From contig NZ_CP045455.1 of NCBI RefSeq assembly GCF_030060925.1, forward strand, positions 496,001 to 560,000: a stretch of DNA of 64,000 bases, written 5' to 3'. A program made the position numbers and the translations under genes. The notes under the pieces were generated by a model. It worked only from the letters and a program-made list of their open reading frames with translations, did not search any database and was not told the origin of the DNA. Each line of letters begins with the position of its first letter. Within the stretch, counting starts at the first letter, position 1. Below are positions 1 through 64,000 of the stretch, in pieces. Origin of the DNA: Spiroplasma sp. SV19. GTDB lineage: Bacteria > Bacillota_I > Bacilli_A > Mycoplasmatales > Mycoplasmataceae.

Positions 1-1464
1 AGCTAATATATAACGTTTTAAACTCTTAATCTTATATTTTGGTTTTTTAACAACATCAGGGCTTTTTACAATTACCCCTGTTGGTTTTTTTATTGTTGAT
101 GCTAATTTGGGTTTAAAAACTGGCGCAACTAGTTCTGAGGTCGGAACACTCGCTAAAGGTTTATGATACGCTTTAATTTGATTAATTCGAGCTTGAATTG
201 TTTCATTTGAAATGCCAGTGATTTTTACCAAATTATTAATTGCTAATTCTTGTTCTAATGGATTGGGGCTTGCTTTAATTAACGTTCCAACAATATTAAT
301 AAACTCTGCTAACTCATTTGCTGCTTCTAAATTAAATTTATTTTTAAAATACTCAACGGCAAAATTAATTGGATGCATTGCATGGGATAACATTGTATGA
401 ATTAATTCCCCTTGTCCTTTATTAACTAATTCATCAGGGTCCTGTTGAGTTTCATTTAAAACAATTTTAACTTTTAAATTATTAGCTAATAATTTTCCAG
501 CAACTTTTAAACTCGCATTAATTCCGGCTTGATCACCATCTAAAAAGACTAAACATTCCCCTGTTAACTTCTTAATTTCCTTAACATGATAATCACTTAA
601 GTTAGTTCCCATTAAAGCAACAGTATTTTTAATATCTAATTTATCTAAACTAATAACATCCATATATCCTTCTAACAAAATTAAATTATTTTGTTGTCGA
701 ATGTAGGGCTTTGCTCGCTGAATATTATACATTAGTTGTTCTTTTTTAAAAACTTTTGTTTCAGGTGTGTTTAAGTATTTAGCAACTTTATCATCTTCGC
801 CAATCACACGACCAGAAAAACCAATAATATGATTGTCCTCGTTTTTAATTGGAAACATTACACGGTTATTAAAATAATCATAAATATTACCATTTTTAAT
901 AGTAATTAATCCTGTTTGTTGAATATCATTAATGGAATATCCTTTTTTAATTAAAAAACGATATAAATGATCAAAACCACTTTCAGCATAACCAATGTTA
1001 AATAAGTCAATTTCTGCTTGGGCAATTTTTCTTGTTATTAAGTATTCTTTTGCAACATGCGCTTTTTTTGTTGCTAAATTATTACTAAAATAGGCTTCCG
1101 CTAAAAGATTAATTTCAAAAATTAATTTATCAATTTCATCATATTTTTCTTTTTCTTGATAGGCGGCTAACTCATCAAGAGAAATATTAGCCATTAGGGC
1201 AACTTTTTTTAACGCCTCAATAAAACTAATATTTTCATATTCTTGTAAAAAAGTAAAAACATTACCACCAGCCGAACAAGCAAAACAACGATAAATTTGC
1301 TTTTCTGGTGAAATACTCATTGAAGGATGTGAGTCTTGATGAAAAGGACAAACAGCTCAATAATTTCGCCCGCGTTTCTCCAACGATAAATACTCTGACA
1401 TTACTGTAACAATATTTACTTTTGACCGAATTAAATCAATCTTTTCATTACTAATTAATGCCAT
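1..1464 (-). CDS. dnaG: DNA primase DnaG (C-terminus cut by window edge)
   Basis: Synthesises RNA primers for lagging-strand replication at the fork. The N-terminal CHC2-type zinc ribbon is visible (CPFHQDSHPS then CFACSAGGN, about residues 38-67). The central Toprim domain follows, with LLEGYMDVISL and FLDGDQAG holding the acidic metal-binding residues. About 488 codons are present out of the usual 600; no stop occurs before position 1, so the DnaB-interacting C-terminus lies outside the window. The start is preceded by a strong Shine-Dalgarno (AAAGGAGGAGGAAGG). It sits 21 bases after glyQS at the end of the pyrH operon; rpoD usually follows dnaG in this family, but that cannot be seen here. 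Confidence 0.95.
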
Positions 1465-1485
1465 ACCTTCCTCCTCCTTTTATAA

Positions 1486-2853
1486 TTACTTTAATAGCAC
1501 ATTAAGATAATCTTCTAAATCAGCAATTGCAATTCGTTTTTGTTCCATTGTATCACGATTACGAACAGTAACTTTTTGATCCTCTAATGATTCAAAGTCA
1601 AAGGTCACACAAAATGGTGTTCCAATTGCATCTTGCCGACGATAACGTTTCCCAATGTTTCCTGTTTCATCATAAGTACATTGGAACTGACTTAATAATT
1701 TTTCATATAATTGATAAGCAGTTTCGTTTAATTGTTTACTTAACGGAATAACAGCAATTTGATATGGTGCTAATAACGGACTTAGTTTTAAAACAATCCG
1801 TGAATCATTATCTCCAACTAGTTCAACATGATAAGCATCATATAATATTGCTAACAATAAACGACCAACACCAACTGATGGTTCAATTACATACGGTAAA
1901 ATTTTTTTGTTTGTTTCGGGATTTAAATAAGTTAAATCTTGTTTACTCAATATGCTGTGTTGATGCAAATCAAAATCACCACGATCAGCAATTCCTCATA
2001 ATTCTCCTGTTCCAAACGGAAACTTATATTCAACATCAATTGTTCGTTTAGCATAGTGTGCTAATTCACTCGCATCATGGTGGCGGAAAAAATAATTTTT
2101 CGGATTTAAATTAATTAAATTTAAGAACTTAGTAACTTCTTTAACTCAATATTCAAATCAATCTGTTTGATCATTTGGATCATAAAAAAATTCTAACTCC
2201 ATTTGTTCAAATTCACGTGTTCGAAAAATAAAATTTCCTGGTGTGATTTCATTCCGAAATGACTTTCCAATTTGGCCAATTCCAAACGGCAATTTTTTGC
2301 GTAATGAGCGTTGGACGTTTTTAAAATTAACAAAAATACCTTGGGCTGTTTCTGGACGTAAGTAGATCATTGATTTTTCATCTTCAATTACCCCTTGATT
2401 TGTTCTAAACATTAATTCAAACTGACGAATATCAGTAAAATCATGCGCCCCACAATTTGGACATAACAAGTTTTTTTCCTCAATAAAAGCTTTTAATTGT
2501 TCATTACTTCATCCTCCACAATTAAGCTCCGGATAATTATCTTCAATTAATTTATCTGCACGCATACGGGTTTTACATTTTTTGCAATCTAATAATGGAT
2601 CAGCAAAATTCCCTAAATGTCCTGAAGCCTTTCACACACTATTATTCATTAAAATTGCACTATCAAGACCAACATTATACTTTGACTTTGTAATAAAATG
2701 TTGTCATCATAAATTTTTTAAATTTCGTTCTAATTCAACACCTAATGGACCAAAATCTCAGCTATTTGCTAATCCACCATAAATTTCACTACCTTGAAAA
2801 ACAAAACCTTGTGATTTCAAATGATTAACAACTTCTTCTAATGTATATTGCAT
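1486..2853 (-). CDS. glyQS: Glycyl-tRNA synthetase, single-chain class II
   Basis: Charges tRNA-Gly with glycine in the cytosol. 455 residues, the usual size for the homodimeric alpha2-type enzyme of Mollicutes and Firmicutes. Class II features are visible: the [16 protein letters not shown] segment near the N-terminus, a Cys pair CKKC plus CPNC forming the zinc insert, motif 2 region [20 protein letters not shown], and a C-terminal anticodon-binding part ([18 protein letters not shown]). The ATG at 2853 follows AAGGAG at good spacing. Lies between recO and dnaG, the common mollicute arrangement. Several internal UGA Trp codons. Confidence 0.96.
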
Positions 2854-2900
2854 TAAATATAACTCCTTCTTATTTCTCTAACCTTAATTATACTATGTTA

Positions 2901-3644
2901 TTATTTAAAATAGATTGATTTTTTCTGCATTTCATAAATACTATAAGAAAAAATCCCAACCTTTGTTAAATAATACTCACATAACATTTTAAATAATATA
3001 ATCATTTCCTTTATATTGATTTTGTTATGAAAGTAAAAATTATCTAATGGGGTAGTACTAAAAATTTTAACTAATTCAATTGAAAAAAGATAATCTGTTG
3101 GTAAATAACAGTTTTTACAAATATATCCTTCTTCAATAAAACTAATTGTTTTAATATTAGTTTTGCCACCACAACGTTTACACATTGTTAGATTTCATTG
3201 TAATCCGTACCATCGCAAACTTTGCAACATAAAAACAATGACCACACTTAAATTATCTTCTCAAGCAACTAAATTATCTAATGCTGTTGTTAGTAAATCA
3301 TATAATTTTAAATCAGCAAAGCGTTCTTCAACCGCTTGTTCAGTAATTTCACAAAGTAGTGTTGCTAGTAAGTAATCATCATAATTTTGCGTTAATTTAA
3401 TTCGTGTTACTACTAAATTTCCTGTTTTTAATTTACTTAGTTTATTTGCCTGATAAGATAAAAATATTTCAAATTCACTAGTTGCTAATAATTGTACCGC
3501 ATATTGATTTTTTGAAGTAATTTTCCGAACTCCCGGCGCAACAAATCCTAATTTTCCTAATTCTTTGGTAAACACCGTTATAATTTCACTGTCATCTTCA
3601 TAACTTTGTTTGTTAATAACAATGCCAGTAACTTTCGTTGTCAT
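2901..3644 (-). CDS. recO: DNA repair protein RecO
   Basis: Loads RecA together with RecR during RecF-type recombinational repair. 247 residues, a normal RecO length. The N-terminal OB fold begins with GIVINKQSYEDDSEIITVFT and a C-terminal zinc-binding pair CKRCGG and CKNC is present. UGA Trp codons lie between the two halves. The start is 6 bases downstream of the era stop, so the two are translationally close. Function is inferred from family motifs and from the recO-glyQS-dnaG neighbourhood. Confidence 0.9.
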
Positions 3645-3650
3645 TATTGC

Positions 3651-4553
3651 TTAGTAACTTTCTTTGTTATATCCTAAACGAGCAATCATTGATGGTTTAT
3701 CACGTCATTTTTCAACTACTTTAACAAATAATTCTAAAAATATTTTTGTTCCCAAAATTTGTTCTAATTCCAAACGAGCTTGTGTTCCAATTTCTTTAAT
3801 TAACCGCCCATTTTTACCAATCACAATCCCTTTTTGCGAATCACGTTCAACACAAATTGATGCCATAATTTTTAACAATGTTGGTTGTTCTTCAACCTTG
3901 TCAATTAAAATTGCGACACTATGGGGAATTTCATCTTCTGTTAAAAGCAAAATCTTTTCGCGAATAATTTCACGAATTAAAAACTTTTCTGGCTGATCAG
4001 TTAACATATCATCGGGATAATATTGTGGGCCTTCTGTCAAATGATCTTTTAATAGTGCTAATAAATTAAGAACATTTTCATGCTTTAATGCTGAAATTGG
4101 AATAACAGCTGTAAAATCATGCACTTTTTCTCATTCAGCAATTTTAACCATTAAATCTCCTTTTGACACTAAATCAATTTTAGTAACAACTAAAATAATC
4201 GGAACCCCTCGCTCTTGTAACGCTTTAATAATATAGCGATCATTATCCCCAATGTGTTCATTTACGGGTGCTAAAAATAAAATAACATCTGCTGCTTTTG
4301 TTGTTGACAAAGCAACTTTGTTCATAAATTTGCCCATTTCATGATGCGCTTTATGAATTCCTGGCGTATCCATAAAAACAATCTGTGCTTCCTTGTCATT
4401 ATAAATTCCTTGAATCCGATTTCGCGTTGTTTGTGCTTTTGCTGTCACAATTGCGACTTTATTATTTAAAATTGTATTTAATAATGTTGACTTCCCCACA
4501 TTTGGACGGCCAACAATTGCCACAAACCCTGATTTAATTGTCATTTTTATCAC
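3651..4553 (-). CDS. era: GTPase Era
   Basis: Essential GTPase that binds the 3' end of 16S rRNA and assists 30S subunit maturation. 300 residues, full length. Motifs: G1 GRPNVGKS at residues 12-19, G3 DTPG, G4 TKID, and a C-terminal KH domain with GIVIGKNGRLIKEIG. The ATG at 4553 has GAGGTG upstream. It lies between polC and recO, a usual mollicute context. One UGA Trp separates the GTPase domain from the KH half. Confidence 0.96.
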
Positions 4554-4602
4554 CTCGTAGTTAACTTAATTATAAAGGAAAATCATTCAAAAAATTATTA
4601 TT

Positions 4603-7600
4603 TTAAAACTCAAATGCAATTTGATCATCTAGTGATAAGTCTTTTAAAATGCCAAGTTCTTCAAACGATTCTAAATGAGCTTTTGTAATATTTGTTCGTT
4701 TTTGTAAATCAGCAATTGATAAGAATGGTTTCTCATTCCGTGCATTAATGATACTGTCTCCAACTGCCCCTCCCAAACCATCAATAGCAGAAAAAGGTGG
4801 TAAAATTATTTTTTCATGATTATCATTTTCAACAACAGTAAAATTTTTATTCATACTTGTTTTTAAATCAATATTATTCATTTTAATCCCCCGTGCATAC
4901 ATTTCAAGGGCAATTTCATAAACCGGAATTAAATCTTTTTCTTTTTGTGATGGCTTATTTGGCGCATTAAAGTCTTTATTATCAAGACGAACTTGAATAT
5001 CGCGTAAAACTTGCTTAATTGTTTCAGCTCCCTTTAAGATTGTTTTAATGTCAAAAACATCAGTTCTAGTTGAAAAGAATGTTGCATAATATTCAACTGG
5101 ATAATTTATTTTAAACCAAGCCACTCGTCACGCCATCAAGACATATGCTGTTGCATGTGCTTTAGGGAACATATATTTAATCTTATTACATGACTCAATG
5201 TATCATTGTTCAACATTATTTTTCCGCATTAATTGCTCGTGTTCGGCTGTTAGCCCTTTTCCCTTTCGTACATCTTCCATAATTTTAAAAGCACTTTGTG
5301 CTGGTAATCCTTTATAAATTAAATTAACCATAATATCATCACGACACCCAATAACTTCTGAAATTCGAATATTTTGGTTACGAATTAGATCTTGAGCATT
5401 TCCAATTCAGACATCGGTTCCATGCGATAACCCTGAAATTTGCACTAAATCGGCAAAAGAAGTTGGTTTAGTATCTAATAACATTTTGCGAACAAAAAAG
5501 GTCCCAAACTCTGGAATTCCAATTGCTCCAGTTTTTTCACCATTAATATCTTCTGGTTTAATTTTTAAAACATCTAAACTACGAAAAAGACTCAACACTG
5601 CTTCGTCATTGGTTGGAATGGTTTTTGGATCAATCCCAGTTAAATCTTCTAACATTCGTAAGGCTGTTGGATCAACATGTCCTAAAATATCTAGTTTTAA
5701 AACATTATCATGAATCGCATGAAAATCAAAATGTGTTGTTAATCAATTTGACTTAATATCATCAGCGGGAAAATTAACCGGAGTAAATTCCTCAACTTGA
5801 TATTCCTTTGGAATAACAACAATCCCCCCCGGATGTTGACCAGTTGTTCGTTTAACACCTTCACACCCTTTTGCAATTCGTTCTAATTCTGCTCGGCGTT
5901 TTAAATGTAACATATTTTTATTTTCAAAATAGCCCTTAACATATCCATAGGCCGTTTTTTCTGCCACAGTAGAAATTGTTCCAGCACGATACACGTTTCG
6001 TTCACCAAACATTTCCTTTGTAAAATCATGTGCAATTGGTTGATACTCACCAGAAAAGTTTAAGTCAATATCAGGAACTTTATCCGCTTCAAATCCTAAG
6101 AATGTTTCAAACGGAATATCATGTCCTTCTCCTTTTAATGGCTGCTGACACTTTGGACAATTACGAGCTGGTAAATCATAACCACACTTCACAGATCCAT
6201 CAACAATAAACTCACTATAAGTACAATTTGGACATAAATAATGTGGCTGTAACGGATTAACTTCCGTAATATTACTCATTGTTGCAACAAAACTACTTCC
6301 AACACTTCCCCGTGAACCAACTAAATAACCATCTTGTAATGATTTATCAACTAATTTATGAGCAATTCAATAAATAACAGCAAAGCCATGTTTAATAATT
6401 GCATTCAATTCACGTTCTAATCGCTTTGCTACAATTTCTGGTAATGGATTACCATAAATTTTATAAGCATTTTGATAACACAATTCCTTTAAAAGTTCAT
6501 TGCTACCATCAATTTTTGGCGTATATAATTTGTCTTTAATAATTTCAACTTTCTCAACTTGATTTGCAATAATATTTGCATTTGTAACAACAATTTCTTG
6601 AATTAATGTTTCATCATTTAAAAATTTAAACTCATTTAACATTTCGGTTGTTGTTCGTAAAAATTGATCAGGGTAATCAGTAACTCGTTGTTTATAATCA
6701 TACAAGGGATGTGGTCTCCCCCCAATTCCTTTTGCATTAATATAAACCTCACGAAAAATCTTATCTTCCGGATTAAGATAATGAACATCACCTGTTGCCA
6801 CAACTAATTTATTTAATTTTTTGGCGGTATAAATAATATCTTTAATCACTGTTAATAAACGTTCTTCTGTTAAATCACCCATTTGAACCAAATGTTTATA
6901 AACACTTGGTGGTTGAATTTCAATATAATCATAAAAACTAATAACTTCTGTTAACTCGCTAAGATCTTTATTCCGAGCAACTTCAAAAACATCACCATTG
7001 ACACACGATGATCCAATTAATAAATTAGCACGATGTTCGTTAATTACACTACGTAATAATTTTGGGGATGAATAAAAATATGTCGTATGTGCCGCAGTAA
7101 TTAATTTAAATAAATCTAATAATCCCTGTTGATTTTTAGCAAGAATTGTCATATGTTTTGGTCGTAACTTTTTATAAACTGCAGGATCATGAATTTGGTC
7201 AATATCATCATCAAATTCCACACCATAAACATTAATCATTTTTCGTAGTTGGTGCTCATAAACATCAGTCAAGACAATCGCATCATAGTCCCCACGGTGG
7301 GCTACTTCTTCATTATAAATAACATTATAACAACGAGCAATTGTTCCTAAACGATAGTTCTTTAAATTTGGTTCTAAAATCCTTGACAGTTGCAAAGTAT
7401 CAATAACAGTGTTATTAATTTTAGAACGCCCTGCTTTTTCTAACCATGATTGAATAAAACCTAAGTCAAATTCGGCATTATGGGCAATTAAAATCGCATC
7501 TTTAAAATACTCTAAAATTTGGTCAATTGATTCAATAAAAGTTGGTTTATCAGCTAATAATTCATCAGTAATCCCTGTTAACTCTGTTGTAAAAGAAGAT

Positions 7601-8961
7601 AACTTAATTGTTGGCTTAAATAAATGGTTAATAATTTTTCGTTCGCCACTAATCCCATCCATAATAACTGCTCCAAACTCAATAATTTCATCATAACTAC
7701 TACTCAAACCAGTTGTTTCTAAGTCAAAAATAACATATTTGGCTGTTCGTAAATCATGATGATGGGGATTTTTAACATACCAAACTTTGTCATCAAGCAT
7801 ATCCGCTTCCACCCCATAAATAACTTTGATGTCTGGATATTTCATATTAATATTATAAATTTCAGGATAAGCTTGCACATTCAAGTGATCAGTAAAAGCA
7901 ATTGCCGAATGATTTCAATGTTTCAATGTTTTAAAAAGAGCTGGAATATCAACAACACCATCCATTGCACTCATTTTCGTATGCAAATGTAATTCCACTC
8001 GTTTTTCAAGAGCATTGTCTTCTCGATATAAGTCTTCGCGGTCTAATCGTGCAATTTTTTTAATAAAAAGCATTTGTTCATTAGCATAAGTATCGTAGCG
8101 AATGTCACCAAAAATGCTAACTCATTCATCGACTTTTAATCCTTCAAAAAAATCATCTGCTTGTTCAGTGCGCGTAAAAAATTTACCAGCAATAGTATCA
8201 CTATAGTCAGTTACCGTAATTGTATAAATAAATTTTTTTGTTGAAATTAATTGCCGGTCCTTATTAACAATTTTGCCATAAATTGTTACATTAGGGGCAT
8301 CTTGATCAATATCAATAAGGCGTTCATAACTGACTTCCCCCATTTTGCCTTTTATATAATTACTAGTTCCATTCCGAGGTTGAGTTGTTGAAATTGCAGG
8401 CTTTAAGGTTAAACTTTCATTTTTTTGTTGATTTTCCTGATATTTTATTAATTCTTGTTCATTAATTTCTAAAATATTATTTTCTTGTAAATCAACGATT
8501 AAATCTAAACGTAAATTATTAAAACCATAACGACGTAATTTGTTTTCATAATAATGACAATGTTCACTAACAAGTTTTTTTTCACTATCCGAATGAACAA
8601 TAATCTTTAACACGTTATCGGCCAAAGAAAAACGTGATGGTGGTAATTTACTAAAAAAACTATTTTTTAATTCTGATTTATTAAAACGAATGTATTCTAA
8701 ATAAGTAAAAATAGTTTCCAATTGATAAGTTTTATTTCTTACCTGAAATGAAACTTTTGTTGGTAACGTTGAATTTTTTAATAAAGTTGTTTCTAATTTT
8801 AATAAGACATCAGTTGGTAAGAAATCATTAATTTCAATAATAACACGAAAAAACGATTCACTTGTACTGTACTCACTTTTAACAATTTTTGCATCAGCAA
8901 AATAATTATCCGTAAATTCTAAGTTGTTAACTGTAAATAGTTTTGTCAATTGTTGATCCAT
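4603..8961 (-). CDS. polC: DNA polymerase III PolC-type alpha subunit
   Basis: Replicative polymerase of low-GC Gram-positives and Mollicutes. 1452 residues, normal for PolC. Domains in order: N-terminal region (1-220), OB fold (about 225-300), split PHP domain with the inserted DEDDh proofreading exonuclease ([25 protein letters not shown]), a four-Cys zinc module (CPNC...CPKC), the polymerase core with the catalytic Asp pair in [13 protein letters not shown], and a C-terminal helix-hairpin-helix region. All reading-frame segments are in one register across many UGA Trp codons. The start has AGGGATG a few bases upstream; rseP ends 27 bases before it. Confidence 0.97.
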
Positions 8962-8988
8962 TTGTCATCCCTCATCTATCCTTCGCTT

Positions 8989-10338
8989 TTAAAAAAAGAC
9001 ATCTTTAATTGTTATTCCAATAAATAATAAAATAAAGAGCACTGCCCCCGTAACATTAATAATGATTTTTGCTTTATGCGGGAGCTGTCAATTTTGTTCT
9101 TTTGTTTGATATTTTTCTAGTAATAACTTTTGTTCGGTTGGATTATGACGATGTTTTCAAATTTGAAAACGTCCTTTCAAACGTTTCCCACCGCCAACAA
9201 TTCCTTCAATTAATGTTTCTAAGAATTTGTATCCATCTAAAGGGGGAATGGGAATTAAGTTTAAAACAAATAAGTTTGCTGATAACATTGCAACATACAT
9301 AAAAAATAATGCTGGCCCTTCTGTTAATATTGATGAAACTGTTTTAGCAATTCCAACTGGTCCTGATAATTGTCCCCATTGACCAGTAAATAATAATCCA
9401 AATGATTTTAAAATTGTCACTGATTCTGTAAAAGTTTCTCGTCAACCATAACCATAAGCTTGGGCTGTTGAAACAAACTGACGATCAGGCGCTCGAATCC
9501 CAACCGTATAAGTATTACCAGTTATTTTTAATTCAACTGGTTCTGTTTGAAATAAACGATCATTTGGGGCAGTTGTTACTTCTTTTTTATTATTAACCCG
9601 GACAAAATCTAATGTAATAAAATTAACACGGTGTTGGGGGTCACTTTGATCATATTGTTTTTTTAAATTATTAATAAAATTATAAACAGTTGTTTGATAA
9701 TTTGGAATATTATGAATAGTACCAATATGACTCGCTAAAATCTTATTAGCAGCATTGTTCGGATCATCAGAATTGTGATCGCGATAAAAGTTTTGTGCTG
9801 CTTTAACAGCTGTTTGGTTCGGACCTAACCAATAATTTAAAATAACAATATCTTGGCCAATTGGAATTTTACTTGTCATCAAGGCATTATATGCGGCACC
9901 ACCAACATCATATTTGGCCCCTCAATATGTCATATCAGATGGTTTAGCATTTAAAGCAGCAAAGGTTGTTGTAAAAATAAAAACAGCAATAAAAAAATTC
10001 ATTAAAGCTCCTGCCACAATAAAAATTAACCGTTTTCATTTGGCAATGTTTTCCATTTTTCGTTCTTTTGGTACTTCCTCTTCTTCGCGCCCTTTTGGGG
10101 GGTCAACCAATTCACTAGCAATATAAACATAACCACCAAAAGGAAAAATTCGAATTGAATAACGCGTTTCTTTTTTTCCTCAAGAAAAAATCTTTGGCCC
10201 AAAACCAATTGCAAACTCATAAACATATGCTCCCGACAATTTTGCAATAACAAAATGGGCAAATTCATGAATTGTAACTAGCATTAATAAAATTATAATT
10301 CCAATTACAAATCCTAAAACTATCATTCCCGCTGACAT
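8989..10338 (-). CDS. rseP: Site-2 intramembrane metalloprotease RseP/RasP (M50)
   Basis: Intramembrane zinc protease that cleaves signal-peptide remnants and regulatory membrane proteins. 449 residues. The zinc motif TIHEFAHFV lies in TM1 near residue 22. TM2-3 follow after a soluble region, and the second active-site motif [10 protein letters not shown] lies near residue 370. The region between them (about 110-310) is a soluble extracytoplasmic domain, larger than the PDZ core alone. Located between dxr and polC, as in other spiroplasmas. The ATG at 10338 has GGAGTTAG upstream. Confidence 0.93.
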
Positions 10339-10374
10339 TTATTAACTAACTCCTAACCATATTTTTTCGTACCA

Positions 10375-11520
10375 TTATTTTTCGGAAAAATAATTAATAA
10401 TTTCTCTTTTAATAGTATCATTTAATTGTTTTATTTGCTGATAATTAGATAGTTTTTGTGGTTTAATTTTATCCATAAAAAATTCAATGTAATCAACAAT
10501 TTGATAAAACTTAATTTTTCCGGCTAAAAATAGCAAACGCAACTGTTCATTGGCAACATGAAAAGCAACAGCTAAAGCATTGTTTTCATTTAAACAACGA
10601 TATGCTAATTGTAATGCTTTTCACCGTAGTAAATCTGCCTTTTGAAATGTTAAAGTCATTAAATCACTAAAATCCAACGGTTTTAATAAAGGATTTTTTT
10701 TCCGAAGTGGATAATAGAAAAAATAATTCAAAACTTGCAACATTGTTGGCTGTGATAATTGTGCTATGATTGAATAATCTTCATATTGCACTGCTGAGTG
10801 TAAAATTGATTGCGGATGCAACACAACAGTAATGTTTTTTGTCTTAAATAAATGATATGCCTCAATAATTTCAAAGGCTTTATTAACCATTGTGGAAGAA
10901 TCAATCGTAATATTTTGACCCATTTGTCAATTTGGATGAGACAAAGCTTGACTTTCATCAATTGTTGTTAATTCAGTTAGTGTTTTGTTAGCAAACATTC
11001 CTCCCGAAGCAGTTAAAATAATCTCTTGTACAGCATTATTTTGTTCTAAGCATTGAAAAATAGCACAATGTTCAGAATCAATTGGGAACAACTGGTTTTG
11101 GTGTGCTACTAGCAACTGATTAATTAAATCTCCTGCCAATACTAATGATTCTTTATTTGCCAATAATAAAGTCCGCTGATGTCCTTGCAAAGTCTGTAAA
11201 GTTGGATATAACCCAGCAAATCCTCCTATAGCATTCAGAACGAATGCTGTTTGAAAAGTTGCTAAAATTTGGTCAAAACCATCTTCACCTGTCACAAAAG
11301 TAATTGCTGGATATTTAGCAGCTAATGTTGCTTGCTGATTAGCATTCGCAACATGAACCATCTTAATTGTTGGGTGTGTCTGTAATATTTTCTCAAGAAT
11401 CACCACATTGTGATAAACACTAACGGCCCTTAGGATAAAATCATTTGGATTAGTTTTTACAATTTGTAAGGCTTGTTGACCAATAGATCCGGAAACCCCA
11501 AAAATAATAAGTTCGCGCAT
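10375..11520 (-). CDS. dxr: 1-deoxy-D-xylulose 5-phosphate reductoisomerase
   Basis: Converts DXP to MEP with NADPH, the committed step of the MEP isoprenoid route. 381 residues. The Rossmann start GVSGSIGQQ, LLANKES, the metal/substrate loop TASGG and the signature ITIDSSTMVNKAFEI are all visible. The ATG at 11520 is chosen over an upstream in-frame TTG at 11526. It begins 7 bases from the cdsA stop and is followed by rseP. Together with uppS it shows that this wall-less organism still makes polyprenyl precursors. Confidence 0.95.
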
Positions 11521-11526
11521 TAACAA

Positions 11527-12618
11527 TTAACGCTGTAATGCCACATTCGAAATAATAAACATTACAAAAAAGACTAACGAAAATGAATCCAAACGATCTA
11601 AAATACCACCATGGCCAGGTAATAAATTACTAAAATCTTTAATATCATAACGACGTTTAATTCAAGAAAATGATAAATCACCTAATTGTGATAAAATACT
11701 CAACACAAAAGCTAACAAAACATAAATAACATAACGCATGACATTTTTATCATTATCATTTGAAAAGAAATTAAAAACCCAGTTTTTTTCATCCCCAAAA
11801 TTAAACATTAAAACAGCATACGCAATAGCAATTCCCGCCGCCATAATTGTTCCTGTCAAAGCTCCTTCTCACGTTTTGTTTGGTGAAACATTTGGCGCTA
11901 ATTTGTGTTTTCCGTAACTAACTCCCCCAACAAAAGCAAAAGTATCAGTTAAAATGATAATTAATGCTAATCAAACAACACTGCTTCAACCATAATCAGG
12001 ATTTAACATAAATTTATTCATTGCTTTTAAAGCAAAAATTAAGTATAACGTAAAAATTAATACTAAAGTCATCTTTCCAAATGTAATTTCTTTTGAACTA
12101 AAAGTTAAACAATAATATACTAAAATTGCACATAAATAAATAACAAAAATAATTCATGGTTTTAATCAATTTCAATTTAATAACGTATAAAACGGATAAT
12201 TAATGGCCCCAATGCCACCATAATTGTCTGCAACAGATTCAGCGGGAAACAAAAATAAGAAAAGCATTAATAAATAAGTAATAACTTGGGTATAAATTGG
12301 TCACTTTGTTCCACCCACTAACCGTAGAATTTCATAATTAACTAATCCTAAAATCACGGCATTAATACCAATAAAAACATAATTCGCAATTTCAATATGA
12401 GTAACTTTATCATGTCATTCTGTGGCAATTGCACCAGTAAAGAGATATAACCCTAAAAAAATTAATAAAACATAAAAGGTAATATGGCGAGCAACATATT
12501 TTTTTTGAAACATTCCTTTTTTTTGTTCAATTTTATTTGTTTCGGTAATATTATTACCTTTTGTGTCTGATGGTGCATTTGTTTCATCAACAAGGACATT
12601 ATCTTGCTTATTATTCAT
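11527..12618 (-). CDS. cdsA: Phosphatidate cytidylyltransferase CdsA
   Basis: Makes CDP-diacylglycerol from phosphatidate and CTP in the membrane; precursor of phosphatidylglycerol and cardiolipin. 363 residues with about eight TM helices after a polar N-terminus of some 50 residues. The CDP-alcohol signature is clear near the C-terminus: [32 protein letters not shown]. The ATG at 12618 follows GGAGGGG, and the gene overlaps the uppS stop by 8 bases, so translation is probably coupled. Confidence 0.95.
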
Positions 12619-13306
12619 CACTTTTAACCCCTCCAAATCTTCTATTTCTATTATTATAATCTAATATTGCTGTTCACAAAGCATTTTCATCAAATTCTGG
12701 TCAAAATATATTTGTAAAATATAATTCAGCATAACAATTTTGTAACAACAAAAAATTACTTAAGCGTTGTTCACCACCACAACGAATCATTAAATCAACG
12801 GGTGGTAAATTTTTGGTATATAAATAATTAAACAAAGTTTTTTCATCAACTACAGATAACTGAGCTGTTAACATTTCATTAATAGCAGTAAGCAATTCTT
12901 CAATTGCCCCATAATCAAAGGCAAAAGTTAGTACCAAGCCACTATTGTCCTTCGTCTGCCTAATAGCTTCGTTAATTGCAGCTAATGTTTTTGCTGGCAT
13001 TTTTGTTGTCCGACCAATATGATTTAACACAATATTCTCATTTTTAAAATTATTTACTTGTTTATGATTCAGCAATCGCTCTGGCATTGCCATTAAATAA
13101 GCAACTTCACTTTTACTACGCTTTCAATTTTCAGTTGAAAAACAATAAAGGGTTAAATATTTAACGCCTAATGCATTTGCTTTTAAGGCAACTTCTTTAA
13201 TTCGTTTTGCGCCTTCTTCATGCCCAGCGGTTCGCTTTAAACCTTGCTTTGTTGCTCAACGACCATTACCATCTAAAATAATAGCAATATGTTGCGGTAC
13301 ATTCAT
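12611..13306 (-). CDS. uppS: Isoprenyl (undecaprenyl) diphosphate synthase
   Basis: cis-prenyltransferase that extends farnesyl diphosphate with IPP. 231 residues, near normal. Catalytic motif ILDGNGRWA lies at the N-terminus, CFSTENWKR follows, and the C-terminal signature CGGEQRLSNFLLLQ is present. The start at 13306 has AAGGAACAAGGG upstream. Its presence in a bacterium without peptidoglycan suggests a carrier lipid for glycoconjugates, or polyprenols of other use; that part is inference. Overlaps cdsA by 8 bases. Confidence 0.94.
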
Positions 13307-13373
13307 ATCCCTTGTTCCTTCTTTCTTGTCTTACTTATTATTTATTATATCGGGCATAATAAAAAATGAAAGT

Positions 13374-13922
13374 TTATACTTCCATTAGTTCTTTTTCTTT
13401 TAATGCTCCTTTTTCATCAAGTTTTTTAATAAAACTATCTGTTAATTTTTGAATTTCTCCTTCGTAGTATTTTTTATCATCATCAGTTAAATTAGCATCT
13501 TTTTTAATTTGTTCATTACTATCACGACGTTCATTGCGAATTGCAATTTTAAAATGTTCAACTTCTTTTCACATATCTTTTACTAACATTTTACGACGTT
13601 CTTCTGTTAAAGGAGGAATATTTAAACGAATTAAATCTGCTTCTGAATTTGGTGATAATCCTAAATCTGATTTATTAATTGCTGTAACAATTAAACTAAT
13701 TGTTCCCCGATCATAAGGTTTAATTACTAATTGGCGCGCCTCAGGAACCATAATATTAGCTAATTGTTGAATTGGCGTTAATGTTCCATAATAATCAATC
13801 ATAATATGTGCCAGCATATTTGGATTAGCTCGACCAGTACGAATCTTTACTAATTCATTTTCAAATGACCCTAAGACTTTTGTCATCTTATCTTTTGTTT
13901 GGTTAATAATTTCTTGTGACAT
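13374..13922 (-). CDS. frr: Ribosome recycling factor
   Basis: Splits post-termination ribosomes with EF-G. 182 residues, normal length. Typical RRF sequence: VRTGRANP-like KIRTGRANPNML, the VPEARQLVIKPYD segment, and a basic long helix with KIAIRNERRDSNEQ. The start codon directly abuts the pyrH stop (zero spacing), as expected for the pyrH-frr pair. No internal irregularity. Confidence 0.97.
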
Positions 13923-14648
13923 TTATTTTTTTCCTCCTGTAACGACTGTTGAACGAGCGTTCCCATGTGCTGCCTTATAAATATTATCTGGTTCATTAAT
14001 GTCAAAAACAACAATTTTAACATTATCTTCCATTGCTAAACTTGATGCTGTTAAATCCATCACTTTTAATTGCTTTTCTTGTAATTCATTTAAACTAATA
14101 TTATCAAATCGAATTGCATCAGAGTTTTCGTGTGGATCTTTGTCATAAATTCCATCAACACCATTCTTGGCCATTAACATCACATCCGCATCAATTTCAA
14201 TTGCCCGAATCGTTGCGGCAGTATCAGTTGTAAATTTTGGTTGGCCCGTTCCACCAGCCATAATAACAATTGCCCCTTTTTCTAAAGCAGCCTTTGCTTT
14301 CTTAAATAAATATGGTGATGCTACTTCTGGAACTTGAATTTTTGAAGTTACAACAACATTTTCACTTCCTTCATTTTTTAAAACTGCTTCTAATGCTAAT
14401 GCATTCATAACCGTTGCTAACATTCCCATATAATCTGCACTAATCGGATTCATATTAATACTATCAGCACGATTACCACGTCAAATATTGCCACCACCAA
14501 CAACAATTGCAATTTGAAGTCCTTCTTTTTGTAATTTAACAATTTGTCTAGCAATGTCATGAATTCTCTTTGAGTCATACAAGTCATCAGGATTTCCTAA
14601 TGCTTCACCAGACAATTTTAATAAAACACGCTTATATTGTAATGCCAT
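13923..14648 (-). CDS. pyrH: UMP kinase
   Basis: Phosphorylates UMP to UDP; hexameric amino-acid-kinase fold, cytosolic. 241 residues. Motifs seen: N-terminal KLSGEAL, VVGGGNIWRG, and the C-terminal KNGVDGIYDKDP. First gene of the long minus-strand operon, with a matching promoter about 40 bases upstream. In many low-GC genomes rpsB and tsf precede pyrH; here an IS3 remnant lies upstream instead. Confidence 0.97.
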
Positions 14649-14686
14649 TATAACATTCCTCTCTTTTTCTTTTTTATTCCTAATAT

Positions 14687-14715
14687 ATTATAAATTGTTT
14701 TAAAAAAATAAGCAA
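14687..14715 (-). promoter_or_regulatory. Sigma-70 type promoter of the pyrH operon
   Basis: On the minus strand TTGCTT (-35, 14710-14715), a 17-base spacer and a perfect TATAAT (-10, 14687-14692). It lies 39 bases upstream of the pyrH start. No other convincing promoter is seen down to dnaG, so it probably drives the whole 14-kb operon. Confidence 0.75.
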
Positions 14716-14797
14716 AATAAAATTAGTCTTGGTTCCAATTATTTCATCCTATCTTTAAGAAAAAAATTGAATTCTAGCATAAATTTATCCCTAATAA

Positions 14798-15126
14798 GTA
14801 AGACAAGTTTCTGTCATTAAAAAATTATCAAATCAAATAAGCAAAAAGAACTTACTAAAACATAAATTTAACCAAATGAAACCAAATTTAATAGGAACTA
14901 CTGATGTCACTATCATTAAACATAGTCATATTAAAAAATCTAATTTAATTCATTGATTTAACATTAAAAAAATACTTGCTTATACAATCTCAAATTCAAT
15001 AACAACTTCAGGATTAATAAGCACTTTATTAAAAAGAATAGCAACAATTCCAAATAAAAAAGATCTGAAAAAACTAATAATTCATTCAGATCAAAGTGTA
15101 ATTTATATTACTACAAAGTACATCTA
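14798..15126 (+). pseudogene. IS3-family transposase remnant
   Basis: A plus-strand stretch without a start codon that reads in one frame as the catalytic part of an IS3-type DDE integrase. After a basic helical lead (KVRQVSVIKK) come KPNLIGTTDVT (first catalytic Asp) and, about 60 residues on, LIIHSDQSVIYITTKYI (second catalytic Asp with its usual Gln). It ends at a stop just after this motif. The third acidic residue, the N-terminus and the companion orfA are missing. A typical FDxF/DWFNK segment is degenerate. No terminal repeats were found, so it is a dead fragment. Confidence 0.75.
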
Positions 15127-15167
15127 ATTCGGTAAAAAATATAAATGTAAAATACTTTTTTCAATAT

Positions 15168-16930
15168 TTAATTTATATCATCTGATAATCATAAATCAAA
15201 ATTTATGTTACTATTTGGTTCATAAATAAACTTATCATTATTTTTTAATGTAACTTTAAATTTAACATTCATAAAACTAAATTTTATATCAGTTGCATTT
15301 AAAATTTGATTTAAATCAGGACCAACCTTCACCTTCACTGGGTTACCTTCCTTATCAGTAACTGGTTTACCATCCTTATCTGTCTTGTCAACTTCTTTAA
15401 ACATTGTTATTGTTTTAAAATCTTCTCATTGATCATTTTTATTTTTAAGTTGTAACTTAACTGTTCCAGCAATCATTGTAACATTATTGTGGTCTATTTC
15501 ACTATTACTTAAACCTAGGTTTTGTAAAATATATTTGCTAGCAAATTGCATAATACTTGGCCCTAAAAAACATTAAGATTTGGAATCAGACCCTGGATAA
15601 AACTACTCAATCCTAACCATGTTTTTGATTGCAAAATGCTTTCTCCAACAGCATCAATCCCTTGCCCACTGTTTTTGCTAAAAATATTTAACATACTTGC
15701 AATTAACAAGGTTGGTTTTAATTCCATTGCAACGTACTTAAATATCATTATGTACTGTTGGTCACCAATGAATTTTTGATTAAATTCCAAATTAATGTTT
15801 ATCTCACCGAATATTGATTTAGTATCATATTTCCCAACAATTTTAATAATATAACGACTATCATCTGTAGTTGGTTTACCTTTATAACCTGCTAACAAAT
15901 GAAAAATTAAACTATCAAAATTAGTTGTGGTATTTTTATAAAATCACTCTTTTTCACCAAATTCAGTTTTAATATTTTCTTTTAAATCTGAATTAACTGG
16001 TGATAATAAATATTGGATTAATGGTAAAACGGTATTATGTGTTTCTTTAATCTTTTGCTGACCTTCGTTAAGGTATCATTGCAATAACGCAATAAAATCT
16101 GGGGCAATGTTATGTAATAAATCACTAATTGTCCCTTCTTCTTTTTTACTATTGTTGTACCCCTTAAGATAAAGTTTTTCATCTAATTTAATATTAAGAG
16201 CTATTTTTTTTGTTAAGAAATCACCACCAATACCTTTACTTGCTAAATTCCTACTAATGTTTTGTAATAGGTGATTAAACTTAATAACAAAATTTGGACC
16301 ACTACTGATTTGAGTTAAATCAATACTATTGATTAATTTTTCTGGTAAGTCAATTATCTCCAGAAAACTATATAAATCAGCAAGGGTAAGATTTATTCCT
16401 GGGATAAGTGATGGCAACGGAAATTTAATATTTTGGGTTGTCTCCCCCACCTTATTAATCTTATTAATTGTGTTTGCTAAAAATAGCAATTCATTTGATG
16501 ATCACTTAATTTTAACACTAAATAATTCATTATCATCTTTTTTTAAACTAACAACGGCAGTTCCGTTATTGACAACTAATTCGCCTTGTACTACGGTTGA
16601 TGCTAGTTGTTGTTTAAAATCCTTTAATGTTTCTGCTTGTAAAACATTATCATCAGTAATGTTTGGTTGCAAAAATGTTGTATCATTTTTAACAACTAAT
16701 TCATAACTTCCTAATGTCATTCGACTAGCTAATTCTGATGCTAATTTATCATTTGTTATTTGTGATGAAGAAGCAAAAAATGGTGTATCAGTATATTCTT
16801 CTAATTCTTTTTTAATGTCATCAACTGACACTTTTTCTCCAACAGGATAATAACGATTACAAGCAACAACTGAAACAGTACTTGATCCCACAAGTGATAT
16901 TGCTCCTAAAAGAGTTAAAATTCTCTTCAT
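15168..16930 (-). pseudogene. Spiroplasma lipoprotein gene with one frameshift
   Basis: Encodes an exported lipoprotein of unknown function. The signal peptide MKRILTLLGAISL... ends in the lipobox SVVAC (Cys 24), anchored at the membrane surface after Lgt and signal peptidase II. The frame runs to a stop at 15563 and the rest continues in the next frame to 15168. Adding one T to the T6 run at 15565-15570 joins them (NVF then LGPSIMQFASK) into a protein of about 587 residues. The tail has a lysine/aspartate-rich tandem repeat (DKDGKPVTDKEGNPV). SD AGGAGGAG precedes the ATG. It may be a real mutation or an assembly error. Divergent from a second lipoprotein at 17904. Confidence 0.7.
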
Positions 16931-17430
16931 TTTTCTCCTCCTAATATGTTAAAGTTTTATAATTAAAAATATGCTTTGTTATTAAAAAACAACAAATACC
17001 CTAGTTTACCTCAATTAAGTTGAAAAACTTTTTTGATAAAGACAGTTAATATCTAAATTATTAACAACTAAACCAAAAATTTTTAATAGTTATTTTTTTA
17101 ATCAGTTATGTGCCTTTGAGGTACTTTTATTTTACCTTTTTTTTTTTTTTTTTTGCAAATGATTATAAAAAGTCATATACTGTAAATGGTCATAATAAAT
17201 GCAAGTTTATATAAAGTAAAAATTTATATATTGTACTTTTTATGGTTTTCTTATTTTTGTTCTACTGTTTTTGCTAGCATAATAAAATTTTCACCTAATA
17301 TTTTAATTTTAAAGTTAATTTTGACGAAAAACCACAAAAAATAAAAGAATATTAACCAATAAAACTATCCACTTGTTTTTAAAAATAATTGTTATAAATA
17401 TAACTAACATAAATAAAAAGGAACAAACAA
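16931..17430. other. 500-base gene-free region between divergent lipoprotein and membrane genes
   Basis: No open reading frame of note. It contains an 18-base T run (17137-17154) and very AT-rich sequence. On the minus strand a weak promoter for the 16930 lipoprotein can be proposed (ATAACA, 17 bases, TATAAA, close to 16960-17000). The long T run at this spot could vary in length and change promoter spacing, but nothing proves it. Confidence 0.4.
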
Positions 17431-17811
17431 ATGAAAAACAAATTCTTTACCAGTTATTTAACTTTATACTTTATTTTGGTAACTATCTATTTTGCTTATA
17501 ATGCAACCATGATAGAAACTGATTTGGCAATTGATAATCATTTGTATTATTCATCTGTTATTTTGTTTCTTTTTATTTATTGTCTTAAAACTAGAATTGA
17601 ACTTTTTAAATATCTTAAAAAAAGTGCCGCTCAAATTAAAATCTTTTATTCTAAAACTTTAATTAATAAAAAACAATTAACATTAATAATTATTTTAAAT
17701 ATCTTCCTTTCAAAACTTTTAAAATTCCAAGAAGGACTATTATTTACTAATTTTCGTAATTCGAAATATATTAGTCAATTTAAAAAAGGACATGCACCAC
17801 CATTAACTTAA
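17431..17811 (+). CDS. Small membrane protein of unknown function
   Basis: 126 residues, not recognised. Two hydrophobic helices are visible (about residues 9-28 and 40-58), then a lysine-rich segment and a third hydrophobic stretch (LTLIIILNIFLSKLL, about 84-100) before a basic tail. The ATG follows AAGGAAC at suitable spacing. No UGA codon is used. It lies upstream of a lipoprotein gene in the same direction with a 92-base gap, so the two could be co-transcribed. Confidence 0.55.
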   Translation: MKNKFFTSYLTLYFILVTIYFAYNATMIETDLAIDNHLYYSSVILFLFIYCLKTRIELFKYLKKSAAQIKIFYSKTLINKKQLTLIIILNIFLSKLLKFQEGLLFTNFRNSKYISQFKKGHAPPLT

Positions 17812-17903
17812 ACCCAAAAAAATAAATATTACAAAATACTAATTAAATTACTATTGCCCTGCCAATAATTTTTTAATATGAAATAATAAAAAGGAGAAAA
17901 ACA

Positions 17904-19550
17904 ATGAAGAAATTATTAAGTATTTTGGGAACAATCACATTAACTGGAACCGTTGTTCCCAATGTTGTTGCTTGTCATAGTAAAAAACCACTTAGCACTG
18001 AAAGTCTTACCGCAAAAGATATTCAAGTCTTTAATGAAATTCAAGCAAAAGCAGAGACAAAAATGAAAGAAAAAATCACAAAGATTCCTTATATTGATAG
18101 TGGGCAAAATAATTTAGGAAAAATCTATTCGAAAGTAAATAAAGATGATACTGAACCTTACCAATTGCGATTAAAGAATCCTGAAGATAATACATTAGCT
18201 GCTTATTTTATTAATAGTTTTAAAAACGTTTTTGATAGTGTTAATCGTGATTTACAAAACGAATATTCAAATTATTTTCCTAATACATTGCCCTTAACCT
18301 TAGATGATGAAAAAAATATTGTAAAAGTTACTTACATTAATGTTGAAAACTTGCGCAATAAGTTTCCCGCTGATGTTAATCCTGAGCCATTTTCAGCAGT
18401 GCGGGTTGATTACAAAGTAACAATTCAATTAAAATTTAAACAAATGTATGCTAGTTTTGAAATAACAAGCATCTATAATGTTACTGAAAATGTAACTGCC
18501 TTACAGGCTTTTTCTGATAAGGCAGTCAACTTTCTAATTCAAAATATTAAAGACTATTTTATAAAATTAGAAAATGTTAATTTTGGTGAAAATGAAATTT
18601 TTAAAACACTATATAGTCAAATGATTTGAGATTTTACAAAAAATACTAAACCATTAGACGATATTTTTAAAACTGCTATCAAAGGTTATATTGCAGAGGA
18701 AAAAAAGTTTAAAGATATTACAATAAGTTATAATGATAATAATTTGATTGAAAAAACACAAAATGGTGCCTTAACATCAGAAAACAAAGGATATGATGGT
18801 TTATCAAAAAAAATAAAGCAACTTGATGTTATCTTAGCAAAATGAATTGGAGAGAAATTTAACAATGGTATTGGTTGAGAATTCATTGATAATGTTAAAC
18901 CCACTGATTTTGTGAATTTTTATAAAAAAAATGTAGGTTCTGTTTTTAATCTTACTGATAACCTTGATTTACAATTAGGAACCTTTAGAATTAATCTAAA
19001 TTATTTTAACATCTATGGGCTCGGATTAACTGGCTATGTAACTGATAAAAATAACGAAGATGTTACAGTTACTTTAAATTTATCACAAGTAGCAATTGAC
19101 AAAAAATTAGCAAATTGAGGAAAAATAATTATTCAATTTATTAAATATGCCCGCGGGGGAATTATTTCTGGCAGTTTTGTTGAATGAAGATTTCCAAATG
19201 AAATATTTAAAAAAGTATTAGAGCAAAATAAGAAAGATGGCCTTCAAAGTGTTCTTAAGTTTTTGGTAAAAAATTTTAAAACTTCTGAAGAAGCCAAAGA
19301 TTTAGAAGATCTTAACTTATTTAACATTACAAAACACCTCCAATTGCCAAATCTCAAAGGAGTAGAAATATTTGATCAATGATTAGCACTAAAATGAGAT
19401 TATAATTTACGAGAAGCATGAACTATTATGTTTACTTTTGGTGAAAATTTTGACAATGGTTTATACTATTCATTTGCATCAAATCTGGGTGCTGATGGCA
19501 ATGAATATGGCATGCAATTTTCAATAGCACAAAGAACTAATATGAAATAG
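17904..19550 (+). CDS. Spiroplasma lipoprotein, intact
   Basis: Surface lipoprotein of 548 residues and unknown role. Signal peptide MKKLLSILGTITLTG... with lipobox NVVAC (Cys 24). The mature part is hydrophilic, with no Cys and no clear domain; it is of the large Spiroplasma lipoprotein type and has a similar architecture to the divergent gene at 15168-16930. Many UGA Trp codons. AAAAAGGAG stands 7 bases before the ATG. It ends at a strong bidirectional terminator shared with ffh. Confidence 0.85.
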
Positions 19551-19568
19551 CAAAAAATAAATACTATT

Positions 19569-19614
19569 AAAAACAAGTTTAAGTTCAATTAAATTGGAAC
19601 TTAAACTTGTTTTT
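19569..19614. terminator. Bidirectional rho-independent terminator
   Basis: Perfect 18-base inverted repeat (19569-19586 with 19597-19614, each arm beginning or ending in an A5/T5 tract) around a short loop. It serves the plus-strand lipoprotein gene and the minus-strand ffh gene, which converge here. Confidence 0.9.
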
Positions 19615-19623
19615 ATATGTTTT

Positions 19624-20982
19624 TTAATTAAAGCCCATACCACTTAAACCACCCATACCCGGAATGTTTGGCATACGACCTGATTTAATTTGGCGAGCAA
19701 TTTCATCGACTTGTTTCTTTGTTTTTTCAAATTGGTTAATTAACTCATTATATTCTTTTTCTGTACGACCTGAACCTTTTAAAATGCGATTCTTTCGTGA
19801 TAAGTGTTTTAACAATCGTGGTTCACGACGCTCTTTAACGGTCATTGAAGATAATAAAACTTCTGTTGCTTTTAATTTACGTTCCGCATCAGCAATTTTT
19901 TCATCACTCATTTTTGGCATTCCAGGCAGTAATTTCATAATTCCCCCCATTTTACCCATTTTTGAGATTTGTCGCATTTGATTTAACAAGTCCTGTAAAT
20001 CAAACTGCCCCATCATCATTCGATTCATTGTTTTTTTAATATCACGTTCATCTAAGACATCTTTTGCTTTTTCAACTAGAGTTTGAACATCTCCCATCCC
20101 TAAAATTCGATCAGCCATTCGATCTGGATAAAAGATTTGTAAATTACTCATTCCTTCTCCAGTTCCAATAAAAGTAATTGGTAATTTGGTCAAATGCGTA
20201 ATTGATAATGCTGCTCCTCCTCGTGCATCACCATCTAACTTAGTAACAACAACTCCAGTTAATTTTAATAATTGGTTAAATTCTGTTGCAACATTAATAA
20301 TATCTTGCCCTGTCATTCCATCAACTACAAGTAAAATTTCATCTGGAGTAATATTATTTTTAATTTCTTTTAATTCTTGCATTAATTCTGCATCAATATG
20401 CAAACGACCTGCAGTATCAATTAAAATAACATCATTTTTGTTTTCCTTCGCATAATTAATTGCTTCTTGGGCGGTTTTAACAGGATTTTGTGTTCCTCGT
20501 TCAAATACTTCAAGATTTAAATTTTTTCCAATTGTTTTTAACTGATCAATCGCAGCAGGACGATAAATATCACAAGCTACCAATAATGGTTTCTTCTGAT
20601 ATTTCTTCTCCACTAATTTGGCAATCTTACCAGTTGTTGTTGTTTTCCCACTCCCTTGTAATCCAACCATCATCACAATTGTTGGTTTTGAAGTAAAAGA
20701 TAATTCCTTTGCTGTTTTTCCAAAAATATTAACTAATTCTTCATGTACGATTTTAACCATCATCTGTGATGCATTTAAACCATCTAAAATATATTCACCA
20801 CGGGCTTTTGCTTCAACAGCCTTAATAAAATCTTTTACCACTTCATTATTAACATCCGCTTCTAATAATGCTAACCTAATTTCACGCATTGTTTCACTAA
20901 TAGCATCACTAGTTAGGGTTGATTTTTTCATATTTTTTTCAATTGATTTCTTCAATCGATTTGCTAAAAAGTCTCCAATCAT
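19624..20982 (-). CDS. ffh: Signal recognition particle protein Ffh
   Basis: SRP54 GTPase that targets nascent membrane proteins to FtsY and SecYEG. 452 residues. N domain, then G domain with GLQGSGKTTTTGKIA, DTAGR and TKLDGDARGG, then a methionine-rich M domain ending in MPNIPGMGGLSGMGFN. An ATG at 20982 is preferred to the adjacent GTG at 20985 because it sits 8 bases from GGAG. It is preceded by rny on the same strand, with a small hairpin terminator between. Confidence 0.97.
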   Translation of the reverse strand: MIGDFLANRLKKSIEKNMKKSTLTSDAISETMREIRLALLEADVNNEVVKDFIKAVEAKARGEYILDGLNASQMMVKIVHEELVNIFGKTAKELSFTSKPTIVMMVGLQGSGKTTTTGKIAKLVEKKYQKKPLLVACDIYRPAAIDQLKTIGKNLNLEVFERGTQNPVKTAQEAINYAKENKNDVILIDTAGRLHIDAELMQELKEIKNNITPDEILLVVDGMTGQDIINVATEFNQLLKLTGVVVTKLDGDARGGAALSITHLTKLPITFIGTGEGMSNLQIFYPDRMADRILGMGDVQTLVEKAKDVLDERDIKKTMNRMMMGQFDLQDLLNQMRQISKMGKMGGIMKLLPGMPKMSDEKIADAERKLKATEVLLSSMTVKERREPRLLKHLSRKNRILKGSGRTEKEYNELINQFEKTKKQVDEIARQIKSGRMPNIPGMGGLSGMGFN

Positions 20983-21050
20983 CACTAATTCTCCTCTATT
21001 TTTTATATCAAAAGCTTTCCTACTAATTATAATACTAAAATTATTATAAA

Positions 21051-21074
21051 AAAAGAATAAAAATTTATTCTTTT
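21051..21074 (-). terminator. Terminator after rny
   Basis: AT-only stem (AAAAGAATAA arms, 21051-21061 with 21064-21074) that includes the rny stop codon and is followed on the minus strand by a run of T. It separates rny from ffh. Confidence 0.6.
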
Positions 21075-22602
21075 AAATAACAGTTTCAGTTATTCGTAAC
21101 TCTCTAATTACGGTAATAATAATGTCCCCTGGAATTACCTTTGCTTTTTTAATTTTTTCTTTAATATCAATAGCAATTTTGTGGGTACGATCATCATCAC
21201 TAATAACGGGATTAACAATAACACGAATTTGGCGACCTGCTTGTAAAGCATAAACCGACTGAACACCAACCACTGTCTGACAGATTTTTTCTAATTCTGA
21301 CATCCGTGCAATATAGTTTTCAAGATTATTATTACGACTTCCTGGCCGTGCTGCTGATAAGGTATCAGCTGCTGAAACTAAAACTGAATATGGATTATTA
21401 GCAGGAACCTCCCCATGGTGCGAAGCAATCGCATTGATAACAATTGAATTCTCAGCACATTTGGTTGCTAATTTAATCCCCAATGTAACATGACTTCCTT
21501 CATTATCAAAATCAACTGCTTTCCCAATGTCATGTAATAAACCAGCTCGCATGGCAATCGTTGCATCCAAACCTAATTCACTAGCCATCATTGCTGTTAA
21601 TTTAGCAACTTCAATCGAATGCAATAAAACATTTTGTCCATAACTAGTGCGGTATTTTAAAATTCCTAAATGACGAATTAATTCTATATCTAAATTATCT
21701 AACTCCAATTCAGCAACAACTTCTTTACCTGTTTCTAAAATTGTCATTTCAATTTCTTCTTGTTCTAACTTAATTGTTTCTTCAATCCGGTTTGGTTGAA
21801 TCCGCCCATCAATTAACAATTTTTCTAATGTTTTCTTTGCAATTTCACGGCGAATGGGATTAAAAGATGAAATTTGAACAACATTTGGAGTATCATCAAT
21901 AATTAGATCAACTCCCGCTGCTATTTCAAAAGTCCGAATATTACGACCATCTTTCCCAATAATTCGTCCTTTCATATTATCATCTTCTAAATAAACAGAA
22001 GTTGTTGTTTTTTCTACTACAATATTTACTGCATAACGCTCAATTGCGCTAGTAACAATACTAATAGCTGTTTCTTTAGCGTTAATTTTTGCTGTATTTT
22101 CAGCATTCTTTAAAAATTCACCAATTTCTTTTTGGTACCGGTCACTTATTTCTTTAAAAAGTACATCTTTCGCTTCTTCTAAAGAATAGCCAGCAACTTT
22201 CTCAAGTTGTTGAAGATTATGTTCAACCATTTCTTGATAATAATTAATCTTTCCCTGTAATTCTTCTTTCTTGCGAAATGTTTCTTGCTCTTTATTATAT
22301 AATACTTCTTCGCGCTCAATAATTAAACGCTCCCTATTTGTTAGAAACTTTTCAGTTTCTAAAAATTCTTCACGTTTACGAGCTAACTCATTATTCATTT
22401 CTTGTCTAATTTGTGCTGCCTCAACTTTTCCGTCAGCTTTTGCAGCATTAATAATTTTTTTTGCCTTTTCTTCAGCTTGTTTAATTTTTAATTTTGTTTT
22501 TTTAATTAATTTAAATCTTAGATATTTTTCAAATAAAAATCCAAGAAAGTAAAAACCAATTGCAACGGCAATAATGATTAATACTCATATCGTTATTTGC
22601 AT
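21073..22602 (-). CDS. rny: Ribonuclease Y
   Basis: Membrane-anchored endoribonuclease that starts mRNA decay. 509 residues. One N-terminal TM helix (WVLIIIAVAIGFYFLGFLF), a long charged coiled coil (about 30-200), a KH domain with GRIIGKDGRNIRTFE, then an HD domain with the catalytic HDIGKAVD and LLHSIEV. The true start is the ATG at 22602 after AGAGGAG; a UGA Trp at codon 6 hides this N-terminus under the standard code. Confidence 0.96.
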
Positions 22603-22730
22603 AATTATGTCTCCTCTACTTAAAGTATTAAGCAAGAAGTATTAATTTTAAATGTATAAGTGGAATAATGGCAATAAAATAATTACCATATATATTATAC
22701 TCTTTTTTAGAGGAAAAATGTAAATACTTG

Positions 22731-24989
22731 CTATTTTACAACATAATTATGGTCTGACGAAATATTAAATTTTTGGTTTTGATAAGTAATTACAATTAAA
22801 TTTTGGTTAAGCTTAAACTTTAACTCGTATTTTGATGGTAATGTTCCATAAAGGTTTAATTCTAATGAAACAGTATCTAATTGTTCAAAATGATAGTTAT
22901 CTTCTTTAATTGTAGGAATAATAGTGTTTCCTTTTACGAAAATTAAGATTTCATCTGCTGCACAAGACAGTAAATAAGATTGTTTTCCAACATATTTCTT
23001 TTCTTTTTGGCCAAATAAAAACCATTCTCCAACTGGCAAATAAACTTCCCGCTTTGTTGTTTGTGGTGTTAAAACCGGAGCTATTAATAAGTTACTTCCT
23101 AAATAAAACTGGTTATCAATTAACTGCGCAATTTGATCATCTTCATTTTCTAAAACCATTGCTCGTAAAATTGGCACCCCCGTGGTTGTTGCTTCTAGTT
23201 CACACATTTTAAAATATGGTAATAACTTTCGTTTCAATTTGGCATATTTTATGGCATTAGCTAAAGCGGCCGGTGAAAAATTTCATGGTTCGCGCGGACC
23301 AATGCCATGGAACCGTGATAACGGGCATAACATTCCCACTTGTGTTCACCGCAAATACAAGTCTTCGTCAAATGCTTCTTCACTATAAAAACCACCAATA
23401 TCAATTCCTCATGCCATTTCACCACTCATCCCTAAAGACAACCCCGCATTTAAATGAATTTTTAATTCAGTAAAATTTGAGTAACTATCACCAGATCATT
23501 TTCCTGAAAAACGTTGTGTTCCAATATATCCTGGCCGACAAAAAGTTAATGTTTCATTTGACCCAAAATATTTGGCACTAGCATCATATGCCGTTTTACA
23601 ATATAAAAAATGATAATACTGCCGAAGTTCTTTTCCCGTTAAACCATTACTAAAATACGCATTTGGTGGGACCCCATCACCATAATCTGGTTTAACAAAT
23701 CGCAAGCCTAATTTAAATAATTTCTGTAATTCATTTTGATATCATTTAACTGCAGCTGGATTAGTGAAATCAACAATCCCACAATTTGTTTGATACGTTT
23801 CTGTCCCTGTTAGCGGGTGCGCATATGAATTATCATCTGTTGTTTTTACCAAATAATTATTGTTAAAAGCAATTTGTCAATTCACACTATTATCAGCTTG
23901 TAAATAAGGATTAATTCAAAAGCAGACAGCAATGTTTTTTGCTTTTAATTGAGCAAATAATTCTTGAAAAGAGCCAAAGGCTGTGTTGTTATATTCAAAA
24001 TTGCAACTTTTCGTGTAACGATTTTCCAATCATTTTGGATCTAAACAAATAATATCTAAGGGAAAATTGGCTTTAATACTTTTTTCAACTTCTGCTCACA
24101 ATTCATTTTTATTATGATAATACAAACGATTACATCATATTCCATAACTCAAATCAGGAATTTCAGTTGGCTTTCCCGTTAAATCAGTATACTGACTAAT
24201 TAATTCCTTCATTGTTTGTCCTGTGAAAAAATAAAGATCTAAACAGGATTCAAAACTAAGAAAACTAATGGCATCAGTTACTGGTGAACCAATTTCAAAA
24301 CTAGTCTGTTCACCAGTATTAACTAATACTCCTCATTTTTTTGTTGAATAAAATAATGGCAAGCCATTATAACCTAAATCATGGTTAGCAACACAAGAAT
24401 TATCACTATTTCAAATTGTTGTTTCAATCCCATTTTTAACTAAAAAACGAAACTTTTCTCCAAATCCATATATTTTTTCATCATTCATTAACCAAAACGA
24501 CATAAACGGTTGTCATTCATTACCTTTTTTAATTTTTCAACCCAAGGGAGGAGTCCGATAATTTTCAAACATTTCATATCCTTTTCGAGTATTAGTTTTA
24601 AATTTAATGGTGTCATGACAATCAACTAATGTTATTTGAAAAGGATTTTTTTGAATTAATAGTTTTTCATCATTTAGTAATTTTATTTCAAAATAATTGG
24701 AATGATTAATTAAATTAATTTTACTAATACTTAAGGGCTTTAAATGTTCAATAAATCGGTTATTACCTATCTTTTTTTGATAATAGTATAAGTTAATAAT
24801 TCCATTAGAATATAATGTTATTTTTAAAGTTGATTTTTGTAAATTACTTAAAGTAACTTCAAGATAAAGACTATTATCTTGTCATCAAAAGTCACTAATT
24901 TTTCTGGCAACAGCATATTCATAATTAAGATCAAAAATCGGTTCCTTTTGCGGAAATGAATATGCTAACAATTTTTTATCTTTAATCAT
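22731..24989 (-). CDS. Glycoside hydrolase family 31 (alpha-glucosidase or alpha-xylosidase)
   Basis: Cytosolic exo-alpha-glycosidase of 752 residues. An N-terminal beta-sandwich (about 1-230) precedes a TIM barrel with FWINPYLQ, then the nucleophile segment RFVKPDYGDGVPP (Asp in KPDYGD, near residue 433), then GEMAWGIDIGG and the acid/base region WSGDSYSNF. A C-terminal beta domain follows. No signal peptide, so it acts on sugars imported by the adjacent PTS permease, 2 bases upstream. Substrate cannot be fixed from sequence: the KPDYGD context resembles the YicI-like xylosidase branch, but the operon suits alpha-glucosides such as maltose or isomaltose. Confidence 0.88.
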
Positions 24990-24991
24990 TA

Positions 24992-26908
24992 TTATTCATT
25001 CCCTTCTGTAATTTGATTACTTAAATATTCATCAATTTTTTCTTTATAAATACTTACTTTTGGTCCATATACAATTTGATAATAGTTACCTTGTTTAATA
25101 ACCCCCAACGCATTTGTTTCGTCTTTAAATTTATCAACCACTTTTTTATCATCTTTAACAACAACTCGTAACCTCGTCATACAACAATCAACTTCCTCAA
25201 TGTTTGCTGCTGTTCCAAGCAAACTAACAATTTTATGAATTAGTTGATCATTAACACCACCAGAACCTGATTTCTGATCAGCTAAAGGAGCATTTACAAA
25301 AGCAACTTCCTCACCCATTCCTGGAATATTTGGTTTTAACTTTTTAGCCAATCCATAAAAAATTCCAAAATAAATTGCCAGGAAAAGACCGCTAACTAAA
25401 ATAAAAAAGCAACCATCTAATCATAAATTAGTTTTAATATTATCTGTGATTAATGTAGTTGGCCCCAATACTAAAAAGTATTTCATAATAATTTCAATTG
25501 CACCAAAAGCATGAATTCGCATTGGAATTAAATCCGCCATCCCAAATGCTATTCCTGTCATAACAGCATGAGCTAAATATAATAATGGTGCTGTATACAT
25601 AAAAATAAATTCAATTGGTTCTGTCACTCCCGTTAAAAGACAAGCTAATCCACCCGAAATATAAATTGACTTATACTTCACACGCTTAGTTTTATTAATT
25701 GCATACATCATTCCAATTCCAGCACCAATTAATGATCCCGTTGAAGTAATCATTTGGCCAACTTTAAAACGAACCGGTTCGAAGGCATTCATTACAATTG
25801 AATAAACATTATTAACCCCCGTTGGATTAGGAACAATATTATTTGCATATTCAGTTCAATTATTCTTAACTAAATTTAAAGCTGTAACTCAGGTATATCA
25901 CATTTGTTCTTGTCCTTCTGAAACTAGACTTTTTTTATCAACTAAATTATTGGCCACTGCATAATCAAAGAAAGCTACTAGTTCTTCTTTTGTAAGAGTC
26001 TGATTTTCAAATAAATTGTCTGAAAAAGTATTAACACTAGTATAATCTAGAACGCCACCCAATGAAGTATAATTCATTGGAATTGTAATCATATGATGTA
26101 AACCAAATGGCAATAGCAAACGTTCTAAAAAACCATAACCAAACGGAATAATAAATGGAATTTTATTATTTAAAGCAATGCTCTTTCCAATAACATTTAT
26201 TCCCGTTTGAATTAGAGGTCAAAATAACGATAAAGTAATTGCAATTGGTAAACAAATCACAATTACCATTAATGGAACAAAACGTGGTCCATTAAAAAAA
26301 GATAAAGCATTAGGCAATCGATTAAAAGCAAAGAATTTATTATAAACTCCAGCACCAATAAAACCAGTAATGATCCCCCCCAATGCATCAAATCGCAAAG
26401 AATATACTCCTTCTTGGTTACTAAAATAATCTTTTTGGTCAGTTCATTTTCCTCCTAAAATATAATTCATAAACTCAGTACCATCAGTTCCTGTTCTCGT
26501 CACGAAAAATGTTGCTCCAACACTTAGTAATGTTAAATAAGCAACCGCTCCGGCAAAACAACCACCAGCTCTGTTTTTAGCCCATGACCCACCAATCGCA
26601 ATAGCAAATAACAACCCAATATGACGAAAAGGCATTCAACCAATTGTCTCAATAATTTGGCCAATATGGTTTGCCCCTTTGGCAATAGTAGTAATTTGAC
26701 CAAAACCTAATGGACCAATAACTTTCCCAACAACAATAAATAAACCAGCAACTGGCAAAATTGCAATCATTGTTAAAATTGCCTTTGCAAATTTATTAAT
26801 CCCAATTTTAAACCGTGAATTCTTGCCTCCTTCAAAAGGCGCTTTAATTTTATTTTTTAATTTCATAAAATAGTTTTCTTTTTGCCTCAAATTTTTTGAT
26901 TCTGTCAT
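24992..26908 (-). CDS. PTS EIICB permease, glucose/alpha-glucoside type
   Basis: Phosphotransferase-system sugar transporter of 638 residues. The N-terminal EIIC domain has about ten TM helices and the substrate motif GVTEPIEFIF; a soluble loop of some 60 residues sits in the middle (near residues 270-330). The C-terminal EIIB domain has the phospho-cysteine in VDCCMTRLRVVV; the double Cys is noteworthy. No EIIA domain, so a separate EIIA (Crr) is needed. First structural gene behind the GntR regulator; the GH31 gene follows with a 2-base gap. Start has GGGAGAAG. Confidence 0.9.
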
Positions 26909-26952
26909 TTTTAACTTCTCCCTTCTATTTTAATTTTATGTAGCAAAATAAA

Positions 26953-26982
26953 AATAAGAACTTGTTGTAACAAGTTCTTATT
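26953..26982 (-). terminator. Hairpin between gntR and the PTS gene
   Basis: Perfect 13-base inverted repeat (AATAAGAACTTGT arms) with a TGTA loop; it contains the gntR stop codon. On the minus strand it runs into TTTATTTTG, so it can end gntR transcription. Its location 45 bases upstream of the PTS start also suits an operator or attenuator. Confidence 0.65.
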
Positions 26983-27688
26983 AAAAATAATTTACTTTAT
27001 AAAATTCAAATGCCTCTGGTTGATATATTTCTTTACTACATTCAACAACCTCATGATATTCTGAAAAAGTAATTGAATATTTTTTAGGTAAATATGTTTT
27101 AAAACTTAACTGCAAAAACTTTTTATCATAAGCATTCGGTAATTCTAACCGAAAATATTTAAGATTATTAACTAAGGTTATATTGCGCGAATTAATATAA
27201 GACAAAAGACTATCTTCACAGTCTTTGAAGCTCAGATTTTTTAAAATCGTCTTATTAACTCAAATAATAGAATATTTCTTAATCTTATTATTTTGATAAC
27301 GAACCTTAATTAAACTCATAAAATCATTGGTCTCACATTGATAAGTATTAATAAAATATGAATCAAGTGGAATATTAACAACATACAATTTATTAACTGC
27401 ATTATCATATTTCTTCTTAAATGATAGTTCTGTACTTCAAAAAGCAGGATTCAAAGTAAAATAACCTTTTCCTTGAAGACTATAAACCATATTTTTCCTA
27501 ATCAACTTTTTAAATACATCACGAACAGTCGTACGACTAATCTGATATTTTTTCATCAAAGTTGCTTCGGATGGTAATTTTAAACCTGGTTTACTTTTAC
27601 TGATGATTGTTTTCAAAACATCTTCTAGTTTTTTACTTTCCATAGTATTAGTTCTAATTAAAGTCTTGAATTGAAAAATTTTTTTCAC
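26981..27688 (-). CDS. GntR-family (HutC/UTRA) transcriptional regulator
   Basis: 235 residues. The N-terminal winged helix includes LPSEATLMKKYQISRTTVRDVFKKL (residues about 38-62) followed by VYSLQGKGYF, the GntR wing. The C-terminal half is a UTRA-like effector domain, which in this subfamily binds sugar phosphates. Start is a GTG at 27688, six bases after AGGAAGG. Position next to PTS and GH31 genes suggests local control of alpha-glucoside use. Confidence 0.85.
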
Positions 27689-27723
27689 TTTAAACCTTCC
27701 TCTCTTTAATTTGCATTAATTAT

Positions 27724-27765
27724 AAAAAAAAAAAAAAAAAAAAAGCAATAAAAATTGCTTTTTTT
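27724..27765. terminator. Terminator with 21-base A tract
   Basis: Stem AAAAAAAGCAAT (27738-27749) pairs with ATTGCTTTTTTT (27754-27765). On the minus strand it follows the ferritin-like gene and runs into a 21-base T tract, a textbook terminator; that tract directly precedes the gntR promoter region. Confidence 0.85.
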
Positions 27766-27812
27766 CAGCATATTTTATCTACCTACAATAATGGGATAAA
27801 TGCCAAACATTA

Positions 27813-28337
27813 TTATGCATGTGAACTAAATGGATCAATAACTGTTAAAGTATCTGGTTCTTCTTTTGCCCCCATTTTATGATCAATTTTATAATAACTA
27901 TTGTTTGACATTTTAATTCAATCAATAATATCTTTAATTTCTGCTAATTCTTCATAAAAATCAATCATAAATCAATCATAAAATTTATAAGTTACTAAAT
28001 CCCCAACTTCTTGAGCATGATGTGCTAATTTATTAGTTAAATCGGCAAAATATGCCCGTTTTGTTTGATAGGTTTCCATTAGTTCTGTAATATTTTTAAT
28101 ATCATGATATTCTTCAACAATATTTTTTACCTGATAATGACCATCACGATCTGACATAAAATTCATAATGCGACGTTGGTGTAAAACTTCATCTTGTGCT
28201 TGGACTTGAAAATAATGACTAAAACCAGGAAAACCTAGTTTCTCAGCAGCTGAACTTAAATTATAGCAAAAAAATTGCATTTTAAGATGTTCATCAATAT
28301 ATTGTTGTAAATCTTTTTCAATATCTTTTGTTAACAT
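27813..28337 (-). CDS. Ferritin-like iron-storage protein
   Basis: 174 residues forming a four-helix bundle. The ferroxidase pattern is recognisable: EHLKMQFFCYNLSSAAE in helix A and the ExxH pattern in DEVLHQRRIMNF of helix B, followed by a long BC loop and ERLEE-like acidic helix C. Likely oxidises and stores iron, or detoxifies it. GAGGGGG lies before the ATG. Monocistronic: it has its own terminator and lgt ends 35 bases upstream. Confidence 0.85.
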
Positions 28338-28372
28338 AATTTCCCCCTCTTTCTACTACTATTGTACACTTT

Positions 28373-30241
28373 TTATTGTCAGTTTAATTTAAAACAAACT
28401 TTTTTATTAAAATAATAAAATTGGTTTTCTTTAAATTTAAATTTTGATACTTCAATTTTTTTAGCCATTGGACTAATTTTTAATTCATCAAAATTCATAA
28501 ATTCATTAAGATTAAGGTCAAAAATAGTTGTTTTCTTCTCGTTAATATTTGGATAAAACCTATTTCAAATTGCTTTAATTTGTCCCATAATTTCATCTTG
28601 ATGAACAAGATTATTTAATAATGTTCCAAATTGTTGACTTGATAATGTTAAATATTGGTTGTTAGCTGGTTTTGTTAAATTTAACGTTGCTTGTTTTAAA
28701 ACCTTACTTAAATCAATTTTATATGTTTGATTAACAACTAAATCATCAACAAATTTATTATTTGCCGTTGGTAATGCGACAATTTTAAATCCATAATTAG
28801 TAATTTCATTATTAGTTAAAACTTGATCATTGGCTTTAAAATATTTTAATTCAAAATATTTATCAAAAGATTCATCTTGATAACCCAAGAATTCCATTAC
28901 TTTTGCCTTAATAATTGTTGGTAATTTATCAATATAATTATCTTCACCAATAACAATATTATTAGTTAAATATTTATCAAATTTTCAAGTTTGTAAACTC
29001 TCAAAATCAACATATTCTTTTTCATAAATAAAACCATTCTTACGGAATTTTCTTGGTGCACCTCACTGCGCATAAATTGCTAACACTAATCCTAATACTG
29101 AAATTAAGATTAGAACCGCGTAATCTAATGCCCGATAATTTTTAATAAATAACGTTGAAAGATCATCCCGTTGTGTTTCAAGGACAAAACGAATTAAATT
29201 TCATAAAAAGAAATAAAAACCAGTTTGCACACCACTACGGGTTATTGTATAACGACCAGGATTATTTAATTTTGTTAATTCAGCACTATCATTATGTCAC
29301 CATTTTTTAAAAGTATTAACAACTTCTGATTTAGTTTCAATAATTGTTCTTTTTGGCATTTCATCTAATTGTTTCTGCGTTGGTACATAATTAAAATATG
29401 CTTTATCTCAGACTTCTTTTCATGTCATTTTATCTTTTTTAAGATATTTCCGGTTAAAAAAATGAACAAAATTATATTTTAAATCAAATGGATATTCCTT
29501 TGGATTCTTTTTCCATGGTTTTTTGCTAAATAATTGACCAGCAACAGGAATAAAGAAAGTAATGAATAATCATGCTAAAAAGTTAAAGAAAGATTCATAT
29601 AAGAAGATTGGTTGACGAAAGACAACTTCACCCCCACTTGTTTCTGGTGATAAGCCATCTCATTGTCATAAGTTATCACGAATAAATGCTGGTAGTCAGC
29701 GTAATGAATCATATGAAGTAACACTCCCTAATAATTCGTGATTAAAGAAATTACCTCAACGTCCTAAGACTTGCCCTAATAAAATATTTGGAATAATAGC
29801 ATCTGTATAAACTCACAGTGAAACTTTTGATTTTCGTCCCACAATCCCAAATACAATTAAACCAGTAATGGTTCCAAACAAGACACCACCATGAATACTC
29901 ATTCCTGCTTTTCAAAAGGCAAATAATGATCAAAATGGTACTGCTCCTGGTTCTGTTACCCAAGGATTATTGACATCATTATTAACCTTTCCAAAAAAAC
30001 TAGCCCCAAATAATGAAAAAGGAATAATAACAAAAATTGATCAAATTAAAGGTTCGATTGGAACCTTTTTAATTTTTAATCGAATAAAACAGGCTAAAAC
30101 AGACAAAATCATTGCCAATGTCATAAATACAGCATACATATGAACTCAACCACCATATGTTGCTAAAATATTGTGTGGTGTATTAGTGGGAGTAATTCAA
30201 TCTGGAGAAGGCGGCCCACTTGTTAATAACATACTACTCAT
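28373..30241 (-). CDS. lgt: Prolipoprotein diacylglyceryl transferase, extended form
   Basis: Attaches diacylglycerol to the lipobox Cys of prolipoproteins. The signature GRWGNFFNHELLG (near residues 150-165), HGG in the loop before it and TM helices identify Lgt. At 622 residues it is about twice the usual size. Extra parts are a loop of roughly 110 residues between later TM helices (KNPKEYPFDLKYNFVHFF onward) and a soluble C-terminal tail of about 225 residues (395-622) after the last TM helix. Strong SD AAAAGGAG. Works on the lipoproteins at 15168 and 17904 among others. Confidence 0.9.
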
Positions 30242-30340
30242 TAATTTTTTCACTCCTTTTATTAAATAATTGCTAGCAATCAATGCATAACAATTATACA
30301 CCAAGTTATAATAAAAAAGTTCACTTATTTTTGAAACATA

Positions 30341-30370
30341 ATTGTAATTTTCCGTTTTTTAAATTACAAT
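30341..30370. promoter_or_regulatory. Perfect dyad in the lgt / DUF3137 divergent intergenic region
   Basis: ATTGTAATTT (30341-30350) and AAATTACAAT (30361-30370) form a 10-base inverted repeat with a 10-base spacer. It lies between two divergent genes, with a TATAAT for lgt nearby on the minus strand, so a repressor site is possible. Confidence 0.4.
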
Positions 30371-30413
30371 TTATTCAAATGAATATAACATAGAAAGTGA
30401 AGTGAAATTAAAA

Positions 30414-31604
30414 ATGAATAATACTGCGTTATCAGATACAGCAGTTAATAAAATTAAGACTCTTCATCAAGAACATCTTCAACAACATTATAAAAAAATT
30501 ACTAGTTTTTGACGAAAGTCAGTTGTAATTGATATTATTTTTAGTATCTTAATTACAATTTTTGCCACAGCATTACTAGTAGGAATTGTTCTTAATATTC
30601 TCAATATTAGCAATAATAAATTACAATTTTATCTTGTCTATCTTACTTTAACATTATTGGTAATCACAACGATCATTTATATTTTAATTAAAGCTGGTGC
30701 TGTTAGTATTAATCTTTTTCTTAATCGATTAGATTACAATGCATACTATCGAATTGCCATTGAAGATCTTTGAAAAGATGAAATTGCTCTCGATGAAATA
30801 AGTAATAACTTTAAAATTATTCCCGAGCCAAATTTTACTAGTTTTAGTAAAAATCCAAAAAAAAATAACCTTTTGCAACAAAGCTTAATTCGAGTAAGCA
30901 GTTTGGAAGAAAAATTAGATAATAAAGTTATTAATGGAACAACAAAAAATAACACCTTTTCACTAGGTGTTATTACTGTTCGCAAAACAATGGTTTTTTT
31001 AAAAATATTAATTTTTTGTCTTTTTATTGGCTTAATTATTTTAGCTAGTCTTTCTAATAAAAAAACAAAAGATCCAAAAGTATCAAATAGCATTGCAAAT
31101 GGTATTAATATGACTTACATATTATTATGAATTGAAATGAAGCGTTCAGAAAACTACTTTTTCTTTACTGCTACATTGCCAAAAAACTTTGAAATTGAAG
31201 CAAATATTGTTCCTCATCAAAATAAATTTAAAAAATTTATTTTAAATAACAAAGAAATTGAACTAGAAGGAACAGAATTTCCCAATTTATTTGATACTAA
31301 TACAACCGATCCTGTTGAACTACGAAAAATTTTAACACCAAAAGCAATGGCTAATTTAATTGATAATAGCACCAAATACCAAGAAGTTTTATCAATGTCC
31401 TTTGTTAAAGATAAGTTTACTTTACTACTTGATAAGTATTACTATAGTAAAAAAGCACATCATCAAGATCAAATTTGAAAACCAATTATTGCAAGAAACA
31501 AAAATATTCAAAACTGTATTGATGATTTAATTGCTAAAATTGAGTTGGATTTAACTCATCTAAGAAAAGGGTTAGATTATTTGAATGGTTTTGATATTAA
31601 ATAA
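30414..31604 (+). CDS. DUF3137-like membrane protein
   Basis: 396 residues. Two N-terminal TM helices (about 37-63 and 73-97), a soluble stretch, a third TM helix (about 183-205), then a soluble C-terminal half containing YFFFTATLPKNFE, FPNLFDTNTTDPVELRKILTP and YYYSKK. The DP...LTP.....L order is like the mollicute DUF3137 family, whose function is unknown. The SD is weak. The last 28 bases overlap the 3' end of the convergent treC gene. Confidence 0.65.
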
Positions 31605-33226
31605 TCAAGAATCACTACTTGATATGGTTTAATCTTTTTATCAAGCGTTTGATAATTATTATAAATAATTTTAAAATCAATTATCTTATCATCAACCATA
31701 ATTTCTTGGTTTGATAAATTAATAATTACTAAAAATTTTTGACTTTGATAAGAACGATAGAAACTTAATACAACAGGATTAAGATCAAGAAAATCAATTT
31801 GGCCATAACTAAAGGCCAAATTTTTTTTCCGTAATTGAATTAAAAATTGATATGCTTTAAAAATTGATTGAGGATTATGATAATCTTTTTTCCAATTAAC
31901 ATTTAAATAATTTGTATTTACATTAATTCATGGTTGATGTGAACTAAATCCACTAAACTGCTCATCACTTCATTGCATTGGAGTTCGGGCATTATCTCGT
32001 GAACGAGCACTAAGAATTTTTAAAATTGCTGACATTTCATAACCCTTCTGTTGTAAAATGTAATAATAATTAATTGACTCAATATCTTTAAGTTGGTTAA
32101 TATCCTGATAATTATTGTTTTCCATTCCAAATTCTTCACCTTGATAAAGATACGGCGTTCCCCTTAATAATAACACAACGGCTGCTAAAGCAATGGCAGA
32201 TTCAAAACGATAATTTTGAGGATCACCAAATCGTGATAAAGCTCGTGGCTGATCATGATTATTCAAAAAGGTTGCTAATCATCCCCCCTCTGCTTGAACC
32301 AAGCTTTGTCACTCTTTAATATTTGTGACTAATTTGGCTGGTTCATAAGCTGCTAGTGCTCATTTATCATTATTTAAATAATCAATTTTTAAATGGTGAA
32401 AAGTAAATGCCATGTTTAGTTCTTGTGATTCTGGCTTAGTGTACAAAATAGCTTGTTCAATTGAAGTTGAAGATAATTCACCAACTGTAATAATATTATT
32501 ATTCATATGATATGTTTTTTGACCCATTTCTTGTAAATAAGTGTGCACTTGTGGTGTATCAGTATAATATTTTCGCCCATCGCCAGTTAAATCATCAACA
32601 AATGATTCTGGTTTCCCAATTAAGTTAATAACATCAAATCGTAAACCTTGGACTCCTTCTTGCAATCAATAATTAATAATTTCATAAATATCTTGGCGGA
32701 GTTTCTCATCGCGTCAATTTAAATCAATTTGAGTTTTATCAAATAAATGTAAATAAAACTTTTGTAATTTGTCATGATACTCTCAAACTGAACCACCAAA
32801 CTTACTTTGTCAATTATTCGGAGGAATTGTTTTATCTCCGGTCAAAAAGAAAAAACGTTGTTCATAATCTTTATTCCCAACAAGAACTTTTTGAAATCAT
32901 TCATGTTCAATTGAACAATGATTAAAAATCATATCCATCATAATATAAATGTTACGTTTTTTTGCTTCGCTAATTAATTTTTTAAAATCAGCCATTGTTC
33001 CAAATAAGGGATTGATTTTTTTATAATCCGCAACATCATAACCATTATCTTTTTGCGGTGAAAAATAAATTGGATTTAACCATAAATAATTAACCCCTAA
33101 CATCGTTAAATAATCTAGCTTTTGAATAATTCCTTGTAAGTCACCAATCCCATCATTGTTACTATCATAAAAAGATTGTGGATGAATTTCATACACAATC
33201 GCTTCTTGAAAATTAATTTTACTCAT
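31577..33226 (-). CDS. treC: Trehalose-6-phosphate hydrolase (GH13)
   Basis: Splits trehalose 6-phosphate, the product of TreB, to glucose and glucose 6-phosphate in the cytosol. 549 residues, the usual TreC/TreA size. GH13 motifs: DMIFNHCS, GLRFDVINL (nucleophile Asp near 198), VGELSS (acid/base Glu) and FLNNHDQPR. AAAGGAG lies before the ATG, 27 bases from the treB stop. No signal peptide. Overlaps the convergent gene by 28 bases. Other oligo-1,6-glucosidases share this fold; the neighbours decide for trehalose. Confidence 0.9.
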
Positions 33227-33253
33227 TATGTTCTCCTTTATTGCTTAAAATAT

Positions 33254-34822
33254 TTACTTGCTAATATTTTCTGCTACTTTTGGTTGTTTTTTTAAATTAA
33301 TTAAACTTTTTCCTTTAATATTTAATATTTCATTTCGTAATTTTGTAAAACGCGGAATTTTTTCTAAAAACCAAGTTAAAGTCATACTCATACTCATTGT
33401 TAATAAACCACTAATGATAAACCAAGTAAATCCTGTTCCAACGAATGTATTGACACCATTGACTTGACTAAAAGGTTGAATTGATAACACACCCAATCAT
33501 GCACCATTACCAATTCCGTTCGAAGTTACACCAGCAACAGTTAATAATAAAGCGCCACTAGCTGAACCAATAATTGCGGCTAAAAACGGATAAAAAAAGC
33601 GTAAATTAACCCCATACATTGCTGGTTCTGTTACTCCTAATCAAGCAGAAGTTGTTGCAGAAATTCCAATCTCCTTAATTTTCGGATCTTTCCGATTATT
33701 AATAGTAAACATCAAAGTCGCACTTCCTTGTGCGATATTTGACATACATAAGATTGGAAAAATAAATGACCCTCCAATTTGTGCAGTATTTTGAATCATT
33801 ACAGCATTAAACATTGTATGAACTCCAGTAATAACAATTGGGGCATATAACAATCCTAAAATGGGACCAAAAAAGTATTTAGCAATTGGATTAATTAAGG
33901 TTCAACTTAATCCAACTGAAATTGCACTACCAATAATATAACCAAGGGGACCAATTAGACATAATCCAATTGTGAAAGATAATAAAATAGTTATTAAAGG
34001 CACAAAAATTTGTTTTAAAACCGCGGGAATAACCTGGTTTAGACCTTTTTCTAAATAAACGCCAAAGAAAGCTACACCAATGGCAGGAATTACTTGACCA
34101 GTATACTGAACTTTTCAAGGAAACTTTCATGCTCCAAAGTCAAATGTTGGTGCCACATTAAAGATTCATAATGAATTACCGGCTTTGCCAGCAATGGAAT
34201 AAATATCAACTAGTGGTGGTAATAATAATGTCAACCCAATAATGATTCCAATTACTGGTGAACCACCCATTTTATTAAAAATTGATCAACAGATTGTCAC
34301 AGGAATATATCAGAAAACTGCTTGGGCTGGAATTCATAAAAATTCATTTAACCCTTTTGCAAAAACAGAAATACTAACTAACGAAGTTCCTGGACCATTT
34401 CAATTAGCTTCTAAAATATTTCGAAACCCTAAAATTAAACCGCCCGCTACTAACGCTGGAATTAAAGGAATAAAAATTTCAGAAAAATGTTGTAATAAGC
34501 GTTGATATCATTTTGCTTTTTTACCCGCAGAAGAATTTGTTTGTTCTGCATTAGCAGGGTCTTGTTTAGAACTTAAGTACTTTTTAAATTCTGTAAAATA
34601 ATTATTAACATCTGCTCCAATTACAACATGATACTGTCCAATTGGTTGAACTGTTCCTTTAACATTTGCTAATTTTTCAATTCCTTTTGAGTCAGCCTTA
34701 TTATTGTCTTTTAACACTAATCTAAGCCGCGATACACAATGTGTATATGAAATAATGTTGTCAATTCCTCCTAATAATGGAATTAATGCTTCTATTTCAT
34801 TAAGATATGTTTTTTTTGCCAT
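33254..34822 (-). CDS. treB: PTS trehalose permease EIIBC
   Basis: 522 residues: EIIB first (SYTHCVSRLRLVL with the phospho-Cys near residue 28), an Ala/Ser-rich linker (about 85-104), then a ten-helix EIIC domain with WLGVTEPAMYGV. This domain order and the HCVSRLRLVL context fit TreB. It imports and phosphorylates trehalose, using a separate EIIA. It is located between treR and treC; its own promoter and operator lie in the 68-base gap after treR. Confidence 0.9.
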
Positions 34823-34842
34823 TTTTCACCTCTTAATATGGA

Positions 34843-34888
34843 ATTGTTTCCACAATAAGAATATAACATACATTTAACTAAAATCTAA
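34843..34888 (-). promoter_or_regulatory. treB promoter with overlapping dyad operator
   Basis: Minus strand: TTAGAT (-35, 34883-34888), 17 bases, TATATT (-10, 34860-34865). Just downstream is ATTGTGGAAACAAT (34843-34856), a dyad with ATTGT/ACAAT arms, overlapping a second dyad GGAA/TTCC. The position near +1 suits repression by the LacI-type TreR encoded next door. Confidence 0.55.
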
Positions 34889-34890
34889 CT

Positions 34891-35880
34891 TTATTTTAAA
34901 AAAGTTTTAATTTCATAATTTAAACATTCAATTGTTTGTTCATTATTGTTACTTTTACCATCTAGAATTTGTTTTAACTTAAAAACAATTTTAGTTGCTA
35001 ATTCTTCATAATTAATTGCAATACAATATTGTTTGTCCAAAATTGGCAGAAAGAAATTATTCATATTAGAAATATCGGTGATTAAACTGTTTGTAATATT
35101 TTGTTTCAGCAAGAAGGCAAGAGCAATTTTATAACAAGTATGTGTTCCACAAATAATAATCTTCTTATTTAAATCAATTGTTTTAATAAGTTCATAAATC
35201 ACATCGTCCTGGTTCTTATCAAAAAAATAACTGTCAAAAGCATAATTATGCATTTTAAATCAGTTTGCAACCGTATCATAACGCGCAAAGCCAGTTGGCA
35301 AATTAGTGTTTGGATTCTCTCCAATATAAATAATTTCATATTGATGATTAAATTCACCGTTAGCTGCCATCTGTTCTAATAATGCATACATCATTTCATT
35401 ATCATTATTAATAAATACCGTATCTCCCCATTGACGACCATAAACAATAATTGGAATTGAAATTGTTTTTAAAAAGGCACGAATATTTTGATCATTACTA
35501 ATCGTAAATAAAATTAAAGCACTTGGATTACGCCGAACTATTTCTTGTAAATGCAATAAATAACGTTCCTCATTATAAGTCGTTTCCACTACAAATGGTA
35601 CTATTTTTGCAAAGTTATCATTAATTTGTTTCAAAATTGATTTAACAATAAAAGTATTACTACTTGTTAAATCAGGAATTAAAATATATACTTCTAAAAT
35701 TTTCTTTTTAATTGAATGTGCTGCAAAATCTGGTTGGAAATTATATTTTTCAACAATTTTCTGAATTAAAGCACGTTTTTCCTGACTAACATAACCACCA
35801 TTAAAATAACGTGATACTGTGCCAACCCCAACGTCACATTCTTCAGCAATTGTTTTAATTGAAATCTTCTTATTTTTCAT
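34891..35880 (-). CDS. treR: LacI-family regulator of the trehalose operon
   Basis: 329 residues. LacI-type helix-turn-helix at the N-terminus (IKTIAEECDVGVGTVSRYFN, residues 8-27) and hinge helix, then a periplasmic-binding-protein-like effector domain (VYILIPDLTSSNTF; IIVYGRQWGDTVFINND). Probably binds trehalose 6-phosphate, inferred from context. Starts inside the stop of the small gene at 35870-36133 (11-base overlap), so translation is probably coupled. Confidence 0.85.
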
Positions 35881-36133
35881 TTAAATTCCTCTTTCAAAAT
35901 CAGTTTTGCTTAATAATTGGACTAAATAATAAAAATAACACACAATAAATTACGAAAATTGCAATGATAAAAATAAAAAAATATGGAAAATCTCAACGCT
36001 TAATGTATAAAAATTGAAATAAAAGTCCTGTAATTAATCCAGTTATAATAAAAATACTATGATAAAACCATGGGATTTTTTTAAAAATCCTCTGTCAAAA
36101 CCTTTTTTCTTTTGATAATGAAAAAACACTCAT
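35870..36133 (-). CDS. Small two-TM membrane protein upstream of treR
   Basis: 87 residues, unrecognised. Invisible under the standard code because it has five UGA Trp codons. A basic N-terminus (MSVFSLSKEKRFWQRIFKK) precedes two TM helices (about 24-43 and 50-72). AAGGAG lies 8 bases before the ATG, and a good promoter is upstream. The stop falls within the first four codons of treR. A role in trehalose regulation or sensing would be a guess. Confidence 0.7.
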
Positions 36134-36156
36134 TTAAATCACTCCTTGTTTATCTA

Positions 36157-36185
36157 ATTATATGCTAAATTAAGAATCTTAACAA
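36157..36185 (-). promoter_or_regulatory. Promoter of the small membrane gene-treR unit
   Basis: Minus strand TTGTTA (-35, 36180-36185), 17 bases, perfect TATAAT (-10, 36157-36162), 23 bases before the ATG at 36133. Confidence 0.75.
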
Positions 36186-36262
36186 TTTATTAAAATTCTA
36201 TTTAAACAGCAATTTAATTTTTTATTAAAATAATAAAAATATTACTAAAACTTCTTTTATCA

Positions 36263-36331
36263 TTATTGCATATTTAAGTTCTTTTTTAGAATCCTTTTTT
36301 TAAATCAAAAAAAATATGTTTTATAAAACAT
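36263..36331 (-). other. 22-codon ORF with an ideal Shine-Dalgarno, possible gene stump
   Basis: AGGAGG (36338-36343) lies 6 bases before an ATG that opens a 22-residue, lysine-rich reading frame. The start lies inside the palindrome at 36310-36337. It is downstream of the truncated pflB, where pflA (the activase) is often found, so it may be the stump of a lost gene. No similarity can be shown. Confidence 0.3.
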
Positions 36332-36337
36332 ATTTTT
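36310..36337 (-). terminator. Hairpin downstream of pflB
   Basis: Perfect palindrome of 28 bases (AAAAATATGTTTTA and its complement), ending in A/T runs on both sides. Likely terminator for the pflB transcript, though it lies about 100 bases after the stop. Confidence 0.55.
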
Positions 36338-36435
36338 CCTCCTATTTAATTTAAATCTTAAATAAAATTAAATGATTTAAGTTTTCTTCGATTAGAAATT
36401 TAAACTCAAAAGATACTTTTTAACTAAAATCTCTT

Positions 36436-38511
36436 TTATTTTTCTTTTAAATTATCAATTTCTAAATCACCATGAATTATTAAATCTTGGTCTTTTCCTA
36501 ATGCGTTTGGAATAATTGTAAATGTGTTTGAGATTCCATCTGCAGCATATTTAAATGGAATTTTTGAAACAGAAGCTAATGAGTTAACAGCCCCAGTTTT
36601 ATCACGGCCACTCATTGGATTAGCTCCTGGCGAAAATGGTACTCCCGCTTTTCGCCCATCTGGTGAATTACCAGTTGCCTTTCCATAAACAACATTTGAT
36701 GTAATTGTTAGCACTGACATTGTTGGTTCCGAATTACGATAATGATGTTGACGACGAATTTCATTCATAAATGTTTTTACAACTAAAATTGCAATATCAT
36801 CAGCTTGGTCATCATTGTTTCCATAAGTTGGAAATTCTCCTTCAGTGCGATAATCAACTACAATTCCATTCTCATCACGAATTGGATAAACTTTAGCATA
36901 TTTAATTGCTGATAAAGCATCAGTTACAACTGATAAACCAGCAATTCCGGTTGCAAAGAAACGGTGTGTATCAGTGTCCATAAAACACAATTGACTTCGT
37001 TCATAGAAATATTTATCATGCATATAGTGAATAATATTTAGTGCATTTGTATATACACCCGCTAGTCATTTTGCCATTTGAACAAATTTATTTCAAACTT
37101 CTTCATAATTTAATGGTGTGTTTTCATCACCATGACATGGTTCATAACGTGGCGACACTTGATTTTTATGGACTTCATCAATCCCACCATTAATGGCATA
37201 TAATAATGTTTTAACTAAATTACAACGAGCACCAAAGAATTGCATTTGCTTTCCAACTTTCATTGGTGAAACACAACAAGCAATAGCATAATCATCGCCA
37301 TGGGTAACACGCATTAAGTCATCATTTTCGTATTGCATTGATGAATATAAAATTGAATACTTTGCACAAAAGGCTTTGAATCCTTCTGGTAAATTTTGTG
37401 ATCATAAAATTGTTAGATTTGGTTCTGGTGAAGGTCCCATATTAGCTAAGGTATGAATATAACGAAATGCTGTTTTCGTCACTAATGTTCGACCATCTAA
37501 CCCCATTCCTCCAATTGATTCCGTTGCTCAAATTGGGTCACCAGAGAATAATTGATTATATTCTGGTGTTCGCATAAATTTAACAATTCTTAATTTCATA
37601 ATCATATGATCAACTAATTCTTGGGCTTCTGCTTCTGATAAAATCCCTTTTTGTAAATCACGCTCAATATAAATATCTAAAAAACTGCTTGTTCTACCAT
37701 AACTCATTGCAGCGCCATTATTTTCTTTAATAGCGGCTAAATAAGCTAAATAGGTTCATTGAAATGCTTCTTTTGCATCTTTAGCTGGCTTTGACACATC
37801 AAAACCATAAGATGCTGCCATTTTTTTAATGTCTTTTAAAGCCCTAATTTGTTCTGAAATTTCTTCTCGTAATCTAATTACTTCATCAGTCATAACCGTT
37901 GATGTATTTTTCTTGTCATCCTCTTTTTGAGTGATTAAAAAGTCCACTCCATATAGCGCTAAACGACGATAATCACCAATGATTCGTCCCCGTCCATAGG
38001 CATCAGGCAACCCCGTAATAATATGTGATTTACGACATGCGCGCATATCATCAGTATAAGCATCAAAAACACCTTGATTATGTGTCTTACGATATTTTGT
38101 AAAAATTTCAACTACACGTGGTGAAACTTTGAACCCATAAGATTCATTCGCTGCTTCAACCATTCGAACTCCACCGTTTGGCATCATTGCTCTCTTAAAT
38201 GGTTTTTCAGTTTGTACTCCCACGACTTTTTCTAATTCTTGGTCAATGTAACCTGGACCATGTGAAGTAATACTTGCTGGTAAATCTTCATCAGCATCTA
38301 AGACACCACCATTTTCACGTTCCTGTTTTGTTAAATCCATAACTTTTGCTCATAATTTTTCTGTTGCCATAGTTGGCCCAACCAGAAAATCATCTGCTCC
38401 AGTATATGGTTTATAGTTCATTTGAATAAATAAACGTGTGTCTACTTCATCTGTTCATTTACCCGTCTGAAAACCTTCCCACTCTGGAAATCATATTTTG
38501 TTAGTACTTAT
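36436..38511 (-). pseudogene. pflB: Pyruvate formate-lyase lacking the glycyl-radical C-terminus
   Basis: PFL converts pyruvate and CoA to acetyl-CoA and formate using a glycyl radical. The body is well conserved: GLPDAYGRGRIIGDYRRLAL, the thiyl pair in [38 protein letters not shown] and SPGANPMSGRD. After IIPNALGKDQ the frame diverges and stops; E. coli PflB continues about 85 residues there, including the RVSGYAVRF loop that carries the radical Gly734. That loop is absent from all frames downstream. About 691 codons versus about 760. No ATG, GTG or TTG fits the N-terminus; homology begins at an ATA at 38511 near AGGAG. Probably inactive alone. Confidence 0.85.
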
Positions 38512-38820
38512 TGTTGATCAACTCCTATTGTTCTTATTTTTAACTGCTACATTCTTGATTAAATATATTTTTTAAAAAAATAGAATATTATTACCCTATA
38601 CTTTTTAATATTATTTATTTTTTGCAAAATACATAATCACTAATATTATACTATTAATATTCCAAAATTTTCCAAAATTTAGTCTTTCCTTTTTATCTAT
38701 AAGTGTATACTATTTATTTCATAAATAATAAATAAAAATAAAAAAACTACTGAACATAGTTTTACTTGATTCAAAAAATAAATGAAAACTCTTAAACAAC
38801 CCAAAATATGTTTCTTAAAC
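38512..38820 (-). other. 309-base gap between focA and pflB
   Basis: Holds the focA terminator (38743-38763), a TATAAT-like -10 on the minus strand near 38655, and a direct repeat of CCAAAATTTT around 38662-38680 that could be a regulator site for pflB. No gene seen. Confidence 0.45.
38743..38763 (-). terminator. Terminator after focA
   Basis: AAAACTA/TAGTTTT stem with a 7-base loop, followed on the minus strand by a T-rich run (TTTTTTTATTTTTATTT). Confidence 0.7.
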
Positions 38821-39951
38821 TTAATTTTTTCTTTTTTTAATAAATCATTGTTTTTTTACTGGTAATTGAACATTATTAATTGCGTTATTAAATTTATCTT
38901 GGTCTAGCACAAAATTATTATCAATGATTTCCGCAAAACCAGCTTTTAATTGTAATAATTTGATTTTACTTGCATAATTTTCCTTTTTCAAATTAACAGC
39001 AGTTGCAATAACCTTTTTATGAACAATAAAATACGCCACAGTTGGAATAATAACTGCTCCCCCTAAAAAGTTACCAATAAAAGCTGGTAATAGATTAAAA
39101 CCTGCAAAATATCCGACTGATACACCCGGTAAAACTTCGGTACCAAACATTGGAGTTCCTAACATTAAAACATTCATTCAAAAAATAAATGAATTAGCAA
39201 CAACATGCTGATATCCAGAAATACAAAATGCTAATAAAACAAAGAAAATACATAAAATTGAAGCAGTTGGACTTTTTGAAGAATAAGTCACATATAATGT
39301 TGCAGCAACTAAAATATTACAAAAAATCCCTGACATAAAACTATTTAAAAAAGTTATTCCCATATCACTACTAGTTACGGTTTGACCATGTGCTAACGCT
39401 CCACCAATTGAACCAATCTTATGTTGAATCATATTCATTGTTTGACCAGCAAAACTATTTAAATCAGTTGTTGTTTGGTGTCCAAAAACAGCAGCATAAT
39501 AAATAATAACAGCCGCAAACAAACAACCAATAAAATTAGCTAAAAAAACTAATAATAAATTACGAACAAATAATCATGAATTCGCATGTCCTGTTGCTGC
39601 ATTAATAAAGCCAACACAATGCGAAGTATAAATTCCACCACCCAAAAAGGTTACCAACAATAACCCAACTGGAAAGACAATCCCAAAAATTACTTGTTTG
39701 ATTCCGGTTGTTGTAATTCCTTGAATAGCATATAATGCAGCAATATATCCAATTGAAATAAATAATCCACCTAAAAAACCATTTAATAATGTATTAATAA
39801 TTCCCGCTTTAATTTTACGATCAGATGATGCAAAAGCACCGATAATTGCTTGTTCAGAATAAGATAAATGACCTTCTAAAACTGATACATCAATTTTTGA
39901 TAACTTATCAATTTCATTTTGATATTTCACTATTTTAATAGTATTTTTCAT
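38821..39951 (-). CDS. focA: Formate/nitrite channel FocA family
   Basis: Pentameric channel exporting formate. 376 residues with six TM helices; the conserved GGGIYTSHCVGFINAATG and GYQHVVANSFIF segments are visible, the latter carrying the pore histidine region. A C-terminal extension of about 50 residues (INLKKENYASK... to the end) is longer than in typical FocA of 280 residues. AAAGGGG precedes the ATG. It stands upstream of pflB as in enterobacteria, with a terminator in between. Confidence 0.9.
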
Positions 39952-39990
39952 TGTTTTCCCCTTTATTTTTAAAATAAACTCTGGTTTAAA

Positions 39991-40590
39991 TTATACATTA
40001 AATCCTAATAATTTTGCAAATAATGTTCAGCATTCATCACGTCCAATGTTTTTACTGCTTGATGTTTTAATAAAATAATCACTATCAGTAAAACTTAATT
40101 TTGCTTTAATAATTTTTTCTTGTTTTTGAATGTCATTCTTTTTTAACTTATCTAATTTTGTCCCAATAATAATTGTCAAAATTTTAAAGTGCTTTAAATA
40201 TTGGTACATATCACAATCATCTTGTGTCGGGGAATGACGTAAATCAACTAATAAACAAACAAATTTTAAATTATTTCGTTCTGTTAAATATTCTTCCATC
40301 ATTTTTGCAAAAGCAGTTTTATAACTATCATTCACTCTTGCAAAACCATAACCTGGCGCATCAACAATTCGAAATTGATTATTATTAATTGCAAAAAAAT
40401 TTAACATTCTTGTTTTTCCTGGTGTTTGTGAAACTTTTGCTAATTGTCGTTGATTTGTTAACATATTTAAAAAACTTGATTTTCCAACATTACTTTTTCC
40501 TAAAAAAGCAATTTCAGATAAATCATCGTTAATTCAACCCGCTTTATTTACTGCCGAAGTAAGGTAATTGGCATTTTTAAACTTAAACAT
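39991..40590 (-). CDS. engB: Ribosome biogenesis GTPase EngB/YsxC
   Basis: 50S assembly GTPase, 199 residues. G1 GKSNVGKSS (residues 31-39), G3 DAPGYG, G4 TKLDK. The start ATG shares its A with the stop of the upstream methyltransferase (TAATG), so translation is coupled. Ends with WTLFAKLLGFNV. Confidence 0.94.
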
Positions 40591-41372
40591 TATTTTCCCT
40601 CCAATTGCCGATTAATTTCATACATTAAAATTGTCCCCGCCTGAGCAACATTTAATGATTCTAACTTTGGATTAATCTTAACTTGAATATTATAATCACT
40701 AAGTTTTTGTAAGTCAGGCGAAAGACCATGTCCTTCGTTTCCTAAAGCTAAAATATATTTTTCTGTTTTATGAAATTGCCAATCTTGTAAAAAAGTACTT
40801 TTTTGATTCAAATTAGTTGTAATTACTTTATATTGATTTGCTTGCAAAACTTTAATTTCTTCCAAATTAAGTTCTTTAATAATAGTTCGAAAAACAGCCC
40901 CTTGACTAGCGCGTAATACTTTATCATTAAAAATATCAACCGTATGATTATATAAAATAATATTAGTAAAATTAAAACCTAACCCAGTTCTAATTAATGT
41001 CCCCAAATTTCCTGGGTCTTGAATATTTTCTAATAACAAAATATTTTGATTAATCTCAAAATCACTTTTAGTCTTAGTCTTATTTAAATCAATCACCCCA
41101 ATAATATTTTGACTATTTTTACTTTGACTTAATTTTGCTAAAATAGGTTCTGAACAAATTGTTAATAAAACACCAGAAATATTTTTTAGTTTCAACCTGT
41201 TTGGTGCTGTTGTCAAAATCTCAACTAGTAGTTCTTGTTGCAAAGCTTCTTCAAGAATATTTCAACCTTCAATTAGTGCCAAATTTAACTCTTTACGATA
41301 TTTTCTCTCTTTTAACTTTGCCAATAATTTAATATGTTCATTTTGAGTTGAATTAATTTCACGATACGCCAT
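40590..41372 (-). CDS. SpoU/TrmH-family RNA 2'-O-methyltransferase
   Basis: 260 residues. N-terminal substrate-binding part, then the SPOUT domain with motif 1 NIQDPGNLGTLIRTG, motif 2 ILALGNEGHGLS and motif 3 VKINPKLESLNVAQAGTILMYE, the knotted SAM-binding core. Acts on rRNA or tRNA ribose; the exact site (RlmB-like or TsnR-like) cannot be told. Four-gene unit with the 41393 gene, engB and focA. Confidence 0.9.
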
Positions 41373-41392
41373 TTACTTACTTTCTTTCTCTC

Positions 41393-42103
41393 TTAATTAA
41401 CATACATAAAACCAACAAGATACTTTTTTGTTTTAGGGTCATCTCATTGTTTTTTACTTTTTCCTGTTTCGCGAACTGCTACCGCCATTGCTCGTGGCCG
41501 TTTCGGTGGATCTTGCATTTTTCCTAATAAAACTGACAATCCTGTTCGCTTATCTTGCTGATTACTTTCTTTGTTATAATCTTCAGCATCTTTTACACCA
41601 ACTTGTTTTGCCATAATTTTAATTTTATTTTTTTTATATCAACGTTGAAATTGTAAATATTTTTCAAAACTTCATTCTTTTTCTTCTCATGTCAAAAAAA
41701 TACGGTCTTTCTCTTCATCTCAACTATCTAAATAATCACGAAAATTTGTTTGTGAAGTTGGACCTTGTTCCATCATTTTAAAAGTTCGAGCAATTGTTTC
41801 TGCTAAAGTATCATACCCATAACCAATAAAAGCATTGCCTATTCAATGATGCTTATAAATTGGTTTTAAAGGATCCATTGGTTCAGTAAAAGTAACGGCA
41901 TATGATCAATATTTATTATCAGCTTTACTTCGGAAAAGCTCATATCCAAATTTCTCATGTTTTATAATAACCGCATCTTTTTTAATTTTGCAAACTAAAT
42001 GTTTGAAACTTTTAACGATCGTCTCAATTTCATTCTCGGTTAATGGTGCTTTTAATTTTGGTTGCTTTAATTTTAGCATATGCTCTGCATAATATGATGG
42101 CAT
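41393..42103 (-). CDS. Hypothetical soluble protein
   Basis: 236 residues, Trp- and Lys-rich, no TM helix or signal peptide. Reads through seven or more UGA codons. Segments of note are KHHWIGNAFIGYGYDTLAE and a basic KKNKIKIMAKQ stretch. No family recognised. It has its own promoter (42143-42172) and begins the unit continuing into the methyltransferase and engB, 20 bases downstream, which hints at an RNA or ribosome role only by association. Confidence 0.7.
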
Positions 42104-42142
42104 AAATATAAACCTCTTTCTTTAAACCATATTAATTAACTA

Positions 42143-42172
42143 ATTATAATTTTAACTTTTATAATTCGTTAA
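42143..42172 (-). promoter_or_regulatory. Promoter for the 41393-38821 unit
   Basis: Minus strand TTAACG (-35, 42167-42172), 18 bases, TATAAT (-10, 42143-42148), 40 bases before the ATG at 42103. Confidence 0.55.
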
Positions 42173-42251
42173 GTAAAGGATAATTATAAATTAATCTGTT
42201 CTTTAAAAATTTTTTAAAACGTTAAACACCCGCAAATATTATAATTTAAAA

Positions 42252-42300
42252 AAGAAAGAAACTAATTTAATTATTTTGAGAATTTAAATTTTTCTTTCTT
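42252..42300 (-). terminator. Terminator after the Cys-rich gene pair
   Basis: AAGAAAGAAA (42252-42261) pairs perfectly with TTTCTTTCTT (42291-42300) around an AT loop with its own partial pairing. Located 80 bases downstream of the 42383 stop on the minus strand. Confidence 0.55.
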
Positions 42301-42382
42301 CTTTATTTAAAAGTAATTATTAAATTATTTAATACATTTTAAATTCTATTTGAAACAATACTTTAAATTTATCACAAAAACC

Positions 42383-42826
42383 TTATTTTGCTTGTTGATT
42401 CAAGTAATTTTTTAGACATTTTAGCGAACAAACATTAACATTATCAATACGCATAATTTTTGATTTAAGTTTATCACACTGATAACAAACAAACTCTTTT
42501 GACTCATTTAAATGATGAGAACATGGTTTTTCTTTATGAACTCAACACTCAGTAATTTCTTGACCTAATAATTCAAAATTATTGCCATTGTCATTGACTA
42601 TTCGCAAAAAACTAACGCCCTGGGTAACATCGTGACCACAAGCTGTTTCAATTAAAACAGATAAAATTTCATATGAGGAATTAGCAAAAACTAAATTTGA
42701 CATTTGGTTTTCATAATTACAAGTCTCACAATCAACATATGGAATATTTGCCAAATGTTGGATTTTTGCTATTAATTCAGCAAATTTATCTAACCATTTG
42801 TTATTACTTAAAACTTTATGATTCAT
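42383..42826 (-). CDS. Cys-rich zinc-ribbon-like protein, intact copy
   Basis: 147 residues, function unknown. Cys pairs at YVDCETCNY (about 33-36), VCYQC (about 119-122) and CSLKCLKNYL (about 137-141) suggest two zinc sites. GGGAG precedes the ATG. The C-terminal 30 residues closely match those of the upstream broken neighbour at 42840-43332 (CSRECLRKYLN), so this is a tandem duplication. Confidence 0.65.
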
Positions 42827-42839
42827 TTCTTTTTTCTCC

Positions 42840-43332
<493 letters not shown>

Positions 43333-43444
43333 TATTATGTCCTCCAAAGAATTCAATGAATTAATTATAACACAAATTAGAAGCAAGAAATTAAGAACTT
43401 ATATGTTAACTACTACTAGAACTAAAGCACTGAGTTCAATAGAT

Positions 43445-43474
43445 TTGGCACAAAGATTTTAGAAATTTTATAGT
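43445..43474 (+). promoter_or_regulatory. Promoter of the 43524 gene
   Basis: TTGGCA (43445-43450), 18 bases, TATAGT (43469-43474); a TATAAT follows four bases later. About 50 bases before the ATG. Confidence 0.5.
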
Positions 43475-43523
43475 ATAATTGTTATATGTATTAACTATTT
43501 TTATTGTGAAAGGAGTTTATTTT

Positions 43524-43787
43524 ATGGCTAAAAGAATGTTATCATCACTTTTCAACATCTTGTTTTGCTGATTAAATGTGATTCTATGAATTTTTAATGT
43601 GAATCCTGTCGGGACATTGCTTTTTGGAACTGATTGTCCAAATACTCGCAAAGGAAAATTTGTTTACGGATTATGTTCTTTCTTACAATGGATTTTAATG
43701 GCGACAATTATTGGAACAGTCTTCGTTATTATTTTCTGAGCAAAAGGAGAACCATCAATTGCTCAACGTCTTGCTAAATTAATGTAA
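43524..43787 (+). CDS. Small two-TM membrane protein, monocistronic
   Basis: 87 residues, unrecognised. First hydrophobic part LLFGT-preceded (FNILFCWLNVILWIFNVNPVG), then a conserved-looking polar loop GTDCPNTRKGKFVYG, then a second TM helix (FLQWILMATIIGTVFVIIFW). AAAGGAG gives a strong start. It has its own promoter and an excellent terminator, so it is a stand-alone gene among minus-strand neighbours. Uses UGA for three Trp. Confidence 0.75.
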
Positions 43788-43791
43788 TAAG

Positions 43792-43840
43792 AAAAAGTTT
43801 TAATAAATATGCTTTACAGCAATATTTATTAAAACTTTTT
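43792..43840. terminator. Bidirectional terminator between the 43524 gene and pepV
   Basis: Long stem AAAAAGTTTTAATAAATAT against its complement (43792-43810 with 43821-43840), GC-capped inner stem, T run on either strand. Confidence 0.85.
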
Positions 43841-43850
43841 TCATTCAATG

Positions 43851-45194
43851 TTATTTTGTAGTTAACAATGAAATTGCTTTTGTATAAATTTCTAACATTT
43901 TTTGTAAATCACTAATTTTAACATATTCATTATATGCGTGCATTGTTGATTCATTAATATCAAATTCAGCACCAAAGGCAACACAGTTTGGCATTGCCTT
44001 GGCATAAGTTCCACCACCAATTGCAACTGGTTTTGCATCCTGATCACCAGTGACATCACGATAAACCTGCATAATGTTCTTAATCATAAAACTATCAAGC
44101 GGCATATGAATTGGTTTTTCTCAAGAAATCTTTGTTAATTGTAAATGATATTTTGCTAATTCAGCAATTAATGGTTCTTCAACATCTTGTAACTGATACG
44201 AAATTGGTACACGCATATTTAGGGTCAAGCGCGTTTTTTTGGCATTAATCTCAACAATTCCGTTATTAACAATTAATGAACCAGTCTCATCCTTCATTGT
44301 TGGAAAAATCTGACTAAAATTAAAATCATTATATAAATGTTTTTTCACAAAATTAGCAATCGGAGAATCAGTTGTTAATTCAGCATATGTTGCTAATGTC
44401 ACTAGTGCCGCATTAATTCCTCGTTCAGGAAGACTACCATGTGATGCTTTTCCTTTTACAATTAATCAACCATCCTCAAGCGTTGTTTCAATTTGCTTTT
44501 GGTCTAATTTAGCTTTAATTTCCGCAAGATATGGTCCTTGATAACGAACAACATCAGTAACACAATTGTATGCTTCACCACCTAATAAAATAAATTTTTC
44601 AACTTCGCCAATAATATCGGCATTAATAATTCCTTTTTCTGCATATACAACTGGAAATTCACCATCTGGGGTATAACCTAACGCTGGGGTTCCTTCGGTT
44701 GTCATATATGCGTTAATTGATGCTCAATCAGTTTCTTCTGTTAAACCAAAAATTAACCGAATACAATAATCTGGTTGATAATTATGATCTTTTAAATATT
44801 TTAAAGCATACAAATTAATAATGGTTGGTCCTTTATCATCAAATGACCCCCGCCCTAATAATTTGCCATCCTTAATTTGCGCTTGAAATGGTTCAAAATC
44901 TCATTTTTTAAGATCTCCCGCCGGAACAACATCTAAATGGCCTAAAATAGCAAAGATTTCTGAGCCAGTTCCATATTCAACATAACCATAACGATTCTCA
45001 GGATCCTGATAAGTTTTAAAACCCAATTCGGTTGCTAAATTAATTGCATAATCTAACACAGCTTTTGTTCCTGCACCAAATGGTGCATTTGGTTCTGCTG
45101 CACTACGCACCGATGGAATTTGAATAATATCTTGAATTTTTGTTAGTGCTTCTGAAAAATATTTTTCTTGTAATTTAATAACATCTATTTCCAT
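43851..45194 (-). CDS. pepV: M20-family dipeptidase PepV
   Basis: Zinc dipeptidase of 447 residues releasing amino acids from dipeptides in the cytosol. Metal and catalytic motifs: LGHLDVVPAGD, GRGSFDDKGP, GLTEETDW, VYAEKG and the C-terminal AIGGGTYAKAMPNCVAFG. AAGGGAAAGGA lies before the ATG. hemW ends 53 bases upstream. Confidence 0.92.
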
Positions 45195-45247
45195 TTTATT
45201 TTCCTTTCCCTTCTACGGGTCTTGATACTCATATCATAACATAAAAT

Positions 45248-46327
45248 TTATTCCATAATATTAACTAAAATATCATTTAAAATATTTAATCCTTGCTGTG
45301 TACAACGTAAATGATTATTTTCAAAAACCAAATTATTTTTTGCAACTTCAGCAGCAATTTTGGTTTCATAATAAATAACTGCTTGTTGAGCATCCTTAAC
45401 TGTTTGTAAATTAATACCTTCTAAAATTCGTAGTCCCATCATCAAAATTTGAAAATAATAATCTGCTAATAATATTTCCGTTTTCTTTTGGGTTCAATTG
45501 GTATATTTTCGAGTATTTTCTAATAAATAATAACCATCATCATTAATAAAACCAGTTGCTCCTGGTCCCAGTAATCAAAATGATTTATTTGTTCAATATC
45601 CTAAATTATGTTGTGATTTTTTATTATTATTAGTATAATTAGAAATTTCATACCGAACATAACCCATTTTTTTAAGCGCGGCATTAATAATTTCATCAAA
45701 AGCAATATCATAATCTGGTAATTTAACTTTAGTTTTTCCTCAGTACGAATTTTCTTTTAAAATTAGCGAGTACCAACTAATGTGATCAGGTTGTAATTGC
45801 GAAACCATTATTAAGTCTTGTTCAATATCAGCTGTTGTTTGATCAAATAAGTTGTAAATTAAATCAAAAGAAATATTATCAAATCCCTCGCTTCGCGCTA
45901 AATTATAGGTAGCAACAACATCAACAACACTATGATGACGATTAATTTTTTTCAATAATTGATCACTAAATGTTTGTACGCCAATTGATAAACGATTTAC
46001 ATGATATTTTTTTAAAAGTTGTAATTGACTTTTAGTAATTTTTTCAGGGTTTAACTCAATCGTATATTCAACAATTGTTGTTTGATCAATTTTTTGCAGC
46101 AATTGGAGGAGTTTTTCTAATTGACTGTCACTTAAACTATTAGGTGTACCACCCCCTAAGTAAATTGTTTTTAATTTAAATTGTGGTTGTGGCTGTAAAA
46201 TTTCTTGCTCTAATGAGAATAAATACTCGTCAACCATTTCTGCTCGAGATTTCTTAATTTTAAAAAAATCACAATAAAAACAAATATGGTCACAGAAAGG
46301 AATATGTACATATAAATGTTCAATCAT
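45248..46327 (-). CDS. hemW: HemW-like radical SAM protein
   Basis: 359 residues. The radical SAM [4Fe-4S] motif CDHICFYC is at residues 12-19, with YLGGGTPNSL and SIGVQTFSDQLLKKINRHH after it; the C-terminal HemW domain includes YEISNYTNNN. In other bacteria HemW is a heme chaperone; spiroplasmas do not make heme, so its client here is unknown. Confidence 0.92.
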
Positions 46328-46377
46328 TATTAATCCTCATTTCTTTAGTAATAATTATAAAAGATTTTTAAAGAAAA

Positions 46378-46402
46378 AAGAATTGTTTTAAAAACAATTC
46401 TT
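46378..46402 (-). terminator. Terminator of the 46401 gene
   Basis: AAGAATTGTTTT/AAAACAATTCTT stem (46378-46389 with 46391-46402) overlapping the stop codon, with TTTTTTCTTT after it on the minus strand. Confidence 0.75.
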
Positions 46403-48119
46403 AATTTCGATTAAACCAACGACCAAATAATGGTTCACCACGACGTTTACGACGACGCGCAATTAATCATGGGATTGAAATTACTAATGTTAAAATAATT
46501 AAAAAAATAATAAAAATAACTAAGCAAATTCGATTCGTTTTTTTCTTTAAAGCAGCTAATTCTTCTGGTTTAACAATTTCATATCCATAATAACCAATAA
46601 TATTTGCCTTTCTTTTTTTTGTTAAAACAATATTAGCAATATGAATTCCTAATGTTGCAATTAAAATTGCAATTGTAATTGTAATTGCTGCTGTTAAATC
46701 ATCAACAATTCCTCAACTTCAAAATCCAAAACGAAATTCTTCACCAGCATGTTGTTGAAAACCATAAAGAATTCCTAAAATAATACCGCCAAAGAAATAT
46801 GTTGGGAATGCTAATCAATTTAAAATAATACTACGAACGGTCATTTTTTTATAATTATCAATTAAGAAGTGCGGAATTGTATGATTACCTCGCATTAAAT
46901 GTGAAATGTAATTGTTTGTTTCAATCCGAACACGTGATAAATCAAAAATCCCTGCAAATAACAATCCCAATGAAATTAATAAGAAAGTAATTGTTAGAAA
47001 TGGATGCGGAATATATTTTGCTTGAATTTCCATAATTGATGATAACCCTTGTTGATGTGTAATAAAATATAAAGCAATAAACAAACTTGTTGACATTGTT
47101 CCAAAAAGACCAAATGTAATCATAATTAATGTTCGAACCTTTTCTGAACGAATTTCACGGGCAATTTCTAACGGAATTAATTTATTAGCATATTCACGAT
47201 TAAAATGACGACGGCGATGTTTTGTTGGTAATTGTGGTTGATAAGCATAACGATTATTTTCAAAATTATTTGCTAAAATCTGGCCTTCTAATTGAGGTGC
47301 AGGTAAATAACTATTATTTTGATAAGAAGTTGGTGGAACTGGTGGCATTGCATTTGCCATCATTTGATTTCCATCAAAATATGGTTGTGGATTTACATTC
47401 GAATAATAGTTTTTTCCATCATAAGATAATTCCGACTGGTTAAATTGTTCATTAAACTGGAGCTGACTATATGGATTAACAACACGACGTTGATAAGGAC
47501 GACGATATTGATTGACATAAACATGTTCATCATTAAAATAACCATCACGATTGTGTTGATAATTCATTGCTTCTGGATGTGAATACCCACTATAATTTTG
47601 TTGACCTGCTAAATATTGCTCTTGCATAGGATTCGACATCGGCTGATGAATTCTACGAGGTAAAATTTGAGATTGAATTGGACGGGCATAATTGTTAGCT
47701 GCATCATGATTATAATAAGGTTCCACATAACCTGGTGGAGTTGGTGCTGTTACTGGTGTTGTAATTAACTCACGTTCTTCATCAAGATATTGTCTTTCAT
47801 TATTTGCATAATAATTATATTGATTACTTAAATTCATTCGTGCTGGACGAATTGTATTATTATTTTGATATAACATTTCTGTATTATTTAATTGATTTTG
47901 TTTATAGGCCTCATTGGGGCGGAAGTACTGATCTTGTGGAAATTGATTTTGGGCAATACCATTATTATTTACTTGATGTTGGATGAAATTTGGATCATTT
48001 TGATTTTGTAATTCAGAATTAAAATTATCACTAAAACCATTACCTGGTTGCATTTGTGATTGTTTATCATGTTCTTTATCTTTAGTTATAAAAGATTTTA
48101 CTGTATTAAAAAAACCCAT
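46401..48119 (-). CDS. Asn/Gln/Tyr-rich membrane protein
   Basis: About 572 residues, unrecognised. Residues 1-305 are soluble, low-complexity and rich in Asn, Gln, Tyr and Pro, without Cys, in the manner of disordered or prion-like cytoplasmic tails. A basic patch (KHRRRHFNREYANK) leads to four TM helices (from about 335), and the protein ends in a basic C-terminus (ARRRKRRGEP). The start could also be a GTG at 48134, five codons upstream. Follows a small membrane gene. A scaffold or cytoskeleton-linked role is possible but unproven. Confidence 0.7.
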
Positions 48120-48173
48120 ACTTTGTTTCACCACCCTACTTGTGAAGATTAATTTATTTAAAAAAAGAATTAT

Positions 48174-48434
48174 CTAGTTTTTATCACCCGTTTTTTTAGC
48201 TAGCATAATTTCTTGTTCAAAATACTCAATTTTTTCCTTAAAACTAGTTTCTTCTTTTAATTTCATCATATTTGTTCAATTTTGATTACCCTTTTTACTT
48301 CGAAATAAAGAAAAAGTAATAATAAAATAAATAAATAATAATAGCGTTGCGAATCCTAGTAAAAACCCAACTAACCCGATTATTGGAATTTCTAAATCTA
48401 AGATTTTAATACTAATAGCTAAGATTCCTCCCAT
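48174..48434 (-). CDS. Small membrane protein with charged tail
   Basis: 86 residues, unrecognised. One long N-terminal hydrophobic region (about residues 12-45: two short helices or one long) and a Lys/Glu-rich cytoplasmic tail (KLKEETSFKEKIEYFEQE). One UGA Trp. SD is weak; a TATAAT on the minus strand (48459-48464) lies 25 bases upstream. Probably in one unit with the Asn/Gln-rich membrane protein 54 bases downstream. Confidence 0.6.
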
Positions 48435-48499
48435 ATAAACACCACACTATCTAAAAGTATTATACTATAATTTTTTAATTTTTACGAAAAAATATTTTT

Positions 48500-49693
48500 T
48501 TATTTCAGACTATTTTCTAACATCAATAATACCGCTTTTTTAAGGGTCTGTTGTGTTTCATATGTTAAAGCTAGGGTATCAACAAAATGCAATTGTTTTA
48601 TTTTAGTATAAACTGCTCCTACTGCTGCTGCTAATTTGGTTAACTTAGCATCTTTATTAATGTAAGTAATAATCTTATTATCAATTCATTTTGTTTTTTC
48701 AACGCCCAATCAATTAATATTTGTTTTTGATGACTGGTCAGTATTAATTCAACAATTGTTAGTTTTTTTATCCTTATTTCATGTTTTGCTATCTATTTGA
48801 TAACCACAACTTGGTGAATAAATATTAGTTAAAGTATCTTCTGTGGCTTGAGCAATATTTAATAAACCACTCGTAATAATATATTGATCACCATAAATTT
48901 TTGATTGGGCTGTATCAACACCAACCACTTTTGTCTTTGCTTGATTATATTTAATTCGATCAATTGTATCTTGTGTCTGTGGTCCTGCTACTGGAAAAAT
49001 AACATGTGCTTTTTTACTAATTAAATAATCAGAAATAACTTTTCCATCTCCTTGATTAAATGATTGTGAAAACCATGACTCATTTTTATTTAATACTGTT
49101 TGAACTTTCTTAATGGGTTGCAACTCAATAATATCTGGATTAATCGCTTGCAAAAGGTTCAAAATATCTTGCTTTAATTGTTGTAAGTTAGAATAAACAC
49201 TATTTTTATTAATTATTTCATTAAAAACATCCGCTGATAATAAAAATCCTCATAAATAATTTGACACCCCAATTGGATTATCCATTCCACCATAAGTTCC
49301 AATGTTTAACTGGCGATTAAATTCTGTTTGGTGTAAATTAAGTCACATTGCTGACACAAAACCAGCTAAAAAACCAGCAATTTCTTTTTGAAACAAAATT
49401 CCCACAATATTATCTGCCCAAGGTGCTTTTTGATCCATATTTTTATGAACATTTTGTCCACTACCATCAATAAAAATTACATTATCTGCTAATGTTGCTG
49501 CTCAACCAATTGTATTCCCATGAATAAATCCAGGTAGAATTAAAGTCTTTGCTCCAGCAATACTTGCGGTAATATAAGCTGCTTTGAATTCTGCTGGTGT
49601 TAACCCGACTGGTTCAAAATAGCTCGCACGTAATTTACTATCTTGTCAATTTGATGGAACAGGTGGATGAATAAATTGAATACGGGTTTTTTC
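48500..49693 (-). pseudogene. BMP-family (Med) lipoprotein gene, 5' end lost
   Basis: Basic-membrane-protein / simple-sugar or nucleoside-binding lipoprotein. The open frame of 397 codons contains AYITASIAGAKTL, APWADNIVGILFQKEIAGFLAGF, NIGTYGGMDNPIGVSNYLWGF and HVIFPVAGPQTQ, typical of the family. No start codon, signal peptide or lipobox: an in-frame TAA at 49694-49696 blocks extension, another lies shortly above it. The UPF0236 element begins about 120 bases upstream, so the 5' part has been removed. ABC transporter partners are not present. Confidence 0.75.
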
Positions 49694-49816
49694 TTACAAG
49701 GATTAAACTATTGTTCCCAAACGAAACAACCCCTCTTTATTTGTTAAGATTATATTAACACATTTTTTAAAGAACACGACAAAAATTAATAAATTTTTAA
49801 ACTTATTTTGTTTAAA

Positions 49817-51017
49817 TTATCCAAAATTGTAAAATTTTTTGATATTTAATAGCACATTAATTTTATTCATTTTTGCTAATTTTAAGTACAATAAGTTTTT
49901 ATATGTTTTATATGCATAGGCTTTTGCCCCATATCCCAAAGTTGATTTAATAAATCAAGATATATCACTTTCGGCCGAAACTCCAATATTGTATTCTAAT
50001 TTTTGATTTTGAATTCCCTGCCGATGATTCTTAATATATCTTGCTAAATCAGTTTTTTTTAAAATCTTAGCAATCTTCAATAACTGATCACATTTACCGT
50101 GTATAAATAAGTTATAACATTTATAGTATAAATCAATTTTAGGTTGAGTTTTTCTTCCTTTTAAAAAGGCATTTCTTAGTTCTTTGGCAAAATGAAAACG
50201 ATCTAAAACGTAAGTTGCTCCCAAAAAGGATGCAGTTTCCATAATTCAACCGTCCCCATCGCCACCAACAATAAATTTAATTTTTTCAGGTAGAATATAG
50301 TACTTATCTAATTCCATTAATATTCTTTGAACATAATCTTGAGTGTTAATTTCGCCTGTTTTTTGCTCTTTTAATATAACAAAACCTCTTTTATTTGCTA
50401 ATACTTTTCTGTTATATTTACATTCATTGAAATTAAATCCAGTATTAAATGTTGTTATTCTACATCTAAATTTCTTAATATTTTTGCCATCTCGTAAAGT
50501 AACAAATCCCTCATCCATAAAAATATAAAGATATAAGTCATTTCTTAAATCTACTTTTTCAAAATTATTTAATAATTGACTACTAAAATGTTCAATATCA
50601 TATTTTCTAATAATATTTGAAATTGTCATTCTAGTTAAATTAATATACGGAAAACAATGCAAAATATCTTTTTGTCTTTTTCCCTCTGCTAATTCCAGTA
50701 TCTTTAATTCTAAGTTTAATGTTATTTTTTTCCTTTTTAAAACCCCTATTTTACCATCTACAAAGGCTTTATTTTCTCATTCCTCATTTTCTTTATTTCA
50801 TCTACGATAAATTCTTCGGGTATAAGTTAATTCGCCACATTCATCTACTATTCTTCTAGATCGTTTTTCTTTAACAGATCATCCATATTTTTTATATTCT
50901 TTTTTAGAAAATATTACATCATCCATATTTTTAATATTTTCTGTAAATAGAATTTTACTTTCTTCATACTTTTTAGCAAAAAATAAACTAATAAAATCAG
51001 TTCTTTTTTTCTAACAA
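49817..51017 (-). mobile_element. UPF0236 / ISLre2-type transposase gene, one frameshift
   Basis: About 399 residues when joined. C-terminal core features: YIFMDEGFVTLRDGKN, FIVGGDGDGWI, ATYVLDRFHFAKELRNAF and HRQGIQNQKLEYNIG, which match the UPF0236 transposase-like family common in mollicutes. An N-terminal TTG at 51017 follows GAGGTG, but its frame ends after 9 codons; removing one A from the A7 run at 51004-51010 connects it to the rest (TDFISLFFAKKYEESK). Element ends were not delimited; a weak similarity between sequences near 49750 and 51045 could be inverted ends. Confidence 0.7.
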
Positions 51018-51100
51018 AATAATCACACCTCTAAATCAGGAGTTAATATATTAATATTAACCATTAGTAATTATAACTCTATGTTCAAGGAGGGAAACAA

Positions 51101-52822
51101 ATGACATATAATAAAAAAAAGACTACTAGTTATTATCATTTAAATAAAAAATATGATCTTAATTTTAGTGATTACAACTTTGGTTTTGATTGAGAAGTAT
51201 TTAAAGATTTTGTCCCTGATGTATATGCTAGATATTTTACATCTTCTTGTTTTTTTAAATTTGTCTCTGCAGGTCGTGGGACAAATAAAACATGAGTTCA
51301 TATAGGATATAAATTCTTTTTAGGATGCAATTTTTTTGATACATCATCTAATATTTTAAGAAGATACGCAAATACTCACGACGATACAACATTCGGTGAC
51401 GCTATAAATGTATGTAATTTTTTATATGATAAATATGGGATTGATTTAGGACCTGATAATGAAAACGGCATTGAATGACCTAAAAATTTAAAAGAGGGTG
51501 GCGAAATTATATTCCCTAGCGGTGTAAGGATAGCATTTGCCGGTTATGCAAATGGTAATAAGATTATGGGAAAAGTAGGAAAAGGAACCGGGATTCTATC
51601 TGCATGAACTGATGAAATGATACATGCCGAAGAAAAAGAAATTTTAACAGATAAAGAATTAGATAAACGTTATAATAATTTACGAATTTCTATGTTTAGA
51701 TCAAAAAGTTTAAAAGTTTCGTATGAAAAATATATTGATGAAAATGGTGTAGAACAATATGATCTTGATTCCCCTATCCCGATTGAAGAATGAGAATGAA
51801 CTTTTAAAGAATGAGATTTTTTGAAGCAAGAATATATAACTGTTACTACATATTTTCATAAAACATATTCTAACGAATTTACTTTCAATCCATTTGACAA
51901 ATACCATATATTCTATAAAAAATTTGTAACTCCATTTCTCCCACTAAATGATCGTATTAAAAATATCTTAAAAGATAAAAATCAAATTTATTCTGAAAAT
52001 AAACAAGCTTTTAATGGACTAGGAGTTTTTAATTTGCGTTTAACTATGGGTGCTGTTTGAGATAACATACCTCAAATTACAAAAAAATTAGTACTAGCAA
52101 ATAAAGATGAAAGACCTGATCTTTATGAACTTGAATATTACGGTTTTGAATATAACGACAGCGACCCAAGTATTTATGTATTGAGAAATTATAGAAAATA
52201 TATAAAAGAATTTAATTTAGATAACTTTTATAATAAAGAAACTAAACAATACGAATTTGATTTGTATTCAATTGGGATTGATTATGCTAATGGTAGTGAA
52301 GATGACACAGTATTTTTATTTTCAGGATATCAATTAAATGCAGATGGAACATACGATAAATATTTAATAGAAGAAAAAGTAGAGACACCTCAAAATAGAA
52401 TTAATTTATCAACAACTATTGAATATTTTGGCCAGTGAGTTATCGATTGTTTTGATAAATTTGATAGATTTGAAGAGGCCACATTCCACTATGATATTAA
52501 TGGACATGATTTTATGCAAACACTACAAACAGAACTTTATGAATATATTGGATATAAAATAAAAATGTTTAAGGCTATTAAACATAAGAGTACTTTAAAT
52601 AAAGATGCCGGTCTTAATAATAGAGTTACCTGGTTAAGAAAAATGTTTTCCCAAAATAAAGTATACGGCAATTTAGAATCCCTCCCACATTTAGATCAAT
52701 GTTTAAGTGAACTAAAATTTGGTGATAATAATACAAACATACCTGATCCAAAAATGTATCAAGATCCTTATGACGCATTATTTTATGGTTCTTACCCGTA
52801 TAGATTTAAAATGAATATATAA
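51101..52822 (+). CDS. Phage terminase large subunit
   Basis: DNA-packaging motor, 573 residues. ATPase domain: Walker A-like SAGRGTNKTW (56-65), Walker B ILSAWTDEM with catalytic Glu (about 165-172). Nuclease domain: YSIGIDYANGSEDD (about 390), a second acidic site THFHYDINGHDF-like ATFHYDINGHDF, and DPYDALFYGSY near the C-terminus. AAGGAGGG is a strong start signal. Many UGA Trp. It is opposite in strand to the other structural genes and intact, unlike most of them. No small terminase subunit is seen here. Confidence 0.85.
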
Positions 52823-52838
52823 GCAACAAACTATTTTT

Positions 52839-53909
52839 TTATTTATTATATTTTTCAATTAATTCTTTATTAAAAAATTTTAAACGAGGATTTAATTTAT
52901 AATTCCAATCTGTACTATTTAATTCATAATCCATTATTTCACAAACAATTTCCAAATGATTATTAAATTCATCTTCTAAATAATTTAACTTCATTTGACT
53001 TCTATGAGGACAATTTTTGCAATCACTATATGAACAATTCCAAAATAATGATTTATTTCATAAATAATCATGATATTCAGTTCAAATTACATCAAACTTT
53101 TTATCATAGAATTATTTTTTAAACAAGGATATTTATTTTTATATAAAGGAGTATATTGAAATGGTGGAAGTAATTTATCGGGTTTAAAAGTAATTATTTT
53201 ACATAATAGTATCATACTATCAGCTTCTGAGCATCTTAAAACAACATGTGGATGAGACTTAGTATCTTCATCATCCATAGGTAGAACCAAATTATAAACT
53301 TTTCCTAAATGTAAATCACTAATTTTACTATCATCTTTAATTTCTAATTTTTCGTTAACATTATAATTTTCTTTGCTTATCATTCAGTCTAACCACTTTT
53401 CTCTTAAATCTACATATTTTTAAAATATTCTATTGCTAATTTAAACTCTTTTTTATATAAATCTAAATGTTTAGTAACGTCCATTTTCTGATCAGAAAAT
53501 GGAATTTTTCTTTTTTTCTCATCTACTTCATTATAAGCAGGATCTCAATGAGTAATTTCATATAAATCTTCACTATCTGAATCTTTAAAAAACTCATAAA
53601 TTTTATCAATAAATTTAATGATTTTTTCATCTTTAAGCAACATTTTTTTAGTAAAGTTAAATACTTCAGTTTTAGAAATTCTGACTTTTTTAATTACTGG
53701 GCCATTTGTTCAGGCTTCTTCATCGTTAGGATCAAATAATGGTTCATTGTTTAAAATTAAAAAAAACACTTGAGCTAAATGCATTATCTTATAAAGCATA
53801 AATTCTCCTTTATACATTGACATATTATTAAATGTTAACAATGTATCATCACAAAACATATTACGATTTTTTTAATTAATAATCTTGCTATATCAATAGA
53901 ATCGTACAT
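52839..53909 (-). pseudogene. Panacea (DUF4065)-domain protein with extra C-terminal domain, three frameshifts
   Basis: Starts at MYDSIDIARLLIKK after GGAAGG. Adding one base to each of three runs (A7 near 53872, A5 near 53414-53418, T run near 53098) gives a single 357-residue protein. The N-terminal 110 residues fit the Panacea/SocA-like fold: DIARLLI, then MLYKIMHLAQVFFLI, EPLFDPNDEEAWTNGPV. Known Panacea proteins are antitoxins or phage-defence linked. The C-terminal half (about 200-357) has GKVYNLVLPMDDED, HPHVVLR, CKIITFK and a Cys cluster CSYSDCKNCPH; the first part faintly recalls MazF/PemK. Partly inference; without correction only fragments of 129 and 98 residues exist. Confidence 0.6.
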
Positions 53910-53935
53910 TTTCAACACCTTCCTTATTGTCTTAA

Positions 53936-53964
53936 CTTATATACTAATTATACACTTAATTCAA
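53936..53964 (-). promoter_or_regulatory. Promoter of the Panacea-domain gene
   Basis: Minus strand TTGAAT (-35, 53959-53964), 17 bases, TATAAG (-10, 53936-53941), 27 bases before the ATG at 53909. It lies inside the terminase remnant. Confidence 0.5.
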
Positions 53965-54075
53965 GTTAATAAATATTTAAATGAGTTAAAATTTGATAAC
54001 AATAATATAAATATATCTTATCCAACAATGCCTGAAGATGATTATGAAACATTATTTTATGGTGATTATTTTTTA
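53953..54075 (+). pseudogene. Remnant of a second terminase C-terminus
   Basis: Plus-strand frame HLIQVNKYLNELKFDNNN, then ISYPTMPEDDYETLFYGDYF. It parallels the end of the terminase at 52822 (HLDQCLSELKFGDNN, YQDPYDALFYGSYPYRF) at the protein level but is clearly diverged, so it is a leftover from a related, not identical, phage. It has no start and stops within the antisense small gene. Confidence 0.65.
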
Positions 54076-54292
54076 ATAATTCTATTTCTTCCTCTAAATT
54101 ATTAATTCTTTCAAAAAGTAACTTAATAATAATTTCTAGACCAAAGTCATTATTTTTTACATTTGTAAAAATGTTATTTAATTCCACATTACCGACTATT
54201 TTCTTTGCTTTCATAGAAGCAATTAATTTATCTTTACTTGAAAAATCTAAACCTAAACTTTCTAAAATATTAAATTTCAAATCATTATCCAT
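53966..54292 (-). CDS. Small hypothetical protein with a chimeric C-terminus
   Basis: 108 residues. The first 75 (MDNDLKFNILESLGLDF... to EEEIELLKN) look like a genuine small phage protein with a C-terminal coiled coil. Residues from about 76 are read from the antisense strand of the terminase remnant and are probably not original. GAGGGTT precedes the ATG, and TATAAT (54316-54321, minus) gives a possible -10. Confidence 0.5.
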   Translation of the reverse strand: MDNDLKFNILESLGLDFSSKDKLIASMKAKKIVGNVELNNIFTNVKNNDFGLEIIIKLLFERINNLEEEIELLKNNHHKIMFHNHLQALLDKIYLYYCYQILTHLNIY

Positions 54293-54402
54293 TTTAACCC
54301 TCTTTATCTAATTTTATTATATCATTCTTTAAATAATTAAATATTGATTTTTTAATATTCACATGGTAAAATGATTGACATAATTATAAAAAATAAAAAT
54401 TC

Positions 54403-54567
54403 TGGGCGAGCAAAAATTCCAAACATTTAAAAAAAGATTTTGGAATTCTTTCAAACATAATTGGGAACCCTTACAAACCTCCTCACTAAACGTTTGGAGG
54501 TTTTCCCAAGAAAATTGAAAAGGGGCGCCAAAAATTTTTTTCAAATTTTCGGAATTTTGCGAGCCCA
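54403..54567. other. GC-rich palindromic island, possible replication origin or structured RNA
   Basis: Much GC-richer than its surroundings. Outer arms: TGGGCGAGCAAAAATTCC (54403-54420) and GGAATTTTGCGAGCCCA (54551-54567), imperfectly complementary. Inner stem: AAACCTCC (54475-54482) with GGAGGTTT (54496-54503), flanked by TTGGGAA/TTCCCAA (54461-54467 and 54503-54509). No gene fits. Such nested hairpins resemble ssDNA-phage origins or a structured RNA. It precedes the plus-strand membrane gene at 54603. Confidence 0.6.
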
Positions 54568-54602
54568 CCGCCTACTATTATGTGAAAGCGAGAACATTAA
54601 TA

Positions 54603-55013
54603 ATGAAAAGGATATTATGAACTGCAATAGGACTATGAATATCTACAATAGTATTTATGATAATAGGACTAGGGTGCTTAGGAGCAAAAGCAATAATGAT
54701 ACCTGGAGGTCATACTATGAATGGATATGGTATATTAAAAAGCGATGTTGCACCTGTCTTCTACAACACAACACCAATTAATTTCATTTTGTCAAAAGAT
54801 TGAGATAATAATTTAAATGACCTTGTAAAAAATAAAGATTTTTATGCAAAAACTGATGAAGAAAAAATATTATTTGATAAAATGATGAATATGTACTATT
54901 GTGTGCGCCCTGGAGTAATATTTGCAATAATATTAACTCCTATTATGGCAATTTCGTCTACGGGACTCACAAGTTATTATTTAATAAAAATAAAAAAAGG
55001 ATCCCATAATTAA
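54603..55013 (+). CDS. Two-TM membrane protein, phage region
   Basis: 136 residues, unrecognised. An N-terminal TM helix (WTAIGLWISTIVFMIIGLGCLG), an outside domain of about 75 residues with Asp/Lys-rich sequence, and a C-terminal TM helix (PGVIFAIILTPIMAISSTGLTSYYL) ending in a basic tail. Three UGA Trp. SD is weak. It lies alone on the plus strand after the palindromic island and ends at a strong terminator. May modify the host surface or act as a phage membrane protein; this is guesswork. Confidence 0.6.
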
Positions 55014-55024
55014 TGGATCCTTTT
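54995..55024. terminator. Bidirectional terminator with BamHI-like stem
   Basis: AAAAGGATCC (54995-55004) with GGATCCTTTT (55015-55024). It serves the plus-strand membrane gene and the minus-strand tail gene, which converge here. Confidence 0.85.
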
Positions 55025-57063
55025 ATATTTCTAAGGAAATTAAAGATAGTTTCTCATTATGCTTATCAAATAATAATAAATCATTAATAATTATTTCTTC
55101 TTTTTCCTTAATTATAAGTGTAATGCTATATTTTCCATACCCTCAAATTCCAGATATTTCAATATTGTTAAGTTCTGTAAGTTCCGTAATAAAATCTATT
55201 TCCAATTCTTCATTAAATTTTCCAATAACATTAACTAAATCAAATTTAGAAAATAAATTTTTATCTAATGTAGAAAATATGTTTAAACAGTCTTCTATTT
55301 TATCCTTTATGACTAAGTTTGTTAAATATTTACCATACTCACCATCATTTAATTTCAATTCGCCAGGAATAAGAGATGGTATTTTATTTGATTCTAATTC
55401 GTTAGTAATAGATAATCAATTATAATAATTTGCTTCTAATTTATATATTTCATTTGTAGATATATCTTTATTAATTAATTTAATATTATTTCCATCTGAA
55501 AAATCAAAATATAACGAATTTAATTTAACTATGCAATCTGTATACTCTCAATATCCTGATTCTTTTTCAACTGGTTTAGATATTAAATCAAAATAATATG
55601 GAGATAAAATTTTAATATCATCATTATAACCTTTATTTACTGCTAGTTTACTGTATGTTCAATTAGATAACATATAAATAATTTGCTTAAATTTTTCAAC
55701 TGCTGGATCCAATAAATATGTTGGGTTGTTAAATTTTCATTCTTCAAAAATACCATCAATTACATCTTCCGGTTTTTGCCCTTCGAATTTTTGTCTAAGT
55801 TTTGCAGAATCATTTATGGGGTTTCCCTTTTCGTCATATTCTGCACCAGGAAATTTTCGGTCATAATTATAACGATAAGTTAAAAAGTTTTTTAAAACAT
55901 CTTGTAAATCGCCATTAACTGGTGCTTCAGAGAATTCCAAAGTCACATCACTAAATTCATTGTCGCTAACACTTGACATTCATGCAGTATACGATTGAGC
56001 ACCAACGTAATATGTTAATACTTTTTTAACTATTTTATCTTCAACTAATATTTTTTCATTTAATGGCCAGTTTGGGGGATTATCAAAAGCGACTGTTTGT
56101 CATCCAACTAATCCTCTTTGAATTCTTGCATTTTTAAATGTTTGCTGACGTTTTGCGGGAGTTTTATTGTCTATACTCACTAAATCTAATATGTCTTTTT
56201 CAGTAATATACTTTTTTGATAAATTTCAATTTAAGAAACTTTTACCTAATCAATATTCAAAAATTCTTAAATTTGGTTCAGTTTCAATAGGCATTGACAA
56301 TAAAGGAAATAACTGCGCATTTTTAATTATCGATTTTGCATATGAATAATAATTGTTATTATTTCCTCAACATTTAACATTTCCTAATAACATTGATTTA
56401 GGATAATTAATTTTAATTCCTTTAAAAATAGTTTCTTCGGACAATTGTTTTTGTAAAACAATATGAATACTATTTTGATTTTTTCATTTAAAATCTGTTA
56501 TTTTAACTAAATGAGTAGTTTTAAATACTGTAATTCCATCAGGTGAATATGCCCTATTGTATTCTTCAATAATAAAAGTATTATTTTTATTATCTTCAGT
56601 AATTGGCTCGTTAATAGATATTAATTTTAAGTCATATGATTCTAAAAATTCTTTATCTTTTTAGAAATTTCATTGAATACTATATCTTTTCATCAATCAT
56701 AACGTATGTTGTTGAGTTATCTTGATTTGTAGTATTTTGCTGAACTTGTAATTTTAGGTTAAAATCACTTATCTCATAAGCATCTATTTTAATAAAATCG
56801 TCTTTATCAATAAAACCTATTTTTAAACTATTTTGGGAATAGTTTAAAGCAGGTTTCTTAGATGACTTAACAAGATTATTAATTTTATAAATATAAAGGG
56901 TTCTAAGGCGATCATACGAATATAATTCTGATAAATCAGGACTACTTTGCTGTGACTGTTCCGCAAAATCTAATGGAATATTAGGTATTGTATAATCAAT
57001 TGGCTCATTATCATCAAACTCCTCTGCTTTTTCTTGATTTATCATTTTTTGAGATGGTTTCAT
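55023..57063 (-). pseudogene. Large phage tail/collar protein, two frameshifts
   Basis: An N-terminal part (127 codons, ending at 56680) and a long C-terminal part in another frame. Two one-base additions in A runs at about 56675 and 56662 join them smoothly (VMIDEKDIVFNEISKKDKEFLESYDLK), giving 680 residues. Acidic N-terminus with DDNEPIDY; the centre holds FEYWLGKSFLNWNLSK and AYTAWMSSVSDNEFSD. No family recognised. It overlaps the portal-like stop by one base, so position suits a lower-collar or tail-tube component. UGA Trp are frequent. Confidence 0.6.
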
Positions 57064-58318
57064 TATTCTTCCCCGCTTTCATTATTTTCTTGTTTTGGTT
57101 CCTTAACCACGTTTTCCTTATTATTTAATTGACGTTCTAACGTTGCATTAACCGGCAAACGTACATCAACAACTAATTTATCTATATCTTTTAAGTCAAA
57201 TGTTTTGGAATTTAATATAGCATTATCATATTTTATTAATTTAACTATAAATTCAGTTAATTTAACCTCTCTAATGTAAATCATTTGTTCATAGGCCGCA
57301 TTTGTCTGAATATTAACCCCTACAACTTCCGTTTCTGTTTGTTGGGCTCCCTTGGCAATTGCCGGCACATGATGTCTGTTCATTTTATAGTAGTTTGTCA
57401 GTAACCAATCATATATTCTTGTTAATTGTTCACCTTTAAAGTTACCTGGAATATAGTCTACAGGTTGAAAATTACTATCAGGGTCTCCCTCAACCAATAA
57501 AACATCATTTTCAATAAAAGCGGCTAGCATTCTACTAATTTCATTATCAACAACACCAGTCACTCCATTAGTATTAATTGTAAATTTACCACTATTTAAT
57601 AACGGGTCTAACATTATTTTCCCAGCAATAATATCCATAATACTTGCAAATTCAGAACCATAACGTGCAGATTTTTCATAATTGGGATTAGGAATAATAA
57701 CAATCGGCATAAAATCAATTTCTAAATTTTGAGTTCTTTCTAAATTTGTGTAAACTTTTCATAAATTATTGTCTTTATACATATCTGTAATATTTCCGTC
57801 TTGATTAAGATTTAAATCTCGTGTAATTTGCACCATTTTTTTATTAATAATTTTAATTGTTTCTGTAATCATAACTTTATTATCATCCTTATTATATGGA
57901 TCATAATTAAATGTACTTTTAACCAAATTTCCTAATTCGTCATATTCATCATTATAAATATCTACTGTAATAAAGTTTAATTCATTATCATTAGCAAATA
58001 TAAAATAAGGACCTTTTCCAAATTCATTTATTTTATTTTCATTGTGTAAATTTTTCATTAAAAAATCACGTTTCATTAAAAACTGTTTAATTTTTATAGG
58101 ATCTACAAATTCTTTTGTTTCGGGATCATAAATGTAAATATCTAATTCACGAGGATTAAGAAAATTTGCATTATCTTCATAAATACGTTTTTCTAAAATT
58201 CGTCTATGTTTTGAGAAACTACATCCCTTTTAAGCTTAATTGTATTTTCTAAATTTAAGTAATAATTCTCAATCTCGTACTTTTTTATCCAATTTCTTTT
58301 TGATGGTAACATTCCCAT
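57063..58318 (-). pseudogene. Portal/connector-like protein, one frameshift
   Basis: Begins MGMLPSKRNWIKKYEIENYY after AGAGGTG. The first frame ends at 42 codons; one extra A in the A4 run at about 58220 joins it to the rest (VVSQKHRRILEKRIYED), 418 residues. Conserved-looking portions are VIIPNPNYEKSARYGSEFASIMDII, LTRIYDWLLTNYYKMNRHHVP and an acidic C-terminal tail. A portal identity is suggested by a portal-like lead into IPNPN and helix, and by the order scaffold, capsid, tail, this gene, as in phi29-like phages; not proven. Confidence 0.5.
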
Positions 58319-58329
58319 TTATAACACCT

Positions 58330-58518
58330 CTATTCTTTTTCTTCGTTTTGAAAAGAATTATCTAATTTTCCATTATCTAGTCAATCAAATGCTTTATACA
58401 ATCAACCTTGAATTTTAGCATCAATTTTTGGTACAAAAATTTTTGTTATAATTCCGGCTGTTAAGTTATAAGTTATGTTTAAACTATACACTCATATTTT
58501 TTTAAATATCTTTTTCAT
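58330..58518 (-). CDS. Small phage membrane-associated protein
   Basis: 62 residues. Hydrophobic middle (VYSLNITYNLTAGIITKIFV), basic N-terminus, acidic C-terminus. AGGAGG precedes the ATG and it overlaps the upstream gene by 17 bases. Four UGA Trp. Size and topology allow a holin or holin partner, without evidence. Confidence 0.6.
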
Positions 58519-58816
58519 TTTCTTTACCTCCTATGTTTATATCAATATTCCCTTGATTATTTAAATTGTTATTTGAAAGAGAACTTTTTATTAACATTCT
58601 GACATCTTTTTTAATTTCAGTAATATTTTTATTTGTATTTTCAATTTGAATTGCTAAATCTTTTGTTACAATACTTTTAAATTCTGCAAGTTCAGATTTT
58701 GTTTTCTCAATTTCTATTTGTCTTTTATTTGATTTTTTTACTTGATAACCAAAACCCCCACCAAGAAGTGCAGTTATACAACTCATAATTACAGTAATTA
58801 TTTCATTTCAGTCCAT
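58502..58816 (-). CDS. Membrane-anchored coiled-coil phage protein (holin-like candidate)
   Basis: 104 residues. One N-terminal TM (IITVIMSCITALLGGGFGY) and a coiled coil (KSNKRQIEIEKTKSELAEFKS... to about 85), Asn-rich tail. AAGGGA precedes the ATG. The true start is 10 codons above the ATG visible under the standard code because Trp 3 is UGA. Located between fibre and portal-like genes. Confidence 0.6.
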
Positions 58817-58832
58817 AATTATTATCCCTTTC

Positions 58833-60801
58833 TTAGATTTTATTATCTGAGGTATAAACGTTTACACCTATTCCTGCTATTATTCTAGTTCCCATATTTG
58901 ACATTCCTTTTGGTCCATAATTTCCATTTTGAATATTAATAGGATTATTCATATCATTAGACAAATATATTTGTGCTGTATTATTAGATGCAAAAGTTAG
59001 TAAATAAAATACAATACCATCTGCTGTTGCAAAATAACTAGGTTGAAAATTTATTGTAATTGTGTAAGTAAAAATTATTGTATTTGGATCATCTAAGGAT
59101 ACAATGTTATATTTACTATTACCTGCATTAATGACCATAAATATTTTATTATTTGAACTAAAAATATAGGCGACATTTCAATTTCCTATTGGAGTATTTC
59201 AGTTATCAGAAGAATATATATTTGACCCATTACTTACATAAACTTTATTATTTGCTACTGCTATTCTAGCGTTATATTGTCCTCCACTTGGTAATGTTGC
59301 AATAGGAGTATTTGGATTATCAGAAGAGTATATTTTATCATTTTGTATTGTATATATTTTGTCTGTATCGTCAACTGCTATTTCTTTATACATTGAACTA
59401 GGAAATTTTACTATTGATGTATTTGGATCAATAATTTTATAAATATCATCATTTATTTGCATATATGCATTATTACTATTAGATGCTACTGATTCAACTT
59501 GAGTATTTGGAGTTCCACTATACAATGGTGTTGTAAAGGTGGTTGAATTGGTATATCAAATAATATATTAATTTTATTTTTCCTCTAATAAATGTACTTG
59601 CTTCTATTGCTAATATTTGTAATTCAATTATATTTTTCCTACTAATTCCTTTAATTTTGAAGTAGTAATATCTGATGTATCCATAGTTCAATCAACATTA
59701 ATTGTTGCTTGTGGATTGTATTTTTAATTTCATTATCAACATAACTAATAATTTCATTAACTACTATTTGCACATTGCTATCAGTTATATCACTAAATTT
59801 AGGAATTTATCTTCTTTATCTTGATCTATAAATGTAATAGTTGATAAATCAATTCTGAAATCATTTGTACCTGAAATTTTTATTTTATCTTCATCTGTAA
59901 TATATTCAATGCTAATATTTGGACCCGCAACCAATTTTATAAATATGTCTCTAATTAAATCTTTTTTAGGTTGCAAATTGTCTTCACCAATATACTTTTG
60001 ATTATTATAATCTCCACCCACTTTTACTACACTAGCTAAATCAGTCACATTTTTATTAAGTTCATTTATTGAGGGAACTATTATTTTATTAACAGTTTCC
60101 AATTTTTTTACATCACCAATATTTTTATTAATAGTCTTAATTTCAGTAGAATTATCTTTAATATTTTCTTCATTATCTTTTATTCTAAGTTCATGATCTG
60201 TTGTAATTTTATCTAATTCTTTTAAACCTTTAAGTATTATTTTATTTGTATTAGTATCTATATACGTTCCACCATTTACTAAAATTTCAACAATAGCATC
60301 CACCTCAAAAATAGTATAGTATGCTTCTAAATCAATTTCAGACAAATCTATTCCCTCTTGATCACAAAATCTAAACATCTTTTTTAAACTAGTTAAATTT
60401 GCTAAGGATTTACCATAAGTTGGTAATAGCCCTTGCCAAGTAACCATAGGGTCATTTTGTGATGAATAATTAATATCCCCTGAGTTTAAAGTTGCAGAAG
60501 TAAAAAACTCAATAGGAGATCTATTGAATGTTCAATGCTCAACAGTAATAAAAACCATATCTCTACATGTCTTTTTCAAAAATCTATCTTTAAATGTTTC
60601 AAATTTTAATTTTGAAAATGGATAATTCAAATAAGAATTAATCATATTTTGTGCACGTAAAGCAAACGTTTTAAATCATAAATCTAAATCACCTTTAAAA
60701 AATTTATTATACCTTGCAGGAACAGCAGTTATCTTTCCTGTTAATGGAAAAAAATCTGTATATGCCGTTAATGATACACCCTCTCATAATTCAGTTAACA
60801 T
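58833..60801 (-). pseudogene. Tail-fibre-like protein with beta-propeller-like repeats, five frameshifts
   Basis: Start at 60801 follows GGAGG. The first frame runs to 59785 (338 codons) and a second to 58833. In between, five single-base additions (about 59802, 59721, 59633, 59572, 59538) make one 657-residue frame, with the parts [26 protein letters not shown] and IQPPFTTPLYSGTPN reading smoothly. N-terminus is a capsid-binding or structural part; a coiled coil ([20 protein letters not shown]) follows. The C-terminal domain (about 430-657) has repeats such as IYSSDNPNTPI, IYSSDNWNTPI, IYKIIDPNTSI, typical of propeller blades. Likely host-binding fibre. Confidence 0.65.
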
Positions 60802-60812
60802 TCTAATACCTC

Positions 60813-62408
60813 CTATCACTTATTCTTTTTAGAATTTATTTTTTTAGTAATATATTTTTTACTACTTGATATACCTTTTCTTTTAATGAAATTCTTTAAA
60901 CTACCTTTTTCTCTAAATAATTTATATCCCTCAAAAAGTAAACCACCACCTAATAAACTTTGAAAAATACTTTCTTCTGCAGTTTTTTTAAGTTTATTTT
61001 TATTAAAGTTATTTTTAAACTCTTCTCTTATTTTTAAAATTTTTGCTATTGCTCTATAAATTTTAAAAGAGTCAAATACAACTTTTCTAACCGGGTCAGG
61101 TGCTAATGAAACTAAACTAAATAAGCCCCCACTTTCTGTTCCTCAACCAATAAATCATTCACTATTCATGTAATAAATAAATGGCTCTTTTGCTAAAACA
61201 AATTTTTCGGCTTTTATAGCAGTAGTCATTATTATAATTGGTTCATAATTTGGATTCTTATAATAAATAGTTAATGCAACTTCGCCAACAATAGATAATG
61301 GTTCAATACGAACTGCCAAAAATACATCTGATCCAAATGCGAAAGGTAATAATTTTCCTTTCTTAATTGCTTTTAATTCAAATTTGGAATATAACTTTTG
61401 TAATTTATTATGAACTTGTGAAATAATTTTCTGTTTAATAGATAAAATTCTTTTTTCAATTGGTGCTAATAATTTTTTAGTTATTTTTTTAATATAAAAA
61501 TTTGGATTAATATATGTTAGTATCTTATTAATTTTTTGAGTTGTGTTTCCTAAAAAATTAATTACTTTACTATTAAATATTTTTGCAGTTCTAACTGAAT
61601 TTGCATATAAAATTAAATTTTTTCCTATACCTGCTTTATGTAACTTATTCATAACATAATATCATTCATCAGTTGAAATTTTTGTTATTTGATCTGAGTT
61701 AAGTCCAAATTGACTAAGTATTTTATTTGCATATTTTTCTTTTAATCTAGGAATTTTTTGTAATAAATTAGGACTTATTTTTTGAATATTTTTTTCAATT
61801 TTTAATAAATCGTTTATGTGATTAAAACCATAATTTTTAAAACCATTGTAAAAATCTTTTCTTGCTAATTGTCCTAAACTATAAAGTACTGTTTCATTAG
61901 TTGTTTTTTTAGTAAAATTAAATAAGAACTTTTCTGATGTTAATATCTTTTTACCACTAACTTGTCTTACTATATCTTCTAAATTTTTTGCAGTTCTAAT
62001 ACCTAATTTGGTTAATAATTTTGTATTCTGTGCTAATTTCAATATTTTTGTAGTTCTATACCCACGAGTTAATTTTCCAATACCCACAACTGCAGGTAAC
62101 AAATTCAATGCTGTACTTTTTGTTGTAATACCATAAGTTAATTTGTCATAAATTTGATTAACAGCAAAATCTGTTAAAACTTCTACACCAAAAGATATAA
62201 ATGCGGCGGCGAAATTTGACAACCCTGCTCCTAAACCTATTGCGGATGCTAATCCTCCAGTAATTGTAGATAGTGCTAATGCTAAAACTTGAATTCCTAG
62301 AAACTTAAATAATTCTTTAAGAAAATCATCTTCTTGTTGTTTAATTGGAATTCTTACAGGTTTCGTTACCGGATATGCAGTAGCTGTGTTGCTTGTTCCA
62401 AGTGGCAT
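60813..62408 (-). CDS. Phage structural or internal membrane protein
   Basis: 531 residues, unrecognised. Pro-rich N-terminus, then two hydrophobic segments (LGIQVLALALSTITGGLASAIG; AAAFISFGVEVLTDFA), long basic helical stretches and a lysine-rich C-terminus (KKYITKKINSKKNKW). Ends in UGA Trp then TAG. Lies directly downstream of the capsid gene, 18 bases after its stop; no clear SD. Candidate tail-knob, internal head or ejected membrane-penetrating protein. Confidence 0.6.
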
Positions 62409-62426
62409 ATTTTAAAAGGAAAAAGA

Positions 62427-63668
62427 CTACTTACCAGTAGCCTTGTTTTTATCTACATTCTTATTACTTTTATTAGTATCCGATTTAGATACAGGTTCAC
62501 TATCTTGCATATCAGTTTTTACATCTTCATTGCTATTTTCATTTGATCCTGTATCATTTTCACTTTTTCCTTTTTTATCTGTTTTTCCTTTTGTTGGTGC
62601 AGGTGGCGGAGTTACTTTTGCAAAATCTATTGCAAACATTTCATCAGGAAAAATTGTTCCTGCACCTAATTTACCACTTCATCCAACTAAATGAGCCTCA
62701 GTTCTATCAATTTTTTTATCTCACATAAAGTCAAAAACATTACCTTTAATTAAATTTCCAACTTTAATAAACATAAATTCTACTGATTGAGTTCCCTCAA
62801 TAATTTCAATTTTATTAGTATTACCATAACTACTTTTTGCTGTCATTCCTTTTGTTGTAATTCCAACGTATGGTAAAAATATATCTTCATATAAATCAAA
62901 ACCGTTTAAATTTCCATATGAATCTTGTTGTAAATTTGTAACTGTTTGATTATAAACTGAAACTCAAATTTGATATCTTCTACGAAAATCAGGTGAAGTT
63001 GCAACTTTGTAATTAGTTTTATCTACAGTGACACCTGTTCTATACGGGTCTTGCACATTTTTTCCAGTTGCATCATTAATACCAATTCTTTTGATCTCTT
63101 CAATTTTTAAATCCATAAATCTTTGGAATTTATCAAAATCTTCAGCAATTTCTTGACGGGTATTACTTGCTAAATTTGTTTTTCATTCAAATGAATGTGT
63201 AGTAACTGGACCATCTCCACAATCTAAACCATCTTCAGTTTTTCCTGTCATTCATAATCCCATTGTTACACGACCTATTAGTTTTCTAACTTTATCTGCT
63301 TTTACTGATAATGATTGATCATTTAGTGCTTGAGGATTACCGTCTAAATTAAATTGCTGATATTCATTTTTATCTAATAAAACTGCTTTCGTTGAATACT
63401 CAGTATTGAAAGGTATTTTTAATTCCCCCTCTATATTACTTCATGCATTAACATCAACTGCTGATCTAGCCGCTTCTAATTCCTCATCTGCTCCTGCTTT
63501 AAAATAAATTAAACTCCCATTTTCAATTTTAATCCCTGTTTTTGCAGTTCATTGCATGATTGGACTTTCATTTAATTTTTTTGCTACAATCCCAGCAAAT
63601 TTATCTAAATATTTAATTTTTACTTTATCTAAACCGGGTGTTAATCTTATATCGTTTGGTGTTGGCAT
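62427..63668 (-). CDS. Major capsid protein candidate
   Basis: 413 residues. Begins MPTPNDIRLTPGLDKVKIK after AGGAGG. Length, position after a scaffold-like gene, and the segments GRVTMGLWMTGKTEDGLDCGD, DFDKFQRFMDLKIEEIKRIG and PYVGITTKGMTAKSSYG fit a HK97/phi29-like capsid, though no signature is decisive. The last 60 residues are a disordered Lys/Asp/Ser-rich tail (PPPAPTKGKTDKKGK... KNKATGK). Not frameshifted. Confidence 0.55.
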
Positions 63669-63681
63669 TTTCTATTCCTCC

Positions 63682-64000
63682 TTAAAAATATATTTTGTTT
63701 TTTTGCTCATCTTCAATATATGAAGCATCGTTATTTTTATCATCATCCGTTTTTACATTTGAGTTATCAATAACTCCCCCTGTATTAACAGGCTTTACTT
63801 TTAATAAGTCTTGATAATTGTTTTCAATTTGTGCTTTAATTACAGCAATATCTTCTTTTGAATCATACTTAGCCTTAAATAAAACAGTTTTAATATCTTC
63901 ATCGTTTGTTAAAGAATTAATATAGTTATTAATATCAATTTGCTTTAATTCTTCTGCTTGTTTTTCAGAAATGGATACTAATTCACTAATTCTTTTTTTC
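63682..64000 (-). CDS. Scaffold-like protein (cut by window edge)
   Basis: Only the C-terminal 105 residues are in the window; the frame is open to the edge. Charged, mostly helical (SISEKQAEELKQIDINN, AKYDSKEDIAVIKAQIENNYQD), then a disordered acidic tail. It stops 14 bases before the capsid start. Size and composition suit a scaffolding protein, by analogy with the phi29 gp7-gp8 order. Confidence 0.5.
   Translation of the reverse strand, partial: KKRISELVSISEKQAEELKQIDINNYINSLTNDEDIKTVLFKAKYDSKEDIAVIKAQIENNYQDLLKVKPVNTGGVIDNSNVKTDDDKNNDASYIEDEQKNKIYF

What the first reader, a model, noticed from the sequence alone, without database searches (positions are those of the whole stretch)
52839..53909. 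A Panacea-domain gene inside the prophage, apparently fused to an extra C-terminal domain
Three one-base additions give a 357-residue protein with a Panacea/SocA-like N-terminus and a C-terminal half with HPHVVLR/CKIITFK and a Cys cluster. Panacea proteins usually act as antitoxins beside a separate toxin gene. A single chain with an added domain, in a Spiroplasma phage between terminase and tail genes, is unusual and could be a toxin-antitoxin or phage-competition module. The MazF/PemK resemblance is only a hint. It is also the nearest thing in this window to an undescribed system.
Basis: partly seen in the sequence, partly recalled or inferred. Interest (0 to 1): 0.75.

Follow-up and report, generated by a model that had tools for sequence, protein, structure and literature searches.

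The report
Broken two-gene phage toxin-antitoxin pair
The supposed one-chain Panacea fusion is really two neighbouring genes, a Panacea antitoxin followed by its small toxin, in a Spiroplasma prophage; both copies here are frame-broken, while intact two-gene versions sit at the same place in related prophages of other spiroplasmas.

Summary
The Panacea call is right: the middle reading frame matches PF13274 above Pfam's cut-off. The fusion is wrong. There the module is two genes: a 170-177 aa Panacea antitoxin, about 31 nt, then a 144-149 aa toxin in another frame, convergent with terminase. The other two are real frame breaks: one near the start of panA, one inside panT between a core and a Cys/His tail. 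No base was put back.

The toxin matches no family model. A profile comparison with PemK/MazF is above shuffles, in register from its N-terminus, but weak. Kurata et al. 2022 (PMC8832971) already describe Panacea antitoxins neutralising PemK/MazF-like RNases. Best reading: an ordinary type II panAT module carried by a temperate phage, decayed in this copy. Mildly new: a mollicute-phage panT lineage with a conserved Cys/His tail, and relatives that kept panA but lost panT.

The parts
53410..53909 (-). panA, Panacea antitoxin gene with one frame break near its start: ATG 53909 and the first residues (MYDSIDIARLLIKK) are in one frame, the rest (53859-53410, 149 aa, TAG 53412-53410) in another
   Evidence: translations; alignment to the intact 170-aa relative, 46% identical; intact relatives
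53536..53796 (-). Panacea domain proper (PF13274)
   Evidence: genome search, 25.1 bits, 28 with frame neighbours, over cut-off; hmmscan of the ORF 30.8 bits, E 6.1e-7
53384..53409 (-). 26-nt gap between panA stop and panT ATG; purine-rich AAGAGAAAAG upstream of the ATG
   Evidence: sequence; gap computed; the same gap is 31 nt in L040
53087..53383 (-). panT core: 98-aa ORF, N-terminal part of the toxin (LHLGKVYNLVLPMDDEDTKSHPHVVL...CKIITF), cut short by a frame break
   Evidence: 43-46% identical to the separate toxin gene of related prophages; PemK-profile score above shuffles and unrelated proteins
52838..53111 (-). panT C-terminal tail in a third frame, with C-x4-C-x2-C-x17-H-x4-C (putative zinc site)
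   Evidence: BLASTP with the intact toxin tail, E 5e-4; same Cys/His spacing in L040 and L033, 0 of 200,000 shuffles
53918..53925 (-). Shine-Dalgarno AAGGAAGG ahead of panA ATG
   Evidence: sequence
53947..53952 (-). TATAAT within GTGTATAATTA upstream of panA; the same string lies upstream of panA in L040, L048 and L049
   Evidence: sequence comparison; the consensus promoter scan gave no excess over shuffles, so putative
   Evidence: 44-45% identical to the ORF at the same place in L037-L039 and L089
53969..54068 (+). diverged relic of the terminase 3' end, upstream of panA
   Evidence: 78% identical to 52695-52794 over 100 nt

Best explanation
A two-gene type II toxin-antitoxin cassette (panA-panT) of a temperate spiroplasma phage, sitting between terminase and the structural genes and transcribed towards terminase. 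By homology, panA makes a stand-alone Panacea antitoxin that binds and neutralises PanT. PanT is most likely a small MazF/PemK-like RNase with a Cys/His zinc-finger-like tail (about even odds for the RNase part); freed of PanA it would cut RNA and stop translation, either stabilising the prophage or aborting a rival phage's infection. In this copy both genes carry a frame break, so PanT is predicted to be truncated and the module inactive. Shown: Panacea domain, two-gene layout, synteny, breaks. Inferred: binding, toxicity, RNase mechanism, purpose.
For: Panacea match. Intact homologues: PanA 170 aa, 31-nt gap, PanT 144 aa in another frame. Same gene order struct-panA-panT-terminase. The Cys-tail piece belongs to the toxin. 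19 of 28 other genus Panacea loci have a separate downstream ORF of 94-155 aa on the same strand. Three prophage copies in G041 keep a Panacea ORF while panT is cut after 19 residues, as expected if the toxin can be lost but the antitoxin is tolerated. PemK profile: hhalign 18.7 over 90 columns, shuffles 10.3 +/- 2.0, 1 of 200 as high; the window core alone scores 19.1, 1 of 109 unrelated window segments reaches 18.65. Panacea antitoxins neutralise PemK/MazF-like RNases (PMC8832971).
Against: No Pfam, NCBIfam, PHROGs or PADLOC model recognises this PanT. hhalign probability against PemK is only 3%. AlphaFold failed for lack of relatives (pLDDT 35 and 40). Nothing shows that PanT is toxic. The MazF 'RP' motif reads HPH here.
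Confidence: 0.85

Rival explanations
1. One reading: one chain, a Panacea domain fused to an extra C-terminal toxin-like domain.
For: The pieces abut on one strand and can be joined only by shifting frame three times.
Against: Three intact loci in two genomes have two ORFs in different frames with a stop and a gap of about 31 nt between them; no Panacea ORF in the genus exceeds 214 aa.
Confidence: 0.02
2. Two-gene panAT as above, but PanT is not a MazF/PemK RNase: another small toxin with a zinc-binding tail.
For: No family model hits; PanT partners of Panacea are of many kinds (PMC8832971); the Cys/His tail is not part of classical MazF.
Against: In-register N-terminal match to the PemK profile for two toxins that are 43% identical to each other, above shuffles and unrelated proteins.
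Confidence: 0.4
3. The genes are intact in the organism and the two breaks are assembly errors at A-rich runs.
For: Both breaks fall at or beside A-rich runs; homologues are open.
Against: About 49 kb of host genes in the same window read as long open frames, one of them 1452 aa; a relative prophage copy (L049) also has a broken panA start.
Confidence: 0.2
4. The A-rich breaks are phase-variation switches or programmed frameshift sites that turn the module on and off.
For: panA is broken near its start here and, separately, in L049.
Against: The two breaks are not at the same site; the intact loci are simply open; prophage decay explains both.
Confidence: 0.05

Closest known systems
panAT toxin-antitoxin systems with a PemK/MazF-like PanT (Pseudomonas moraviensis, Bifidobacterium ruminantium; Kurata et al. 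2022, PMC8832971)
   Same: two-gene module, Panacea antitoxin (DUF4065/PF13274), small adjacent toxin with MazF resemblance; Panacea pairs are also found in prophages
   Different: PanT here has no detectable family match and carries a conserved Cys/His tail; this copy is broken; hosts are mollicutes using code 4
PF02452 PemK/MazF toxins
   Same: N-terminal pattern G-x-hydrophobic...P...hydrophobic strand aligns in register over about 90 columns
   Different: below significance by HMM; HPH in place of RP; Cys/His tail absent from classical MazF
SocA antitoxin (NF047745, SocAB)
   Same: shares the Panacea domain
   Different: 18 bits against a cut-off of 190: not SocA proper

Membership tests
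Panacea (PF13274) antitoxin | profile match above gathering score | tested here: met
   30.8 bits vs 25.7; relative in L040 37 bits
panAT two-gene TA module | Panacea gene next to a separate small toxin gene, same strand | tested here: met
   L040: 170 aa, 31 nt, 144 aa; window: TAG, 26 nt, ATG
panAT two-gene TA module | toxin inhibits growth and Panacea protein neutralises it by binding | not testable with these tools
   needs expression assays
PemK/MazF toxin (PF02452) | profile match above gathering score | tested here: not met
   no PF02452 hit in window or L040 toxin; the own genome has no PF02452 match
PemK/MazF toxin (PF02452) | MazF barrel fold | tested here: inconclusive
   AlphaFold pLDDT 35 and 40; hhalign above shuffles but low probability
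PemK/MazF toxin (PF02452) | sequence-specific RNA cleavage | not testable with these tools
   biochemistry needed
Single-chain Panacea-toxin fusion | both parts in one frame in intact homologues | tested here: not met
   separate frames and genes at three loci
SocA antitoxin (NF047745) | score over curated cut-off | tested here: not met
   18 bits vs 190

The most novel reading that the evidence does not exclude
PanT of this phage lineage is a new toxin class paired with Panacea: a small core with a Cys/His zinc-binding tail unlike described PanTs, passed among distant spiroplasma clades by one phage family, with antitoxin-only copies acting as anti-addiction genes.
Probability: 0.15. Interest if true: 0.45.

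Novelty: new member of a known kind. Interest (0 to 1): 0.25.

Why it matters
It settles the layout: no new fusion architecture, but Panacea toxin-antitoxin pairs are common in spiroplasma genomes (8 of 14 in the genus), a lineage not mentioned in the main text of the Panacea papers searched here. The Nriv7 pair is intact and could be tested directly. The prophage copies that keep the antitoxin but have lost the toxin give a natural comparison for what these cassettes do for a phage.

Tried and rejected
Fusion reading: rejected on homologue layout. Relatives of the toxin: none in viral contigs with the core or the toxin alignment, and none in annotated phages or plasmids; panA itself none in annotated phages or viral contigs; terminase none in annotated phages. 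Solved structures by sequence: only chance-level hits. AlphaFold on two alignments gave pLDDT 35 and 40, so no fold search was run on them. The other spiroplasma PanT family (A4) is not detectably related to this one. Weak toxin hits in G354, G479, G116 and G092 have no Panacea-like neighbour among the ORFs listed and were dropped. One NCBIfam call failed on a range with stops and was redone.

Full report
What is in the sequence. On the minus strand from 53909 to 52838 there are coding pieces in three frames (code 4, TGA = Trp). The first starts at ATG 53909, after a good ribosome site (AAGGAAGG, 53925-53918), and reads MYDSIDIARLLIKK before it is lost. The second frame (53859-53410, 149 aa) is a Panacea domain: PF13274, E 6.1e-7, 30.8 bits against a cut-off of 25.7 (whole-genome search). 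It is the only Panacea match in this genome. It ends with TAG at 53412-53410. After a gap of 26 bases, an ATG at 53383 opens a 98-aa ORF with the HPHVVLR...CKIITF stretch. The Cys cluster lies in a third frame that ends at 52838.

Where the gene boundary lies. Searching with the 98-aa piece found relatives (43% identity) in two other spiroplasma genomes. One is the Spiroplasma endosymbiont of Nebria riversi Nriv7 (NZ_CP065193.1; L040, L041). In all three loci, read with code 4, the Panacea gene is open from its start to its own stop (170-177 aa); about 31 nt later a separate 144-149 aa gene begins in another frame. That second gene holds both the core and the Cys cluster. The tail piece in the third frame belongs to the toxin: BLASTP to the intact tail E 5e-4, and the spacing C-x4-5-C-x2-C-x17-H-x3-4-C is kept (0 of 200,000 shuffles; the pattern was drawn from these same sequences, so this is descriptive).

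Synteny. In L037 and L039 the order is s531 - s344 - s337 - s127 - struct473 - panA - panT - terminase, as in the window, at roughly 36-55% protein identity. It is one phage lineage carried by spiroplasmas that the search tool places in different families, with the cassette in the same slot.

The wider genus. Panacea genes occur in 8 of 14 genus genomes. Of the 28 loci outside this genome, 19 have a separate same-strand ORF of 94-155 aa starting within -20 to +220 nt of the Panacea stop, and no Panacea ORF exceeds 214 aa. The two-gene layout is the rule.

What the toxin may be. No model in Pfam, NCBIfam, PHROGs or PADLOC matches it. I built a 24-sequence PemK/MazF alignment from PF02452 hits in the class. 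Against it the toxin alignment scores 18.7 over 90 columns, in register from the N-terminus; column-shuffled versions average 10.3 +/- 2.0 with 1 of 200 as high, the reversed one 10.8. The window core alone scores 19.1; among 109 unrelated segments from this window 1 reaches 18.65. hhalign's own probability is 3%, with only about one effective sequence on our side. I take this as a lead, about even odds. Structure prediction failed (pLDDT 35 and 40). Kurata et al. 2022 (PMC8832971) found PemK/MazF-like RNases among the toxins that Panacea neutralises, so this would be an expected partner.

State of this copy. The breaks fall at or beside A-rich runs. Host genes over about 49 kb of the same window read open, one of 1452 aa, so decay is likelier than poor assembly, though raw reads were not available. 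In G041 three further prophage copies keep a Panacea ORF (178, 137 and 178 aa) while the toxin is cut after 19 residues. The 137-aa one, L049, has its own break near the panA start.

Limits. Toxicity, neutralisation and RNase activity are inferred from the family, not shown. I did not put back any base; all searches and folds used the pieces as they stand or the intact homologues.

Verdict. An ordinary kind of system, correctly spotted but misjoined: a decayed panAT pair of a spiroplasma phage.

Noticed in passing
window 53969-54068: A 78%-identical relic of the terminase 3' end (52695-52794) lies upstream of panA; in L037-L039 and L089 a relic of panT's first 20 residues lies upstream of panA instead. 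Perhaps remains of an older tandem copy of the cassette.
   Followed up: partly
L048, L049, L051 (G041): Prophage copies keep a Panacea ORF but the toxin gene is cut after 19 residues and runs into the terminase 3' end: antitoxin without toxin.
   Followed up: partly
L008, L010, L012, L024, L026: Other Panacea genes in the genus have other small partners (134-156 aa); most overlap the Panacea gene by a few bases. The L010 partner scores 27.9 against the PemK profile, higher than the window toxin.
   Followed up: partly
window 49817-50926: Transposase-like ORF next to terminase; relatives of the same ORF lie near the related prophage in L037.
   Followed up: no
window 53480-53503: Perfect 10-bp inverted repeat TCCATTTTCTGATCAGAAAATGGA inside panA followed by a T-rich run on the + strand; terminator-like.
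   Followed up: no
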